Shown here: one piece after another, positions 1 to 54,851 of the stretch
Position numbering within the stretch: position 1 is the stretch's first letter
Layout: the number at the start of each line of letters is the position of its first letter
Origin: a virus
IMG/VR virus record: IMGVR_UViG_3300027733_001467
Span: 1-54,851 of that record
Strand: one strand, 5' to 3'
Length of the DNA stretch: 54,851 bases
The notes under the pieces: generated by a model
The model's input: the letters and a program-made list of their open reading frames with translations, nothing else
What the model was told of the DNA's origin: nothing
Databases searched by the model: none
Translations under genes and position numbers: made by a program

Positions 1-2
1 AT

Positions 3-185
3 AAATTAAAAAAGATAGCAGGTGGTATGGATTTAGATACTACAAAGATTAAAAATCCTGATACTGGAAATGATATATCTTTAAGAAGTGCATTGAGTTA
101 TGGTAAAACACATCCTGTATATCAAGCGGCACTTGCAAAAGTAAAACAAAATAAAAATAAATCAAAAGGACAAAATATATTTTAA
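3..185 (+). CDS. C-terminal fragment of a phage protein (5' partial)
   Basis: An open frame enters from the left edge and stops at TAA 183-185, giving about 60 residues. The fragment is lysine-rich and holds the segment NPDTGNDISLRSALSYGK followed by a basic tail ending QNIF. A similar 'NP-TG-DI-alternating-ALSY' ending occurs, as far as I recall, at the C-termini of small modular proteins of T4-like marine phages, but I cannot name the family. It lies directly upstream of small basic proteins transcribed the same way, with a 2-base gap to the next start. The function is unknown and the start lies outside the window. Confidence 0.6.
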   Translation, partial: KLKKIAGGMDLDTTKIKNPDTGNDISLRSALSYGKTHPVYQAALAKVKQNKNKSKGQNIF

Positions 186-187
186 TT

Positions 188-310
188 ATGGGAACAAAAC
201 CTAAAAAGAAAAGAGCAATGAGAAGCGTTAAGTCTGGAGTTAAGACTGCAGAACTAATAAAGCAAAATCAAGAAATATTAAATAAATTAAAGAATGATAT
301 CTCTAACTAA
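188..310 (+). CDS. Small basic protein, 40 aa
   Basis: An ATG two bases after the preceding stop opens a 40-residue frame ending at TAA 308-310. The first half is strongly basic (MGTKPKKKRAMRSVKSG) and the second half could form one amphipathic helix (LIKQNQEILNKLKN). The next gene starts inside it at 294, a 17-base overlap, which fits translational coupling. The lysine/arginine content would suit a DNA-associated or packaged peptide, but no family is recognised. The call rests on its tight placement in the operon and on the in-frame neighbours. Confidence 0.55.
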   Translation: MGTKPKKKRAMRSVKSGVKTAELIKQNQEILNKLKNDISN

Positions 311-731
311 ATTATTAAAAGAAGATGAGTATGTAGACCAAGCCTACAAACTTGGTGATACTCCAACTGATAATCCAATTGATGATTATGATGAATTGGA
401 TGTTGAGCAAGAAGATATGGATGATTTCATAAACTTCTTAAAAGGTTATTCAACTCAATTGGAAGAAGCAAATTGTAATTGTGTTTATGAAGCAGAATAT
501 CAGGGTAGAGAAGTGAAGTTGGGTAAACCAATGCAAGGTGATGTTAAGAAGTTTAAGGTATATGTAAAAAATCCTAAGACTGGTAAAATTATTAAAGTAA
601 ACTTCGGACAAAAAGGAATGAAAATTAGAAAATCAAATCCTGCTGCTAGAAAATCATTTAGAGCAAGAATGAATTGTGATAATCCAGGTCCTAGAACAAA
701 GGCAAACTATTGGAGTTGCCGTAAGTGGTAA
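294..731 (+). CDS. Conserved modular phage protein with L-x-E leader
   Basis: This 145-residue protein starts MISLTKLLKE-D, a leader like those of the genes at 736, 1041 and 6797 that ends in L-x-E, the recognition form of T4-type prohead proteases. An acidic stretch (about residues 12-45) is followed by a basic module (about 70-145) with a KVYVKNPKTGKIIKV strand pair and a C-terminal R-x-N-C-D-N-P-G-P ... Y-W-S-C motif. I recall that last module from T4-like phages of marine bacteria, where its function is unknown. Four cysteines (two near residue 60, two near the end) could bind metal. A packaged head protein is my inference; only the motifs are seen. Confidence 0.8.
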   Translation: MISLTKLLKEDEYVDQAYKLGDTPTDNPIDDYDELDVEQEDMDDFINFLKGYSTQLEEANCNCVYEAEYQGREVKLGKPMQGDVKKFKVYVKNPKTGKIIKVNFGQKGMKIRKSNPAARKSFRARMNCDNPGPRTKANYWSCRKW

Positions 732-735
732 TTAT

Positions 736-1044
736 ATGATTAAATTAAAAAATATATTAAACGAATTATCTCCAGTTGGTAATATGAATGCTCATGGCGC
801 ATCAAAGGTATTAGGTAAGGGTGGAAAGGTTTTAGGATTTGTAGCAGATACTCCAAACGCTATAGCAACTTTGATACAAGAATATCCAAATGTTGAGGCA
901 ATAGAATTCAAAATGCCATTTTCATTTGAACGCAAAACATATAAAAAAATAAAAAAAGGTGATGCTGCTTGGAAAAAATTGATGGATAGATATATTGATA
1001 ATTCAACAAAAGCAATACTAAAAAAAGATTTTCAATTAAAGTGA
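736..1044 (+). CDS. Small phage protein with L-x-E leader, 102 aa
   Basis: The frame is open from 676, but the start at 736 is chosen because it lies just after the upstream stop (731) and gives the N-terminus MIKLKNILNE, matching the leaders of neighbouring proteins. The rest is a small alpha/beta-looking domain of about 90 residues with a basic C-terminal half (KRKTYKKIKK-like content) and no recognised family. Its stop TGA overlaps the GTG start of the next gene (GTGA), implying coupled translation. It may be a capsid-targeted internal protein cut after LNE; that is inference from the leader and the presence of a gp21-type protease at 51481. Confidence 0.75.
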   Translation: MIKLKNILNELSPVGNMNAHGASKVLGKGGKVLGFVADTPNAIATLIQEYPNVEAIEFKMPFSFERKTYKKIKKGDAAWKKLMDRYIDNSTKAILKKDFQLK

Positions 1045-2267
1045 TACAACTAACTAACATATTAAACGAAGACCTCCGTAAATGGTTTGGTAAGGGTGGT
1101 GCTGGTTCATCTACTGGTGGGGGATGGGATAGATATAATTCACAGGGAAAGAAAGTAGGTAAGTGTGGTGATAGTAAAGATGGTTCAGCATACGCAGCTT
1201 GTTTATCAAAAGAGAAAGCAGCAAAGTTAGGACCTGATGGTAGAGCATCATTTGTTAAAAGAAAGAGAGCTGCACAATCTAAAGCAGGTGATAGTAAAAA
1301 AGGTGGTGAACAATCTAAAGGACAGAAACCAACATTTGTAAAGACGGGAGCTAGTGAAGGATTGGAAGAAAAGTGGAGTTCAAAATATAAGAAATCAATT
1401 AATTGTAGTAACCCAAAAGGTTTCTCACAAAAAGCACATTGTGCTGGTAAAAAGAAAAATGAAAGTATGACAATAGAAGAAAAAATGGAATTGTTCTTAG
1501 AAAAGAATGTTCCTACTGACCCGGCAAAATGGGCAGCATCTAAAGCAGCAGCAAAAAGAAAATTTGATGTGTATCCATCAGCCTATGCAAATGGTTGGGC
1601 CGCAAAAAATTATAAAGCTAAAGGTGGTGGATGGAAGGTAGCTAAAGAAGGTGTACAAAATAACATTGATGAGGCTATAAACCCAGAAGTATTTAGAGAA
1701 TTTATGCAAGCATGTAATGATGCTGGATTAAACTCATTTCAAATATTTGGAATGCATGTATTGGTATATATTTTAACATTAGGGGCAACCGGTTTAACTA
1801 TTTTATCAGCATTGGGAATTGCACAATTAGCAAAAGATGCAAAAGATACATTTAATAATTGGAATGCTGGTAGAAAACTAAACCCAGAAAAAGTTAAAGC
1901 AATAGTTAAAGATTTTGAAAATAAAGTAAATAAACTAGAAGGTGGAAGGAAGAAATTTTTTCAAGGTATTATAAATAAAATGAAAAGAACAAATCCAGAG
2001 AATAAATCAGCATTGGTATCTATTAATAAAGATTTAGAACATTATGCACATGCATATGGTATTAAAGAAGAAAGTGTTATCAAAGAAGTAGAAGTAGGAC
2101 AGGGACATGAGAACGATAGAGATATGGTTGTAGGTGTTGCAGAAATACTTCGTATGGTAGATGATATGAACAATAGAAAGGAAATAGCAGAAGCTATGTT
2201 ACGAAAATTTAAATCAGAAGATGTTATACATAATGCAAAAGAGTTTATGACACTTTGTGGCATTTAA
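1041..2267 (+). CDS. Multi-module packaged-type protein, 408 aa
   Basis: The GTG start at 1041 overlaps the previous stop and is supported by the leader MIQLTNILNE. Modules follow in order: a GGGWDRYN...GKCGD...LSKEKAAKLG basic module (about 20-104; similar to a family I recall as DUF5872), a KKSINCSNPKGFSQKAHC cysteine module (about 115-140), a DPAKWA...KFDVYPSAYANGW module (about 155-195), a hydrophobic helix pair (about 236-264), and a helical C-terminal domain ending in a REIAEAMLRKFKSED-like motif. These modules recur in different combinations in phage proteins, and their role is unknown. A G·T-tolerant hairpin terminator follows at 2288. The leader suggests head targeting, and the hydrophobic segment could contact a membrane after ejection; both points are inference. 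Confidence 0.8.
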   Translation: MIQLTNILNEDLRKWFGKGGAGSSTGGGWDRYNSQGKKVGKCGDSKDGSAYAACLSKEKAAKLGPDGRASFVKRKRAAQSKAGDSKKGGEQSKGQKPTFVKTGASEGLEEKWSSKYKKSINCSNPKGFSQKAHCAGKKKNESMTIEEKMELFLEKNVPTDPAKWAASKAAAKRKFDVYPSAYANGWAAKNYKAKGGGWKVAKEGVQNNIDEAINPEVFREFMQACNDAGLNSFQIFGMHVLVYILTLGATGLTILSALGIAQLAKDAKDTFNNWNAGRKLNPEKVKAIVKDFENKVNKLEGGRKKFFQGIINKMKRTNPENKSALVSINKDLEHYAHAYGIKEESVIKEVEVGQGHENDRDMVVGVAEILRMVDDMNNRKEIAEAMLRKFKSEDVIHNAKEFMTLCGI

Positions 2268-2287
2268 TAATAATTTAATAATACCAT

Positions 2288-2312
2288 AACCCTCATTTAA
2301 CAATGGGGGTTT
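2288..2312 (+). terminator. Hairpin terminator after the first operon
   Basis: A 10-base-pair stem (AACCCTCATT / AATGGGGGTT, one G·T pair) with a 4-base loop lies 20 bases after the stop of the 408-residue protein and is followed by TTATTATTTAT. The loop and G-run resemble the terminator at 24261. Confidence 0.75.
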
Positions 2313-2314
2313 AT

Positions 2315-2322
2315 TATTTATA
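2315..2322 (+). promoter_or_regulatory. TATTTATA motif, candidate late promoter
   Basis: TATTTATA lies directly after the terminator and only three bases before the ATG at 2326. The same motif precedes many transcription units in this window. If it acts as a -7/-10 element, the transcript would be nearly leaderless. Confidence 0.35.
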
Positions 2323-2325
2323 CCT

Positions 2326-3021
2326 ATGAAAGATTTACTAACTATTGTAATCCCTTGTAAAAACGAAAATGAAAACATATATGAATGTATTGGATTTATT
2401 GCAAAGCAAGTGGGATTTGGTGGAACTAAAGTTATTATTGCAGATACTTCCGATAACGAAGAATCTATATGGTGGTTATGGAAAGCCCAAAACGAATACA
2501 AATACTCACTAAACATAGAAGTAATAAAAGGTGGGTTTCCTGCTAAGGCAAGATTAGACGGAAGTAAATTAGTAACCACTCCTTACATTCTTTTTTTAGA
2601 TGCGGATATAATGTTATTAAACAAATTCGTATTAGGTGAATGTTTGGCATACAATACTGATTTGGTAACTGTACCATTTCAAACCGAAGTAGGATTCAAT
2701 TGGATATTTAGATTGTTTGATATTCAACAACGATTAAGTAATTGGTTAGCAACACCATTTGCTATTGGTGGATTTCAATTGTGGAAAACCGAAGCATATT
2801 GGAAAACTGGAGGATACGATGAAACACATATGTTTGCAGAAGATTATTGGGTTTCACAAAAAGCAGAAAGTATGAAGATACACAAAACAAAAGGTGTATG
2901 GACATCTGCAAGAAGATTTAAGAACAAAGGATTTTTCTATATGTTTTTATTAACTATAAAATGCTACATAAACCGAAACAACGCAGAGTTCTTCAAACAA
3001 CATCACAATTACTGGATATGA
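2326..3021 (+). CDS. Family 2 glycosyltransferase
   Basis: The 231-residue product has a GT-A glycosyltransferase fold signature. It opens with LLTIVIPCKNENENI, has a nucleotide-sugar binding half, and carries a DxD-type metal site at D92-A93-D94 (FLDADIM). A second half contains FAIGGFQLWKTEAYWKTGGYDE, typical of GT2 acceptor regions, with E-D at AEDYW. These enzymes move a sugar from a nucleotide donor to a glycan or lipid. The gene overlaps the next by ATGA (3018-3021), so the two are probably translated together, which links it to envelope or glycan modification. The sugar and acceptor cannot be read from sequence. Confidence 0.85.
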   Translation: MKDLLTIVIPCKNENENIYECIGFIAKQVGFGGTKVIIADTSDNEESIWWLWKAQNEYKYSLNIEVIKGGFPAKARLDGSKLVTTPYILFLDADIMLLNKFVLGECLAYNTDLVTVPFQTEVGFNWIFRLFDIQQRLSNWLATPFAIGGFQLWKTEAYWKTGGYDETHMFAEDYWVSQKAESMKIHKTKGVWTSARRFKNKGFFYMFLLTIKCYINRNNAEFFKQHHNYWI

Positions 3022-3761
3022 AATATCAAGCAATTATAGTATCTGACTTACACTTGGGAATCAAAGATAGTAAGGCGGATGAGTTTATAGAATTCTTAGA
3101 TGAACACCCAACCGACCTCCTTATTCTTAACGGAGATATAATTGATGGGTGGGCTTTAAATAGAGGAGCTAAGTGGAAGAAAAAACATACTAAAGTTATT
3201 TCTAAAATATTAAAGTTATCTAACAAAACACAAATAATTTGGATAAGAGGAAACCACGATGAATTTATACAAGAGTTTATCGGAACAAATTTTGGACACA
3301 TTGAAATTAAAGAAGATTATGTACTTAATACAAAAACTTGGGTGGAGGGTGATTTATTTAGGAATGAGAGGTATTACGTTTTTCACGGAGATGTTGTGGA
3401 TGTTTTTATAACTAAATACAAATGGTTATCTAAGATAGGTGCAATTGGATATGATTTTGCACTATGGCTGAATAGAGTTTATAATGGATATCGTAAATGG
3501 AGAAAGTTACCTTACATATCAATATCGCAAAAGATTAAAGCAAGTGTTAAAGTTGCAACCAATTATATAAACGATTTTGAAACAACGGCCCTATCAATGG
3601 CCCACAAAAAAGGATGTAATGGGGTGATTTGCGGACATATTCATCAACCGGCGGATATAATGATTAACGGAGAAAGATATCTCAATAGTGGGGATTGGAT
3701 TGAGAATATGAGTGCCATTTTGGTAGATTATGACGGTAAGTTATATTTATACCAAAGATAG
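3018..3761 (+). CDS. LpxH-like calcineurin-family metallophosphoesterase
   Basis: The start at 3018 (ATGA overlap with the glycosyltransferase stop) is preferred over an upstream in-frame ATG at 2961, because the protein then begins directly with the first metal motif. The 247 residues carry the full set: D10-x-H12 (SDLHLG), G39-D40-x-x-D43, G78-N-H-D-E82, HGD near 120 and G206-H-x-H209. This is the dinuclear metal site of calcineurin-like phosphoesterases. The layout is closest to UDP-2,3-diacylglucosamine hydrolase (LpxH), which removes UMP in lipid A synthesis. The true substrate is unproven. The context, a glycosyltransferase before and exported proteins after, suggests envelope chemistry. 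Confidence 0.85.
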   Translation: MKYQAIIVSDLHLGIKDSKADEFIEFLDEHPTDLLILNGDIIDGWALNRGAKWKKKHTKVISKILKLSNKTQIIWIRGNHDEFIQEFIGTNFGHIEIKEDYVLNTKTWVEGDLFRNERYYVFHGDVVDVFITKYKWLSKIGAIGYDFALWLNRVYNGYRKWRKLPYISISQKIKASVKVATNYINDFETTALSMAHKKGCNGVICGHIHQPADIMINGERYLNSGDWIENMSAILVDYDGKLYLYQR

Positions 3762-3765
3762 CACT

Positions 3766-4593
3766 ATGAAAAATATATTATTCTTATTGGTATTATTACC
3801 AACACTAGCTTTCTCACAAGTTAGTAGCTGGAGAACAACAACCCCTCAATCAGCACAAACATCACAATCAACTCAAACAAGAGTTCAACCATCCATACCA
3901 CAACAACAAAATGATGTAAGTAAGTGGAGAACACAAACTGCACCAATTAGACCGGGTGATAACTTTACCGGTCAACCTTTAGTACGAAGATATAGACCTA
4001 CAACATACAATCCTTATGGTTTACAATATGGTATATGGGGATGGTATCAACCTTATCCTTACATTTGGTATGATAATTATGGATGGAGACAAAGAAGTGT
4101 AGTTCGTATTTATGAAAATGGAAGGAGAGATACAATAGTAAAGAAGCCTGTAAAATTCACTATTGGTATTGGTAAAACAAATAATAGACAAGCTGCATTT
4201 TGGGGAACTATTAGTGGTAAGAAAGGATATTTCATTATGGATTATGTAATGACTTATGATATAGATAGAAATGATTATTATCCTTATGGTAATCTTGCTA
4301 TTGCAGATTTCCCTGTTAGTAAAGAGATATTCACAAAAGAACATACTCTTTATTTAGGAGCTGGTAAGAGATTCAATAAATTAGGAGTACATACAATGAT
4401 AGGATTTGGTAATGAGATTCAAAGATATCAGGGCAGAGATGCTATTGGTGGTATTTCATTTCCTAAATCAAATATAAATTTTACAACAATTAAACTTGGT
4501 GCAGTTAGAGATTTCAAATGGTTTACTTTGAAATTTGATACTGACCCAATAAGAGGTTATTCACAATTGGGTATTGGGTTGAATAATTTTTAA
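3766..4593 (+). CDS. Exported outer-membrane-like protein
   Basis: The start at 3766, four bases after the preceding stop, gives a clear signal peptide (MKNILFLLVLLPTLAFSQ) with likely cleavage before Q or V; the in-frame ATG at 3730 would bury it. A Q/T/S-rich stretch (about 20-70) with two similar SxWRTxTxP segments leads to a Y/W/P-rich region and then about 150 residues of alternating strands ending in aromatic Phe (GIGLNNF). A C-terminal Phe is typical of outer-membrane beta-barrels. The mature protein has about 257 residues. The stop overlaps the next start (TAATG). It may alter the host surface, for example to block superinfection; that is inference. Confidence 0.75.
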   Translation: MKNILFLLVLLPTLAFSQVSSWRTTTPQSAQTSQSTQTRVQPSIPQQQNDVSKWRTQTAPIRPGDNFTGQPLVRRYRPTTYNPYGLQYGIWGWYQPYPYIWYDNYGWRQRSVVRIYENGRRDTIVKKPVKFTIGIGKTNNRQAAFWGTISGKKGYFIMDYVMTYDIDRNDYYPYGNLAIADFPVSKEIFTKEHTLYLGAGKRFNKLGVHTMIGFGNEIQRYQGRDAIGGISFPKSNINFTTIKLGAVRDFKWFTLKFDTDPIRGYSQLGIGLNNF

Positions 4594-6110
4594 TGAAAAA
4601 ATACATATTAGGATTTCTTTTAGTAATGTTTTGCCAAATAGCAATGGCGCAAACTTATACACAAACTTATAAGGACAAATGTACTGGTGAAATTAAGGTG
4701 GCCACTACAACAATGGTAAACGGATTCGCAACGGTATCATTCTACAATCAGATAAGAGTATTCTCACCAACCGAAGTAATGGCTGGAGCAGTACAGGTTT
4801 GGATTACAGCAACTTACGCAGCTTTCAACACATTAGCATGTCCTACGAATGTAGTAGTTCAGCAAACGGTACAAAACACAGTATCTCAAGCGGCAGCAGC
4901 TGCAGCAGCCGCAGCGGCACAAGCAGCAGCTGATGCAGCAGCAAAAGCAGCGGCAGATGCGGCAGCAAAAGCAGCGGCAGATGCGGCAGCAAAATCAGCA
5001 AGTTCATCTGCTAGTGGTGCGGTTAGTTCATCAGCATCAGCGGCAGCTAGTTCATCAGCAACTGCGGCAATTCCACCACCACCAACGGCACCTCCACCAA
5101 CGGCATCAGCCCCTCCACCGCCATCAAGTAGTAGTTCTACCCCACCACCGGCTTCCTCATCAGGAAGCAGTAGTTCTGGAGGTTCTGGGAGCAGTTCTGG
5201 TAGTGGTTCATCTTCATCTACGGAAACAAAGACTGAAACCAAAACGGAGACTAAGACTGAATCAAAATCCGAATCAAAAACGGAAAGTAAGACTGAAGAA
5301 AAGAAAGAGGAAACTAAATCAGAAAGCAAAAAAGAAGAAAAGAAGGAAGAGTCTAAAGAGGAGAAAAAAGAAGAGTCTAAAGAAGAAAAGAAAGACGAGA
5401 AAAAAGAGGAGAAGAAGGAAGAAAAGAAAAAAGAGGAAAAAAAGAAAGTAGCAGCTAATCCAATGATGTTAGCTAGTGATTTGGCTGGTACGGAAGATGC
5501 GGAAGGTAAATACGCTGTAATGATGAGTGTGGGTGTATCTAAATCATCGTTAATGGGAGATAAATCATATTCAGCTACCGCACTTATTTGGAGTACCCTA
5601 AACCAATTTGCTTTAAGTGGTGGTATTACAAAGATGGATTTTGAGAACGGACAATTAAACGCAATACATTCATACGGAACTACATTTGCATATCTTAAAG
5701 GAACTCTAATGAACCTTAACGGATACACTTGGATTAAACCTCACCCTAAATACGGAACATTTGGATATAATGTGGGTGTAATTACTTTAATGATGGAAAA
5801 CGCAACAACTGGTGGATATGATATAAGTTTAAGTTCATCTTTGGTAGGATTTTGGATGAAACCATTTCCTTATAGTAGAAAAGTAACCCTAACTCCGCAA
5901 GTATTCGTAATGCAATCTCCATTGGCTTGGAATACGGTGACTGGTGGAAGTACTGTAAGTAGAATACCGGGAGCAATGGTAGGACTGGGATATGATTACA
6001 AATTAAGTAAAAGATTTGGATTTTCAGCATCATATAAAGCAGCAATGTCCTTTGGTGATAGTTTTTCCCTATTGAATAATATCCAAATCGGGTCAAAAAT
6101 GATATTTTAG
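4593..6110 (+). CDS. Outer-membrane barrel-like protein with low-complexity stalk
   Basis: The 505-residue product starts with a signal peptide (MKKYILGFLLVMFCQIAMAQ). A small domain with two cysteines (about 20-85) follows, then an alanine-rich segment with AADAAAKA repeats (about 95-145), a Ser/Pro-rich segment (about 145-205), and a Thr/Lys/Glu then Lys/Glu-rich segment (about 210-285). The C-terminal 215 residues alternate polar and hydrophobic positions, contain many Gly/Tyr/Trp and end in Phe, as outer-membrane barrels do. The stalk codons are repetitive and locally GC-richer than the neighbours. The gene overlaps the preceding exported protein gene by one base. The stalk may span the periplasm or reach the wall; function unknown. 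Confidence 0.75.
   Translation: MKKYILGFLLVMFCQIAMAQTYTQTYKDKCTGEIKVATTTMVNGFATVSFYNQIRVFSPTEVMAGAVQVWITATYAAFNTLACPTNVVVQQTVQNTVSQAAAAAAAAAAQAAADAAAKAAADAAAKAAADAAAKSASSSASGAVSSSASAAASSSATAAIPPPPTAPPPTASAPPPPSSSSSTPPPASSSGSSSSGGSGSSSGSGSSSSTETKTETKTETKTESKSESKTESKTEEKKEETKSESKKEEKKEESKEEKKEESKEEKKDEKKEEKKEEKKKEEKKKVAANPMMLASDLAGTEDAEGKYAVMMSVGVSKSSLMGDKSYSATALIWSTLNQFALSGGITKMDFENGQLNAIHSYGTTFAYLKGTLMNLNGYTWIKPHPKYGTFGYNVGVITLMMENATTGGYDISLSSSLVGFWMKPFPYSRKVTLTPQVFVMQSPLAWNTVTGGSTVSRIPGAMVGLGYDYKLSKRFGFSASYKAAMSFGDSFSLLNNIQIGSKMIF
4926..4997 (+). repeat. Three 24-bp tandem repeats (AADAAAKA)
   Basis: Three adjacent in-frame copies of a 24-base unit (positions 4926, 4950, 4974) encode an alanine-rich octapeptide with one Asp and one Lys. 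Copies two and three differ only near the end. The unit suits a long alpha-helix and would allow length change by slippage. Confidence 0.8.
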
Positions 6111-6120
6111 AATAAATCAA

Positions 6121-6128
6121 TATTTATA
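6121..6128 (+). promoter_or_regulatory. TATTTATA motif, candidate late promoter
   Basis: TATTTATA sits 19 bases before the ATG at 6148 in a 37-base gap between two exported-protein genes. It belongs to the recurring set listed in this window; there is no clear -33 TTTG. Confidence 0.4.
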
Positions 6129-6147
6129 CACACAAATCAAATACATT

Positions 6148-6795
6148 ATGAAAAAATTGTTGAACTTTAAGAATATAGCAATCGCAGCATTGATTATATT
6201 CGTTTTATTGGAGTGGTTTAACCCAGGTGGAGTTATGCCAGGTAAGAAAGTATTCATAGCTGGTAAAGCATATGAAGTAATTAAGCACGATATTGATACT
6301 ATTGATATTGTAAAGACTAAAGTAGTAACTAAAAAAGGTGAAGATATCTACCATGAAACAATAGTAGAGAAAGAAGTAATCATTCCAGCGGTAATCGATA
6401 CAGCTGCATTATTAAAAGATTATTACTCAAAAGTATTATACAAAGATACATTAGTTTTACCTGATTCATTGGGTATTGTTGCTTTAAATGATACTATTTC
6501 ACAAAACAAAATATTAGGTAGAACTTTCAACGCAAGTGTTAAACAAAGAACTATCAAAGAAACTACAATTGTAAAAGAATTACCTAAAACTAAAATATTC
6601 TATGGTTTAGAAGGTGGATTTAATAAAGCAGATTTTGTAAGTTCAGTAGGAGCTGGTGTTTTAATCAATACTAAGAAAGATAAGATATACCAATTAGGTT
6701 TAGGTGTTAATAATAAAACAACCGATGGTACAAATGGTGGATTCACTCCATATATTAGAGGTGGTGTTTATTGGAAAATTAAATTAAAGAAATAA
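6148..6795 (+). CDS. Membrane-anchored protein with extracytoplasmic strand-rich domain
   Basis: A single hydrophobic segment (about residues 10-24, IAIAALIIFVLLEWF) near the N-terminus is flanked by lysines on the inside, so the remaining 190 residues probably lie in the periplasm. Residues 45-85 are rich in Val/Thr/Lys alternation, a middle stretch (about 85-125) may be helical, and the end has glycine-rich strands (GLEGGFN, GAGVLINT, GGVYWKIK). There is no lipobox. Known phage families with this build include Bacteroidota lysis or envelope proteins, but I cannot match one. It follows the two outer-membrane-like genes and is probably co-functional with them. Confidence 0.65.
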   Translation: MKKLLNFKNIAIAALIIFVLLEWFNPGGVMPGKKVFIAGKAYEVIKHDIDTIDIVKTKVVTKKGEDIYHETIVEKEVIIPAVIDTAALLKDYYSKVLYKDTLVLPDSLGIVALNDTISQNKILGRTFNASVKQRTIKETTIVKELPKTKIFYGLEGGFNKADFVSSVGAGVLINTKKDKIYQLGLGVNNKTTDGTNGGFTPYIRGGVYWKIKLKK

Positions 6796-6796
6796 G

Positions 6797-7069
6797 ATGA
6801 TAAAGCTTACTCAATTAAACGAAGCATCTGAAGTAAAATTCAAAGAGCTAAAACCTATTCAACAAAAACAGGTTGTGGCATTTCAAAAAGTAATTGGTGC
6901 AGACCATTCTCAAATTTTTGCTGGTATTCACGGAATGGTTGTAGATATCCCAGCAAGAGGCAATTTTGGAACTGGTTATCGTTTTGGAGCTGATACTCTT
7001 AAAAAATTATTAGCATTAAAAATTCGTTGGGTTGAAGCAGATGGTGATGTAATTTCAATAGGATTCTAA
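6797..7069 (+). CDS. Small protein with L-x-E leader, 90 aa
   Basis: The protein begins MIKLTQLNE-A, matching the leaders at 294, 736 and 1041 and fitting a prohead-protease cut after LNE. The remaining 81 residues form one small domain with a PIQQKQVVAFQKVIG helix and a glycine-rich middle (ARGNFGTGYRFG), ending DGDVISIGF. No family is recognised. It starts one base after the upstream stop and its own stop abuts the next ATG (7070), so it is part of the same message as the Ntn-hydrolase-like gene. Packaging into the head is inferred from the leader only. Confidence 0.75.
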   Translation: MIKLTQLNEASEVKFKELKPIQQKQVVAFQKVIGADHSQIFAGIHGMVVDIPARGNFGTGYRFGADTLKKLLALKIRWVEADGDVISIGF

Positions 7070-7885
7070 ATGAAACTTTCAGAGTGCATAATCGTATCTA
7101 AAGAAATTAAAGATAAGTTTATTCTAGCTAAAAATAGAGATAGAGCTTATAATCCATCTTTAGAAATCGTACATACTATCATTGATGGTGTGGAAGTTGC
7201 ATATCTACATGATTTAATAACGGATTGGAGTGAGGGTTTAAACGAAAACGGAATTGGTGTTGTAAACTCAGCATTACTAGTTGGACACGATGAAGCTGAG
7301 GCTAAGCTTGTAAAAAAAGCTGGTAAACCTGGGCCTGATGGTGATAAGATGAGAAACATCATTAAGCAACCTACTCTAATTGATGCAGTAAGAGCTGCAC
7401 TTAAATATAAGGGTAAGAGTGGATTATCTCTTAAAGGTCATACATTTGTATCATCTCCAAAACATATGGTTAGTATTGAAACTACATCAAAGCATAAGCC
7501 TGATGTTAAACTTCAAAACTCCGAATCACCTGTTGTTCGTACAAATCACGGACATATGTTCACAGATGCTGGATATACAAGCGGTGAGAAATACCTAAGT
7601 TCAAAAATGAGAAAAATATCAGCAGAGAAATCGGTTGATAAAGTAGAGGATTGGAAAGCAATAGCACAGGCTATGAGAAAAGAATACTTTCCAAAGAAAC
7701 CTCAATTGAATATGAAAAGAGATACGGAAGAAATGTCTACATCATCTCAAACTGTAATGAATCTGACAGACCGTATATTACAAATAACTTACTTTAAGGG
7801 TAAGGTAAACGAATTCAAAGGTATTAATAGGAAACTACCTGAAGGATATCAACCAAAGATTACAATTGAAGTAATCCCAGTTTAA
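7070..7885 (+). CDS. Ntn-hydrolase-like acylase, possibly activated by prohead protease
   Basis: The 271-residue product begins MKLSE-C6 and continues with a strand, then AKNRD (residues 20-24). A cysteine followed about 16 residues later by an RN-x-D type motif is the start of the linear-amide C-N hydrolases (penicillin V acylase / C45 / choloylglycine hydrolase group), in which a freed N-terminal Cys is the nucleophile. The segment NENGIGVVNSALL fits the 'G-N-E-x-G-L' strand of that group. The short propeptide ends L-S-E, the form cut by gp21-type proteases, so maturation could expose Cys6. Substrate unknown; the family call is moderate, and activation by the protease is inference. Confidence 0.65.
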   Translation: MKLSECIIVSKEIKDKFILAKNRDRAYNPSLEIVHTIIDGVEVAYLHDLITDWSEGLNENGIGVVNSALLVGHDEAEAKLVKKAGKPGPDGDKMRNIIKQPTLIDAVRAALKYKGKSGLSLKGHTFVSSPKHMVSIETTSKHKPDVKLQNSESPVVRTNHGHMFTDAGYTSGEKYLSSKMRKISAEKSVDKVEDWKAIAQAMRKEYFPKKPQLNMKRDTEEMSTSSQTVMNLTDRILQITYFKGKVNEFKGINRKLPEGYQPKITIEVIPV

Positions 7886-7907
7886 TTTCAACATTTTAAT
7901 AGAATCA

Positions 7908-7915
7908 TATTTATA
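7908..7915 (+). promoter_or_regulatory. TATTTATA motif, candidate late promoter
   Basis: TATTTATA lies 26 bases before the ATG at 7942, in the gap that opens the tail/baseplate block. Confidence 0.4.
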
Positions 7916-7941
7916 TACATACAAAATGTAAATATATTAAT

Positions 7942-8334
7942 ATGTCAACAGAATTTGAATTATTCAAAGGTAAATCATTAAGTGGTCTTTTTGAGGATAT
8001 CTATAACAACCAAGTTTCTAAAAAACAAAAGATTAGTGCTCTAATTGAGGAACTAAAGAAAATGGTTAGACACGCAGGTGATATGGGAACTTTAGGTCCT
8101 GTAATTGGTGGATTGATTGATAGTTCAGTTAGGAACGATGACCAATTGGTTAAATTAGCAACAATAGCAACTAAAATTATAGCATCTGATAAAAAGACAG
8201 AAGGACAAGAAGGATTCCTATCAGCATTTGAGAAAGAACAATTACTTAAAGATTTAGAAGAAACAAAAGAGCAAGTTGAAAGAGTTGATGATTTGGAATT
8301 TGAATTAGATGAGTTAAAGCAAAAAATGAAATAG
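7942..8334 (+). CDS. Helical phage protein of the baseplate block, 130 aa
   Basis: A 130-residue mostly helical protein. Residues 25-60 hold a KKQKISALIEELKKMV helix, followed by a glycine-containing turn (DMGTLGPVIGGLID) and more helix. The last 35 residues form a heptad-like acidic coiled coil ending ELDELKQKMK. It is the first gene after a candidate promoter and is separated by one base from the gp5-like spike gene, so a role in tail or baseplate assembly is likely. I do not recognise a named family. Confidence 0.7.
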   Translation: MSTEFELFKGKSLSGLFEDIYNNQVSKKQKISALIEELKKMVRHAGDMGTLGPVIGGLIDSSVRNDDQLVKLATIATKIIASDKKTEGQEGFLSAFEKEQLLKDLEETKEQVERVDDLEFELDELKQKMK

Positions 8335-8335
8335 T

Positions 8336-9568
8336 ATGGGACTGGTTAATAGTAGAATAGCAAATTCTAATAATTTACAAAATAATACAGAAATAATATC
8401 TAAAAAAACTGGATATGTATATGATGTTATTTTAGATGAAACACATGAGTATGCAAAAAGTAAGGGATATGGTTCTGCTGTAATTGGTTCTATTTTATTT
8501 AGAACAACTGATATGCTGGATATACCATCTGCACAATTACCATTAGCACATCCAAGTGATAAAAACTTTATAAATATTCCTGTTGTAAATGAAATTGTTG
8601 AAATATATGAATTTGCTAGAGGTTCGTATGCATATAGAAGAATAGGAAATTCTCCAAATCCATCATTATCGGCATCTGATGATGCAATAGCAAGTCATAT
8701 AATATCAGATAAAAAAGATAGTGCTGGTACAAAAGATGATTATCAAAAAGTTTCTGAAACTGGAATTTCAAAAAGTAATTCTAATAATTCAAAAAAATAT
8801 AATGGATTTGGAAAATACTACAATCCTCAAGAATCTATTCATAAATTAAAATTATATGAAGGAGATTCTTTAATTGAAAGTAGGTTTGGCCAATCAATAC
8901 GATTTTCTGGATTTAATAATTCTGAAAATAAATTTTATCCAACTTTAATAATAAGAAATTTACAAAGTTCAAAATATAAAACAAAAGAACCTGGCCAATC
9001 TGTAGAAGAGGATGTAAATACAGATGGCAGTATTATAGCAATGACATCTGAACAATTTCCATTAGGATTTTTACCAGGTGTAGTTGATGATAAAGGAAAA
9101 TCAGATTTTCAAACAAAGCCAGATTCATTTATGGATTATCCATCTAAATTAATTGGAGACCAATTGCTTTTAAATTCTGGTAGAATAATAATATCTGCAA
9201 AAAACGCAGAAATGATATTTTATTCAAAAAAGAATTATGGATTTATATCAGATGGTGCTATGTCAATAGATAATAAGTTGGGAATTGATGTTAGTGTTGG
9301 TGATGATATTAATATTATTACAAATGATAGAGATATACAAATGATAACTGGAAATGGTTCAATTATTTTAGGAAGTAAAGATTTAGAACCAATAGTTAAG
9401 GGACAGCAATTAGTTGATATTTTAGCAGAACTAATAGATGCAATAACTCAACAAATTTTTTTAACGCCGGCTGGACCAACAGCGGTAGGGCCCACAAATA
9501 TATCAGATTTTGGTTCAATAAAATCAAAGTTAAATAATATTCTTAGTAAACTGAATCAAACATCTTAA
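8336..9568 (+). CDS. Baseplate hub spike protein (gp5-like, OB fold and beta-helix)
   Basis: The 410-residue product has an N-terminal region with strands resembling an OB fold (about 20-110). The segment EGDSLIESRFGQSIRFSG (about 185-200) is characteristic of the gp5/VgrG spike region of T4-like phages. A C-terminal repetitive part (about 290-350: LLLNSGRIIISAKN, GAMSIDNKLGIDVSVGDDI) is typical of the triangular beta-helix needle. In T4, gp5 forms the membrane-piercing spike and carries a lysozyme domain. None is visible here; the adjacent gene supplies a peptidase domain instead. It starts one base after the previous stop. Confidence 0.75.
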   Translation: MGLVNSRIANSNNLQNNTEIISKKTGYVYDVILDETHEYAKSKGYGSAVIGSILFRTTDMLDIPSAQLPLAHPSDKNFINIPVVNEIVEIYEFARGSYAYRRIGNSPNPSLSASDDAIASHIISDKKDSAGTKDDYQKVSETGISKSNSNNSKKYNGFGKYYNPQESIHKLKLYEGDSLIESRFGQSIRFSGFNNSENKFYPTLIIRNLQSSKYKTKEPGQSVEEDVNTDGSIIAMTSEQFPLGFLPGVVDDKGKSDFQTKPDSFMDYPSKLIGDQLLLNSGRIIISAKNAEMIFYSKKNYGFISDGAMSIDNKLGIDVSVGDDINIITNDRDIQMITGNGSIILGSKDLEPIVKGQQLVDILAELIDAITQQIFLTPAGPTAVGPTNISDFGSIKSKLNNILSKLNQTS

Positions 9569-9569
9569 T

Positions 9570-10883
9570 ATGTCTTGGCAGATATTTAAAAATAGTATAT
9601 TATCAGTTATTAAAGCAGGTGATGCTTTAAATAGTGTAGATGAAATGGCCACTTTATATGCAACTGCATATGATACTGCTATAAAAAGTGGCGGAGATAC
9701 TGTAAATAAAATAAAAATAAAAAATGGTAATCTGCCATTAATGATTCAATTATTTAAAATAAACTTTTATACAGGGCAAGCATCTATGGTGCCGTATGAT
9801 TGGGTTGGTGGAATGAAGCCCGGAATACTTACATATTGGCAAGGAGCTGAATTAGAAACAGCACCCATACCAATAATACCTGCAATTGGGTCTGTTGTAA
9901 ATATAAAAAATGTGTCTGGTACAGTTACTACGCCAGGCGATTGGCAACCCGGTTCTCCATTACCACCTAATAGCAATCCGAATTTAATTATAGATGCATT
10001 TATAGTAAACGCAATTGCACATTTACAAACTGTAAGTGGTATTATAAGTACTATATCCTTATACCCACCATTGGCAACTCCGGGTCCTGGTATTGTAAAT
10101 TGGTCTGGCTATTTTGTAGAACCAGCATCGCCGGGATTATCGATAATGGTAGATGAGCCATCCACAGAAGCATTATTAGAAACAATACCAGACGATAATA
10201 ATACGGTAGAAGGAGCTAAAGCTGTGGTTGCAGAAACTGGAGCTGAAGTTTTAACTGATGGTGGAGAAGATGGCGGCGAACAAATAGAAGCAATCAAAGA
10301 TGAATTACCACCTGATAATCCACCATACGAAGAAGTTCCAGAGGAGGAAGCTGAGGAAGTTAGTACAACCGAAGAAACAACTAATGAAGAACCAACTCCA
10401 ACAAATTGTAATTTTGGTTCTATAAACTATAATATGAATTTATCTCCAAATTATAGATTAAGAGATTTATCAATTGGATGTGTGTTTGCTCATAAAATTA
10501 AAGCACAGGTTGGTTTAAGTGAAAAAGATATTATTTGTAATTTAAGAAATATAGCAGTTAATATATTAGAACCATTAAGAGAAAGATATCCAAATATTAG
10601 AATAAATTCGGCATTTAGAGGTACGGCTAGTATACCAGGTGGAGTATCTCAGCATCAAAAAGGAGAAGCGATTGATATTCAAATACCAGGCGCATCTCCT
10701 AAACAATATATACCATTAGCAAATTGGATAAGAACTCATTTACCATTTGACCAATTGATATTTGAACATGGAAACACAGTGTGGTTACATATAAGTTGTA
10801 AAAAAAGTTCAGGACAAAGAAAACAACTACTTACTATGTATAAAGGTAGATATTCCAGTGGTTTAAAGCTATACTATGTTTAA
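9570..10883 (+). CDS. Baseplate-linked M15 peptidase (wall-degrading) protein
   Basis: The 437 residues have three parts: a structural N-terminal domain (about 1-185), an acidic low-complexity linker rich in Glu/Pro/Thr (about 205-285), and a C-terminal zinc peptidase of the M15A type (about 290-437). The peptidase shows S-x-H362-xx-G-x-A-x-D369 and a distal W-L-H407-I-S, which are the metal ligands of D-Ala-D-Ala carboxypeptidase/endolysin-like enzymes. It probably cuts peptide cross-links of the wall during injection, taking the place of the lysozyme domain of T4 gp5. It starts one base after the spike gene, which supports a joint hub role. Confidence 0.85.
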   Translation: MSWQIFKNSILSVIKAGDALNSVDEMATLYATAYDTAIKSGGDTVNKIKIKNGNLPLMIQLFKINFYTGQASMVPYDWVGGMKPGILTYWQGAELETAPIPIIPAIGSVVNIKNVSGTVTTPGDWQPGSPLPPNSNPNLIIDAFIVNAIAHLQTVSGIISTISLYPPLATPGPGIVNWSGYFVEPASPGLSIMVDEPSTEALLETIPDDNNTVEGAKAVVAETGAEVLTDGGEDGGEQIEAIKDELPPDNPPYEEVPEEEAEEVSTTEETTNEEPTPTNCNFGSINYNMNLSPNYRLRDLSIGCVFAHKIKAQVGLSEKDIICNLRNIAVNILEPLRERYPNIRINSAFRGTASIPGGVSQHQKGEAIDIQIPGASPKQYIPLANWIRTHLPFDQLIFEHGNTVWLHISCKKSSGQRKQLLTMYKGRYSSGLKLYYV

Positions 10884-10906
10884 TTCCCAAAAATACTCAA
10901 TTCAAA

Positions 10907-10914
10907 TATTTATA
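10907..10914 (+). promoter_or_regulatory. TATTTATA motif, candidate late promoter
   Basis: TATTTATA lies 28 bases before the ATG at 10943, in the 59-base gap after the peptidase gene. Confidence 0.4.
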
Positions 10915-10942
10915 AACATAACAAAAACAATATATTATCAAT

Positions 10943-11446
10943 ATGGACACAGATAAACTATTAAAAGCTATACAAATCCTTATAAAAGAGGAATTGAAGG
11001 AGCAATTACCTGCGTTAATCAAAGAATCCGTAAAAGCGGAAGTAAAAAGATTATTAAGTGAAGGTAAGCAACCAGCTCCAAAAAAGGAATCAACTGGAAT
11101 TTCAATGGCTAAAGCTATATTAGGGGATGAATCTATTCAAGAATCAATAGCACAAAATGTAACACCACAAAAGCAATTTAGCAAAAACCCAATGATTAAC
11201 CAAATCTTAAATGAAACAAGAGGAGGAATTCCACAGGGTGATGGTGGGTTCAGAACAATGAATTTTGGACAAGGTGATATGGGTTCAATTGCAGGTAGAA
11301 CTGCAGTTGCTGAAAAAATGGGTTATGGTGATTTAGCAAAAGGACCTTCTCCAACTGGATTAGGTGTTCAGACTGGCGTACCTGAATTAGATAAAGCGTT
11401 GAATAGAGATTATTCAGAACTTGTAAAAAGATTTAATAAAAAGTAA
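10943..11446 (+). CDS. Structural-block protein with helical N-terminus, 167 aa
   Basis: Residues 1-42 form a long amphipathic helix (LLKAIQILIKEELKEQLPALIKE...VKRLLSE), followed by a flexible Gly/Pro-rich half with GGFRTMNFGQGDMGS and a basic C-terminal helix (YSELVKRFNKK). No family is recognised. It opens the operon that encodes gp25 and gp6, and its stop overlaps the gp25 start (TAATG, 11444-11448). A baseplate accessory or assembly role is therefore likely. The disordered middle would suit a linker or a chaperone. Confidence 0.7.
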   Translation: MDTDKLLKAIQILIKEELKEQLPALIKESVKAEVKRLLSEGKQPAPKKESTGISMAKAILGDESIQESIAQNVTPQKQFSKNPMINQILNETRGGIPQGDGGFRTMNFGQGDMGSIAGRTAVAEKMGYGDLAKGPSPTGLGVQTGVPELDKALNRDYSELVKRFNKK

Positions 11447-11874
11447 TGGCAATAATATTAGGTAGTAAGTTAGTTAATGATACAAAAGAATTTAACGATT
11501 ATGCGGTTGGTATATCTTTACCAATTCAAATAGGAAATACTGCCTTTAACCAAAATTTTACAACCGAAGATGAAGTAAAAACAAATATAGTAAGTTTACT
11601 ATCAACTAAACGAGGAGAAAGAATAATGCAACCTCAATTGGGAAGTGGTTTACAAGAATTGTTATTTGAGCAAAACGATGGTACGTTAGCTGATAGAATT
11701 GAAGAAGAAATAAATAATACTATTGAGATGTGGTTACCATTTGTTAATGTAGAACAAATAAATGTAGAACAATCGGATTATTTAAAAGATACTAATACAG
11801 TTAATGTAAATATTACATTTACAATTGGTAATAATCCTCAGTTAAGTAATGTAACTTTTAATATAACACAATAA
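11446..11874 (+). CDS. gp25: Baseplate wedge protein gp25
   Basis: The 142 residues match the gp25/VipA-partner family: a strand LPIQIGNTAFNQNF, then the helix region DEVKTNIVSLLSTKRGERIMQP with the conserved R-G-E-R arginine/glutamate cluster, then GSGLQELLFE and a helix DRIEEEINNTIEMWLPFV. In T4, gp25 joins gp6 and gp53 in the inner wedge and primes sheath polymerisation. Length is close to T4 gp25 (132 residues). It lies between a small structural gene and gp6 with a 6-base gap, the standard order in T4-like baseplate clusters. Confidence 0.9.
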   Translation: MAIILGSKLVNDTKEFNDYAVGISLPIQIGNTAFNQNFTTEDEVKTNIVSLLSTKRGERIMQPQLGSGLQELLFEQNDGTLADRIEEEINNTIEMWLPFVNVEQINVEQSDYLKDTNTVNVNITFTIGNNPQLSNVTFNITQ

Positions 11875-11880
11875 TAGGAA

Positions 11881-13923
11881 ATGGCAATTAATACAATAAA
11901 TAAAAATTTTAAAAACAAGGGAAAGGATATAAAGTACCTTAATAAAGATTTTGCGGATTTTCGCCAAAACCTTATTGATTTTACTAAAACATATTTTCCA
12001 AAAACATATTCTGATTTCAATGAGACATCACCTGGTATGATGTTTATAGAATTATCATCTTATATTGGTGATGTTCTTTCATACTACATAGATGATACTC
12101 TTAAAGAATCTATGATGTCATCAGCTGAGGATATTGGTAGTGTTATTGCATTAGCTCAATATTTGGGATACAAACCAAAAGTAACTGGAGCAGCAATAAC
12201 AACATTATCTGTATATCAATTAGTACCATCTATTGGTAGTGGTATTAATAATAAACCTGATAGTAGATATTATTTAAGAATAAAAAGTGGAATGAAATCC
12301 ACATCAAAAACAAATTCAATAGAATTTGTAACAACCGATACTGTAGATTTTTCCGATGAAATGGATAGAGAAATAACAGTATATCAAACCGATTCTATTA
12401 CAGGAGAACCTTTATTTTATTTACTTAAAAAGTATGTTCAAGCAATATCAGCAACTCAAAAAAGCTTAGATATATCCTTTGGTTCGTATCAATCATTTCA
12501 AACAATAGATATTACTGATACAAATGTAATTCAAATTTATGATGTTAGGGATTCGAATGGTAATAAATGGTATGAAGTTCCTTATTTAGCACAAGAAATG
12601 GTTTTTATTGAACAACCAAATACAGAATCAAATGATCCTGATTTATATCAATTTAAATCAACTGTTCCTTATGTTTTAAAAACTATTAAAACTCCAAAAA
12701 GATTTACTACAAAAATAAATCAAGATAGTACAACAACTATTCAATTTGGAGCAGGTGACCCATCTGCCGCTGATGAGATGTTGATACCAAATCTTAAAAA
12801 TGTTGGATTGGGATTACCCAATTCTATTAGTAAGTTAGAGGAATCGTTTGACCCAACAAATTTCTTAAAAACAAAAACATATGGTACATCCCCATCGAAT
12901 ACAACTATAACAGTAACATATTTGGTAGGAGGTGGAATTAGTTCAAATGTAAATAGTGGAGAACTAACAACAATATCTGGTATTTCATATGATGATGATA
13001 CAACAAATTTAACTCAAGCAGAATTACTAACATATAATACAATTAAAAATTCTGTAGCTATTGATAATGAAGTACCTGCCGTTGGCGGTAGAAACGGAGA
13101 TACATTAGAAGAAATTAGACAAAATGCATTGGCAAATTTTGGAGCACAAAATAGAGCAGTAACTGCAAACGATTATCAAGTAAGAGTATTATCAATGCCA
13201 TCCAAATTTGGAGCAATAGCAAAAGCATATGCAACTGCCGATGGTACATTAGATAACAACTCACCATCTTCTATATTAGCATCACCAAAGCATTTGCAAG
13301 AATTTACTGATTTGGTAATGGGATTTGTAAATACAACAGCTACTGGAACTAAACCAACTACTCAAACTATTCAAAATGATTTAAAAAACTTTTTTATAGG
13401 TAAGGTTGCAAATCAAAGTGAAAAGAATAATCCATTTGCAATTAATTTATATTTGTTAGGATATGATAATAACGGAAATTTAACTAATATTAATAGAGCT
13501 GTTAAAGAAAACCTTAAAACATATTTAAACGAATATAAAATTTTAACTGATGGTATTAATATAATAGATGGGTTTATTGTTAATATAGGAATTGATTTTG
13601 AAATAATTGCTTATGAAAATTATAATAAATCCGAATTATTAACAAAATGTATATCCGAACTAAAAGATTATTTTAGTATAGATAATTGGCAATTTAATCA
13701 AACCATTAATTTAAGTGAGGTTGAATTGTTATTAGCAAATGTAGAGGGTGTATCATCTGTTCCAAAAGTACAATTAACAAATAAATGCGGTGGTACTAAT
13801 TATTCACCAAATTCATATAATATAGAAGCGGCAACTAAAGATAAGATTGTGTATCCATCGTTAGACCCTTGTGTTTTTGAAATAAAGTTTCCAAATCAAG
13901 ATATAAAAGGTAGAGTAAGATAA
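11881..13923 (+). CDS. gp6: Baseplate wedge protein gp6
   Basis: The 680-residue product matches T4 gp6 (660 residues). The N-terminal segment FADFRQNLIDFTKTYFP, then ETSPGMMFIELSSYIGDVL, then a YYIDDTLKESMM helix, is the conserved start of gp6/gpJ-type wedge proteins. A central baseplate-J region includes VPAVGGRNGDTLEEIRQNA and the NRAVTANDYQVRVLS motif (about 400-440). Gp6 dimers form the ring that holds wedges together around the hub. Its stop overlaps the next start (TAATG). Gene order gp25-gp6 is as in T4. Confidence 0.9.
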   Translation: MAINTINKNFKNKGKDIKYLNKDFADFRQNLIDFTKTYFPKTYSDFNETSPGMMFIELSSYIGDVLSYYIDDTLKESMMSSAEDIGSVIALAQYLGYKPKVTGAAITTLSVYQLVPSIGSGINNKPDSRYYLRIKSGMKSTSKTNSIEFVTTDTVDFSDEMDREITVYQTDSITGEPLFYLLKKYVQAISATQKSLDISFGSYQSFQTIDITDTNVIQIYDVRDSNGNKWYEVPYLAQEMVFIEQPNTESNDPDLYQFKSTVPYVLKTIKTPKRFTTKINQDSTTTIQFGAGDPSAADEMLIPNLKNVGLGLPNSISKLEESFDPTNFLKTKTYGTSPSNTTITVTYLVGGGISSNVNSGELTTISGISYDDDTTNLTQAELLTYNTIKNSVAIDNEVPAVGGRNGDTLEEIRQNALANFGAQNRAVTANDYQVRVLSMPSKFGAIAKAYATADGTLDNNSPSSILASPKHLQEFTDLVMGFVNTTATGTKPTTQTIQNDLKNFFIGKVANQSEKNNPFAINLYLLGYDNNGNLTNINRAVKENLKTYLNEYKILTDGINIIDGFIVNIGIDFEIIAYENYNKSELLTKCISELKDYFSIDNWQFNQTINLSEVELLLANVEGVSSVPKVQLTNKCGGTNYSPNSYNIEAATKDKIVYPSLDPCVFEIKFPNQDIKGRVR

Positions 13924-14996
13924 TGTATAACTTTTTAACAGCATCAAAAGATGCATCGGTTTATTTACAACAACCTAATCAAAATACTGGTTTAGACCAA
14001 ATATTGGAAGTTAGTAAAGTTTATTATGGTGGTATTAAAGAGATATCAAGAGCTTTAATTAAGTTTGATATATCTTCATTACATACTGGTTCTCATATAT
14101 CAGAAGCTTCTCTTTTACTCAAGGAAACTAAGAGCGAAGAAATTCCATTAGAATATACACTATATGCACATCCAATTTCACAAAGTTGGGAAATGGGTAT
14201 AGGTACTAGATTTGATGATATTTCAACCGAAGGTATTTCTTGGAGATATAGAGAAGGTAACTCAAAGATAGATTGGTTGAATGATACAACAAACGATGGT
14301 ATAACTACGAATTTTGCAGCAGGTTCTACTGGTTCTTATGCAGGATATGGTGGAGTATGGTACACTAACTATCAATCAACTAAATTATATTCATATAATA
14401 CAGCTGATGTAGTTATGGATATTAAACCAATGTTAAATGCATGGATTAGTGGTTCTATTCCTAATGATGGATTAATATTAAAGCATCAAAATAGTTTAGA
14501 AGATAATACCGAAGATTATGGTATATTAAAATTCTTTAGTAAAGAAACACATACAATATATCAACCAAAAATACGAATTGGCTGGGATGACCAAACATTT
14601 GAAACTGGTTCATTAACTGCATTAACATCTGAGCAATTTAAAATTGGTATAACAAATAGTAAAAGTGAATACAAAGTTGGAACATCTCCAAAAGTTAGAA
14701 TATTTGGTAGAGAAATGTATCCATTAAAAACATTTAATAATTCATTTAATCAATATACTCAAATAAATTATTTACCAATTACATCGTATTATCAAATAAT
14801 TGATTTTGAATCTGGAGATGTAATAATTCCATTTTCAGAATATTCTAAAATTAGTTGTGATGCAAACGGAAACTATGTTCAATTGGATTTGAGAAATTGG
14901 GAAACTGATAGAGTTTATAAAATAGAGTTTAAAATAACATTCAATGACGGAGATGTTTATTTTGATAATGACATAACATTTAGCGTTGTAAAATAA
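13923..14996 (+). CDS. Baseplate/tail beta-sandwich protein
   Basis: The first 220 residues look like a DNRLRE-type beta-sandwich: KDASVYLQQPNQNTGLDQ, then RALIKFDISSL, then ISEASLLLKE, and later LMDIKPMLNAWISG-like and SLEDNTEDYGILKFFSKE motifs, as found in adhesive surface proteins. The second half (about 225-357) is strand-rich, with two or three Ig-like pieces. It overlaps the gp6 stop, so it occupies the position of gp7 in T4 gene order without obvious similarity to it. It may be a wedge component exposed on the baseplate rim with carbohydrate- or protein-binding potential. Confidence 0.65.
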   Translation: MYNFLTASKDASVYLQQPNQNTGLDQILEVSKVYYGGIKEISRALIKFDISSLHTGSHISEASLLLKETKSEEIPLEYTLYAHPISQSWEMGIGTRFDDISTEGISWRYREGNSKIDWLNDTTNDGITTNFAAGSTGSYAGYGGVWYTNYQSTKLYSYNTADVVMDIKPMLNAWISGSIPNDGLILKHQNSLEDNTEDYGILKFFSKETHTIYQPKIRIGWDDQTFETGSLTALTSEQFKIGITNSKSEYKVGTSPKVRIFGREMYPLKTFNNSFNQYTQINYLPITSYYQIIDFESGDVIIPFSEYSKISCDANGNYVQLDLRNWETDRVYKIEFKITFNDGDVYFDNDITFSVVK

Positions 14997-14997
14997 A

Positions 14998-16086
14998 ATG
15001 ATAAAAACAGGATTACAAAATGAGCAGTTGGTTAGTAATCTTTTGATTAGTGGTTCTTTAGGAATCAAATCAAAAAATACTAATGGTATTAATTTATTTG
15101 AAGAATTAGACGTAAATGATGGTGTCATTTCGGCAAAATTAACAAAACCAAATTATGATAATACTGAACTTAAAAAATCAATAGATACTGTAATTGTAGA
15201 ATTAATACCAATTCAAGCACCTGATTTACCTGATACAGTATTACGTTCTGTTTATAATCCAGTAACACAATCAGTAATTGATTTAACGGCTGAGGTTGTA
15301 ATATTAAATAATAATATAGTAGATTTAAGAGCAAAAGTAAGTTCATTGGAAATTGTAACACAAAGTTTAAGAGTTGAAATAGATAATCAAAAAATTATTA
15401 CAGCAACATTCCAAAACCAAACCCAATTAGCTAATTCTACAATAGAAACATCAATAGTTGATTTACAAAATTCAATACAAAAAGCAACATCTGAAGCAAT
15501 ACAAAGAGTTTCATTGACTGCTAGAAATCAATCATTAGAGCAAGAAATATCTTCACTTAGAATAGATATATCAGCAAAAGAACAAGCATTAACAGCTGGT
15601 GCAGTTTCAACTGGACAAATAGCAAGTATATTATTTGACAAAGGAGACCCTACAAAAGAAACTACTAAGCAAATGATTGGTATGGATTATGGTGGAGGTA
15701 ATGCACCATCCGGTCAATTTGGAGCATGTGGTAACGAATATCAAAAAACATTTAGAAGTTACTTTGAAGTAATAGCATCATCAGCTCTTACCGGAACAAA
15801 AGAAATCTCTCTTGATTTAAAATTTACAGGTAGAGCAACACAATCTCCTTGGGATTTTGGTGTAACATTTCCTCTTAAATTAAAAAATGGTGAAACTAAA
15901 AGATTTGAATTTAAAAAAGCTTCAGATTATTGGAAAAACTCACAAGGTCAATATGATGTTGGTTGGGGTCCTTGGAAAAGTTGGAAACCGTCTGAATGGG
16001 ATTTTACAATGAGTGTTATTGTAACTGATAGCGAAGGTAAAACTGAAAATAAAGATTTCACATTCCATATATATAAATATCAATAA
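14998..16086 (+). CDS. Baseplate/fibre protein with central coiled coil
   Basis: The 362 residues comprise an N-terminal region ending near residue 90, a long heptad-like coiled coil (about 95-200: ILNNNIVDLRAKVSSLEIV... SLEQEISSLRIDISAKE), and a C-terminal beta domain (about 245-362) with a Trp-rich segment (GWGPWKSWKPSEWDF). Such coiled-coil-plus-globular proteins are usually trimeric fibres or spike connectors. It follows the preceding gene by one base. No named family is recognised; the position within the gp25/gp6 cluster points to a peripheral baseplate part. Confidence 0.65.
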   Translation: MIKTGLQNEQLVSNLLISGSLGIKSKNTNGINLFEELDVNDGVISAKLTKPNYDNTELKKSIDTVIVELIPIQAPDLPDTVLRSVYNPVTQSVIDLTAEVVILNNNIVDLRAKVSSLEIVTQSLRVEIDNQKIITATFQNQTQLANSTIETSIVDLQNSIQKATSEAIQRVSLTARNQSLEQEISSLRIDISAKEQALTAGAVSTGQIASILFDKGDPTKETTKQMIGMDYGGGNAPSGQFGACGNEYQKTFRSYFEVIASSALTGTKEISLDLKFTGRATQSPWDFGVTFPLKLKNGETKRFEFKKASDYWKNSQGQYDVGWGPWKSWKPSEWDFTMSVIVTDSEGKTENKDFTFHIYKYQ

Positions 16087-16099
16087 ACATATACAATAA

Positions 16100-17296
16100 A
16101 TGGCAATACAAAATTTTAAAAATATAGTTGATTCAAAAGCGTATAGAGTTGATAGTAAAGATAGAGAAATCTTTGAAACAGGAGATTTACAATCTTTTTT
16201 TGGATTAAGTGATTCAGATTCTATTGAATTTATAATATATGATGCAAACGATAATCAATTACCGCAATCAAATTATGGATTGGTTAGATATGTTCCATTA
16301 ACAACTCAAAATATTAGAGATTACTTTCTTATAGCAGATGGTACTGTATTTCAGCGTTTTAATTTTCCAAACGAATATTTTATTGATGTTGAACGATTAT
16401 TAAAAGAAGCTGGATATAATAATGGTATATTTAAAACACAAATTACTTTAATTAGTAATAGAATTGGTAGTAATTCAAAGTATGATAAACTTTGGATTTC
16501 TGAAATATCACCATCAAGAACAGAAATAAGATTACTACCATTAAAAAGAAAAGAAACTGAAAATACTGATTTATTTCAAAGATTCGGTGTAATGATACAT
16601 GATGGTGAATTTAGAGATGATACAATTTACTATGCAATTGAATTTATTGAAAAAATAAATCCAACTCAAATATCAATTTATATAAAAGAAAAGTATTCTG
16701 AAAATTGGTTTAATAAACTTAATGCAGAATATAACATAAAAGGATTTGAAACATTTACAACAAGTGTTTATACTAAGTTTATGCAATCGGCATTGTATGA
16801 ATTTACAAATAGAATATCGGATATAAGAAATTTAGAATATGGTAATCCAAAACCAACTAAACCACCATTACAACTTTCAAAAGATACTATTCAAGATACT
16901 TGTTATAAACTTTTAATAAAAGCAATTGATTTTTATTTATTAACGCCAACGTTTAGCGAAAACTCAACATATGATACTCAAACAGATGATAGTATGGATA
17001 TTGTTGGGCAGGTTTTACAAAGAACTGAATCAGATACTAAAATAGATACAAAAGATCCTGTTATTAAAAAGGCTGAGATAGTTAAAGTGAACGATGTTGA
17101 AATGGATGTATTATTGGAAAAAGAAAAACCAATGCCTGATGATAGAAACCCAGAACCAGCACCTGAACCAACAAAGCCAACACCTGGAGGTGGAGGTAGT
17201 GGTGGAGGTAGTGGTGGAGGTAGTGGTGGAAATCCTTGGGATTCTAATTATGGTAATAGAGTAGATAGACCGGTAGAAAACGAAGCATTAAAATAA
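16100..17296 (+). CDS. Baseplate wedge-type protein with GGGS tail linker
   Basis: The 398-residue product has a mixed alpha/beta N-terminal two thirds (YFIDVERLLKEAGY, FQRFGVMIHDGEFRDDTIYYAIEFIEKI, then FTTSVYTKFMQSALYEF helices) and an acidic, proline-rich C-terminal tail. Near residues 363-378 the tail contains about three and a half Gly-Gly-Gly-Ser units from a 12-base tandem repeat. The protein lies between the coiled-coil protein and the giant LamG protein, in the position where T4 carries gp8-gp10. The family is not recognised. The flexible linker suggests the tail tethers a short end motif (NPWDSNYGNR). Confidence 0.65.
   Translation: MAIQNFKNIVDSKAYRVDSKDREIFETGDLQSFFGLSDSDSIEFIIYDANDNQLPQSNYGLVRYVPLTTQNIRDYFLIADGTVFQRFNFPNEYFIDVERLLKEAGYNNGIFKTQITLISNRIGSNSKYDKLWISEISPSRTEIRLLPLKRKETENTDLFQRFGVMIHDGEFRDDTIYYAIEFIEKINPTQISIYIKEKYSENWFNKLNAEYNIKGFETFTTSVYTKFMQSALYEFTNRISDIRNLEYGNPKPTKPPLQLSKDTIQDTCYKLLIKAIDFYLLTPTFSENSTYDTQTDDSMDIVGQVLQRTESDTKIDTKDPVIKKAEIVKVNDVEMDVLLEKEKPMPDDRNPEPAPEPTKPTPGGGGSGGGSGGGSGGNPWDSNYGNRVDRPVENEALK
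17189..17230 (+). repeat. 12-bp tandem repeat coding for GGGS linker
   Basis: Three and a half perfect copies of GGTGGAGGTAGT run from 17189. They are in frame and encode Gly-Gly-Gly-Ser units in the tail of the preceding wedge-type protein. Confidence 0.9.
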
Positions 17297-17311
17297 AGTA
17301 ATTGTAGAGAA

Positions 17312-20300
17312 ATGATAAATTCAGATGAAATATTATGGGGTAACTCTGTAAATAATGAAAATGGTATTGATTACATAACACCAGCTTATGGCGGTGGTGG
17401 TGCGGCAGGTGGTAGCACATATACTCCTATTGCAGTTGGTACTTACAATGGTACTGTAAATTCTGATATAAATGCATTCTTTTTTATTAAAGCAAATGTG
17501 CCTGGTGTTAGTATATATTTAGATGGAGAGTATATAAATAAAGAAGCACCATATAAAATTAATATTCAATTAAGTGATATAGTTGGAAAGGCAAGAGGAT
17601 ATCGTGAAATTACGGTTAAAAAAACGGCATATAATTCACTTGAAAAATATGTAATATATGCATCAATAAATCCTGATTATGGTAACGATATATATTACAC
17701 TGATGCAGCCCCATTAAGTTCTACATATAATACCACCTCACCATATTTAATTTCAATAAAAAAATATGTAAATGATGTAGACCAATTTTTTCAATACGAT
17801 AATTCGATTATTCAACAAACATTAGATTTTAGTTTAACAGAACAATCCATTAAAGATGATGAAGCAATTTCTTTTAAAAAATTAACAATAACCCTTGATA
17901 ATAATTATGTTAAATTAGTAAAAGATAAATCAAAATCAATACCATTAGTTACTGGTGTTAATACAATAGATGCTGAATTTGGTTCAACCTTTTCAATAGC
18001 ATCATCAGATATAACAAAATATAAAATTAAATCTATAACTTTAAGTGGAGTTGGTAGAAAACAAAAAGTATTAGAAGCGAAAGAATTAGAAAGTATATCT
18101 ACAAGTATTGCATTAGATTATGATACAAATGTAATAATAGTAACAGAAAAATTAAAAGTACTTGCTAAAAATATTCCTGGCCTTGAATTAGTAAATTCCG
18201 AATCAAGCAGAATTTATAATATAAATAGTAAAAAAGATGCACCAATTGGAGTAAAAAAAATTGGAACTGTTGAAAAAATTACAGCATATGTAAATAATCA
18301 AAAATATGAATTTGCTGATTTAGGAAATACAACATCAGAAATATTATTAATTCCAGCAAAAGCATTTTCAGTAATAGGTAATTATAGAATTCTATTAGTA
18401 CCATCAAATTCAGAAGGAGATGGTGATATTATTCAATTAATGTATAATGTTGTTGATGATGTTTATGTAGGAGTTCCTGATATTAGGAATATACAATATC
18501 CATCTGAATTAAGAGGACCTGATTATGTTGGAACTAATGTTGATTTTACTATATCCTATGACTCGATTGATACAACTTTTGTAAGACTTTATGCTGGTAA
18601 AGCTTACATGCAATTAAACTCAAAAGGTAAGCAGGTTTTAAATATAGAAACTCTATTAGGATTATATGATACACCACCTGCACAAGATGGAGAATATATT
18701 TCTTTAGAATTAAAACTTATACCATATAATACAAGTGGAAAATCCGAAGTTATTGGTAAAGCTGAATCTGTATTTATTAAATTTATAAAAAGTAAATTAC
18801 TGATTCCTAGAACTGTAGCTATTAATAGAATAGCTGAAGCTTTTAAGTATCAATTTAAATCAATCGTAGTTCCTGATGACTCATCTAAATATCTTACACA
18901 TTTATTACATTTAGGAGATGGAAACAATAAAGTAATTACAACTTGGACTGGTAGTCAAGAATCTCTTATTTTAAAATTATACGAACCTGTACCAACCGAT
19001 ATCCAAACAAATCAATTAGTATGGATATCTAAATTACAAGCAAATCCAATTATTGAAACAGTAACTTTGCTTGGAACAAGTGAACAATTTTGTCCTCCAT
19101 TAAAAGGACCAAATTTTTCAATAGAAGCTGATAATGGTATTGGGTATAAAGTATATGATGATTTATTAGCTAGTGGGTCTAGTACATCTACGGATTTATT
19201 ATTTAAATACTCTCAGCAAAACGGAATAGATACAACTAAATTAAATATTCAATATGTAAGTGGTTCTGATTATCAGTTTCAAAACTTTGTAAATTTTGGT
19301 TCAGCTGAAGAAAGAATTAATAATTTCTTTTATAAAATACAATTAATAGAAAATTATGAAAGTACTTATACAAAATTAACAAATGGTACTGATTGGACTG
19401 GTTCTATATCAGTTGTAAATGAAGCATCTAAAGTATTAAGTTCTATTAGTGAAATTAAAAGAGCATTTGACGGATTTGAAAATATATTATATACATCATC
19501 ATCTATATACACAACATCAACAGTAGAATCCATATCATATCCATACAGCGGAAGTTCTAGATTAAATACAACTAGTAGTATAGCTATTAATTGGTATAAT
19601 TCTGTAGTAAATATTGCATATGAATATGATAAGTACAATAAGAATTGTTTAATAAATAATTTACCAGAATTTATAAAAGAAAATTCAGAAAATGAAGATT
19701 TTGCTACTTTCTTAGACATGATTGGTAATCATTATGATATAATATGGTCATATATAAATTCAATAGGTAGTAATAAAGTATTAGAACATAAGCAATTAAA
19801 TGGTATAGCAAATGATATGGTATATCAAATGTTAAAATCATTGGGTTGGGATGGTAGAAAAGCATATGATTCTCAATTTCTTTGGGAATATGCATTTGGA
19901 TTGAATAAAGATGGTACGCAAAAATATGGAAAGGATTTTGGAACTGAACCTGTATCTTTAAAAAGTGCTAATGAGGAAGTTTGGAGAAGAATATTAAATA
20001 ACTTACCTTATTTACTAAAACATAAAGGTACGGCTAGAGCTATGAAAGCTATTATGGCTTGTTATGGTGTACCTCAATCTATGTTGACTATAATGGAATT
20101 TGGAGGCCCTCAAAACCCAACTGAAGGAGCTGTAACTAAATTTACATACGATGACAGAACAGCTGCTATTTCTTTAGTTGAAACTTCATCTATAATAGTA
20201 CCTTGGCATACAACACCAAGTACAAGTACATATCCAAATGCAATTGAGTTAGCATTTAAACCATCGGAAATAACTTCAAAAGCAACTTTAATTTCTGGCA

Positions 20301-22285
20301 GTGAATTTACATTAGATTTGGTTAAAACAACTGGTTCATATGGTACTTTACAATTAAATTTTGGTGGTGATGCTTCTACAAGTACATACTTTGAAACAAG
20401 TGGAACTTACTATCCATATATTAGTATCATATATGCATATGGTCCTGATTTAGTTACGGGTAGTTTAGATTTTCCAATATCAACGGAAAATTATTCTCAT
20501 GTATTAATTAATAGAACTGATATAGGAAGTGGAAACTCTCAATATGATGTTTATTTAAATACATCAAATGGAACTAGAATAACAACAGCAGTTCATTTAT
20601 CTATTACTGGTAGTAATTCTCAATGGGAATCTGGTAACAGTATTTTAATAGGAGGCGATGGATTTATTGGTGAATTGGATGAATTCCGTTTATGGAATAA
20701 CCAATTACAGGTTTCTAAATTTAATAATCACACATTACATCCAAACGCTATCAATGGTAATCATATATCTTCATCATCCGATGATTTAATATTTAGATTG
20801 GATTTTGAATTACCTAGAAATAGAAAGGCTGCAGACAATGGACCTTTGCCCAAAGATGTATCTGATATATATATAAATAATGTTGCTATAAGTAACGAAT
20901 ACGGAGCAAACCATGCAACCGCAAGTAATTTTTATTCAGCAAATACATATCCATATCAATATGTTCCATATGATAGAACTGTAACTGCGAATGTTCCATC
21001 TGTTGGATTTGGATATGGTAATAAAATTAGATTTGAATCATCAAGTTTAATGCCTGGTAGAGATTTATCTTATAAAGTTAGAGCAACTCAAAAATCATTT
21101 GATAGAGCTCCTATTGATTCAAATCGTTTAGGTTTATTTCTTTCTCCAACTAAAGAATTAAATATGGATATCCTAAAAGCATTTGGAGATTTCAATATTG
21201 ATAATTACATTGGAGATTATGGAGATGAATATAAAGATAGTTATTCTGAATTAGATAAATTAAGAGTTTATTATTTCAAAAGATTAAACAGAGATATCTA
21301 CGAATATATAAGATTAGTTAAGTATATTGATAAATCTTTATTTGATGTATTGCAAGATGTTGCGCCGGCTAGAGCTAATGTTTCGAAAGGATTATTAATC
21401 GAACCGCATTTTTTAGAAAGAAATAAAACTGTATGGAATAAACCTGAAACAGATTATAAAGATATTAAAGGATTAATTGATACAACGGATTCAAAAAATA
21501 TTGAAATGGATGTGCCTATGCAAGATGCACATCTTGATGCAACTGAAATAGCAATATTTGATTTTGAATATGATAAAATTGATGGCTTAATAACATATGA
21601 TGATTTATATGTTTTAGATGGTACAACTCCATTCTATGATGGTGAATTAGAAAATTCATTTAGTGGTTCATTAATAGGAACAGTACCAATGTGGGCTGCA
21701 TCAATACAAACACCTGTAACTGGTAGTATTATAGCTGAATTATTTGGAAATTTCCAAGCGGTTGGTATGGAAATCAATAATGGGTTTGGATTTTATGGAG
21801 AAAATTCAGTAAGTATTGTTACTACGATAGATATTCATGGAAATATAAATAAAAATAGAAAAATAATTAATTTACTTAAAAAATCATATATAGAAAATGT
21901 AAAAACCCAAATTTCAGGATATCCCACAATTGGTGCATTGCCAGGAGAGCAAGTAGTTTATGATTATCTTCCTATAACAAAATATAAATACGAAGTTAAT
22001 ATATTACCATTTGCAACTGGCTCATATGGAGTACCTGTTACACCAAGTATAGGTGGTGATGTAGTATCTGTACTTCCTTTGAATAATTATTTTTATACTC
22101 ATTATAAATATAAAAACAATTTGGGAGAAGGTATGATTCGTTCATTCTGGAAAGGTTCTATTCAAGATTCCACAACAACACCGGATGGATTAGATGCGGT
22201 TGAAACATTTAGTACTAATGCTAACATTCTTAGAGTGGCTAAGACTGGAAGAGGTAGTGGAGAACCAATATTGGAAGTGGATTAA
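17312..22285 (+). CDS. Giant baseplate/fibre protein with LamG-like domain, 1657 aa
   Basis: This very long protein starts with a Gly-rich segment and a beta domain with KITVKKTAYNSLEKY-like PEGA features (about 40-120), then several Ig-like or carbohydrate-like regions (about 130-590). A helical part (about 760-920) includes YLLKHKGTARAMKAIMACYGVP, a motif I associate with tail-linked wedge proteins. A concanavalin/LamG-like sandwich (about 960-1130: FIGELDEFRLWNNQL) follows, with further helical and beta regions up to 1657. It may combine wedge (gp7-like position) and receptor-contact roles. There are no signal peptide or enzymatic motifs. It ends the baseplate operon; a candidate promoter follows at 22307. 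Confidence 0.7.
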   Translation: MINSDEILWGNSVNNENGIDYITPAYGGGGAAGGSTYTPIAVGTYNGTVNSDINAFFFIKANVPGVSIYLDGEYINKEAPYKINIQLSDIVGKARGYREITVKKTAYNSLEKYVIYASINPDYGNDIYYTDAAPLSSTYNTTSPYLISIKKYVNDVDQFFQYDNSIIQQTLDFSLTEQSIKDDEAISFKKLTITLDNNYVKLVKDKSKSIPLVTGVNTIDAEFGSTFSIASSDITKYKIKSITLSGVGRKQKVLEAKELESISTSIALDYDTNVIIVTEKLKVLAKNIPGLELVNSESSRIYNINSKKDAPIGVKKIGTVEKITAYVNNQKYEFADLGNTTSEILLIPAKAFSVIGNYRILLVPSNSEGDGDIIQLMYNVVDDVYVGVPDIRNIQYPSELRGPDYVGTNVDFTISYDSIDTTFVRLYAGKAYMQLNSKGKQVLNIETLLGLYDTPPAQDGEYISLELKLIPYNTSGKSEVIGKAESVFIKFIKSKLLIPRTVAINRIAEAFKYQFKSIVVPDDSSKYLTHLLHLGDGNNKVITTWTGSQESLILKLYEPVPTDIQTNQLVWISKLQANPIIETVTLLGTSEQFCPPLKGPNFSIEADNGIGYKVYDDLLASGSSTSTDLLFKYSQQNGIDTTKLNIQYVSGSDYQFQNFVNFGSAEERINNFFYKIQLIENYESTYTKLTNGTDWTGSISVVNEASKVLSSISEIKRAFDGFENILYTSSSIYTTSTVESISYPYSGSSRLNTTSSIAINWYNSVVNIAYEYDKYNKNCLINNLPEFIKENSENEDFATFLDMIGNHYDIIWSYINSIGSNKVLEHKQLNGIANDMVYQMLKSLGWDGRKAYDSQFLWEYAFGLNKDGTQKYGKDFGTEPVSLKSANEEVWRRILNNLPYLLKHKGTARAMKAIMACYGVPQSMLTIMEFGGPQNPTEGAVTKFTYDDRTAAISLVETSSIIVPWHTTPSTSTYPNAIELAFKPSEITSKATLISGSEFTLDLVKTTGSYGTLQLNFGGDASTSTYFETSGTYYPYISIIYAYGPDLVTGSLDFPISTENYSHVLINRTDIGSGNSQYDVYLNTSNGTRITTAVHLSITGSNSQWESGNSILIGGDGFIGELDEFRLWNNQLQVSKFNNHTLHPNAINGNHISSSSDDLIFRLDFELPRNRKAADNGPLPKDVSDIYINNVAISNEYGANHATASNFYSANTYPYQYVPYDRTVTANVPSVGFGYGNKIRFESSSLMPGRDLSYKVRATQKSFDRAPIDSNRLGLFLSPTKELNMDILKAFGDFNIDNYIGDYGDEYKDSYSELDKLRVYYFKRLNRDIYEYIRLVKYIDKSLFDVLQDVAPARANVSKGLLIEPHFLERNKTVWNKPETDYKDIKGLIDTTDSKNIEMDVPMQDAHLDATEIAIFDFEYDKIDGLITYDDLYVLDGTTPFYDGELENSFSGSLIGTVPMWAASIQTPVTGSIIAELFGNFQAVGMEINNGFGFYGENSVSIVTTIDIHGNINKNRKIINLLKKSYIENVKTQISGYPTIGALPGEQVVYDYLPITKYKYEVNILPFATGSYGVPVTPSIGGDVVSVLPLNNYFYTHYKYKNNLGEGMIRSFWKGSIQDSTTTPDGLDAVETFSTNANILRVAKTGRGSGEPILEVD

Positions 22286-22306
22286 TTTGAAAATAAAAAT
22301 AAGTTA

Positions 22307-22314
22307 TATTTATA
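22307..22314 (+). promoter_or_regulatory. TATTTATA motif, candidate late promoter
   Basis: TATTTATA, inside TTATATTTATAG, lies 26 bases before the ATG at 22341 and 22 bases after the end of the giant gene. Confidence 0.4.
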
Positions 22315-22340
22315 GAATATAGAATAAAAACAATTCAAAA

Positions 22341-22970
22341 ATGGGATATTTAGATAATTCAACAATTACTGTAGATGCTATTCTTACCAAAAAAGGTAGA
22401 CAAAAATTAGCACAAGGACAATCTTTAAACATTACAAAGTTCGCTTTAGGTGATGATGAGATTGATTACCAACTATATGAACCAGCTCACCCAAAGGGTA
22501 GTACTGCAGCTGATTCAGCTATTTTAGCACTTCCAATTACTCAGGCATCGCCGGATGAAACGCAAGTATTAAGATATAAGATACTAACTTTACCAAAAGG
22601 TAGTACAAAAATACCAACGGTAAATATAGGTACAACGGCAATATCATCTTATCAAAGTGATGGAGGAACTTCGTTATCACCACAAACTAATCCAACCGGA
22701 AATAGTTCAGCCGGATATACCGCAGTATTAGCAGACCAAAGAGCTGGTACTTTACAAGTAACAGAAGCTACAACTGGTGGTACAACAATACCTGTATTTT
22801 TGGGAGAGGATGTAACATCAACTGCACAGGTAGTAACTGGAAAGAAATTCACATTTACACCTAATCCAAAATTAACAACAGATGTTGCAACAACAATAAC
22901 TGTTTATGGTAATGAGACTGGTGGTTCTGTTTCTATACCGGTAACTATAACGTATAAAGCAACAGTATAA
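22341..22970 (+). CDS. Conserved T4-like structural protein, 209 aa
   Basis: The N-terminus MGYLDNSTITVDAILTKKGR followed by LAQG and ITKFALGDDEIDYQLY is a pattern I recall from structural proteins of many T4-like marine and Bacteroidota phages. The middle holds a Gln/Ser/Thr-rich stretch, and the last 70 residues look like a small Ig-like sandwich (KFTFTPNPKL... VSIPVTITYKATV). It is probably an exposed tail or baseplate component made in many copies. The gap to the next gene is 18 bases. The specific role is not known to me. Confidence 0.7.
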   Translation: MGYLDNSTITVDAILTKKGRQKLAQGQSLNITKFALGDDEIDYQLYEPAHPKGSTAADSAILALPITQASPDETQVLRYKILTLPKGSTKIPTVNIGTTAISSYQSDGGTSLSPQTNPTGNSSAGYTAVLADQRAGTLQVTEATTGGTTIPVFLGEDVTSTAQVVTGKKFTFTPNPKLTTDVATTITVYGNETGGSVSIPVTITYKATV

Positions 22971-22988
22971 AATAAATAGATATAAAAA

Positions 22989-24239
22989 ATGGCACTAATT
23001 AATGACTTAAATATAACCTCCCAAATAGCTGCATTAGCTAATTCTGGACAGGTTGACACAAACCAAATCGTATCTTTACTTAATAGCGCACTTCCTGCTG
23101 GACAGCAAATTGCTAATTCGACAGGAGGAGTAACTACTGGTGTATTTAAAAGATTTGGTGATTTTGACCAAGTAAAAGCAAAAATAGAAGTTGTAACAAC
23201 TGGATTGTGGAGTGGGGATAATGGAGTATTAACAACATTCTTTACAGCATCTGCACAAGATGATAATTGGGATGCTACTATAAAAAGCACTCAATATTAT
23301 TTAAATGTATATGAGTATAATCCTCAATTAAGTTCATCTGCAGAAATTAACTTTGCAGTAGCTTATGGACATTATCATGGTAGTGGTTCTAGAGATTATT
23401 CAAACCAAGATACTTTGGTAGCAACTAAAGGAACATATTTCCAATACAAATCAATGTTGTTGGAATATGGAGAAACAAAATTCTCATTTAATAATAGTGT
23501 AGGAACTACAACAGATTCTAACGATATTTATATAATTAATGTTGATAGAGGCCGTTTTAGAGAATCGATGGATCCGGGTAACTGGCAATTGTCATTAAGT
23601 GGTTCTAATGGATTATTTCATTTCATTGATGATAGTGATAAAAAATTCTCTGATACGGCTGGTAAAGCTGGTAGAGTATTTAATGTTGTAAGTGGTTCAT
23701 TGAATTTAGGTACTGAAAATTTAGCAACGGTAAAGGCAACAACCGACGCAACTACTGGATTAGGATTCGGTAAATTCTATCCTGATAGAGGTATTATAAT
23801 TTTAAATCCAAAAGCAGTGGGTTCTATGATTGGTACTGTTAAAAGTACTGGTGGGGCTTCTTTAGGAAACTTAAGTGGTTCGTTATCAACTGCAGCTGAG
23901 CAATATAATCACAAAAGATTATTATACGCAATAAGTGGGGGATATGATGGTGGTGTTGATGAGGGTGGATTTATGGCTAGAAGAACTGAAAATGTATCTA
24001 CACAACATTTCTTTGTAAGAGCAACAAATAGAGAATTTAACTATTCTAACAATCCAACTTATGTAAATACTGATGGTACATTTGTAGAAACTTCATTTAA
24101 TACTGACCCTTATACATATGTAACAACTGTAGGTCTTTACAATGATTCAAACGAATTAGTTGCAGTGGCTAAAACATCTCAACCAATTCCTAAATCATTT
24201 GATAAAGAAATTCTTATTAAAGTTAAATTATCATTCTAA
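22989..24239 (+). CDS. Structural protein, paralogue of the gene at 24306
   Basis: The 416-residue protein starts with a helical part (about 1-50) and continues as a strand-rich structural protein. Its last 75 residues (EFNYSNNPTYV ... YVTTVGLYNDSNELVAVAK ... PIPKSFDKEILIKVKL) closely resemble the end of the product of the gene at 24306. A central glycine/serine-rich segment (about 240-310) separates the two halves. It is followed by the strongest rho-independent terminator of the window. It is likely an abundant tail- or baseplate-associated protein. No T4 counterpart is evident, and it lacks features of sheath or tube proteins that I could recognise. Confidence 0.7.
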   Translation: MALINDLNITSQIAALANSGQVDTNQIVSLLNSALPAGQQIANSTGGVTTGVFKRFGDFDQVKAKIEVVTTGLWSGDNGVLTTFFTASAQDDNWDATIKSTQYYLNVYEYNPQLSSSAEINFAVAYGHYHGSGSRDYSNQDTLVATKGTYFQYKSMLLEYGETKFSFNNSVGTTTDSNDIYIINVDRGRFRESMDPGNWQLSLSGSNGLFHFIDDSDKKFSDTAGKAGRVFNVVSGSLNLGTENLATVKATTDATTGLGFGKFYPDRGIIILNPKAVGSMIGTVKSTGGASLGNLSGSLSTAAEQYNHKRLLYAISGGYDGGVDEGGFMARRTENVSTQHFFVRATNREFNYSNNPTYVNTDGTFVETSFNTDPYTYVTTVGLYNDSNELVAVAKTSQPIPKSFDKEILIKVKLSF

Positions 24240-24260
24240 TTTAAAATAATATAAATTAAG

Positions 24261-24284
24261 AAACCCCCTCATTGGGGGTTTTTT
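24261..24284 (+). terminator. Strong rho-independent terminator
   Basis: A perfect 8-bp stem AAACCCCC / GGGGGTTT with a 5-base loop (TCATT) is followed by a T-run (TTTTTTG). It lies 22 bases after the stop of the preceding structural gene. Confidence 0.9.
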
Positions 24285-24294
24285 GTTAAATGAA

Positions 24295-24302
24295 TATTTA
24301 TA
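24295..24302 (+). promoter_or_regulatory. TATTTATA motif next to terminator, candidate late promoter
   Basis: TATTTATA lies 13 bases past the terminator stem and just three bases before the ATG at 24306, the same layout as at 2315-2326. A transcript from it would be nearly leaderless. Confidence 0.4.
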
Positions 24303-24305
24303 GAT

Positions 24306-25292
24306 ATGTTAAAGGAAATACCAAAATCGGATATTATTGTTAGACCTTTCAAAGTTTACAAAGAGTGGCTTGGTACATCACAAGATGATACTCCTGTTGC
24401 CTATGGTACTAAAGTAACAAATAAAGCGTTTAATGCAGATACCGATAAATATACTATGGTTGATAATTGTAAAGTATATGAAAAATTATTATATAATTCA
24501 GTAGCGGCACAATTTTATAAAAATCCAGCAACCGCATCTATTTTTTCAGAGGTTGGTAATAGAATATCATACGCATCAACATATGAGAGAGTTATAAATA
24601 ATACTATTGCGGTAATATCAATACCTCAACAAAAATATGGGGAGGGAATAAAGCCGGGTTCTGTTGTTTTAACAAATGACCCAAATGGCACTGGTGAAGT
24701 ATATACAGATGATGGTTATTCTAATTTAATAGATGGATATATTACAGTAAATGGTAAAACTATTCCTAATGTATATGGTAATATTTTCTATGATAGAGGA
24801 TTAATTGTACTTACTAAAGATATTGTTAGTGGTTCTACCTTTGTTAGTTATTCATTGGATTTCCGTTCAAGTAAAACTATATATGAGAATGAAATATTTA
24901 TATCTGTATTAGAAAATGAATTTAATGTATCAACAAATCCATCTTCATATCATGAGGATGGTGGATATAATTATGTTGCGGTAATTAATGACCCGAATGA
25001 TAATTCTTTAACTGAAACTTATAATAAAACTATTCACGTTGATGGTATTAGGTATATTGCAAACACAAATAGACCATTTACCTCATCGTTAGATAATACT
25101 AAAAGATTTAGTTTTGATGATTATATAGAAAGTAGTTCTTTAGACCCTACTGGTTCATTCTTAGCACCATATATTACAACAATTGGGTTATATGATAATG
25201 AATTAAATATGGTTGCAGTGGCTAAATTACCAAAACCAATAAAATCATTACCAGACTATCCAGTAAACTTTATTATTCGTTTTGATACATAA
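24306..25292 (+). CDS. Structural protein, paralogue of the gene at 22989
   Basis: The 328-residue product begins MLKEIPKSDIIVRPFKVYKEW. I recall this type of N-terminus in tail-associated proteins of T4-like phages. The last 90 residues repeat the pattern of the upstream gene (EFNVSTNPSSYHE ... YITTIGLYDNELNMVAVAKL ... KSLPDYPVNFIIRFDT), so the two arose by duplication of at least a C-terminal domain. A middle part holds PNVYGNIFYDRGLIVLTKD, again matching the FYPDRGIIILNPK segment of the paralogue. It has its own terminator-promoter boundary. Probably a baseplate or tail-tip component. Confidence 0.7.
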   Translation: MLKEIPKSDIIVRPFKVYKEWLGTSQDDTPVAYGTKVTNKAFNADTDKYTMVDNCKVYEKLLYNSVAAQFYKNPATASIFSEVGNRISYASTYERVINNTIAVISIPQQKYGEGIKPGSVVLTNDPNGTGEVYTDDGYSNLIDGYITVNGKTIPNVYGNIFYDRGLIVLTKDIVSGSTFVSYSLDFRSSKTIYENEIFISVLENEFNVSTNPSSYHEDGGYNYVAVINDPNDNSLTETYNKTIHVDGIRYIANTNRPFTSSLDNTKRFSFDDYIESSSLDPTGSFLAPYITTIGLYDNELNMVAVAKLPKPIKSLPDYPVNFIIRFDT

Positions 25293-25297
25293 CGTTA

Positions 25298-25305
25298 TAT
25301 TTATA
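25298..25305 (+). promoter_or_regulatory. TATTTATA motif, candidate late promoter
   Basis: TATTTATA, inside TTATATTTATACA, lies 20 bases before the ATG at 25326 and just after the stop of the previous gene. Confidence 0.4.
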
Positions 25306-25325
25306 CATAGAAAACAATTTAAGAT

Positions 25326-25544
25326 ATGTCATTAGTTGATTTATACACAAAGAGCACTCCAAAGACTGCAAAAATAGATGCAAAGGGTAAAGATAAAACA
25401 CCAATAGGTGTGGAATATCCATTTAATGGTTCTAAAGATTTAATGAAGTCTGACCTTTCTAAAGCAAGAAACGGCGCAATAGGACAAGGAGCAGGTGGAT
25501 ACGATAATAAAAAAGTATATTCTACCTCTATAAAAAACAAATAA
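25326..25544 (+). CDS. Small phage protein, 72 aa
   Basis: A 72-residue lysine- and glycine-rich polypeptide (KSTPKTAKIDAKGKDKTPIG ... GAIGQGAGGYDNKKV) with little predicted core, probably flexible. It has its own candidate promoter and its stop abuts the GTG start of the nuclease-like gene. I do not recognise a family. Similar short basic proteins near tail genes are sometimes virion parts, but nothing here proves it. Confidence 0.6.
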   Translation: MSLVDLYTKSTPKTAKIDAKGKDKTPIGVEYPFNGSKDLMKSDLSKARNGAIGQGAGGYDNKKVYSTSIKNK

Positions 25545-25958
25545 GTGAGCTGGAAATTTAATGGAAATATTGTTACAGAAGAAACCACACCAGAAGGTGC
25601 GGTTGGATTTGTCTATAAGATAATTGATACTAGAACTAATAGATTCTATATAGGAAAGAAATCCTTATCTCAAACCCGTAGATTGAAACCCCTTAAGGGA
25701 AAGACTCGTAGGAGGGTTGTAAAGAAAGCATCTGATTGGGAAAAATACTACTCATCAAACGAATGGATTAAATCGGAAGTAAAAGCTGGAAACGCTGAAT
25801 ATTTTGAAAGAGAAATCATTCAATTTTGTTTCTCAAAAAAATCCTTATCATATTACGAAATAAAATGGCAGTTTCATTACGATGTCCTTGCCAACGAACA
25901 AGCAATAAACGAAAACCTTATGGGAAAATTCTTCCGTAGGGATATTATAAACCCATAG
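25545..25958 (+). CDS. GIY-YIG-like nuclease
   Basis: The GTG start lies immediately after the previous TAA. Residues 20-40 read GFVYKIIDTRTNRFYIGKK, matching the two strands of a GIY-YIG nuclease (G-F-V-Y for GIY, F-Y-I-G for YIG). A basic stretch (about 45-60) and the helix FEREIIQFCFSKKSLSYYE (about 88-106) with a conserved-type Glu follow, then a basic end. At 137 residues it is one compact domain with no DNA-binding extension, unlike typical homing endonucleases. T4 endonuclease II (DenA), which degrades host DNA, is also GIY-YIG, so host-DNA attack or a repair role are options. The metal-binding residues are not fully confirmed. Confidence 0.65.
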   Translation: MSWKFNGNIVTEETTPEGAVGFVYKIIDTRTNRFYIGKKSLSQTRRLKPLKGKTRRRVVKKASDWEKYYSSNEWIKSEVKAGNAEYFEREIIQFCFSKKSLSYYEIKWQFHYDVLANEQAINENLMGKFFRRDIINP

Positions 25959-25960
25959 TT

Positions 25961-26161
25961 ATGACAATACCTGAAATCGCAAAAAAGTACGGAATATCCG
26001 AAGCTTACTTAAACGCAAAAGATGATGCACTTCAAATAGCAGCTGCATCTTTAATAGACCTTAAAGGAATGTTGGAAGCAAACCAACCAAAAGCTCCAAT
26101 TGCAGCAAAAATGCAGTTTTTAGCTGATTTTCTTTACGATGTAAAGAATTCTAATCATTAA
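25961..26161 (+). CDS. Small helical protein, 66 aa
   Basis: The product starts MTIPEIAKKYGISEAYLNAKDDA, where residues 3-25 resemble a helix-turn-helix-like pair, followed by a long helix (LQIAAASLIDLKGMLEANQ) and an end helix (AKMQFLADFLYDV). It follows the nuclease gene by two bases and is followed by the host-like promoter at 26162. It could be a small regulatory or accessory protein; no family is recognised and the helix-turn-helix idea is weak. Confidence 0.55.
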   Translation: MTIPEIAKKYGISEAYLNAKDDALQIAAASLIDLKGMLEANQPKAPIAAKMQFLADFLYDVKNSNH

Positions 26162-26193
26162 TTTGGCAAATCCCCAAAAAAGTTGTATATTTG
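26162..26193 (+). promoter_or_regulatory. Host-like promoter (TTTG-N20-TATATTTG) before primase
   Basis: TTTG at 26162-26165 and TATATTTG at 26186-26193 are separated by 20 bases, the Bacteroidota primary sigma pattern (-33 TTTG, -7 TAnnTTTG). The start codon of primase follows 17 bases later. The copy at 38826 has the same spacing and shares TTTGGCAA and AAAAAAGTT within the spacer, so both look like early promoters. Confidence 0.8.
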
Positions 26194-26210
26194 TATAGAA
26201 TATACTAATA

Positions 26211-27149
26211 ATGGTATCTGGGAAGAACAAACTAACAGTCATTAACATTTTAGACACCGCTTTGGGTGTAGGTTCATCCTTAAAGGGAAACGAACAGGCC
26301 CATCACTGTCCATTTTGCAATCACCACAAAAAGAAACTACAAGTAAACTTAGATACTCAAAGATGGCATTGCTGGGTATGTGATTCTAAGGGTAGAAGTA
26401 TCCAATCCCTCCTTCGCAAACTCAATGTAGATATAAGAGACCTCAATAGATTGAAAGATATCTATGGTGAGGATGATTATACATTAGTTGAGAAAGATGA
26501 GTATGTAGCTAAGTTACAATTACCATCAGAATTCAAACAATTACACTTCAAACCAAAAGGATTCCAACCTGAATACAATCAAGCACTTAATTACATTAAA
26601 GAAAGAGGTATTACTCAAGCTGATATCGTTAAATACAACATCGGATATTGTTCTGATGGATTGTACTTTGGCAGAATCATTGTACCTTCGTATGATGCGA
26701 ATGGTGACTTGAATTACTTTGTAGCTCGTTCATATTACAAAGAGGAACGAATGAAGTATAAGAATCCGCCGGTTAATAGAGATGTGATTGTGTTTGAAAA
26801 TCAAATCAATTGGAACGAACCTATTACTTTGGTAGAGGGAGTATTTGATTCATTTTCAGTTAAACGAAATTGTATTCCTTTACTTGGTAAATTCTTATTG
26901 AATAAATTAAAGAACAAGATTATAGAGAACGGAGTTAAGGATATAACAATACTACTGGATTCAGATGCTATTGCAGATTCCACAAAGCATACTGATTATT
27001 TTATAAAGAATGGTATTAATGTAAAGAATATTATACCAAAAGGAAAGGATGCAGGAGATATGGGATTTAAAGCAGTTAGAGAATTATTAAAAGGAGCAAC
27101 ACAAACTGGATGGGATGATTTAGTTCTATCCAAACTAAATAATATATGA
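26211..27149 (+). CDS. DnaG-type DNA primase (gp61-like)
   Basis: The 312-residue product has an N-terminal CHC2-type zinc finger, with C33-xx-C36 and C54-xx-C57 holding the metal. A core and Toprim domain follow, with the catalytic Glu at E209 (LVEGVFDS) and D250-x-D252 (LLDSDAIAD). It is shorter than bacterial DnaG (about 580 residues) and lacks the helicase-binding C-terminal domain, as in T4 gp61 (342 residues). It makes RNA primers for lagging-strand synthesis. A host-like promoter precedes it, so it is probably early. Its stop overlaps the ATG of the SbcD-SbcC gene (ATGA). Confidence 0.9.
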   Translation: MVSGKNKLTVINILDTALGVGSSLKGNEQAHHCPFCNHHKKKLQVNLDTQRWHCWVCDSKGRSIQSLLRKLNVDIRDLNRLKDIYGEDDYTLVEKDEYVAKLQLPSEFKQLHFKPKGFQPEYNQALNYIKERGITQADIVKYNIGYCSDGLYFGRIIVPSYDANGDLNYFVARSYYKEERMKYKNPPVNRDVIVFENQINWNEPITLVEGVFDSFSVKRNCIPLLGKFLLNKLKNKIIENGVKDITILLDSDAIADSTKHTDYFIKNGINVKNIIPKGKDAGDMGFKAVRELLKGATQTGWDDLVLSKLNNI

Positions 27150-30100
27150 GGTTAAAGAGAATTTATCACATTGCGGATATACACATTCGTAATATAAAAA
27201 GACACAAAGAGTTTAGAGAAGTATTCTACTCAATGTTCGAAGAAATCAAAAAGAGAGGAACTGAAGATTCTATTATCTACTTAGCTGGAGATATCGCTCA
27301 CGCTAAATTAGAAATGAGTCCCGAATTAGTTAGTGAGATTAGCTGGTTGTTTACGGAATGTAACAAACTATGTCCCACTATTGTAATCGCTGGTAATCAC
27401 GATTGTAATATGAACAATTCGGACAGATTAGATGTACTTACTCCAATCGTTGATGCATTAAAGTTACCAAACCTAACGTATTTAAAGGATACGCAAGTTT
27501 ATGGAATAGGTGATGTTGATTTTGCAGTATTTAGTATATTTGATAACAAAGATAATTGGCCTAAAGCTAATACTTTATTTGGTAATAAGAAGATTGCACT
27601 ATTTCACGGACCTGTTGATAACTCTACAACCGATGTGGGGTATGTGGTTAGTAGTAGACATTTTACAACTGAAATATTTGATGGATATGATTTAGCCTTA
27701 TTAGGAGATATACATAAAAGACAAGAGATGATATCACCAAGCGGATGTAAGGTAGTGTACGCCGGCTCTTTGGTACAACAAAACTTCGGTGAGACATTAG
27801 ATAAGCACGGATTCTTAGTTTGGGATTTAGATACAATGACCTATGAGGAAGTTGATATCCAAAACGATTATGGTTATTACACGTTAGATATTGATGGTGG
27901 TATTGTGCCGGATGTAACTGATATGCCGTTGTACCCTCGTTTAAGAGTAAGGATATCTAATACGGATACCGCAGATACAAAGAGAATGATGGCTGATATT
28001 ACGGCAAAGTATGGTGTGGAGGACTTTACAATCATTAGAACGGATACATTCAATAAGAAGAAAACCAACGATAGAGAAGCAAGGTTAGAAGTAGATAGCA
28101 TAGCTGATATAAACCATCAAAACTCTTTAATAGGGGAGTATATTGAACGTATGATGCCATTCGTAACGAAAGAGGACTTAGCTGGAATAGAGAAAATCAA
28201 TCGTGACATTAATAGTAGAATACAACCATCAGAACTACAAAGAAACATAAGCTGGAAACCAATTAAGTTTGATTTCAGTAATATGTTCTCATACGGAGAG
28301 AGAAATGTTATTAACTTTGATAAGGTAACTGGATTGATGGGATTATTCGCACCAAATGCACAGGGTAAATCATCCCTATTTGATGCAATCTCATTTTGTT
28401 TATTTGATAAGTGTAGTAGGGCTTACAAAGCATCTGCTATTATGAACAATCGTAAATCTGATTTCCATTGCCAATTAGAATTCTCCGTAGATGGAGTTAT
28501 CTATGGTATTCGTAGAGAGGGTAGAACAATCAATAAGGGAAAGAACGTAAAAGTGGATGTTGATTTTTGGAGAGAGGGAGATAGTGGTAGGGAATCACTT
28601 AACGGAACGGAACGTAGGGATACAAACCAAGTCATTGAAACCTATGTGGGTAGATATGAGGATTTTATTATGACAGCCCTTTCACTACAAAGTAACAACG
28701 CACTATTCATTGATAAATCACAATCCGAAAGGAAAGATTTGATGGCTCAGTTTATGGGCTTGGATATATTTGATAAGCTGTATGATACTGCTACCAACGA
28801 TATCAAAGATGTGAACGCACTTATCAGAAATTTTAGAAAGACCGACTTCACTTCGGAATTAGCCCAAAAAGAAAACGACTTGAATTCAAAGAGAGAGGAG
28901 TATGATAGTTTAGATGCGGATAAAATAGAATTAGAAAAAAGAAAAGGTGAGTTTGATGAGCAAATAATAAATCTATCTCAACAAATCGTTCCAATTCAAG
29001 GAAACTTAAATATTGATACTTTAAACTCAAAACTTAAAACAATTGAAGGTGATTTAACAACTTGGGGTGATACTAAATCCAAATTAGTTGAAAAGCATAC
29101 GGAAGTTAAAGAGTTGGTTAGAGAAGCCAAAGAAATGATTGATTCCAAAGTTACTATAAACGGAACTGATATTAGTGAAGCACAAATCCAATTAAATTTA
29201 GTTAAAGGACAAATCAAAGATACTTTACATCAGATTGAATTATTAGAACAATCAATTGAAACTAACAAAGAGAAGTTATCACATTTAGCAGAGCATGAGT
29301 ATGACCCTAATTGTAACTTTTGTATGAACAATGTATTCGTAAAAGATGCACGGGAAACCGAAAAGAAATTAGGAGAGCAAGGTAATCAATTAGAAATACT
29401 AAACATATTACATGGTGCTCTTATAACTCAATTAGGTGAATTGGCTGGAGTTGAAGACCAATTCCGTCAATGGAAACAATGGACTGATGAGCATAGTAGA
29501 TTAATTACATTAAGAGAAAGATTAGAAGCCGATGGTAAAACCGCAGAATCAAGAATTGAATTACTACAACATCAATTAGAAACAGCAAAAGCTGATATTA
29601 AAAGATATAATGATAATGTAGAAACAATTACAAACAATACTTCTTTAGTAAATCAAATTGAAAATATTAAAGAGGAAAAGCAAGGTATTGAAACTCAAAT
29701 ATCTAATGTCAATAAAAAGATGCTAAAATTAATGTCGGAGGTAGGTGCAACAAAAACCTACATTGATAATATGGTAGCTAAAATGGAAGAAGTAAAAGAA
29801 TTGGAAAGTAAAAACCAATTATATACATTCTACTTAGATGCGGTGAAGAAAGATGGAGTACCTTACGAACTAATATCCAAAGCACTTCCAGCAATTGAAA
29901 ACGAAGTGAACAATATATTAGGACAAGTGGTAGACTTCTCAATATCTATGGATACCGATGGAAAGAACATTAACGCTAGAATCGTTTATGAGGACCAGGA
30001 ATGGGCTTTAGAGATGTGTAGTGGTATGGAGAAGTTCATATCGGGATTAGCAATTAGAGTGGCTCTAATTAACATATGCAACCTACCCAGACCAAACTTC

Positions 30101-30289
30101 TTAGTTATTGATGAAGGATTTGGAACATTGGATGCGGATAACCTATCATCCCTATTTATGATGATGCAATATCTTAAAACTCAATTTGATTTCATTTGGG
30201 TAATATCCCACTTAGAACAAATGAGAGATATTGTGGATGGACTTATTGAAATTAAAAAAGTAAATGGGTTCTCTAAGATTAATTTCTAG
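27146..30289 (+). CDS. Single-chain SbcD-SbcC (gp47-gp46, Mre11-Rad50 type) nuclease-ATPase
   Basis: Residues 1-about 340 are an Mre11/SbcD nuclease, with D11-x-H13, AGD, AGNHDC, FHGP and LLGDIHKR motifs. Residues about 365-1047 are Rad50/SbcC, with Walker A (APNAQGKSS, K408), long coiled coils, a zinc-hook C723-xx-C726, an ABC signature (CSGMEKFISG, about 957) and Walker B (FLVIDEGFGT, D989-E990). In T4 these are two genes, 47 and 46, whose complex resects ends for recombination-dependent replication. Here they are fused in one frame of 1047 residues with no internal stop. The coiled coil is short relative to bacterial SbcC. A terminator follows at 30309. Confidence 0.9.
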   Translation: MRLKRIYHIADIHIRNIKRHKEFREVFYSMFEEIKKRGTEDSIIYLAGDIAHAKLEMSPELVSEISWLFTECNKLCPTIVIAGNHDCNMNNSDRLDVLTPIVDALKLPNLTYLKDTQVYGIGDVDFAVFSIFDNKDNWPKANTLFGNKKIALFHGPVDNSTTDVGYVVSSRHFTTEIFDGYDLALLGDIHKRQEMISPSGCKVVYAGSLVQQNFGETLDKHGFLVWDLDTMTYEEVDIQNDYGYYTLDIDGGIVPDVTDMPLYPRLRVRISNTDTADTKRMMADITAKYGVEDFTIIRTDTFNKKKTNDREARLEVDSIADINHQNSLIGEYIERMMPFVTKEDLAGIEKINRDINSRIQPSELQRNISWKPIKFDFSNMFSYGERNVINFDKVTGLMGLFAPNAQGKSSLFDAISFCLFDKCSRAYKASAIMNNRKSDFHCQLEFSVDGVIYGIRREGRTINKGKNVKVDVDFWREGDSGRESLNGTERRDTNQVIETYVGRYEDFIMTALSLQSNNALFIDKSQSERKDLMAQFMGLDIFDKLYDTATNDIKDVNALIRNFRKTDFTSELAQKENDLNSKREEYDSLDADKIELEKRKGEFDEQIINLSQQIVPIQGNLNIDTLNSKLKTIEGDLTTWGDTKSKLVEKHTEVKELVREAKEMIDSKVTINGTDISEAQIQLNLVKGQIKDTLHQIELLEQSIETNKEKLSHLAEHEYDPNCNFCMNNVFVKDARETEKKLGEQGNQLEILNILHGALITQLGELAGVEDQFRQWKQWTDEHSRLITLRERLEADGKTAESRIELLQHQLETAKADIKRYNDNVETITNNTSLVNQIENIKEEKQGIETQISNVNKKMLKLMSEVGATKTYIDNMVAKMEEVKELESKNQLYTFYLDAVKKDGVPYELISKALPAIENEVNNILGQVVDFSISMDTDGKNINARIVYEDQEWALEMCSGMEKFISGLAIRVALINICNLPRPNFLVIDEGFGTLDADNLSSLFMMMQYLKTQFDFIWVISHLEQMRDIVDGLIEIKKVNGFSKINF

Positions 30290-30452
30290 TAACTGGTAAT
30301 ACATTTTTAGGTGTGGTCTTATTCAAAGACTGCACCTTTTCTTTTATAAGGGTCTCTACTAACCCATTTATTTTATATCCTTTCTCTTTACAAAATTCCT
30401 TTAATGCTTGATGTATTTCAGCATCTATTTGTATCATTGCGTACTTTTTCAT
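30279..30452 (-). CDS. Ribbon-helix-helix (Arc/CopG-type) regulator, 57 aa
   Basis: The ATG at 30452 on the - strand opens a 57-residue frame to TAA at 30281-30279, overlapping the SbcD-SbcC gene end by 11 bases. The segment KKYAMIQIDAEIHQALKEFC (a strand, then helix A) followed by GYKINGLVETLIKEKV (a turn, then helix B) is the ribbon-helix-helix plan, which forms a DNA-binding dimer through its first strand. It is the only - strand gene I can support in the window. Three 10-base repeats lie next to its start (30451-30480), suggesting self-regulation. Its 3' half contains the terminator of the opposing gene. Confidence 0.8.
   Translation of the reverse strand: MKKYAMIQIDAEIHQALKEFCKEKGYKINGLVETLIKEKVQSLNKTTPKNVLPVTRN
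30309..30345 (+). terminator. Rho-independent terminator inside antisense gene
   Basis: A 12-bp stem (AGGTGTGGTCTT / AAGACTGCACCT, two G·T pairs) with a 5-base loop (ATTCA) ends at 30337 and is followed by TTTCTTTT. It ends the SbcD-SbcC message and lies wholly inside the opposite-strand ribbon-helix-helix gene. On the - strand no T-run follows, so it works one way only. Confidence 0.8.
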
Positions 30453-30480
30453 AACTTTCTTTAGTTTTCTTTAGTTTTCT
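30451..30480. promoter_or_regulatory. Three 10-bp repeats, candidate operator of the ribbon-helix-helix regulator
   Basis: Two perfect copies of TTAGTTTTCT (30461-30470, 30471-30480) follow a third degenerate copy (30451-30460). The 10-base spacing puts them on one face of the helix. They overlap the start of the - strand regulator and lie between it and the giant fibre gene on the + strand, a typical operator position. Confidence 0.6.
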
Positions 30481-30495
30481 ATATATAATTATAAA

Positions 30496-30503
30496 GATAA
30501 ATA
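30496..30503 (-). promoter_or_regulatory. TATTTATC motif on the - strand
   Basis: Read on the - strand, 30503-30496 is TATTTATC, 44-51 bases upstream of the regulator start. It mirrors the + strand motif at 30514, so the gap may hold back-to-back promoters. Confidence 0.3.
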
Positions 30504-30513
30504 ATTATTGGAA

Positions 30514-30521
30514 TATTTATC
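30514..30521 (+). promoter_or_regulatory. TATTTATC motif, candidate promoter of the giant tail fibre
   Basis: TATTTATC, a one-base variant of the recurring TATTTATA, lies 21 bases before the ATG at 30543. It is the only such element in the 90-base gap upstream of the fibre gene on the + strand. Confidence 0.35.
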
Positions 30522-30542
30522 ATAGAATAATAGAAACTATAC

Positions 30543-33500
30543 ATGGCAAGAATTAAAAAATACTCCCCAACGATTGACCCGCATTTAAAATACTACGAAA
30601 CATTTTTAGTAGATACTGCGCCCAATTCAAGATACTTTAAGATTACAGAGTTTAAAGATACTTTTACTGGTGGTAAAAATGGATTTTTAATTGAAGGTTC
30701 TCCTGAACTTTTGGAGTCTACGGAAATTAAGATTGAAATTTTAGATGTTGAAGGAAACCCAATTTATTTTGAACCAGGTAATGGTATACCTGAATACTAT
30801 GAAGGTAATTCTAAAGTTATAGCAGTTTATGTTTATGAGGATACCCCAATAGGTACGGCTGATATTACTATATTAGGTGAATTAAAAAAATATTATGATG
30901 GTGTTCAATTAAAAGATATACCTGATGAGTGGAAAGGTATTTATAATGTAAAATGGCAGAGAGATTTTAAAGTAAACAAATTACTTTCAAATGAAGAAAA
31001 AGTAAGATTTTATAAAAGACCTACCATTACTATTACTGAAATTGTTAAACCTTTATTTACAACAATTTTACAACCAACTGTATTAAATGGGTTTGTTAAA
31101 GGGACTCCAATAGCACCATCTAATGAAACCTATTTAAAAGATTGGACATTACCAACGTACTATAAACTAACGGCTGAAAATGATGGAACTAACCCCGCTG
31201 TATTTTTTACAGGTTCTATGGTAGGTACAAAATTAAATTTTAGTCATCAAGTTTATGATGATATTAAAAACTTTAATCTTCCATACACCGACCCAATATT
31301 CGCTGCAGTAAATAGCTATTCACCAACTGTAGTAGAGGTATTAAACTCTACTGAAATATTAGTAACCCAACCATTTACGATAGATAATAAATTTGGAAAT
31401 CCATTTGTACAACCACTTCCAATTACTTTTCCAAAAAACCCCTTACCTTATGATTATAATGGCGATGGTACTAATGATTCAATTGGATTTACTCAACAAG
31501 CCTTGGGTGTACCATTTACCGCATCTTTTATTGATACTAAAAATATTATTAATATAGCAAGTGCACTAACTGGTTCATTTGCAAAAATAGATATAAGAGA
31601 ATTAAGGACATTTACAGGTGATGTAGCTAGAGTTAGGATATTCAGAAAATCTCAATCAGATGTAGGAAATTATCAATTTACTCAAGAGGTGTTATTGGAA
31701 TCAAATGAACTATTAGTAGATTATACTGTAGAAACAAAAAACCAAGAAAATTATGGTATATTTACAGAACCAATTATAACTGATTATTGGGATGCATCGG
31801 CTGGATTGACTACAACATTTAATCAAGATTATTTATACGATTCCGTAGAATTGGATGCTGGGTCTGTACCTAAATATTTTAGTACAAAAGATACATTTAC
31901 TTTAAATGAAGGTAAGGAATATGCTTTAAGTTTTAATATTAGAAAAAACGGAATAGATGATACAAGTTATTTAAGAGCATTTATAAGTGGTTCAAGACAA
32001 GTAACAACAAACGGAGTAACAAAAACAATACAAATTCAGCAAGATTTTGTAAAAATATATACTGACCCCATTATATTACAAAAAACTACATCTACTAATA
32101 ATATAAAAGTAGAACAAATAGATAATGCAAAACTTTATTTTGAAGTAAGAGGAACTAATTGGTATATAGCAAATGTAAGTTTAGTTGCTGCACAAGAAAC
32201 AGCATTTTCTCCTGATGAAATAACATTTATACAATCAGTACCAAGAACATTAACAGCAGAAACTTTTGATTATCGTTTTGAATTTTATGATATAAATAAT
32301 AACTACATACCTGTAAAAGTTGAAACTCAAAAACTTTTTACTGGTGGTAATTTACAAGCAATTAAAAAGGGTATTTTCTTTAATCCAAAAATTTTAACAT
32401 TTACATTTGATTCGGCATCCCATCCAGTACCACCAACTACACAATCATTTAATGTAGAAAAGTTTTTAATTACTGGTTCTATAACTTATACATCACAATC
32501 TTATGATTATAATGGTAATTTATTATCTGGATTAGATTATCTTACTGCAGAAGGAATGCCTGGTTTATTAGATTTGTTCGACCCATTATCAGCATCTGAT
32601 ATAGATAATCCATCTATGACAGTAAATCATTTTACAGGTTCAAACGCAGATAAAACAGTCCAACTTATTAAAATTACAGGAACAACTGAAGGTTATTCAG
32701 ATACAGTTACCTATGTTAGAATATTGGATGGGTTTGGTGGAGTAAACCATATTATTAGACCTTATAGAGGAACACAAATTAGAAACAGTAGTACTCAAAG
32801 TTTAGAAGTACAAGCAATTAGAATAGATGGTATAAATGATATAGAATTAAGTGCAGCATCAAGACCTGATAAAAAATGGAATTTAATCCAACTGCATGTA
32901 CTGAGCGGTTCACAACCTTATCAAAAATTTATTAATTTAGAGAAAGCAAATAGTAGCGGGTTTGTGCAAGGATTAAGTGTTGGTGAATTAGGTAGTAAGG
33001 AATTAAACTTTAATGCCGTATTTAATCGTGATTCTATCAATAAAAGAATAACGGTATATATGATTGATTCTGCATCAGCAGCATACGATTGGGCATATAA
33101 TACATCTGGTTCTGTTTTAGCATCTCAAATATTAGAAGATTTGCAAGATGGATTGGATAGTGGTATAGTTAAATTTAATGCAGATACATTTAATATTGAT
33201 TTTAGAAATAGTCTATTATTTGCACCACCATCGGCATCAGCAACTGCGTCATTTTATATAAGGGGTTCGAATACCCAAACAGTAACTGCATCTTTCCAAG
33301 TATTTCCATCTATGTCAATTAATGATTGGTATGAGCCTGAATATTGGATATATTATACTACTCAAAGTGTGGATACTACAATATCAGTATCAGCTATTGA
33401 TGAGAAAAAAAATGTTGTTAATGCTGGGGCAATCGGTTCGTATATAGGAGCTAATAATAAACAAAGTAAAAATTTAACATTAACATTTACATATACTGAA

Positions 33501-36500
33501 CCATATACTAATGCAACTGCAAATATAGATAAAACATTTACTATTGTACAAAGTGGTAAACCTGGAGATGAAACTATAATATTTGAAGTAACCCCTGCTA
33601 ATGTAACATTAAATGCAAATTCAAAAGGAACGGTATTGGATTACAAACCATCAATTACTGATATTAGATTAAAGCAGGGGTCTAGGTATCTATTGTTTAC
33701 CGCTAGTGCTGGTAATCCTGGTAAAGGAAACGATGGTACATTCCATATAGCTCAAAATCAAATAACATCAATAAACATAAATTCTGGTAGTGTTTATTTC
33801 AATAATTCATATACATCATCTTTAAGTGCTAGCGCAGCATCTAATTTTGTTCAATTAAGTGGTAGTATTACATATCCACTAATCATACATCCTTATTACA
33901 CATCATCAATTTATACGGCAAGTGTTGTACAGCAATTTACAAAAGCTGTAGACGGAGCACCACCAATTCAGGTAATAATAAATCCTGCAAATGTTAATTT
34001 AGGAGCAGACCAAATTGGTATTGTTAAAGATTATAATCAAGCAAATACAATAATCAAATTAAAAGAAGGAACTGATTATTTAGTATATACAAATACTCAA
34101 CAACCTGGTACTTTTAGAACATCATCGGTTACACAAACAAATATTAGTGTATCCACATTAACAGCAGACCCATCCGATACAACAAATTTAATTGTAAGTG
34201 GATATAGTGCTATGAATTCTAATAGTGCTAGTATTCAATATAATTTTGATGTATATCCATACTCACTTTTACCTGGCCATAGAACTGGTTCAATTGCAGT
34301 TAGTGGTTCTCAATATTTTACAAGAACGAAAGATGGGCAAACTGCAAGAAGTGTAACTCTAACAGCAAATTCTTTAGTAATAACTTTTGATGGAGATTCT
34401 TCGAATCCTGATCCTGGTACTATTACATTAACAGCAAAATCATTTGGAGTAACTGGTTCGGCATACTATCAATTTTTTAAAGATGGAATTTCATTAGGTG
34501 CACCGCTTACCGGCACTACAAAAAATTTAAATTCATCATATCTTCCTATTGCTAATGCTAAGTCTGTATATAAAGTTGAATTAAGAGATGGCTCAGCCAC
34601 ATTACCTGTTGCAGCAACTGCCGAAATTACAATAGCTGGTGTTAAGGCTGGTGGTGATGGTTATACTGTAACTTTAACAAATGAAAATACATCTATTGTA
34701 TATAAAGTATCTGGTGCAACTACAACAACGGGAACTGGTACAAGTATATTAGCAAGTAAAGGAACAACAGCATTACAACATGTATCTACATTTAATAATC
34801 AAACCTATGATAATGATGGAACTTATATAGGTTCTTTAGGGCAATATAAAGTTACAATAGATAGTAAATCTGGTTGGTTGGCTTTAGCTGGTAGTCTTGT
34901 ATCTGGGAGTACTGTACCAACTGTTTCAAATGTAGCTGTTCTTGGAGACATATCAGGATATACAAGTCCTAATTTATATCCAACGGCAAATATAGTTTTT
35001 AAAGTAGATGTAGAGGATGGTAGAGCAGTATATTATAAAACAGAATCAATAGCAGTTCAGTATGAAGGAAACACTGGACCTGGTATAGTAATGAGAGGAG
35101 TTTATAAAGCTACAACAAATTATATTGGTAGTGTAGAAACAACAAACTATCGTAGAGATGCAGTAATATATCCAGACCCAACAACTGTAGTAGATGGTGT
35201 AACAACTTACTATGCAGCTGTTAGTGGTAGTGGGCCTGCAAGTAGTGTACATGCACCAAACGCAGGTGGTAATAATGATTGGTGGCAGTATTTAGGAACT
35301 CAAGAATTCTTCATAGCAGCTAAGATTGCAATATTTGATGAATCGTATGTAAAGAATACAATTAATGTTGGTACTTACGCAGATACTTCAAAATTTGCAA
35401 ATGTAATTATAGCCGGCGGTAGAACTGACCCATATATCGCTATTGGGCAGCATGGTACATATGGAACTGGTAGTGGTGGGTACTCACCAACAGACCCTGC
35501 TATTATTGGATATGGACAAGAGGGTATTTATTTAGGAATATACGAATATCCAGCAGTAAACGGAACTACTGGTAGATTCTCAATTAGTAATGCGGATGGT
35601 AGTAAGGCACTTAAATGGGATGGTTCTCAATTAATTATCAGAGGTTCGATAAAACAAACTGACGCTGGTGCAAATGAACCAACATTAAAAGGAGTTTGGG
35701 CATTCGGTATTACTTACTATAATAATGATGTAGTTAGTTATGATGGAAAATCTTGGATATGTACATCTGCAACATCTCACTTTTCAACTAATAATACAAA
35801 TAGTACAACTGGATATCCTGGCTTTGGTCCTTGGAGTACATATATTGATAAAGGTGATACTGGAGCTGGTGTAGTATATAGAGGTCCATTCACAATAGGA
35901 ACGGCATATAGTAGTAGTGCGGTTAGAAAAGATGTTGTACAAGGTATTGACGGTGCATACTATCTATCTAAATTAACATATATACCAGCTAATACTGATT
36001 CAAGACCTGGAGTAGGGCAAACTGCACCAGCTGGTTCAACCGCTGGTACATATTGGCAAACATTTGGAGCAACATTTAGCTCAGTAGCAACTGATATATT
36101 ATTAGCACAAGAAGCTACAATAACAAGAGGATTAGTTATGGGTAGTGATGCTGGTGGTATTGGCGTAATACGTTCTGTTGATGCATATTCTTTTACATCT
36201 GGTAGTGGGTTTTTTATGGATAAAACTGGAATAGCTAGATTCGGAAATCCCGCGGGTAATCAAATAAAATTTGATGGAACTGATTTCCAAATTACTGGTT
36301 CAATAAATGCAACGGATGGACAAATTGGAGATTGGGTTATTGATGAAACTACAAGAGCATTAAGAGATAGTGATTCTCAATTAATATTTGACCCAAATGT
36401 TCCTGAAATACAATTTTATACTGGAAGTGGTGAAGGTAGGAGTAAAAAGGTAAGTATATCCCCACTAAAATTATTATCGGATTCTGGCGGCGGTTCAAAC

Positions 36501-38096
36501 ACTGTAAATTTCACAGGTTCATATTCGCCAGCAAATCCATCAATAACAACAAATGCAGGTGATGGTTCACCCGTATTTGTAACTAGTTATTCAACAAAAA
36601 CATCGACTGGTGGTTCTTCATCAAATGGTACATTTACACCAGCTGACGCAGGTGATTATCAACTAACTATTGTTACTCCTAGTTTTGCAGTAGAAACCGG
36701 ACCTGATACAATATCACATACTTCAACTGAACCAGACTTTGAAGCACCTTACGATGGATACATACATACCGGATATTCTAATGCACAACAAGCATCTGCT
36801 GTTTTATATATAGAAGCCGTAAAAGTTAGTGATAATAGTGTAGTTGGTAGTCACCTTATTGGAAGTTCTACTTCCGTTGGGGCAAAAAATGTAGCTGGCT
36901 ATTGGATTGGGTATCTTGGATATCTTTCTGTTACAGGCGATACATTAATTATAAATGAATTTGGAAACGAAGTTTATGCTAGAGATATTATTAGTGGACA
37001 AAATATAACTGCATGGAATTGGAGTGATTCGTTTAGCACATATAAAGTAGAAAATGTAAAAAGTAGAACTATTGATAAAGTATTCAAAGTTTCTGCTGGA
37101 GGTAATGAAGTAAAAGTATCAGATTCGCATGGATTTTGGTTAGATGGTAACGAACAAATCAAAGCTAAAGATTTAATACCGGGTGTTAGTAAAATAAATA
37201 TAAGAGATGGTAATACTATTAAATTAGTAATTGTAGATGATGTGGAAATAATTGAGGGTGATGAAATGGTATATACATTCTCTGTACCTGGTGTAAATAA
37301 CTATATTTCAAATGGTATAATATCTCACAATAGTCCAATGGGCATGACAAACTGGGTAGAAGTACCTGAAAGTATCAACGCAGGTGGTTATGGCGCAATA
37401 AGTGGTTATACTCAGACAATAAATATGTATATAGATTCTACAACACCAGTACAATTTAGATATAGATTTTATTATTACGCATATTCAGGAGTTCAAACTG
37501 ATATAGGAGCATCCCCACTTTCTTATACCACTACCTATTATCCTTGGACATTTAATACATGGACCACATCACCATCATTTGCTAGTTCTATTATAGTAAA
37601 AGCACCAACAAACTTTGTTGAAATTAATGCAGGTGGAATGCAAGTAGTATCAGATGAAAATAGATACGTTAAAATGGCAAGACAAGAAGTTGGAGTTGGA
37701 GTTTCCGATTTACTTAAAGTTTTGGGCGGAAATATTAAAACAGATACTATATTACCAAATGTGGCAGATACAAGTACTATTGGTACAAATGCGAATCAAT
37801 ATGGACATGTGTATGCTAATAATTTTACTAATAATGCATCTTCAGTAAGTGCAAACGGTTATACAAAATTAACAAATGGAATTATACTACAATGGGGATA
37901 TGCAACCTACACTACAACAGCAACACCTGTGACATTTCCATTAACGTTCCCCACTGCTTGTACGTCTGTACATGTAACAACAAACAGACTTACTAATGGA
38001 GCAGGTGGATATAATCATGCTGGTGATGTAACAACAAGTGGATTTAAAGCAGTATTCGATGCAGTAGGTGGATGGTGGTCGGCAATTGGATATTAA
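30543..38096 (+). CDS. Giant tail fibre protein with in-frame mini-intein-like domain, 2517 aa
   Basis: The largest product here. Long beta-rich regions (about 1-1080) are followed by Ig-like segments (about 1090-1480: ITLTANSFGVTGSAYYQFFKDG). Three carbohydrate-binding-module-like stretches lie around 1517-1570, 1715-1760 (GVWAFGITYYNNDVVSYDG) and 1780-1840. A Hint/mini-intein-like domain spans S2129-N2263. The last about 90 residues (GYTKLTNGIILQWGYATYTT) match the gp53-like tail-fibre tip domain. It is likely the long fibre that binds the host surface. The following gene looks like its assembly partner. If the Hint domain splices, the mature chain would lack 135 residues. Confidence 0.85.
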   Translation: MARIKKYSPTIDPHLKYYETFLVDTAPNSRYFKITEFKDTFTGGKNGFLIEGSPELLESTEIKIEILDVEGNPIYFEPGNGIPEYYEGNSKVIAVYVYEDTPIGTADITILGELKKYYDGVQLKDIPDEWKGIYNVKWQRDFKVNKLLSNEEKVRFYKRPTITITEIVKPLFTTILQPTVLNGFVKGTPIAPSNETYLKDWTLPTYYKLTAENDGTNPAVFFTGSMVGTKLNFSHQVYDDIKNFNLPYTDPIFAAVNSYSPTVVEVLNSTEILVTQPFTIDNKFGNPFVQPLPITFPKNPLPYDYNGDGTNDSIGFTQQALGVPFTASFIDTKNIINIASALTGSFAKIDIRELRTFTGDVARVRIFRKSQSDVGNYQFTQEVLLESNELLVDYTVETKNQENYGIFTEPIITDYWDASAGLTTTFNQDYLYDSVELDAGSVPKYFSTKDTFTLNEGKEYALSFNIRKNGIDDTSYLRAFISGSRQVTTNGVTKTIQIQQDFVKIYTDPIILQKTTSTNNIKVEQIDNAKLYFEVRGTNWYIANVSLVAAQETAFSPDEITFIQSVPRTLTAETFDYRFEFYDINNNYIPVKVETQKLFTGGNLQAIKKGIFFNPKILTFTFDSASHPVPPTTQSFNVEKFLITGSITYTSQSYDYNGNLLSGLDYLTAEGMPGLLDLFDPLSASDIDNPSMTVNHFTGSNADKTVQLIKITGTTEGYSDTVTYVRILDGFGGVNHIIRPYRGTQIRNSSTQSLEVQAIRIDGINDIELSAASRPDKKWNLIQLHVLSGSQPYQKFINLEKANSSGFVQGLSVGELGSKELNFNAVFNRDSINKRITVYMIDSASAAYDWAYNTSGSVLASQILEDLQDGLDSGIVKFNADTFNIDFRNSLLFAPPSASATASFYIRGSNTQTVTASFQVFPSMSINDWYEPEYWIYYTTQSVDTTISVSAIDEKKNVVNAGAIGSYIGANNKQSKNLTLTFTYTEPYTNATANIDKTFTIVQSGKPGDETIIFEVTPANVTLNANSKGTVLDYKPSITDIRLKQGSRYLLFTASAGNPGKGNDGTFHIAQNQITSININSGSVYFNNSYTSSLSASAASNFVQLSGSITYPLIIHPYYTSSIYTASVVQQFTKAVDGAPPIQVIINPANVNLGADQIGIVKDYNQANTIIKLKEGTDYLVYTNTQQPGTFRTSSVTQTNISVSTLTADPSDTTNLIVSGYSAMNSNSASIQYNFDVYPYSLLPGHRTGSIAVSGSQYFTRTKDGQTARSVTLTANSLVITFDGDSSNPDPGTITLTAKSFGVTGSAYYQFFKDGISLGAPLTGTTKNLNSSYLPIANAKSVYKVELRDGSATLPVAATAEITIAGVKAGGDGYTVTLTNENTSIVYKVSGATTTTGTGTSILASKGTTALQHVSTFNNQTYDNDGTYIGSLGQYKVTIDSKSGWLALAGSLVSGSTVPTVSNVAVLGDISGYTSPNLYPTANIVFKVDVEDGRAVYYKTESIAVQYEGNTGPGIVMRGVYKATTNYIGSVETTNYRRDAVIYPDPTTVVDGVTTYYAAVSGSGPASSVHAPNAGGNNDWWQYLGTQEFFIAAKIAIFDESYVKNTINVGTYADTSKFANVIIAGGRTDPYIAIGQHGTYGTGSGGYSPTDPAIIGYGQEGIYLGIYEYPAVNGTTGRFSISNADGSKALKWDGSQLIIRGSIKQTDAGANEPTLKGVWAFGITYYNNDVVSYDGKSWICTSATSHFSTNNTNSTTGYPGFGPWSTYIDKGDTGAGVVYRGPFTIGTAYSSSAVRKDVVQGIDGAYYLSKLTYIPANTDSRPGVGQTAPAGSTAGTYWQTFGATFSSVATDILLAQEATITRGLVMGSDAGGIGVIRSVDAYSFTSGSGFFMDKTGIARFGNPAGNQIKFDGTDFQITGSINATDGQIGDWVIDETTRALRDSDSQLIFDPNVPEIQFYTGSGEGRSKKVSISPLKLLSDSGGGSNTVNFTGSYSPANPSITTNAGDGSPVFVTSYSTKTSTGGSSSNGTFTPADAGDYQLTIVTPSFAVETGPDTISHTSTEPDFEAPYDGYIHTGYSNAQQASAVLYIEAVKVSDNSVVGSHLIGSSTSVGAKNVAGYWIGYLGYLSVTGDTLIINEFGNEVYARDIISGQNITAWNWSDSFSTYKVENVKSRTIDKVFKVSAGGNEVKVSDSHGFWLDGNEQIKAKDLIPGVSKINIRDGNTIKLVIVDDVEIIEGDEMVYTFSVPGVNNYISNGIISHNSPMGMTNWVEVPESINAGGYGAISGYTQTINMYIDSTTPVQFRYRFYYYAYSGVQTDIGASPLSYTTTYYPWTFNTWTTSPSFASSIIVKAPTNFVEINAGGMQVVSDENRYVKMARQEVGVGVSDLLKVLGGNIKTDTILPNVADTSTIGTNANQYGHVYANNFTNNASSVSANGYTKLTNGIILQWGYATYTTTATPVTFPLTFPTACTSVHVTTNRLTNGAGGYNHAGDVTTSGFKAVFDAVGGWWSAIGY
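36927..37331 (+). other. Mini-intein-like (Hint) domain within the tail fibre
   Basis: Translated residues S2129-N2263 (135 aa) show Hint blocks. Block A is S-V-T-G-D-T-L-I with Ser in place of the usual first Cys. Block B has SDSH with H2196, then QIKAKDLIPG. Block F is VYTFSVPGVNNYISNG. Block G is IISHN followed by Ser2264. The C-terminal H-N-S arrangement is the splicing junction of inteins. No homing endonuclease lies inside, so it is a minimal form. Whether it splices or only cleaves is unknown. Confidence 0.8.
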
Positions 38097-38109
38097 AAAA
38101 TAAAAATAT

Positions 38110-38481
38110 ATGATTTATTACGCAACATTTAATGAAACGGGAGACTATATTGGATTTTATACCAAAGAAATACATGGTGATAATATTCCAACCCCAAATG
38201 TAGAATTGACAGAAGAGCAATGGCAAGAAGCTATCACTGGTAGATATAAATTAATAGATGGGGTACATACTCATAATCCATTTACGCAGGAACAATTAGA
38301 TACTAGAGAACTATCAATAGCTAGGAGTAAACGAAACAATTTACTTAAGGAATCAGATTGGACCCAATTACCAAATAATCCACTAACAGCTGAAAAGCAA
38401 GAGGAATGGAATGTATATAGACAAAAATTAAGAGATATACCAGAAACAATACCATATGTATTTCCAAATCCACCACTTTAA
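38110..38481 (+). CDS. Tail-fibre assembly-like protein
   Basis: Residues about 75-115 (RSKRNNLLKESDWTQLPNN, then EEWNVYRQKLRDIPE) match the C-terminal motif of phage tail-fibre assembly chaperone-like proteins (R-x-x-R-N-x-L-L-x-x-S-D-W-T-Q-L ... Y-R-x-x-L-R-D-I). The N-terminal 60 residues (MIYYATFNETGDYIGFY ... HGDNIPTPNVELTEEQW) resemble the small N-terminal domain that commonly precedes it. At 123 residues it lies 13 bases after the giant fibre gene, the usual fibre-then-chaperone order. It probably helps the fibre fold or trimerise. Confidence 0.8.
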   Translation: MIYYATFNETGDYIGFYTKEIHGDNIPTPNVELTEEQWQEAITGRYKLIDGVHTHNPFTQEQLDTRELSIARSKRNNLLKESDWTQLPNNPLTAEKQEEWNVYRQKLRDIPETIPYVFPNPPL

Positions 38482-38485
38482 TAAA

Positions 38486-38518
38486 TTTGTAATAAAAAGT
38501 AAAAACTATATATTTATA
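38486..38518 (+). promoter_or_regulatory. Hybrid promoter candidate (TTTG-N19-TATATTTATA)
   Basis: TTTG at 38486-38489 is followed after 19 bases by TATATTTATA (38509-38518), combining the host-like -33 element with the late-type TATTTATA. It lies 16 bases before the ATG at 38535. Confidence 0.45.
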
Positions 38519-38534
38519 TATATAAAATAATATT

Positions 38535-38819
38535 ATGGCAATAAAAACTGAAAAATTAGAGCAAGAAGTTCTAGAAAATATAACTTCTTTACAAAACAAA
38601 GCAGCAGAACAAGTGCATGTTTTGGGTGAATTTCACATTAGACTTAGAGAATTAGAGGCTGAAAAGAAAAGAATGCAAGAATTTGTATCTACAATTGAAG
38701 CTGAATATGACAAGTTAGCTACCACTTTAAATGAAACTCTTAAGGGATTGGAAACAAAATATCCTAAAGGAGAAATTGATTTAAAAGAGGGAACTGTTAT
38801 ATTTGATGATGGTCAATAA
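38535..38819 (+). CDS. Coiled-coil protein, paralogue of the gene at 42257
   Basis: The 94-residue product is mostly one coiled coil (about 5-72: LEQEVLENITSLQNKAAEQ... RELEAEKKRMQEFVSTIEAEYDKL) with a short end TKYPKGEIDLKEGTVIFDDG. The product of the gene at 42257 has the same plan and a similar end (DKYPQARINVADGTVQYQPG). The two genes flank the glycosyltransferase cassette. The function is unknown. Similar small coiled-coil proteins in T4-like phages are often virion or assembly proteins, but I cannot assign one. Confidence 0.65.
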   Translation: MAIKTEKLEQEVLENITSLQNKAAEQVHVLGEFHIRLRELEAEKKRMQEFVSTIEAEYDKLATTLNETLKGLETKYPKGEIDLKEGTVIFDDGQ

Positions 38820-38825
38820 AATAAA

Positions 38826-38857
38826 TTTGGCAATTTAAAAAAAGTTTCGTATATTTG
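38826..38857 (+). promoter_or_regulatory. Host-like promoter (TTTG-N20-TATATTTG) before the glycan cassette
   Basis: TTTG at 38826-38829 and TATATTTG at 38850-38857 are separated by 20 bases and are nearly identical, spacer included, to the promoter at 26162. The start codon follows only eight bases later, so the transcript would be almost leaderless. Confidence 0.8.
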
Positions 38858-38865
38858 TTACAACT

Positions 38866-41058
38866 ATGAGTAAAAAGAAATTACTGTATATTTGTCCGCA
38901 TCTTTCTACCGGCGGACAACCTCAATACACTTACAAGCAGATAAAGCAATTTATCAATGATTATCAAATAGAAGTTGTTGAAATAAACAATAGTGGTGGA
39001 AATGCGTTTGTAGTACAAAAGAATAGAATCAAAGCATTAGTTCCTGTTCATACATTAGGGGATAACAGAGCAGAAATAATTGATATCATTAATACTTTCA
39101 AACCTGATATTATACATTTTCAGGAGATTCCACAACATGATTTATCAACTGATATTTTAGATAGAATATTTTCGGATAAAAGAAAATATTTTATTGTAGC
39201 ATCTACACATGGGTCTTTAACAAATCCTGAAGAAATAATTTACCATCCCGATAGATATATTTTAGTATCCGAATGGAGTAGACAAAAGTTTATTGATACT
39301 GGTGTTGAAACTGATATATGGGAATATCCAATCGAAGAATATGTGTTTGATAAAGCAACTGCACAAAAAGAATTAGGATTTGAATCTGATTGGAAGCATG
39401 TACTTAATGTTGGATTATTTGCACCAGGTAAAAATCAAGGTGAAGTATTTGCAATAGCAAGGCAATTAGAAAAATACAAAATTAAATTTCACTTTGTAGG
39501 AAATCAAGCTGGAAACTTTGAACATTATTGGGGAGATATAATGAAATACAAACCTGATAATTGTATTGTTTGGGGAGAACGGAATGATGTTGATACTTTT
39601 TACGCAGCATCGGATATGTTCTACTTTAGTTCTATAATTGAATTAAATCCGTTATCAGTTAAAGAAGCATTATCATACGGACTACCATCTATATTTAGAA
39701 AGTTACCAACTTATTTAGATACATACGATAATAATCCATTGGTTACATACATTGGTGATGATTTAAAAGTTACTAAAAAAATTATATTAGAAACTTTACA
39801 ACCTGAATTCAATGAGATACCGGGTTGGTTTGTTTATGATACTATGTATGATGATATGGTTAAGAATGCTAAAGGTGGTGAAACTTTTGTTGAGTTGGGT
39901 TCTTGGTTTGGTAAGTCTACAAATTATATGGCAACTAAAATTAAAGAATCTGGTAAGAATATAAAATTCACAACAATAGATACATTTAAAGGAACTGCAG
40001 ATGAAGGGTTGCATAATACAATAGTAAATGGTTCTTTTGATGGAGATATATTTTATGAATTTATAGATAATACAATCATATCAGATAACTACGGAACATT
40101 TGATATCATAAAAGATACATCACATAATGCTACCAACCAATTTCAAAATAACAGCATTGATTATATAATGTTAGATGGTGGGCATAGTTATGAGGATGTA
40201 AACGAAGATATAAAACTTTGGTATAATAAAGTAAAACCGGGTGGATATATTTCTGGAGATGATTATGGTGGTAGTTTCTTTCCTGGTGTTACTAAAGCAG
40301 TTGATGAATATTTTTATAATCAATGTGAAATTGGATTTAGAACTTGGAAAATGAAAAAACCAAGAATACAAATAAAGCATTTATTAACAAGACCTGATGA
40401 TGCTAGAGAAAGAGTAAGTATTCAATCATTAAAGCAATTATCAAAATACGGAATGGATTATGTACAAATGATAAATACTCCATACGAAGGATTAGCACCT
40501 GTTGAAAATTGTAGAAGACCTGAAAATGTTAGTAAAGATAATAAGCCGGGTGAATTATATCCGGGAGCAGGTATTGGATATATTACGGGTAGACACTATG
40601 GTTGTTATCTAGCACATAGAGGAGCTTTGGAATCTATTGATGATACAAATTATGATTATACTTTAATATTTGAAGCAGATGCTTTTATTAATGTAGGTAT
40701 TGAGGAGTTTGTTGAAATAGTACATAGAGCTTGTTTCATTTCACAAAGAGATAATGTTTATTATATAGGATTCGCAAATAATCCTTCTTGGAATAGATGG
40801 GGAGTTGATGAACTATTTGCAAAAACTGATTTTAATCAAGACCTTGCACATTGTTATTTAATTCCAAATCGACACAAGCAATTCTATATGGATAGACTGG
40901 AAGATATTGGATGGGATGTTGGTGATTTATGGTACAACCATGTATTCTATGACCATAGACATTTGAGATATACAACTAATAAAAATTATAGTAAGCAAGC
41001 TGAGGGCTATTCTTTATTAGATGAAAAAATAAAAAGTTGGAAAGAAAATTGGAACTAA
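38866..41058 (+). CDS. GT4-like / SAM methyltransferase / GT25-like fusion, 730 aa
   Basis: Three domains are seen. Residues 1-about 310 are a GT-B glycosyltransferase of the GT4 type (LLYICPHLSTGGQPQYTY; LNVGLFAPGKNQGE; FSSIIELNPLSVKEALSYG). Residues about 325-500 are a class I SAM methyltransferase, with FVELGSWFGKSTNYMA as the SAM loop and IDYIMLDGGHSYEDV then KPGGYISGDDY as the end. Residues about 525-730 resemble GT25-type enzymes with an acidic E603-A-D605 site and a long tail. The stop overlaps the next start (TAATG). The gene follows a host-like promoter. It probably builds and methylates a glycan on phage structures or on the host surface; the target is unknown. Confidence 0.8.
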   Translation: MSKKKLLYICPHLSTGGQPQYTYKQIKQFINDYQIEVVEINNSGGNAFVVQKNRIKALVPVHTLGDNRAEIIDIINTFKPDIIHFQEIPQHDLSTDILDRIFSDKRKYFIVASTHGSLTNPEEIIYHPDRYILVSEWSRQKFIDTGVETDIWEYPIEEYVFDKATAQKELGFESDWKHVLNVGLFAPGKNQGEVFAIARQLEKYKIKFHFVGNQAGNFEHYWGDIMKYKPDNCIVWGERNDVDTFYAASDMFYFSSIIELNPLSVKEALSYGLPSIFRKLPTYLDTYDNNPLVTYIGDDLKVTKKIILETLQPEFNEIPGWFVYDTMYDDMVKNAKGGETFVELGSWFGKSTNYMATKIKESGKNIKFTTIDTFKGTADEGLHNTIVNGSFDGDIFYEFIDNTIISDNYGTFDIIKDTSHNATNQFQNNSIDYIMLDGGHSYEDVNEDIKLWYNKVKPGGYISGDDYGGSFFPGVTKAVDEYFYNQCEIGFRTWKMKKPRIQIKHLLTRPDDARERVSIQSLKQLSKYGMDYVQMINTPYEGLAPVENCRRPENVSKDNKPGELYPGAGIGYITGRHYGCYLAHRGALESIDDTNYDYTLIFEADAFINVGIEEFVEIVHRACFISQRDNVYYIGFANNPSWNRWGVDELFAKTDFNQDLAHCYLIPNRHKQFYMDRLEDIGWDVGDLWYNHVFYDHRHLRYTTNKNYSKQAEGYSLLDEKIKSWKENWN

Positions 41059-42206
41059 TGATATACGATAATTTAAAAAAGAATTTAAATAACATAATAC
41101 AAATAAAAAACAAAGTAATTGTACACTTTGTTAGAGGACCTTTTGTTGAAGTAAAAGGAAATACAAATGCTGAGTATCGTATTGAATTTATAGATAGAAG
41201 TACTGGAAAAGTTATTCACACTGGAAACATAAAAAATAATATGTGGAGTAAGTGTAATATAGAATATTTTGTAAATTGGCAAATAAAGATATTCGAAAAT
41301 GGAAAATTGTATGAGGAACATAACTACGATGCAACTGGTAAAAGAGTTTATATAGCTATGGATTCAAGAGCATTAGGTGATACATTGGCATGGTTTCCAT
41401 ACTTTGAAGAATTCCGAAAACAATGGGGATGCAAATTAATAGCATCAACCTTTATGAATGACATGTTTAAAGATGAATACCCAGATATAGAATTTGTAAA
41501 TCCTGGCTCTGGTGTTGAAAATATATACGCAATGTATGGAGTTGGATTATATTATAAAGAAAATGATGAATATAATGAATATAAAAATCCAAATAATTTT
41601 AGAGAGCAAACAATGCAAAAAATGGCATCTGATATTTTAGGATTGGAATATAAAGAAGTTAGACCAAAAATAAAAAAGAGAGATGTTAAAATAGATAAAC
41701 AATTAAAGCAAGTTTGTATTGGTGTATTTGGAACGGCTCAATCTAAATTTTGGAATAACCCAACAGGATGGCAGGATGTTGTAGACTGGTTGAATACTAG
41801 AGGTTATACAGTTAAATTAGTATCTAAAGAGGGAGATGACTATATGGGTAATAAACTACCAACCGGAATAATTAAACACCCAGAAGGACCATTAGAATTA
41901 GTTATGGATGAAATGAAAAAATCAAAAGCATTCATTGGAATTGGTAGTGGGTTGAGTTGGTTAAGCTGGGCCCTAAATGTTCCTACTGTATTGATTAGTG
42001 GATTCTCATATGATTGGGCTGAAATGCAGGATTGTGTAAGAATTGCGGCACCTAAAGGTAAATGTGAGGGTTGCTTTAATAGGATTAGATTAGATGCTGG
42101 GGATTGGAATTGGTGCCCTGACCATAAAGGTACTCATAAACAATTTGAATGTACAAGAACAATAACTTCAGATAGTGTGATAAAAGAATTGGAAAAATTC
42201 TTATAA
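41058..42206 (+). CDS. TibC/Aah-like O-heptosyltransferase
   Basis: The start at 41058 (TAATG overlap) is preferred over an in-frame upstream ATG at 41037. The 382 residues match the autotransporter heptosyltransferase (BAHT) family: SRALGDTLAWFPYFEEF (about 102-118) is the GT9-like start, GIGSGLSWLSWALNVPT the donor site, and a C-terminal cluster of four cysteines (C336, C339, C353, C365) sits in the GKCEGC...DWNWCPDHKGT...FECTRTI pattern that forms the iron-binding finger in TibC. Those enzymes add ADP-heptose-derived sugars to autotransporter serines. Here the acceptor may be a phage fibre or a host surface protein. It is co-transcribed with the preceding fusion. Confidence 0.8.
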   Translation: MIYDNLKKNLNNIIQIKNKVIVHFVRGPFVEVKGNTNAEYRIEFIDRSTGKVIHTGNIKNNMWSKCNIEYFVNWQIKIFENGKLYEEHNYDATGKRVYIAMDSRALGDTLAWFPYFEEFRKQWGCKLIASTFMNDMFKDEYPDIEFVNPGSGVENIYAMYGVGLYYKENDEYNEYKNPNNFREQTMQKMASDILGLEYKEVRPKIKKRDVKIDKQLKQVCIGVFGTAQSKFWNNPTGWQDVVDWLNTRGYTVKLVSKEGDDYMGNKLPTGIIKHPEGPLELVMDEMKKSKAFIGIGSGLSWLSWALNVPTVLISGFSYDWAEMQDCVRIAAPKGKCEGCFNRIRLDAGDWNWCPDHKGTHKQFECTRTITSDSVIKELEKFL

Positions 42207-42226
42207 AAATTTAAAAACAATATAGT

Positions 42227-42234
42227 TATATATA
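42227..42234 (+). promoter_or_regulatory. TATATATA motif, weak promoter candidate
   Basis: TATATATA lies 22 bases before the ATG at 42257, in the place where other units have TATTTATA; it is a variant and may be chance in AT-rich DNA. Confidence 0.25.
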
Positions 42235-42256
42235 TAAACAATAAAAAACATAAATT

Positions 42257-42652
42257 ATGGCAGAATTAGATAACATTCCACAAACACAAACAGTGGAATT
42301 AGCACAAGTTAAATTAGATGACAGTACTTTTGAAAAAATTAAAGAGCTGAACAGTAGAGTTCAAAGTTTACTTTTAGAAGTAGGCTCTATATACATCAGA
42401 AGAAAAGAAATGGAAGAGGAAATTCTTAGAATGGCAGATGTATTAGAAGCTCATGAAAGTGAAATTAAATCATCTAATCTACAATTAAACGATATGGCAT
42501 CTGAAATTGATGACAAATATCCTCAAGCAAGAATCAATGTAGCTGATGGTACTGTACAATATCAACCAGGTGCACCTACTAGAAAGCAACAACAAGCTGA
42601 ACAGGCACAACAACAAAGTGGAGCATCTGACTTCAAAGTTGTAAAAGAATAA
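42257..42652 (+). CDS. Coiled-coil protein, paralogue of the gene at 38535
   Basis: The 131 residues hold a central coiled coil (about 23-85, FEKIKELNSRVQSLLLEVGS... RRKEMEEEILRMADVLEAHE), the conserved end DKYPQARINVADGTVQYQPG and a Gln/Ala-rich tail (KQQQAEQAQQQSGA). It is longer than its paralogue by this tail and an N-terminal extension. Since the glycosyltransferase cassette lies between the two copies, the duplication could have framed an insertion. Structural or assembly role inferred only from context. Confidence 0.65.
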   Translation: MAELDNIPQTQTVELAQVKLDDSTFEKIKELNSRVQSLLLEVGSIYIRRKEMEEEILRMADVLEAHESEIKSSNLQLNDMASEIDDKYPQARINVADGTVQYQPGAPTRKQQQAEQAQQQSGASDFKVVKE

Positions 42653-42659
42653 TCTCATA

Positions 42660-42667
42660 TATTTATA
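42660..42667 (+). promoter_or_regulatory. TATTTATA motif, candidate late promoter
   Basis: TATTTATA, inside CATATATTTATATG, lies 21 bases before the ATG at 42689. Confidence 0.4.
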
Positions 42668-42688
42668 TGATATAAGATATATCGTATA

Positions 42689-45091
42689 ATGAATGAATTA
42701 TCAAATTTTTTAGTAGAATCAATATTATTGGAAGCGGCCTCTATAAACAAAGTAATTGTTGTTTATTCTGGCCGCTTTCAACCTTTTCATAAGGGCCATT
42801 ACGCAACTTATGATAATTTAGTACGCAAATTCGGAAAGGATAGTGTGTATATCGGAACTTCTAATGTTACCGATTCAAAGAAATCTCCATTTAATTTTAA
42901 AGAGAAGAAAGCAATAATGACAAATATGTTTGGTATTCCATCAAACAAAATTGTCAATATCAGAAATCCCTATGCACCTGAAGAAATTCTAAATAAATAC
43001 GATGAAGATACAACTGGTTTAATAGTTGTAGTTGGTGAGAAAGATGAGCAAAGACTTGGTGGTAAATATTTCACACCATATAAAGGTAAAGTAACTGAAC
43101 CTTTTTTAGATAGAGGATATGTTTATGCAGCACCAGCAGAATCAAACCCAATTAGTGGTACTGATGTTCGTTATTGGTTAAGTGCTGGAAGTGCTGCTGA
43201 TAGAAAGAAAAACTTTACAAAAGCATATCCTAGATTTGATGACCAAATATTCAAATTAATTACCCTTAAGTTAAAGAGTTTAAAAGAATGTATTAATGAG
43301 GAAATTAAAATAAATGTAAAAATTGGAGATACTATTCTAATGGGTAGATTTAAAAATAAAAAAGTAGTTGTAAAAACAATAGGTACAGATGATTGGGGAA
43401 TGCCAACAATCAATGGTAAGAAGGTAGCAACATTTAGAATTCCAAAAAAAGATAATTTAAAAGAAATGGGACTTGGTGGCGGAGCTGGTGTAGGTTTAAG
43501 TTTACCGGGTGGATATATTAATGGAGCACCTGATAGTAAAGATGTTAAGAAGAATAGCAAAAAACTTAACAACAACGGAATGAGTGGATATGAGGAGATT
43601 GATGAAGAAAATAACATTTTAGAATACACTGGAAACGAAGCGTTTGATAATGATACGGGTGGCACTACTGGACACACTTGGAATAAAGATTGGGAAGAAT
43701 ATGATAAAGCTGAATATTATTTAGAAGATTTAGAAGGTTGGGAAAATATGAATCATAAGAGTGATAAAGATGACAAAATAAGAAAAAACAAAGTTCCAAT
43801 TTTTAATCACGACGATACAACTGATAAATACAATCGTATATTAAAGCATGATTTAAAATCTCCTAATGATTTTATAAAAGAATCATTAATAATGGAAGGT
43901 GGAGCTTATGGACATATGGCACATCCATTTGATATTGAGATGGGTTTAACATTTGGTGACCTTAAACAAATAGTAGTAAGAGCTCTTAATGGTGATTTGG
44001 AATTAGCAAGAGAAAAGACTGATGGGCAGGCATTGGCAATTAGTTGGGTAAATGGTAGATTGGTTGCAGCTCGTAATAAATCTCATTTAAAAGATAAAGG
44101 AGTTGGTGCTATGACAATAGGACAGGTAGCAGATAAGTTTGCTGGTAGAGGTGGATTAACTGATGCATACAATTTCGCTATGCAAGATTTATCTAAAGCA
44201 ATTGGAGCCCTATCCGAACCTCAACGTAAGAAGGTTTTTAACGATGGTAGTTCGTTTATGAACTTGGAAGTAATATATCCAACGTCTGTAAATGTAATCC
44301 CTTACAATCAACCCCTATTAGTATTTCATGGTACATTTGATTATGATATGACTGGTACTATAATTGGACAAAATCAAGACGCAGCAAAAGTATTAGGTGG
44401 AATGATTAAGCAAGTAAATGCACACGTTCAATCCAAATATACAATACAGGGACCTCCAATGCAAACACTTCCTAAAACCGAACATCTTTCTAAATTACAA
44501 GGAAAGTATTTAGGAATGATTTCTAAACTACAATCTGAATTTGGATTAGCTGACTCTGATGGTGTAGCAGATTATCACCAAGCTTGGTGGACAAATTTTG
44601 TAGAAAAGGGAGCAAAGAAATTGGATGCACAGCAAAAGATAGGACTAATTAAAAGATGGGCTTTTGGAGATAAAAGCTTTCGTATAGCGGATATAAAAGA
44701 TGATAAGATAAGAGCTTGGGCTGACCAAACAGATAAGCAAGACCAACAAAAGATATCAAAGCAAAATTTAATGAGATTTGAGGAAATATTCTTAGGTGTG
44801 GGAGCAGATGTATTATCATTTATGACATCAGTATTAACTGCAAATCCTGCAGAAGCTACTAAACAAATGAAAGCAAAATTACAAAGTACAATATCGCAAG
44901 TAAAAGCAAGTGGTGACCCTAAAAAGATTGCAAAACTTAAATTAGAATTAAGTAGAATGCAGGCTTTAGGTGGATTTGATAAAATCGTACCAAATGAGGG
45001 ATTGGTATTTGTATATGGTGGAAACACCTATAAACTAACAGGTGCATTCGCACCCCTAAATCAAATTTTAGGCATATTTTTTGATTCTTAA
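42689..45091 (+). CDS. Fused HxGH nucleotidyltransferase and ligase-like enzyme with L-x-E sites, 800 aa
   Basis: The leader MNELSNFLVE-S precedes a nucleotidyltransferase domain (about 20-190): SGRFQPFHKGH with H34-xx-H37, and ISGTDVRYWL, the S-x-T-x-x-R signature of NMN-adenylyltransferase-like enzymes. A linker (about 195-405) contains further L/I-x-E sites (CINE-E, LIME-G). The C-terminal domain (about 405-800) has the covalent nucleotidyltransferase plan of ligases: K443-T-D-G (motif I), FMNLE527 (motif III) and E770-G-L-V with YKL (motif IV/V). Similar C-terminal domains occur, as I recall, in marine T4-like phages. It may act on NAD or RNA ends. Packaging into the head and cleavage between domains are inference. 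Confidence 0.75.
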   Translation: MNELSNFLVESILLEAASINKVIVVYSGRFQPFHKGHYATYDNLVRKFGKDSVYIGTSNVTDSKKSPFNFKEKKAIMTNMFGIPSNKIVNIRNPYAPEEILNKYDEDTTGLIVVVGEKDEQRLGGKYFTPYKGKVTEPFLDRGYVYAAPAESNPISGTDVRYWLSAGSAADRKKNFTKAYPRFDDQIFKLITLKLKSLKECINEEIKINVKIGDTILMGRFKNKKVVVKTIGTDDWGMPTINGKKVATFRIPKKDNLKEMGLGGGAGVGLSLPGGYINGAPDSKDVKKNSKKLNNNGMSGYEEIDEENNILEYTGNEAFDNDTGGTTGHTWNKDWEEYDKAEYYLEDLEGWENMNHKSDKDDKIRKNKVPIFNHDDTTDKYNRILKHDLKSPNDFIKESLIMEGGAYGHMAHPFDIEMGLTFGDLKQIVVRALNGDLELAREKTDGQALAISWVNGRLVAARNKSHLKDKGVGAMTIGQVADKFAGRGGLTDAYNFAMQDLSKAIGALSEPQRKKVFNDGSSFMNLEVIYPTSVNVIPYNQPLLVFHGTFDYDMTGTIIGQNQDAAKVLGGMIKQVNAHVQSKYTIQGPPMQTLPKTEHLSKLQGKYLGMISKLQSEFGLADSDGVADYHQAWWTNFVEKGAKKLDAQQKIGLIKRWAFGDKSFRIADIKDDKIRAWADQTDKQDQQKISKQNLMRFEEIFLGVGADVLSFMTSVLTANPAEATKQMKAKLQSTISQVKASGDPKKIAKLKLELSRMQALGGFDKIVPNEGLVFVYGGNTYKLTGAFAPLNQILGIFFDS

Positions 45092-45111
45092 TCGTTTTTT
45101 TGATTTTGATA

Positions 45112-45119
45112 TACTTATA
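45112..45119 (+). promoter_or_regulatory. TACTTATA motif, weak promoter candidate
   Basis: TACTTATA, a one-base variant of the recurring motif, lies 23 bases before the ATG at 45143. Confidence 0.3.
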
Positions 45120-45142
45120 TATACAAATATATCGTATATAGT

Positions 45143-45826
45143 ATGGCAAAGGAATTCAATAAAAAGTTTATGCATCCAACTCGTAGAAAGTTGGTTGATA
45201 TGGTAATGCATGGTGCTGAATATGAAAAGGAATCATTTATTTCATTTTCTGGAGCAGATAAAGAAAAGGTAAAAAGAACAATTGGTGAAAAATGGACCGA
45301 TGTAGATGGTAGGTCTTGGGAACAATTAGAAGCTGGTAAAATTGAAGTTTCCGAATTGGGTGACATTATGGCTGAAACAAGAGCTTACTTAGATAAGTTA
45401 AACACTTGTAAATCGGATAATTGTAAAACAATAAAAATAGGTAGAGTTGATAAAAAATTAATATCTAAAACAGGATATTGTTTACATTGTCTTTCTTTAA
45501 GAGAAGCTCAAATTAAATATGATGGATTGTGGAAAGAATATGAAGATTATAAAATATATTCCAATATGATTGCACATGGTAAAGATGTAATTGCACAATT
45601 TCAACAAGCATATAATGACGCAAAGCAAACTTATGAAGTAGTTCAAGAAGATGGTAAAATTGAAACTTGGAGTATGGAAAGAGATGTTAATGAATTGAAA
45701 GCAGAAATAATGACGGATATTATTAATTTTGAAAAAGAAATAGAAGAAGTTACAAAATTAAGAAATGAGGCTTACAATAAACTAAAAGATAAAAATTACG
45801 ATTTAGTAAGACCTCTTAAAGATTAA
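45143..45826 (+). CDS. Zinc-ribbon and coiled-coil protein, possible small terminase
   Basis: The 227 residues begin with a basic region (MAKEFNKKFMHPTRRKLVDM), then hold a four-cysteine cluster C-xxxx-C ... C-xx-C (about 93-118: TCKSDNC ... YCLHC) likely to bind zinc, then a long helical part (about 120-220) with coiled-coil character. It lies one base before the large terminase gene, the position of the small terminase (gp16) in T4-like phages. No sequence match to gp16 is visible, so the terminase role rests on position. Small terminases bind packaging-start DNA and form rings. Confidence 0.6.
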   Translation: MAKEFNKKFMHPTRRKLVDMVMHGAEYEKESFISFSGADKEKVKRTIGEKWTDVDGRSWEQLEAGKIEVSELGDIMAETRAYLDKLNTCKSDNCKTIKIGRVDKKLISKTGYCLHCLSLREAQIKYDGLWKEYEDYKIYSNMIAHGKDVIAQFQQAYNDAKQTYEVVQEDGKIETWSMERDVNELKAEIMTDIINFEKEIEEVTKLRNEAYNKLKDKNYDLVRPLKD

Positions 45827-45827
45827 T

Positions 45828-47423
45828 ATGAGCACTGGTATAACACAAAAGAAATCGTTAAAAGATATTATTGCCGAAGAATATAAAAAGTGTGCGGTAG
45901 ACCCTATTCACTTTATGAAGAAGTATTGTATGATTCAGCATCCTGTAAGAGGTAAGATACCATTTCAATTATTCCCATTTCAGGAAAAGACTTTAACACA
46001 ATTTAAAGACAATAGATTTAATGTAGTCCTAAAATCAAGACAAACTGGCATCTCAACACTTTGTGCTGGTTTTGCACTTTGGAAAATGATATTCAATACT
46101 GATTTCAATGTGTTGGTAATCGCAACAAAGCAAGATGTAGCAAAGAATTTAGTAACAAAGGTTAGAGTAATGCATGAATTGCTTCCAAGCTGGCTTAAAG
46201 GTGGCTCTATGGAAGATAACAAGCTTTCCCTTCGTTTACAAAATGGTTCTCAAATTAAGGCTATTGCTAGTTCTCCTGATGCAGGACGTTCTGAAGCATT
46301 ATCACTTCTTATATTTGATGAAGCAGCTTTTATTGATGATATTGATGAGATTTGGGTGGCAGCTCAATCTACACTTTCAACAGGTGGAGCTTGTATAGCA
46401 CTATCTACTCCGAATGGTGTTGGTAATTGGTTTCATCAAACTTGGTTAGGAGCAGAAGAAAGCACAAACCCATTTAATACAATCAGATTACATTGGACAG
46501 TTCATCCTGAAAGAGACCAAAGGTGGAGAGACGAGCAAGAGAAGTTATTGGGTACAAAGAAAGCAGCACAAGAGTGTGATTGTGATTTTATATCTTCTGG
46601 TGAAACTGTAATTGAACCCGAATTATTAATGTTCTATAAAGAAACATATGTAATACCACCGATTGAGAAAGGTGGATTTGATGGAAATCTTTGGAAATGG
46701 GAACATCCTGATTATTCAAAATCATATATGGTAGTTGCCGATGTGGCTAGAGGTGATGGTGGGGATTATTCTACTTGTCATGTAATTGATATTATTAATT
46801 CAGTACAGGTTGCGGAATATAGAGGTAAGGTGGATACCAAAGATTTTGGAAACTTCTTAGTTGCACTTTCAACGGAATATAATGATGCTTTACTTGTAAT
46901 AGAGAACGCAAATATTGGTTGGGCAACAATTCAGCAAGTAATTGATAGAGGATACAAAAACTTATTCTATATGAGCAAGGATTTAAAATACATTGATATA
47001 CAACATCAAATGACAAACAGATATAGAAGTGAAGAAAAGGGATTAGTAGCTGGATTTTCAACTACTTCTAAGACTAGACCTTTAATCATATCTAAATTAA
47101 CGGATTATTTTAGAGAGAAATCAATTATAATTCGTTCTGCTCGTTTAATAGATGAGTTATTTACATTTATCTATATGAATGGTAGGGCTGAAGCAATGAA
47201 GGGTTATAACGATGACTTAGTTATGGCTATATCAATTGGATTATGGGTTAGAGATACTGCACTTCGTTTAAGACAAGAAGGTATTGATTTAACCAAACAA
47301 GCGGTAAGTAGTATTACATCAAACACATCTCAAGGGATTTATGGTGGTAATGATACAATGAATGATAACCCTTGGAAAATGAGAGTTGGGGATGATTTTG
47401 AAGATTTATCCCAATGGTTGTAG
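45828..47423 (+). CDS. terL: Large terminase subunit (gp17-like)
   Basis: The 531 residues match the T4 large terminase (610 residues). An N-terminal ATPase has Walker A K69-S-R-Q-T-G-I-S-T and Walker B LLIFD164-E165-A-A, with PFQLFPFQEKTL before it. A C-terminal RNase-H-type nuclease has VVADVARGDGGDYS and a NDDLVMA end (about 465). It packages DNA into the prohead through the portal and cuts the concatemer. The start follows the preceding stop by one base. A gap with a TATTTATG motif separates it from the portal gene. Confidence 0.95.
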   Translation: MSTGITQKKSLKDIIAEEYKKCAVDPIHFMKKYCMIQHPVRGKIPFQLFPFQEKTLTQFKDNRFNVVLKSRQTGISTLCAGFALWKMIFNTDFNVLVIATKQDVAKNLVTKVRVMHELLPSWLKGGSMEDNKLSLRLQNGSQIKAIASSPDAGRSEALSLLIFDEAAFIDDIDEIWVAAQSTLSTGGACIALSTPNGVGNWFHQTWLGAEESTNPFNTIRLHWTVHPERDQRWRDEQEKLLGTKKAAQECDCDFISSGETVIEPELLMFYKETYVIPPIEKGGFDGNLWKWEHPDYSKSYMVVADVARGDGGDYSTCHVIDIINSVQVAEYRGKVDTKDFGNFLVALSTEYNDALLVIENANIGWATIQQVIDRGYKNLFYMSKDLKYIDIQHQMTNRYRSEEKGLVAGFSTTSKTRPLIISKLTDYFREKSIIIRSARLIDELFTFIYMNGRAEAMKGYNDDLVMAISIGLWVRDTALRLRQEGIDLTKQAVSSITSNTSQGIYGGNDTMNDNPWKMRVGDDFEDLSQWL

Positions 47424-47441
47424 TGTTTTGATATTTTACGA

Positions 47442-47449
47442 TATTTATG
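47442..47449 (+). promoter_or_regulatory. TATTTATG motif, weak promoter candidate
   Basis: TATTTATG lies 38 bases before the ATG of the portal gene at 47488, in the only gap between terminase and portal. Confidence 0.3.
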
Positions 47450-47487
47450 TTATATAATGTCAAAATAGAAAACTGATAAAATAAATT

Positions 47488-49269
47488 ATGGCAGAACAAG
47501 AATTAGATGACAGTAAAAGTTTTTTTGGTAGACTAAAGAAATTATTCTCAACAAATGCTATTGTTACCGTTGATAAAGATGGTAAGCGTAGAGTTGTTGA
47601 TACGGATGAAAAACAAATGAACACAAATTTTGTTAATCTTAGAGATAGATATACAAAATTACAAAGGTCATACTACGAAACCAATCAGGGTGCACAATCA
47701 ATGGCATACCATCAGGTTCGTAGAGAATTATTTAGAGATTATGATGCTATGGATAATGACCCAATTATAGCATCTGCATTGGATATATATTCAGATGAAT
47801 CCACAACAAAGAATGAGTATGGTGATATATTGGCAATTAAATCATCAAACGAAAATGTAAGTGCAATACTACATAACCTATTTTATGATATTATAAACAT
47901 AGAATTTAATCTTTGGCCTTGGACTAGAAATTTAGTAAAGTACGGAGATTTCTTTTTAGCATTAGAAATGGCAGAGGGTAAGGGTATTATTAATGTAACT
48001 CCATATTCTGTATATAATACGGAAAGGTTGGAAGGTACTGACCCAATGAATCAAAACTATGTTAAGTTTAAGGTTGAATTAGATAGATTTGGTAAAAAAG
48101 AATATGAGAACTATGAAATGGCTCACTTTCGTTTATTATCAGATACAAACTTCCTACCATATGGTAAGGCTATGATTGAAAACGGCCGTAGAGTTTGGAA
48201 ACAATTACAATTAATGGAAGATGCGATGTTAATTCATCGTATTATGAGAGCTCCTGAAAAGAGAATATTCAAAATTGATATTGGTAATATCAACCCTAAT
48301 GAAGTTGATAACTATATGCAAAAGATTATTAACAAAATGAAGAAAACTCCATTTGTTGATAAAAATAGTGGTGATTACAATTTAAAATACAATATCCAAA
48401 ACCTTACGGAAGATTTCTTTTTACCTGTTAGAGGTGGTGATAGTGGTACATCAATTGATAACTTAGCTGGATTAGATTATTCAGCTGTTGAAGATATTGA
48501 TTACTTAAAAGCTAAATTATTTGCAGCACTTAAAATACCTAAAGCATTTTTGGGATATGAGGAAGATGTAAATGGTAAAGCAACTTTAGCAGCACAGGAT
48601 GTTCGTTTTGCTAGAACTATTGAAAGAATTCAAAGAACAATTGTTAGTGAATTATATAAGGTAGCAATTGTACACTTAGCTGGACAAGGTATTGATGATT
48701 CTGAAATGACAAACTTCCAACTTACTTTAACAAACGCTTCTACAATATATGAGCAAGAAAAAGTAAACTTATGGAGTGAAAAAGTTAGATTGGCAAGTGA
48801 TATGAAAGCATTAAACATGTTATCTACCGATTGGGTTTATCATAATATATTTGGTATAAGTGAAGATGAGATGGATACCGAAAGAGCTAAAATGGTATTA
48901 GACCTTAAAGATAGATTCCGTTATAATTCAATTGAACAGCAAGGACAAGACCCAGCAAATCCACCACAACAACAAAATGTGGAGGAGGAGATTGAAAAAA
49001 TGAAGCAGGAGATTGTGGATAATAAAGGTGGTAGACCAAGAGAGGGAAATACTTACGGAAAGGATAAACATCCATTAGGTAGAGACCCACTGGGAAACAA
49101 AGAAAATGAGAAAGAGAGAAAGAGAGAAACTCGTACAAATGAATCAAATAAAAAAATAGCACAAGAATATATAAACGGAATTTCGGCAAAAAAGAGGATT
49201 TTAAGTGAAAAAACACAAAAAACTGACCTTTTGGATGAAAATAATTTGTTAGATGACAGTAAATTTTAA
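47488..49269 (+). CDS. gp20: Portal protein (gp20-like)
   Basis: The 593 residues match T4 gp20 (524 residues). The N-terminal half includes RRELFRDYDAMDNDPIIASA and DIYSDESTTKNEYGD, then FRLLSDTNFLPYGKAMIENG and RRVWKQLQLMEDAMLIHRI. A RAPEKRIFKIDIGNI stretch and the LKIPKAFLGYEEDVNGKATL motif follow. This is the classic portal segment order. The C-terminal about 90 residues are charged and Gln/Lys-rich. Twelve copies form the DNA channel at one head vertex. It directly follows the large terminase; the sheath and tube genes of T4 (18, 19) are not between them. Confidence 0.93.
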   Translation: MAEQELDDSKSFFGRLKKLFSTNAIVTVDKDGKRRVVDTDEKQMNTNFVNLRDRYTKLQRSYYETNQGAQSMAYHQVRRELFRDYDAMDNDPIIASALDIYSDESTTKNEYGDILAIKSSNENVSAILHNLFYDIINIEFNLWPWTRNLVKYGDFFLALEMAEGKGIINVTPYSVYNTERLEGTDPMNQNYVKFKVELDRFGKKEYENYEMAHFRLLSDTNFLPYGKAMIENGRRVWKQLQLMEDAMLIHRIMRAPEKRIFKIDIGNINPNEVDNYMQKIINKMKKTPFVDKNSGDYNLKYNIQNLTEDFFLPVRGGDSGTSIDNLAGLDYSAVEDIDYLKAKLFAALKIPKAFLGYEEDVNGKATLAAQDVRFARTIERIQRTIVSELYKVAIVHLAGQGIDDSEMTNFQLTLTNASTIYEQEKVNLWSEKVRLASDMKALNMLSTDWVYHNIFGISEDEMDTERAKMVLDLKDRFRYNSIEQQGQDPANPPQQQNVEEEIEKMKQEIVDNKGGRPREGNTYGKDKHPLGRDPLGNKENEKERKRETRTNESNKKIAQEYINGISAKKRILSEKTQKTDLLDENNLLDDSKF

Positions 49270-49287
49270 CAAACATTAAAAAGTTTA

Positions 49288-49295
49288 TATTTATA
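49288..49295 (+). promoter_or_regulatory. TATTTATA motif, candidate late promoter
   Basis: TATTTATA lies 41 bases before the ATG at 49337 in a 67-base gap. Confidence 0.4.
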
Positions 49296-49336
49296 TGTGT
49301 TAGTTTATGTACATAGGTTAAATTATAGGGAAATAA

Positions 49337-50218
49337 ATGAAAAAAATAAAACATTCTAAGGTTAAGAATACCGGAGTGTTATTTGAGCTTTTAGTAAGAC
49401 AAATAACATTGGAGGTACTTAATGGTGATAAGACTGAGAACGCAAAACATATAGTAAAAGAATTCTTTGCCGCAGGTACGGAATTAAATAAAGAATTACG
49501 TCTTTATGATTTATTATTAAAAGAAAAATACAATTCGGAATCAAAAGCTGAAATGTTTGTTGAGACTGTATCACAGGCTCATTCTAAATTAAATGTTATA
49601 AAGTTATCTAAAGAAAAATACAATCTTATTAAAGAAATTAATTCAAAATTTGAATTAGAGCAATTTTTAACATCTCCTATAACTAACTATAAAGTATTAG
49701 CATCAATATATAAAGTGTTTGAATCTAAGAAATCTGAAAACTACGATATTAAAGATGTATTTAATTCTAAGATTACATTAATTGAGAACATTATCTCTAG
49801 ACCTCCTCTAAACAAAACAATTGAGGTATCCGATAGTACAAAACTAATAGAAACCTATAAACAACAAGATAAAGACCTAAGATTATTAACCTATAAGATT
49901 CTTGTTGAGACTTTCAATAAAAAATACACAAATTTAGATGAAAAACAAAAGGGCTTGTTAAAAGAGTATATTAATAACATGTCTAATACATCTAAATTTA
50001 AAGATTATTTAGCAGTAGAACTTCCACAAATTGTGAAAGAATTAAAAACAATTAAATCTAAAATATCAGATAAAGTAACTACAATCAAATTGTCAGAAAC
50101 TATTTCTGTTTTAGAAAAAATGAAAATTGGTAAAACTGTATCTGATAATAATGTTTCATCTATCATGCTTTCTTATGAGTTAATCAAAGAATTAAAATCA
50201 AAGGTAAATGTCAAATAG
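49337..50218 (+). CDS. Helical head-block protein, 293 aa
   Basis: A mostly helical protein with a basic start (MKKIKHSKVKNTGVLFELL) and several long amphipathic helices (FAAGTELNKELRLYDLLLKEKY; KLIETYKQQDKDLRLLTYKI; then VTTIKLSETISVLEKMKIG). The segment VKNTGVLFELLVRQIT and the central ILVETFNKKY look like a conserved phage family, similar to hypothetical proteins near gene 20-21 in T4-like phages, but I cannot name it. Its stop overlaps the next start by 11 bases. A prohead core role is inferred from the position between portal and protease. Confidence 0.65.
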   Translation: MKKIKHSKVKNTGVLFELLVRQITLEVLNGDKTENAKHIVKEFFAAGTELNKELRLYDLLLKEKYNSESKAEMFVETVSQAHSKLNVIKLSKEKYNLIKEINSKFELEQFLTSPITNYKVLASIYKVFESKKSENYDIKDVFNSKITLIENIISRPPLNKTIEVSDSTKLIETYKQQDKDLRLLTYKILVETFNKKYTNLDEKQKGLLKEYINNMSNTSKFKDYLAVELPQIVKELKTIKSKISDKVTTIKLSETISVLEKMKIGKTVSDNNVSSIMLSYELIKELKSKVNVK

Positions 50219-50795
50219 ACTAAAAGAAATAATCAGAGGGATAGTTAAAGAAATCCAAGACGAAAAGGAATTGGAAGAAATGACTGGAACTGGTGCAGTT
50301 GCTGGATACGATACTCCAAACGCATTTTCAAAACCTGGCCAAACTGCAAAGAAAAACAAAAGATTAGCTAACGTAACTGGTGGTGAGGTTGTTGATGATT
50401 TAGAAGAAGCAAAGGATTATTTGAAAAACGATGTTCCTGCTAATTCTAAAAAACCATTAGCAATAAAGCCAACGGCAATTAGTTCAGCTGATGCTGGTGG
50501 TATTGCTGATAAGAGTGGTATGATATTAGCTAAAGAGGATGAGGAAGCTAGTTTAAATGAAAATCGTTGGTTAGAAATTAAAAACGGAGATGGTTCACCT
50601 AAAGCTAAAATGAGCAGAGGTGTAACATCTATCAAACAACAATTGGGTGAAGTAGAGAAATTTGTTAACTGGTATTCTAAAATAAAAAATGAGAATGGGG
50701 TTAAAAGAGGAGATTATTATAAAAGAACAAATAAGAGTTTACATAAGATAAAAGAAAGGTTAATGAATCTTTCAGAAAAAATAAGAACTTTATAA
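50208..50795 (+). CDS. Head-core-type protein, 195 aa
   Basis: The ATG at 50208 lies 11 bases inside the preceding gene. The start MSNRLKEIIRGIVKEIQDEKE forms a helix, followed by EEMTGTGAVAGYDTPNAFSKPG, a Gly-rich segment that I recall as a widespread marker of small T4-like phage head proteins. A flexible middle contains SLNE-N, a possible (L)-x-E protease site. The last 50 residues are helical and basic (WYSKIKNENGVKRGDYYKR). It sits two genes upstream of the protease, in the place of T4 genes 67/68. Function inferred from place and motifs. Confidence 0.65.
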   Translation: MSNRLKEIIRGIVKEIQDEKELEEMTGTGAVAGYDTPNAFSKPGQTAKKNKRLANVTGGEVVDDLEEAKDYLKNDVPANSKKPLAIKPTAISSADAGGIADKSGMILAKEDEEASLNENRWLEIKNGDGSPKAKMSRGVTSIKQQLGEVEKFVNWYSKIKNENGVKRGDYYKRTNKSLHKIKERLMNLSEKIRTL

Positions 50796-50796
50796 A

Positions 50797-51471
50797 ATGC
50801 CAGCAGTATCAAAAGCACAACAACGATTTATGGGTATGGTTCATGCAGTACAAAATGGAGACATGGAAGCACCATCTAAAGAAGTTGAAAAAGCAGCTGA
50901 TTCAATGAGTAAAAAAGATGCAAAAGATTACGCATCTACATCACATAAAGGTCTACCAAATAAAAAAGAAAATATGAACACATCAATTACAAAATCAAGA
51001 CTAAAAGAATTAGTTAAGGAAGTAATGACAGAAGAAACCGAATATCAAGCGTTTTTTGCTAAAGCATTAGAAAAAGCTGGAAAATCTATTCCATCTATGA
51101 GTGATGAAGAAAAGAAAGCTTTTTTTAATAAGATTGATTCTGCTTGGAACGGTAAAGGTGATAAGAATGAAGCATTGGTTGGTGGACAAAAAGAATTAGA
51201 TGTTGATAAGGATGGTGATATTGAAGGAGATGATTTAGCAGATTTAAGAGCATCAAAAAACGAAGCTAGAGATTCTAGCGGAAATGAATTTCCTGAACTT
51301 GAAGATGTTAAAACAGCTGTTAAAAAAATAATCCAAAATAATGATGTTGAAAAGCTTTTAAGAAATAAAGTTACTGCTTATCTACAAAAAGAAAAAGGAT
51401 TTACTGGAGCTGGTAATACAAATAGTAGTAGATTATACGATAAAGTAATAAATGATTTACTTAAACACTAA
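50797..51471 (+). CDS. DUF3008-like protein with EF-hand-like loop
   Basis: The N-terminus MPAVSKAQQRFMGMVHAVQNG, then DSMSKKDAKDYASTSHKGLP, matches the DUF3008 pattern (about 1-55). A second helical segment around SRLKELVKEVMTEETEYQ and SDEEKKAFFNKIDSAW, then LDVDKDGDIEGDDLADLR (about 146-163), resembles a calcium-binding loop (D-x-D-x-D-G). A basic end with VEKLLRNKVTAYLQKEKG follows. Such modules recur in packaged proteins of T4-like phages. It lies two bases after the previous stop and ten before the protease. Confidence 0.7.
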   Translation: MPAVSKAQQRFMGMVHAVQNGDMEAPSKEVEKAADSMSKKDAKDYASTSHKGLPNKKENMNTSITKSRLKELVKEVMTEETEYQAFFAKALEKAGKSIPSMSDEEKKAFFNKIDSAWNGKGDKNEALVGGQKELDVDKDGDIEGDDLADLRASKNEARDSSGNEFPELEDVKTAVKKIIQNNDVEKLLRNKVTAYLQKEKGFTGAGNTNSSRLYDKVINDLLKH

Positions 51472-51480
51472 GAATATATA

Positions 51481-52077
51481 ATGAAAGGACTTTTAATAGA
51501 AACAAAATTATTTGAGGGAAAAGTACAAGAAGATGAAGGTGGAAGAACCATTGTTAAAGGTATTCTACAAAGAGCTGGTGCTGAAAATCAAAACGGAAGA
51601 ATTTATCCGAAAGAAATCCTAATGAGAGAAGCTAAGAAGTATGAGGTATTCATTAAAGAGCGTAGAGCATTAGGTGAATTAGACCATCCGGATTCTACTG
51701 TAATTAACTTAAAGAATGTTTCTCACAATATTAGAGAGATTCATTGGGACGGTGATGATTTATGTGGAACTGTTGAAGTTCTATCTACTCCATCTGGTAA
51801 TATCTTAAAAGAATTATTGAAAGCTGGTATCCTATTAGGTATTTCATCAAGAGGTATGGGTTCTACTCGTAACTTATCTGGAAACAAAGTAGAGGTACAA
51901 GAAGATTTTGAATTGATTGGTTGGGATTTTGTATCTAACCCATCTACACATGGTGCATTTATGGTACCTGTAAACGAATCGGTTAATAGAGGTTTACAAC
52001 AAATAGGAACTGATGTTTGCGGAGACTTCTGTAAAGCACAAGACTTAATGAGAGAAATAATAACTGAAATAGCATAA
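51481..52077 (+). CDS. gp21: Prohead core protease (gp21-like)
   Basis: The 198 residues match T4 gp21-type proteases (U9/S78 family). The NGRIYPKE entry (about 38-45), the catalytic His H69 in GELDH69P, and the serine in GIS122-S123-RG form the active site, with a WDFVSNPSTHGAFM end. These enzymes cut head proteins after (L/I)-x-E. Its own N-terminus has KLFE-G at residues 9-13, a likely self-cleavage site. It sits between core-type genes and ahead of scaffold and major capsid, the T4 order. Its presence supports reading the many L-x-E leaders in this window as cleavable head-targeting peptides. Confidence 0.93.
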   Translation: MKGLLIETKLFEGKVQEDEGGRTIVKGILQRAGAENQNGRIYPKEILMREAKKYEVFIKERRALGELDHPDSTVINLKNVSHNIREIHWDGDDLCGTVEVLSTPSGNILKELLKAGILLGISSRGMGSTRNLSGNKVEVQEDFELIGWDFVSNPSTHGAFMVPVNESVNRGLQQIGTDVCGDFCKAQDLMREIITEIA

Positions 52078-52079
52078 TA

Positions 52080-52625
52080 ATGGCAAAGAACTTTGATATA
52101 TACGATTTCGTACACAACAATAAGATAACCTTAAAAGTTGATGGCAATAAAGGAACTACTGTAGCGAAAGCATACAATGATATCCGTAAAACTAACTTGA
52201 AAGAAGTAAAAATAGTTAATGGTAAATTCAGTTTAGCTGAAAACTTAGAAGATAGAAAATTATCAAATGAAGTTAAAAAACACTTCTTAGAGATTATTTC
52301 TACTTACAATACTTTCCAAGACCAAATGAGAAGACAATCTGATTTGACTGAAGTTGCAAATACTTTAGGTGCTATCGTTGAGGCTGCAAAAGAAATGACA
52401 TTAAGAGAAAGCGGTGATTGGTTTGATGCAGTGACTGTAAAAAGAAATATGACTGAATTAGATAAGTTAGGTAAATCGTTTGATAAGTTTGCTGTTGAAG
52501 CAAACTCAATGGATGAAAGATTACATTCTTTATATGAAGATATGGGTCACATCTTAAATCGTTACTATGAAATCGCTGATATCTCTGTAGATACAATGAA
52601 AGAAAGATTAGGTAAAAAGAAATAA
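52080..52625 (+). CDS. Head-block helical protein, 181 aa
   Basis: The gene starts two bases after the protease stop. After a short strand region (FDIYDFVHNNKITLKVDGN), the protein is helical from about residue 55 to 178 (FLEIISTYNTFQDQMRRQSD; EVANTLGAIVEAAKEMTLRE; KLGKSFDKFAVEANSMDERLH; MGHILNRYYEIADISVDTM). No family is recognised. Place and composition suggest a prohead core or assembly protein. It has few Cys or Trp residues and no L-x-E near the start. Confidence 0.65.
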   Translation: MAKNFDIYDFVHNNKITLKVDGNKGTTVAKAYNDIRKTNLKEVKIVNGKFSLAENLEDRKLSNEVKKHFLEIISTYNTFQDQMRRQSDLTEVANTLGAIVEAAKEMTLRESGDWFDAVTVKRNMTELDKLGKSFDKFAVEANSMDERLHSLYEDMGHILNRYYEIADISVDTMKERLGKKK

Positions 52626-52627
52626 TT

Positions 52628-53461
52628 ATGATTCGTTTAGGTGGTTTAATATCGCAAAAAGCATTTGGTAAATTTGAAATGGGTAAAGTAATTTCAAATC
52701 CATTTGCAACGGCATTCATTAAAGAAGGTGAAGGTGAAGACCATGAAGTTTCTATGGCAAACAATTCATTGGATACCATTATTAAAATGGCAACTGAATT
52801 GAAAGCTAAAATGGGAGAAAACGAAAAGGATATTCCTGCTTGGATTCAAGACCATATTACTAACGCAGCTAATTTTATTTCACAAGCATCAACTAACTAT
52901 CACGAATACGGAACAAACGAATCGGTAAATGAAGGAGCTGGTAGAGAAGCAATGGGAATTGCTAAATTTACTGGTACTCGTGCAATTGCAGTACAAAAAT
53001 TTATAGATGATTTTAATTTGAACGCTAAAAAGCTTTTTAACTTTATAGCTAAAGGAAAATTAAAAGATAGAATGGACTTTGCAACAGCAATAAGTGGAAC
53101 ACGTGGTAACAAATATCAAGGTAATTTTGTAGGTATGTTCGGAGAAGGTACACTAAACGAAGATTCTGAAACAAAGAGATTGGAAATGCTAATTAAAAAC
53201 TTGGAAGAAACAAATAAACTATTAGTACAACAACTTAAAGATAATAAAAGTTTAGCAAATAATAAAAAAGAAAATATTAAAAAATCAATAGTACTAAACT
53301 TAGATTTAATTAACTATTATAAAAAATGGTTAAAGGATTATCAATCAGCTGCAAACGAATCATTAGTAAACGAAGACGGCCCTTGTTGGAAAGGATATAA
53401 GCAAGTTGGTATGAAAGATAAGGGTGGCAAGCAAGTTCCTAATTGTGTTCCAAATAAATAA
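52628..53461 (+). CDS. Modular head-type protein with repeated protease-like sites
   Basis: The 277 residues contain modules joined by (L/V)-N-E sites. An N-terminal segment (about 1-95: NSLDTIIKMATELKAKMGENEKD and AAWIQDHITNAANFISQAS-like helix) ends at SVNE-G. A middle segment (about 98-173) ends at TLNE-D. A third segment of two helices ends at LVNE-D, followed by a C-terminal DGPCWKGYKQVGMKDKGGKQ ... PNCVP cysteine module that I recall from many T4-like phages. This looks like a polyprotein cut by the prohead protease. Cleavage is not demonstrated; the module names are not known. Confidence 0.65.
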   Translation: MIRLGGLISQKAFGKFEMGKVISNPFATAFIKEGEGEDHEVSMANNSLDTIIKMATELKAKMGENEKDIPAWIQDHITNAANFISQASTNYHEYGTNESVNEGAGREAMGIAKFTGTRAIAVQKFIDDFNLNAKKLFNFIAKGKLKDRMDFATAISGTRGNKYQGNFVGMFGEGTLNEDSETKRLEMLIKNLEETNKLLVQQLKDNKSLANNKKENIKKSIVLNLDLINYYKKWLKDYQSAANESLVNEDGPCWKGYKQVGMKDKGGKQVPNCVPNK

Positions 53462-53483
53462 ATTCTAAAGAAAAGTATAGTTT

Positions 53484-53504
53484 TTTTACGTTTTGTAAAA
53501 TTTT
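53484..53504 (+). terminator. Weak hairpin terminator candidate
   Basis: A 6-bp stem TTTTAC / GTAAAA with a 5-base loop lies 23 bases after the stop of the modular protein and is followed by TTTT. The stem is AT-rich, so the call is weak. Confidence 0.35.
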
Positions 53505-53507
53505 ATA

Positions 53508-53515
53508 TATTTATT
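53508..53515 (+). promoter_or_regulatory. TATTTATT motif, candidate promoter of scaffold and capsid genes
   Basis: TATTTATT is a one-base variant of the recurring motif and is the only such element in the 199-base gap before the scaffold gene. It would leave a leader of about 140 bases. Confidence 0.3.
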
Positions 53516-53524
53516 CTTAATAAT

Positions 53525-53635
53525 AACCTATTAATTTAGGTTTTTCTATTGGTAAATGAATACTCTCGTTCTATGAGAAGTGACCAAAACGCCAATCAAA
53601 AACATACATTGAAGTCCACAAATTTAATGACTTCA
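53525..53635 (+). other. Structured leader upstream of the scaffold gene
   Basis: The gap before the scaffold gene holds three stem-loops: AACCTA/TAGGTT followed by TTTCT (53525-53546, terminator-like), an imperfect nested hairpin TTGGT/ACCAA with ACTCTC/GAGAAGT (53549-53587), and TGAAGTC/GACTTCA (53610-53635). No protein of note is encoded here. A leader regulator or attenuator is possible but unproven. Confidence 0.4.
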
Positions 53636-53660
53636 GAAATCCGATAAATAAGGAAAACAA

Positions 53661-54779
53661 ATGGCAAGTTCAAAATTGTTGAAAGAAGCAATTGCTGATG
53701 CTAAAGCTGTACGTGAAACTGCTATCGCTAATGCTAAAATCGCACTAGAAGAAGCATTTACTCCTCGTTTACAATCTATCTTATCTCAAAAATTACAAGC
53801 CGAAATGGAAGGTGATGAAGAAGATACGGAAGATGCAGTAAATGAAGATAATGATACTTCAAGTGAAATAGCTAAAGGTGATAACAAACAACCTGCAGAT
53901 AAAGCAAATTCAGCACAAACTGACCTAAGTGGAATCTCTAAACAATCTGGTGAGCCAGGTAGCGAAGGTGAAGAAACTAAAGTTAAAGACCTTACTGAAG
54001 GCGAAGATGAGTTTGGTGCAGAAGAAGAAATTCCTGCAGAAGAACCAGCAGCTATGGAAGGTGAAGACATGGCTCCAGAAATGGACATGGATGCAGATGA
54101 CGAAGATGAGTTAGATTTAGAATCTATCATCAGAGAGTTAGAAGCACAAATCGCAGGTGAAGAAAGTGAGGAAGAAATTCCTGCTGAAGCACCAGCTATG
54201 GAAGGTGAAGAAGCGCCGGTTGAAGAACCAGTAGCAGCTGAACCAACTGAAGCACCAGCAGTAGAGGGTGAAGACCCAGCTATGGCTGATGATGAAATTG
54301 ACTTAGACGAGATTCTAAGAGAAATGGGATACGGAGAAGATGAAGCTGAAGAAGAAAAAGCTGACGATGCAACTGAAACTCAGGCTAAAATGGAATCATT
54401 ACAGTCTGAATTAGAAGAAGCATTAGCAGTAATTAAATCTTTAAAAGGAACAATCAACGAAGTAAACCTTTTAAACGCTAAATTACTTTACACAAACAAA
54501 TTGTTCAGAAGTTATAACCTAACTAACGAACAAAAAGTTAAAGTTGTAGAAAATTTAGACAGAACTTCTAACGTAAGAGAAGTTAAATTAGTTTACGCAA
54601 CACTTTCTGAATCAATGAAATTCACAGGAACTGAAAGAAAAGTAGCTCAAGTTAAAAAGAACATTACCGAAGGTATTGCTTCTAAGGCTCAAGCTTCAAC
54701 AGCTCCTAAAAAAGAAATTATTTCTGAAAGTAATGAATTAGCAAATCGCTTTAAGCAATTAGCTGGTATCATAAAATAA
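53661..54779 (+). CDS. gp22: Prohead scaffold/core protein (gp22-like)
   Basis: The 372 residues start MASSKLLKE-A, an L-x-E leader, and are helical and basic at first (ETAIANAKIALEEAF). A long acidic, Glu/Pro/Ala-rich middle (about 50-240) with repeated AMEGEE and EEIPAE units follows, then a helical C-terminal third (about 245-372) with LNAKLLYTNKLFRSYNLTNEQ, which matches the conserved end of T4-like scaffolds. Sites such as LTE-G and VNE-D fit removal by the prohead protease. T4 gp22 has 269 residues, so this one is longer, mostly by the acidic middle. It lies directly before the major capsid gene. A weak AAGGAA precedes the start. Confidence 0.88.
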   Translation: MASSKLLKEAIADAKAVRETAIANAKIALEEAFTPRLQSILSQKLQAEMEGDEEDTEDAVNEDNDTSSEIAKGDNKQPADKANSAQTDLSGISKQSGEPGSEGEETKVKDLTEGEDEFGAEEEIPAEEPAAMEGEDMAPEMDMDADDEDELDLESIIRELEAQIAGEESEEEIPAEAPAMEGEEAPVEEPVAAEPTEAPAVEGEDPAMADDEIDLDEILREMGYGEDEAEEEKADDATETQAKMESLQSELEEALAVIKSLKGTINEVNLLNAKLLYTNKLFRSYNLTNEQKVKVVENLDRTSNVREVKLVYATLSESMKFTGTERKVAQVKKNITEGIASKAQASTAPKKEIISESNELANRFKQLAGIIK

Positions 54780-54803
54780 TAATCCATAAAAAAATAAATA
54801 AAA

Positions 54804-54851
54804 ATGGCAAATTTTGATTTAAGCAAACTTATGGAAGGCAAGAACCCACAA
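54804..54851 (+). CDS. gp23: Major capsid protein gp23, 5' end only
   Basis: The ATG at 54804, after an A-rich leader without Shine-Dalgarno, gives MANFDLSKLMEGKNPQ before the window ends. The position right after the scaffold gene is that of gene 23 in T4. L-M-E-G at residues 9-12 fits a prohead-protease cut. Only 16 residues are seen, so the assignment rests mainly on gene order. Confidence 0.7.
   Translation, partial: MANFDLSKLMEGKNPQ

What the first reader, a model, noticed from the sequence alone, without database searches (positions are those of the whole stretch)
294..7087. Family of short L-x-E leaders suggests head-packaged payload proteins
Proteins at 294, 736, 1041, 6797 and 7070 begin with short leaders ending in L-x-E (for example MIKLKNILNE, MIQLTNILNE, MIKLTQLNE, MKLSE). 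The motif recurs at the start of the proteins at 42689, 53661 and 54804. Proteases of the gp21 family, present at 51481, cut after (L/I)-x-E, and T4 uses such leaders to target internal proteins to the prohead core. This makes a set of unrelated small proteins and enzymes candidates for co-packaging and injection.
Basis: partly seen in the sequence, partly recalled or inferred. Interest (0 to 1): 0.8.

Follow-up and report, generated by a model that had tools for sequence, protein, structure and literature searches.

The report
Phage enzyme unmasked by head protease
A large phage tags unrelated proteins with short leaders that its head-maturation protease should cut off, and in one of them the cut falls exactly before the residue that must be exposed for the enzyme to work, so that enzyme probably switches on only inside the new virus head.

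Summary
Bare (L/I)xE near a start is only modestly enriched in the window (12/48 against 6.2 expected). The leader M-I-x-L-x(1-4)-(L/I)-x-E is far above chance, also in three related 266-289 kb genomes fetched later; in these four genomes it fronts 17 unrelated proteins.

The strongest case is the 7070 protein, predicted to be an N-terminal-nucleophile (Ntn) hydrolase; MKLSE ends exactly before the nucleophile Cys6. Of 101 distinct phage relatives, 94 read (L/I)xE|Cys with leaders of about 4-12 residues; the other 7 read Met|Cys. P1 is always Glu, P3 only Leu/Ile, P2 free: the published gp21 pattern. The two forms switched at least three times.

Cargo domains also occur fused inside longer proteins; at 38 of 43 such junctions a Glu sits at exactly the same place.

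Best reading: a T4-like capsid-cargo system in which the prohead protease also activates a packaged amidase-like enzyme. Packaging, cleavage, activity and injection are inferred, not shown. Autoproteolysis of the Ntn enzyme is the main rival.

The parts
294..731 (+). leader protein MISLTKLLKE|D (leader 294-323); C-terminal part of PHROG 7595, unknown function
   Evidence: relatives between TerL and portal in L199, G013
736..1044 (+). leader protein MIKLKNILNE|L (leader 736-765), body without relatives here
1041..2267 (+). leader protein MIQLTNILNE|D (leader 1041-1070), chain of cargo domains with sites LEE110 (codon ends 1370) and IKE349 (codon ends 2087) at domain borders
6797..7069 (+). leader protein MIKLTQLNE|A (leader 6797-6823), conserved small protein, fold not matched
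7070..7084 (+). leader MKLSE of the Ntn hydrolase
7085..7087 (+). codon of Cys6, predicted N-terminal nucleophile after leader removal
7070..7885 (+). Ntn hydrolase (choloylglycine/AT/NAAA-like fold), 271 aa
42689..45091 (+). cytidylyltransferase-like protein with sites LVE10 and LLE15 before the domain
51481..52077 (+). S77 (gp21-type) prohead protease, presumed processing enzyme
53661..54779 (+). scaffold-like head protein MASSKLLKE|A
54804..54851 (+). start of major capsid gene MANFDLSKLME|G (cut by contig end)

Best explanation
The phage packages accessory proteins in its prohead core by a T4-like route. Unrelated proteins carry a short N-terminal leader ending in (L/I)-x-E, and the phage's S77 protease removes it during head maturation. 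Some cargo genes are chains of domains with the same kind of site between them, which the protease would separate. In the 7070 protein the site lies directly before the Cys of an Ntn hydrolase. Since Ntn hydrolases need a free N-terminal Cys, the leader keeps the enzyme inactive in the producing cell and the protease switches it on in the maturing head, from where it would be delivered active to the next host. Shown by sequence or prediction: leaders, site pattern, protease gene, Ntn fold, conservation, junctions. Inferred: cleavage, packaging, activity, injection. The substrate is unknown; the closest folds (NAAA, acid ceramidase, bile-salt hydrolase, penicillin V acylase) suggest an N-acyl amide bond.
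For: S77 in the window, in 8 of 9 IMG/VR contigs of at least 100 kb that carry the hydrolase and in both Chryseobacterium phages. Leader motif far above chance out of sample, on 17 unrelated bodies. Ntn fold by AF2, Foldseek and VIA-align, residue 6 on the nucleophile position. 94 of 101 relatives (L/I)xE|C with very different leaders (MKLSE, MINE, MNKLINE, MKKDILINE, MPQLFDRIILGE, MTSANNNEFLNE), the other 7 M|C. On the tree P1 is Glu in 45/45 with no change, P3 only L or I, P2 nine residues and 19 changes; the two N-terminal forms switched at least three times. Published gp21 rule: cleavage after L/I-X-E, 10-residue targeting leaders (PMC9026906). The hydrolase sits in the head cluster of L199/G012 and next to terminase genes in L195/L177. 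At 43 fused junctions 38 have Glu and 32 have (L/I/V)xE at the exact boundary; at all other offsets tested (L/I/V)xE is 0-5.
Against: No virion proteomics was found for these phages; for MA9V-1 only an SDS-PAGE gel (PMC10537231). Many Ntn hydrolases free their own nucleophile by autoproteolysis, and from memory the B. subtilis PurF propeptide also ends in Glu before Cys. The 7070 leader is shorter than the T4 targeting sequence. Half of the good internal junctions have Val, not Leu/Ile, at P3. Pfam does not assign the protein above cut-off (best AAT 0.0033).
Confidence: 0.75

Rival explanations
1. Autoproteolysis: the Ntn hydrolase removes its own leader, as NAAA, acid ceramidase and isopenicillin N acyltransferase do; the S77 protease plays no part in 7070.
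For: Close structural relatives are self-processing (self-processing is own knowledge). Glu before the nucleophile Cys is known, from memory, in the self-cleaved PurF propeptide.
Against: Self-cleavage gives no reason for Leu/Ile at P3 with P2 free, nor for leaders of very different length and sequence. The leader type is shared with proteins that are not Ntn hydrolases. Residues 1-4 are not placed in the model.
Confidence: 0.15
2. The leaders are ordinary N-termini, and (L/I)xE occurs by chance or for translation or helix-capping reasons.
For: The bare motif is only about twofold enriched, and some other (L/I)xX motifs are enriched at starts as well.
Against: The specific leader is 18- to 31-fold above expectation in three independent genomes. 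Glu is invariant in 45 dereplicated Ntn leaders while P2 varies. The same boundary appears inside fused proteins, where nothing is N-terminal.
Confidence: 0.06
3. The leader proteins are scaffold or core components that are cut up and lost during head maturation, not delivered payload.
For: Some leader genes lie among the head genes, and T4 core proteins are cut and mostly removed from the head (PMC9026906).
Against: The 7070 protein is an enzyme fold cut only at its N-terminus; other leader proteins look like enzymes (AAA_33/zeta-like kinase, 5' nucleotidase-like); bodies are variable between phages, as expected of accessory cargo and not of a scaffold.
Confidence: 0.2

Closest known systems
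T4 internal proteins IPI-IPIII and Alt with capsid targeting sequence, processed by gp21
   Same: short N-terminal leader ending in (L/I)-x-E; S77 protease in the same genome; leader shared by unrelated, variable proteins
   Different: different leader wording (MIxLx..(L/I)xE); one cargo would expose a catalytic N-terminal Cys on cutting; fused cargo chains with sites between domains; virion presence untested
SPN3US and phiKZ ejection/inner-body proteins with propeptides
   Same: propeptides removed by a gp21-related protease; large phages
   Different: the SPN3US site is A-X-E, and apart from the protease's own C-terminal cut its identified cuts give N-terminal propeptides (PMC10052503); here (L/I)-x-E and internal junctions
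Ntn hydrolases: choloylglycine hydrolase, penicillin V acylase, AT, NAAA, acid ceramidase
   Same: fold and position of the N-terminal Cys nucleophile
   Different: 10-19% identity only; nucleophile preceded by a head-protease site (94/101) or by the start Met (7/101) instead of a pro-domain or signal peptide; no relative found in the bacterial and archaeal genome collection with two pattern scans

Membership tests
T4-type capsid-targeted internal proteins | N-terminal leader ending in the gp21 site (L/I)-x-E | tested here: met
T4-type capsid-targeted internal proteins | gp21/S77 protease in the same genome | tested here: met
T4-type capsid-targeted internal proteins | same leader on unrelated proteins | tested here: met
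   24 leader proteins, 17 unrelated bodies
T4-type capsid-targeted internal proteins | leader length and residues sufficient for targeting (T4: 10 residues, positions 4 and 7) | tested here: inconclusive
   most leaders have 9-10 residues, but 7070 has 5 and its relatives about 4-12
T4-type capsid-targeted internal proteins | present and processed in virions, ejected into the host | not testable with these tools
   needs mass spectrometry and infection assays
Ntn hydrolases (choloylglycine/AT/NAAA group) | alpha-beta-beta-alpha Ntn fold | tested here: met
   AF2 pLDDT 85; Foldseek E 9e-9; VIA Z up to 20.5 over 222 residues, rmsd 3.2
Ntn hydrolases (choloylglycine/AT/NAAA group) | invariant Cys nucleophile at the mature N-terminus | tested here: met
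   Cys invariant in 101; aligned ranges put model residue 6 on the nucleophile; that it becomes N-terminal by cutting is inferred
Ntn hydrolases (choloylglycine/AT/NAAA group) | sequence match to a curated family | tested here: inconclusive
   AAT PF03417 in 7 of 29 members, best E 0.0033; none for the window protein itself
Ntn hydrolases (choloylglycine/AT/NAAA group) | amide hydrolase or acyl transferase activity | not testable with these tools
   needs an assay
Peptidase S77 (prohead protease) | curated family match | tested here: met
   window 51508-51981, 95.5 bits against a cut-off of 27

The most novel reading that the evidence does not exclude
A virus uses its head-maturation protease to activate packaged enzymes: removal of the packaging leader creates the catalytic N-terminal nucleophile of an Ntn hydrolase, so activity is tied to head maturation, and longer cargo genes are polyproteins that the same protease cuts into separate payload domains inside the head.
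Probability: 0.6. Interest if true: 0.82.

Novelty: new variant of a known kind. Interest (0 to 1): 0.72.

Why it matters
If true, packaging and activation of an injected enzyme are one step, which would explain how a phage stores an enzyme that might harm its own production until the particle is built. It also gives a sequence rule for predicting head-packaged effectors in large phages, where most proteins have no assigned function. The Met|Cys relatives are natural controls. Isolated phages (MA9V-1, MA9V-2) with the same kind of leader make it testable by ordinary virion proteomics.

Tried and rejected
Bare (L/I)xE counting: too weak on its own, and other letters are enriched at starts too. 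Cellular relatives of the hydrolase: two pattern scans of 84,980 genomes gave none; this does not exclude distant ones. PDB sequence search with the protein and with the profile: nothing real. Other isolated phages with the hydrolase: only MA9V-1 and MA9V-2 (an Eggerthella phage at E 0.3 was not counted). Structure of the 6797 protein: reasonable model, no PDB match below E 0.5. Literature on a prohead protease activating an Ntn hydrolase: none found in the held library.

Full report
Setting. The window is an IMG/VR virus record of 54,851 bases, a fragment of a large tailed-phage genome: baseplate-like and fibre-like genes in the middle, then TerL, portal, core proteins, S77 protease, scaffold and the start of the capsid gene at the right end. 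Relatives with the 7070 protein include contigs of 169-289 kb and the Chryseobacterium phages MA9V-1 (213.5 kb) and MA9V-2. The host of the window phage is not known; the isolate relatives point to Bacteroidetes.

Observation. A bare (L/I)xE near a start is common: 12 of 48 proteins against 6.2 expected, and 20 of 92 against 11.8 in MA9V-1. The specific leader is not common. M(I/K/L)xLx(1-4)(L/I)xE is at 4 of 45 window starts (0.04 expected). In three genomes fetched later it is at 9, 10 and 4 starts where 0.37, 0.32 and 0.22 are expected. Tight runs occur, such as five such genes between 140,085 and 143,151 in G012. The 24 MIxL leader proteins of these four sequences have 17 mutually unrelated bodies (BLAST E 1e-3). 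MA9V-1 uses another wording with the same ending: MRDFFINEA, MKNFFSFINEA, MKTFTCFINEA; and the protein after its protease has SEFINEAAPKGG near its N-terminus.

The 7070 protein. AlphaFold2 on 29 phage sequences gave mean pLDDT 85 and pTM 0.87, with only residues 1-4 below 50. Foldseek and VIA-align place it among Ntn hydrolases: isopenicillin N acyltransferase, NAAA, acid ceramidase, choloylglycine hydrolases, penicillin V acylase, Z 16-20.5. In rows that start at model residue 6 the partner is residue 1 or 2 of mature PVA/BSH, or the start of the NAAA beta chain, which is the nucleophile Cys. Invariant residues include C6, NRDR (22-25), TDWSEG, N66, RTNHG and R217, a layout like the Cys/Arg/Asp/Asn/Arg set of this family (own knowledge).

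Leader and nucleophile. Of 101 distinct relatives, 94 have (L/I)xE directly before this Cys, on leaders of about 4 to 12 residues with little else in common, and 7 start Met-Cys, where Met aminopeptidase would expose it (start codons are my reading, and one row begins at a contig edge). On a tree of the mature parts (52 rows) the two forms need four changes, at least three forced by well supported branches. Among the leader forms P1 is Glu in 45 of 45 with no change, P3 changes nine times but only between Leu and Ile, and P2 takes nine residues with 19 changes. That is the published gp21 rule, cleavage after L/I-X-E (PMC9026906). So in every relative there is a way to free the Cys.

Head context. 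In L199 (G012) the order is TerL, 294-like, portal, 49337-like, core genes, S77 protease, 52080-like, 52628-like, Ntn hydrolase, core-like, scaffold, capsid. In L195 and L177 the hydrolase is just upstream of the terminase genes. In G013 a 294-like leader protein is between TerL and portal, and a 6797 homologue and two leader proteins are between protease and capsid. S77 was found in 8 of 9 IMG/VR contigs of at least 100 kb that carry the hydrolase, and in both isolate genomes. Phages with Met-Cys (G010, G011) also have S77, so the leader follows the protein and not merely the presence of the protease.

Cargo chains. The 1041 protein has LNE10|DLRKWF, LEE110|KWSSKYKK and IKE349|VEVGQGHE. The second and last segments are separate leader-bearing proteins elsewhere (L182 MIKLTDIINE|KWSQKYKR; L097 and L021 MIKLSSLINE|VEVGQGHE). 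The 6797 protein is free here but fused in L084, L003 and L104 as GAKVESINE|ASE(I/V)KF, and in G013 as ESTLNE|ASEIS. In a general test over 43 distinct internal copies of leader-bearing domains (11 body types), 38 have Glu and 32 have (L/I/V)xE at the exact boundary. At the other offsets tested (L/I/V)xE is 0 to 5, the 5 being a second Glu four residues upstream. Half of the 32 have Val at P3, so cutting there is less sure, and the 43 are not independent because many of the phages are close.

Mechanism. Most likely the leaders bring cargo to the prohead core and the S77 protease trims them. For 7070, trimming frees the nucleophile, so that the enzyme is inactive in the producing cell and active in the virion. 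Shown by sequence or prediction: leader, site, protease gene, fold, conservation. Inferred: targeting, cutting, activity, injection. Autoproteolysis is the main rival; it does not explain P3 or the sharing of the leader with non-Ntn proteins. A mixed case, with packaging by another signal and only activation by this site, is possible because MKLSE is short.

Known or new. Capsid targeting leaders and gp21 processing are known in T4, and it has been proposed that such leaders let T4-like phages load various proteins (PMC9026906). Propeptide removal from ejected proteins is known in SPN3US (PMC10052503). I found no description of a prohead protease that creates the nucleophile of an Ntn hydrolase, nor of cargo chains with sites between domains, within the held open-access library; most subscription papers are not in it. 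I rate it a new variant of a known kind.

Noticed in passing
L222:38502-42545 (MA9V-1 126501-130544): The prohead protease of MA9V-1 is part of a 1347-aa protein, with the S77 match only near the N-terminus.
   Followed up: no
L287:8045-8797 (G011, minus strand): AAA_33/zeta-toxin-like kinase with leader MISLKEIIKGILSE|G, a candidate packaged enzyme; next to it MISLKEIIYEVLNE|V.
   Followed up: partly
L185, L193, L198: A second, longer leader class, roughly MKLSxLRQ(L/I/M)IREEVxxV(L/I)xE followed by A or G, recurs on several proteins of one lineage.
   Followed up: no
window 42689-45091; G012 230859-234326; G013 123643-128151; G011 86407-90879: Cytidylyltransferase-like protein with leader sites grows from 800 to about 1500 aa in relatives; the rest of the protein is unassigned.
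   Followed up: no
window 4593-6110: Protein with alanine-rich and Lys/Glu-rich low-complexity stretches after a signal-like N-terminus.
   Followed up: no
G011:73077, G012:254155, G013:140738: Major capsid proteins share LLDE61|AT, a candidate maturation site close in position to the 65-residue propeptide of T4 gp23.
   Followed up: partly
window 25545-25958: Small protein with a GIY-YIG-like stretch (GFVYKIIDTRTNRFYIGKKS), by eye only.
   Followed up: no

What the first reader, a model, noticed from the sequence alone, without database searches (positions are those of the whole stretch)
7070..7885. Ntn-hydrolase-like enzyme whose nucleophile may be freed by the prohead protease
The protein starts MKLSE followed by Cys6 and an AKNRD segment, the plan of C45/choloylglycine-type hydrolases where an N-terminal Cys is the nucleophile. 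The short propeptide ends exactly in L-S-E, so a head protease cut would expose the cysteine and switch the enzyme on only inside maturing capsids. I know of no described case of this coupling.
Basis: partly seen in the sequence, partly recalled or inferred. Interest (0 to 1): 0.8.

Follow-up and report, generated by a model that had tools for sequence, protein, structure and literature searches.

The report
Phage enzyme armed by head protease
A gene in a large T4-like virus of bacteria encodes an enzyme whose catalytic cysteine is hidden behind a few extra residues that end, in every relative that has them, in the exact motif cut by the virus's own head-assembly protease, so the enzyme is probably switched on when the virus head matures.

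Summary
The ORF at 7070-7885 is real: 271 aa, MKLSE-C6, then AKNRD. AlphaFold (pLDDT 86, pTM 0.86) plus Foldseek place it in the Ntn fold of isopenicillin-N acyltransferase, bile-salt hydrolase and penicillin V acylase. Among 142 distinct relatives (down to about 40% identity) Cys6 is invariant. All 135 with a propeptide end in [LIV]-x-E just before it, although P2 (12 residues) and length (usually 4-13 aa) vary freely; background for any Cys is 1.9%. The other seven, in at least two lineages, start Met-Cys, so Met removal would expose the same Cys. In L230 and L336 the enzyme lies inside longer fused proteins, again directly after L-x-E. The window encodes a T4-type prohead protease (Peptidase_S77, E 4e-27); the capsid proteins have [LIV]-[SD]-E at the expected cleavage site, and an unrelated neighbouring protein has the same kind of junction (9 of 9), which argues against self-processing as the reason for the motif. 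No paper found here describes the coupling. Cleavage, packaging and substrate are undemonstrated; Met-Cys forms show the coupling is not universal; the shortest propeptides (MINE) leave little room for a targeting signal.

The parts
7070..7885 (+). C45/choloylglycine-like Ntn hydrolase proenzyme, 271 aa
   Evidence: fold; Pfam AAT / NCBIfam C45 in relatives; C45_proenzyme E 2.2e-5 for the window protein
7070..7084 (+). propeptide MKLSE: predicted prohead-protease site L-S-E|C
   Evidence: [LIV]-x-E in 135/135 distinct propeptides
7085..7087 (+). Cys6, predicted N-terminal nucleophile of the mature enzyme
   Evidence: invariant in all relatives; Met-Cys forms in at least two lineages
51481..52077 (+). 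T4 gp21-type prohead protease (Peptidase_S77), predicted activator
   Evidence: PF03420 E 4.3e-27; PHROG 207 head maturation protease E 3.9e-50
6797..7069 (+). adjacent small protein with capsid-targeting-like N-terminus MIKLTQLNE|ASEV
   Evidence: sequence directly
1041..2267 (+). MIQLTNILNE|DLRKWFG.. protein; its homologues keep [LVM]-x-E before DLRKWFG, also inside longer ORFs
294..731 (+). MISLTKLLKE|DEYV.. protein; homologue fused to the Ntn domain in L228 and L336
736..1044 (+). MIKLKNILNE|LSPV.. protein, capsid-targeting-like N-terminus
53661..54779 (+). prohead scaffold (gp22-like, by position), MASSKLLKE|A start
   Evidence: position after gp21 and before the major capsid protein in relatives

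Best explanation
The gene makes an inactive precursor of a C45/choloylglycine-type Ntn hydrolase (amidase or acyltransferase). Its short N-terminal propeptide ends in L-S-E, the recognition motif of the phage's own gp21-type prohead protease. Steps: (1) the precursor is made late and taken into the prohead (inferred); (2) gp21 cuts after Glu5 during head maturation (inferred from the motif); (3) the cut frees the alpha-amino group of Cys6, which Ntn chemistry needs, so the enzyme becomes active inside the head (follows from known Ntn chemistry); (4) the active enzyme is carried in the virion and probably ejected with the DNA, like T4 Alt (inferred). The substrate is not known.
For: Fold: AF2 pLDDT 86.4, pTM 0.86; Foldseek best hits 2x1c/2x1d isopenicillin-N acyltransferase E 3.6e-8, then BSH, PVA, NAAA; C45_proenzyme in the window protein (2.2e-5) and in all six other members scanned (down to 4.7e-15); Pfam AAT over its cut-off in three members. 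Cleavage motif: 135/135 propeptides end [LIV]xE; P1 Glu 0 bits, P3 1.0 bit, P2 2.95 bits, length varied; on the tree 0 changes at P1, 24 at P2, 18 in length. Alternative route to the same Cys: Met-Cys in at least two lineages (AU test rejects one clade). Fused forms L230 and L336 with L-x-E|C 155 and 486 codons into the ORF. Protease: window 51481-52077, found in 16 of 28 and 6 of 11 relative records, many of them fragments. Capsid protein sites LLDE|A, LVSE|A, LISE|A, LLSE|A; MA9V FLNE|S against FLNE|C in its Ntn protein. An unrelated protein shows the same junction, 9/9. In G004 the gene lies between gp21 and scaffold/capsid genes. Literature: gp21 cuts after L/I-X-E; T4 Alt is cut at ITE-6; Asp at the P1 position of the IPIII signal blocks processing (PMC9026906, PMC5694885).
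Against: No direct proof of cleavage or of presence in virions; the one relevant virion gel (MA9V-1) had no protein identification. Met-Cys lineages keep gp21 (L222, L268-L270, L274 records) yet bypass it, so the coupling is dispensable there. The shortest propeptides (MINE, MIKE) are too short for a T4-type targeting signal as well as a cut site, so how the enzyme enters the head is open. In 101 of 142 loci the gene sits next to baseplate genes rather than head genes.
Confidence: 0.75

Rival explanations
1. Autocatalytic activation: like C45 acyltransferase or acid ceramidase, the precursor cuts itself before Cys6, and the Glu and Leu are needed for self-cleavage.
For: C45 relatives are classed by NCBIfam as autoproteolytic; E5 is nearly as invariant as the active-site residues.
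Against: The conserved signature is P3 hydrophobic, P2 free, P1 Glu, which is the gp21 motif; a non-Ntn protein in the same phages has the same kind of junction, as do the capsid proteins. The NCBIfam C45 profile starts matching only near its position 100, so the long N-terminal part of the autoproteolytic proenzymes is missing here. Known family self-cleavage sites are Gly-Cys, Ile-Cys or Phe-Cys (own knowledge).
Confidence: 0.13
2. The L-x-E peptide is only a capsid-targeting tag that is removed in the head; exposing the nucleophile is a side effect, or the enzyme is a dead structural relative.
For: Many proteins in these genomes begin with similar tags (MIKLKxLLxE).
Against: In every sequence the cut would fall exactly at the Cys, never a residue earlier or later; Met-Cys alternatives expose the same residue; K21-N22-x-D24, T158-N159-H160 and other candidate catalytic residues are invariant. 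The shortest forms have no tag apart from the cut site.
Confidence: 0.08
3. Another protease (host Glu-specific, or another phage enzyme) removes the propeptide in the cytoplasm, outside capsids.
For: The short propeptides lack a clear targeting part; the gene is usually next to baseplate genes.
Against: No such protease was identified; the motif matches the gp21 specificity and the capsid-protein sites of the same phages.
Confidence: 0.04

Closest known systems
T4 Alt (packaged ADP-ribosyltransferase) and internal proteins IPI-III
   Same: short N-terminal propeptide removed by gp21 after L/I-x-E (Alt: ITE-6); enzyme carried in the head and ejected into the host (PMC9026906, PMC5694885)
   Different: different enzyme fold; in T4 proteins the residue exposed is not known to be catalytic, and the authors leave open whether the Alt propeptides control activity
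C45 acyl-CoA:isopenicillin-N acyltransferase family (PF03417, NF040521)
   Same: Ntn fold (best Foldseek hits), Cys nucleophile, KN-x-D and TNH-type motifs, profile matches in several members
   Different: about 90-residue autoproteolytic N-terminal part absent, replaced by a usually 4-13 residue L-x-E propeptide; window protein is far below the NCBIfam cut-off (24 of 85 bits)
Choloylglycine hydrolases / penicillin V acylase (C59)
   Same: fold; N-terminal Cys freed by removal of Met or a very short propeptide (own knowledge), as in the Met-Cys phage forms
   Different: activated without a second, dedicated protease

Membership tests
C45/C59-type Ntn hydrolase (AAT/choloylglycine superfamily) | alpha-beta-beta-alpha Ntn fold | tested here: met
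   AF2 model; Foldseek PDB hits to IAT, BSH, PVA, NAAA, best E 3.6e-8, prob 1.00
C45/C59-type Ntn hydrolase (AAT/choloylglycine superfamily) | conserved nucleophile Cys at the mature N-terminus | tested here: inconclusive
   Cys invariant and next to a predicted cut site or to Met1; actual mature N-terminus not measured
C45/C59-type Ntn hydrolase (AAT/choloylglycine superfamily) | profile score over curated cut-off | tested here: inconclusive
   Pfam AAT cut-off reached by L209, L228, L336 but not by the window protein; NCBIfam C45 cut-off not reached by any
C45/C59-type Ntn hydrolase (AAT/choloylglycine superfamily) | amidase or acyltransferase activity | not testable with these tools
   needs purified enzyme
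gp21-processed head protein of T4-like phages | L/I-x-E at the propeptide end | tested here: met
   [LIV]xE 135/135
gp21-processed head protein of T4-like phages | Peptidase_S77 protease encoded in the same phage | tested here: met
   window 51481-52077; relatives
gp21-processed head protein of T4-like phages | present and cleaved in virions | not testable with these tools
   no identified virion proteome found for this phage group
C45 autoproteolytic proenzyme | long N-terminal part before the Cys, cut autocatalytically | tested here: not met
   only 4-13 residues before Cys in nearly all; NCBIfam profile matches only from about position 99 on

The most novel reading that the evidence does not exclude
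A virion-carried Ntn hydrolase whose nucleophile is unmasked in trans by the prohead protease, so that catalytic activity is tied to head maturation; the armed enzyme is then injected with the genome to act on the host at the first moment of infection.
Probability: 0.55. Interest if true: 0.85.

Novelty: new variant of a known kind. Interest (0 to 1): 0.77.

Why it matters
Ntn hydrolases usually free their own nucleophile or rely on Met removal. Here a capsid-assembly protease appears to do it, which would tie enzyme activity to a step of virus assembly. It would answer, for one protein class, the question left open for T4 Alt: whether head-protease propeptides control activity as well as targeting. 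It also predicts a new class of virion-borne enzymes in T4-like phages, probably of Bacteroidota, and gives a testable handle in cultured phages (MA9V-1/2).

Tried and rejected
PHROGs gave no match for the window protein, and Pfam none over cut-off; phmmer and profile search of PDB sequences gave nothing meaningful. Two genome-contig scans found no cellular homologue by the peptide-pattern method, so a non-phage control for the E-C motif was not obtained. Searches of the INPHARED phages found only MA9V-1/2. A scan with L230 found only itself. A count of N-terminal [LI]xE over all predicted proteins was clearly above control windows in G004 (71 against 20-52) but not in G001 (32 against 14-33) and barely in the window (11 against 4-10), so genome-wide enrichment is not claimed. 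Considered and rejected: wrong start codon (Met-Cys forms and short upstream open frames in many loci argue against it); chance (1.9% background).

Full report
What is there. The ORF at 7070-7885 (+) encodes 271 aa, MKLSE-C6-IIVSKEIKDKFILAKNRD. The window is a 54.9-kb virus record from a T4-like phage: terminase, portal, a Peptidase_S77 prohead protease at 51481-52077 (E 4.3e-27) and a scaffold-like gene. A relative infects Chryseobacterium (phages MA9V-1 and MA9V-2, 44% identity), which points to Bacteroidota hosts (inference).

Is it an Ntn hydrolase? The window protein has no Pfam or PHROG match over threshold, but NCBIfam C45_proenzyme matches it at E 2.2e-5, and matches the six other members scanned down to E 4.7e-15, always below the curated cut-off. 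Pfam AAT exceeds its cut-off in L209, L228 and L336. A model from 32 relatives has pLDDT 86 and pTM 0.86, and its best PDB matches are isopenicillin-N acyltransferase (2x1c, 2x1d), bile-salt hydrolases, penicillin V acylases and NAAA. Invariant residues include C6, K21-N22-R23-D24, and R157-T158-N159-H160. From own knowledge these correspond to the nucleophile, the RN-x-D motif and the oxyanion Asn of the superfamily. The C6-D24 spacing of 18 equals C103-D121 of isopenicillin-N acyltransferase (own knowledge, not re-tested).

The propeptide. From 370 loci, 142 distinct sequences were obtained. 135 carry a propeptide, and every one ends [LIV]-x-E immediately before the Cys: L 96, I 35, V 4. P1 Glu has no variation, P2 takes 12 different residues, and length is usually 4-13 aa: MINE, MKLSE, MNIIQE, MNKLINE, MAKELLKE, MKKDILINE. 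Clustering at 70% identity leaves 13 of 13. On the 48 propeptide-bearing rows of a 55-row maximum-likelihood tree the fewest changes are 0 at P1, 24 at P2 and 18 in length. The background for [LIV]xE before any Cys in three genomes of the group is 1.9%. These searches used patterns from the body of the protein, apart from one of the six patterns, so the N-terminal motif was not selected for.

Two independent controls come from evolution. First, seven distinct relatives start Met-Cys; they fall in at least two lineages (one clade rejected), and L222 is close to propeptide-bearing L203. Removal of Met by methionine aminopeptidase would give the same mature enzyme. Second, in L230 and L336 the enzyme is embedded in longer ORFs with its Cys 155 and 486 codons in, still directly after S-L-D-E and P-L-T-E. 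L230 begins with a capsid-targeting-like MKFKKIISNLQE. L336 joins homologues of the window proteins 1041-2267 and 294-731 to the enzyme. If the long frames are translated whole, the nucleophile of these two can become N-terminal only by proteolysis.

Which protease? T4 gp21 cuts after L/I-X-E, removing propeptides of 7 to 65 residues in mature virion proteins. Alt is cut at ITE-6. For IPIII, residues 8 and 10 control processing, and Asp at 10 blocks it (PMC9026906, PMC5694885). In relatives of the window the major capsid protein has LLDE|A, LVSE|A, LISE|A or LLSE|A at the position homologous to the T4 cut (position judged by eye), and MA9V has FLNE|S, nearly the same as FLNE|C of its Ntn protein. 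The DLRKWFG protein, unrelated to Ntn hydrolases, has [LVM]-x-E before its constant mature start in 9 of 9 sequences, stand-alone or inside longer ORFs. This separates a shared processing protease from Ntn self-cleavage. In G004 the Ntn gene (MAKLLNE|C) lies between gp21 and the scaffold and capsid genes.

What is shown and what is inferred. Shown by computation: the gene, fold, invariant Cys, invariant [LIV]xE, the protease gene, and the fused forms. Inferred: that gp21 cuts here, that this happens only in proheads, that the enzyme is carried and injected, and that it hydrolyses an amide. Weak points: the Met-Cys lineages keep gp21 but bypass it; the shortest propeptides leave little room for targeting; the gene is most often beside the baseplate cluster (101 of 142 loci); no cellular control family was retrieved.

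Known or new. In the open-access library no paper holds both 'prohead protease' and 'Ntn hydrolase', and related searches found no description of the coupling. Packaged, gp21-trimmed enzymes are known (Alt), and Ntn hydrolases are known; a head protease that unmasks an Ntn nucleophile appears undescribed. I file it as a new variant of a known kind.

Noticed in passing
window 30543-38096 (tail-fibre ORF, 2517 aa): Contains an intein/Hint-like stretch (S-VTGDTLIINEFGNEVYARDIISG ... YISNGIISHN-S), possibly an intein with Ser instead of Cys at position 1, judged by eye.
   Followed up: no
window 42689-45091: 800-aa protein with a cytidylyltransferase/NMNAT-like domain (PF01467 E 7.7e-8) and a capsid-targeting-like start MNELSNFLVE..SILLE|A; longer homologues (999 and 1155 aa) in G001 and G004; may be a packaged multi-domain precursor.
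   Followed up: partly
L164, L169, L336: Long ORFs in which the DLRKWFG domain starts 201-353 codons in, directly after [LV]-x-E, suggesting that these phages make head proteins as precursors cut by the prohead protease.
   Followed up: partly
MA9V-1 126501-130544 (OR050627.1): The prohead protease domain is part of a 1349-aa open frame instead of the usual 200-aa gene.
   Followed up: no
G004 (record of L191) 139784-143151: A row of small genes each starting MIKLKxLLxE or MKLKELMNE, possibly a bank of head-packaged proteins.
   Followed up: no
window 25545-25958: N-terminus resembles a GIY-YIG nuclease domain (GFVYKIIDTRTNRFYIGKK), judged by eye.
   Followed up: no
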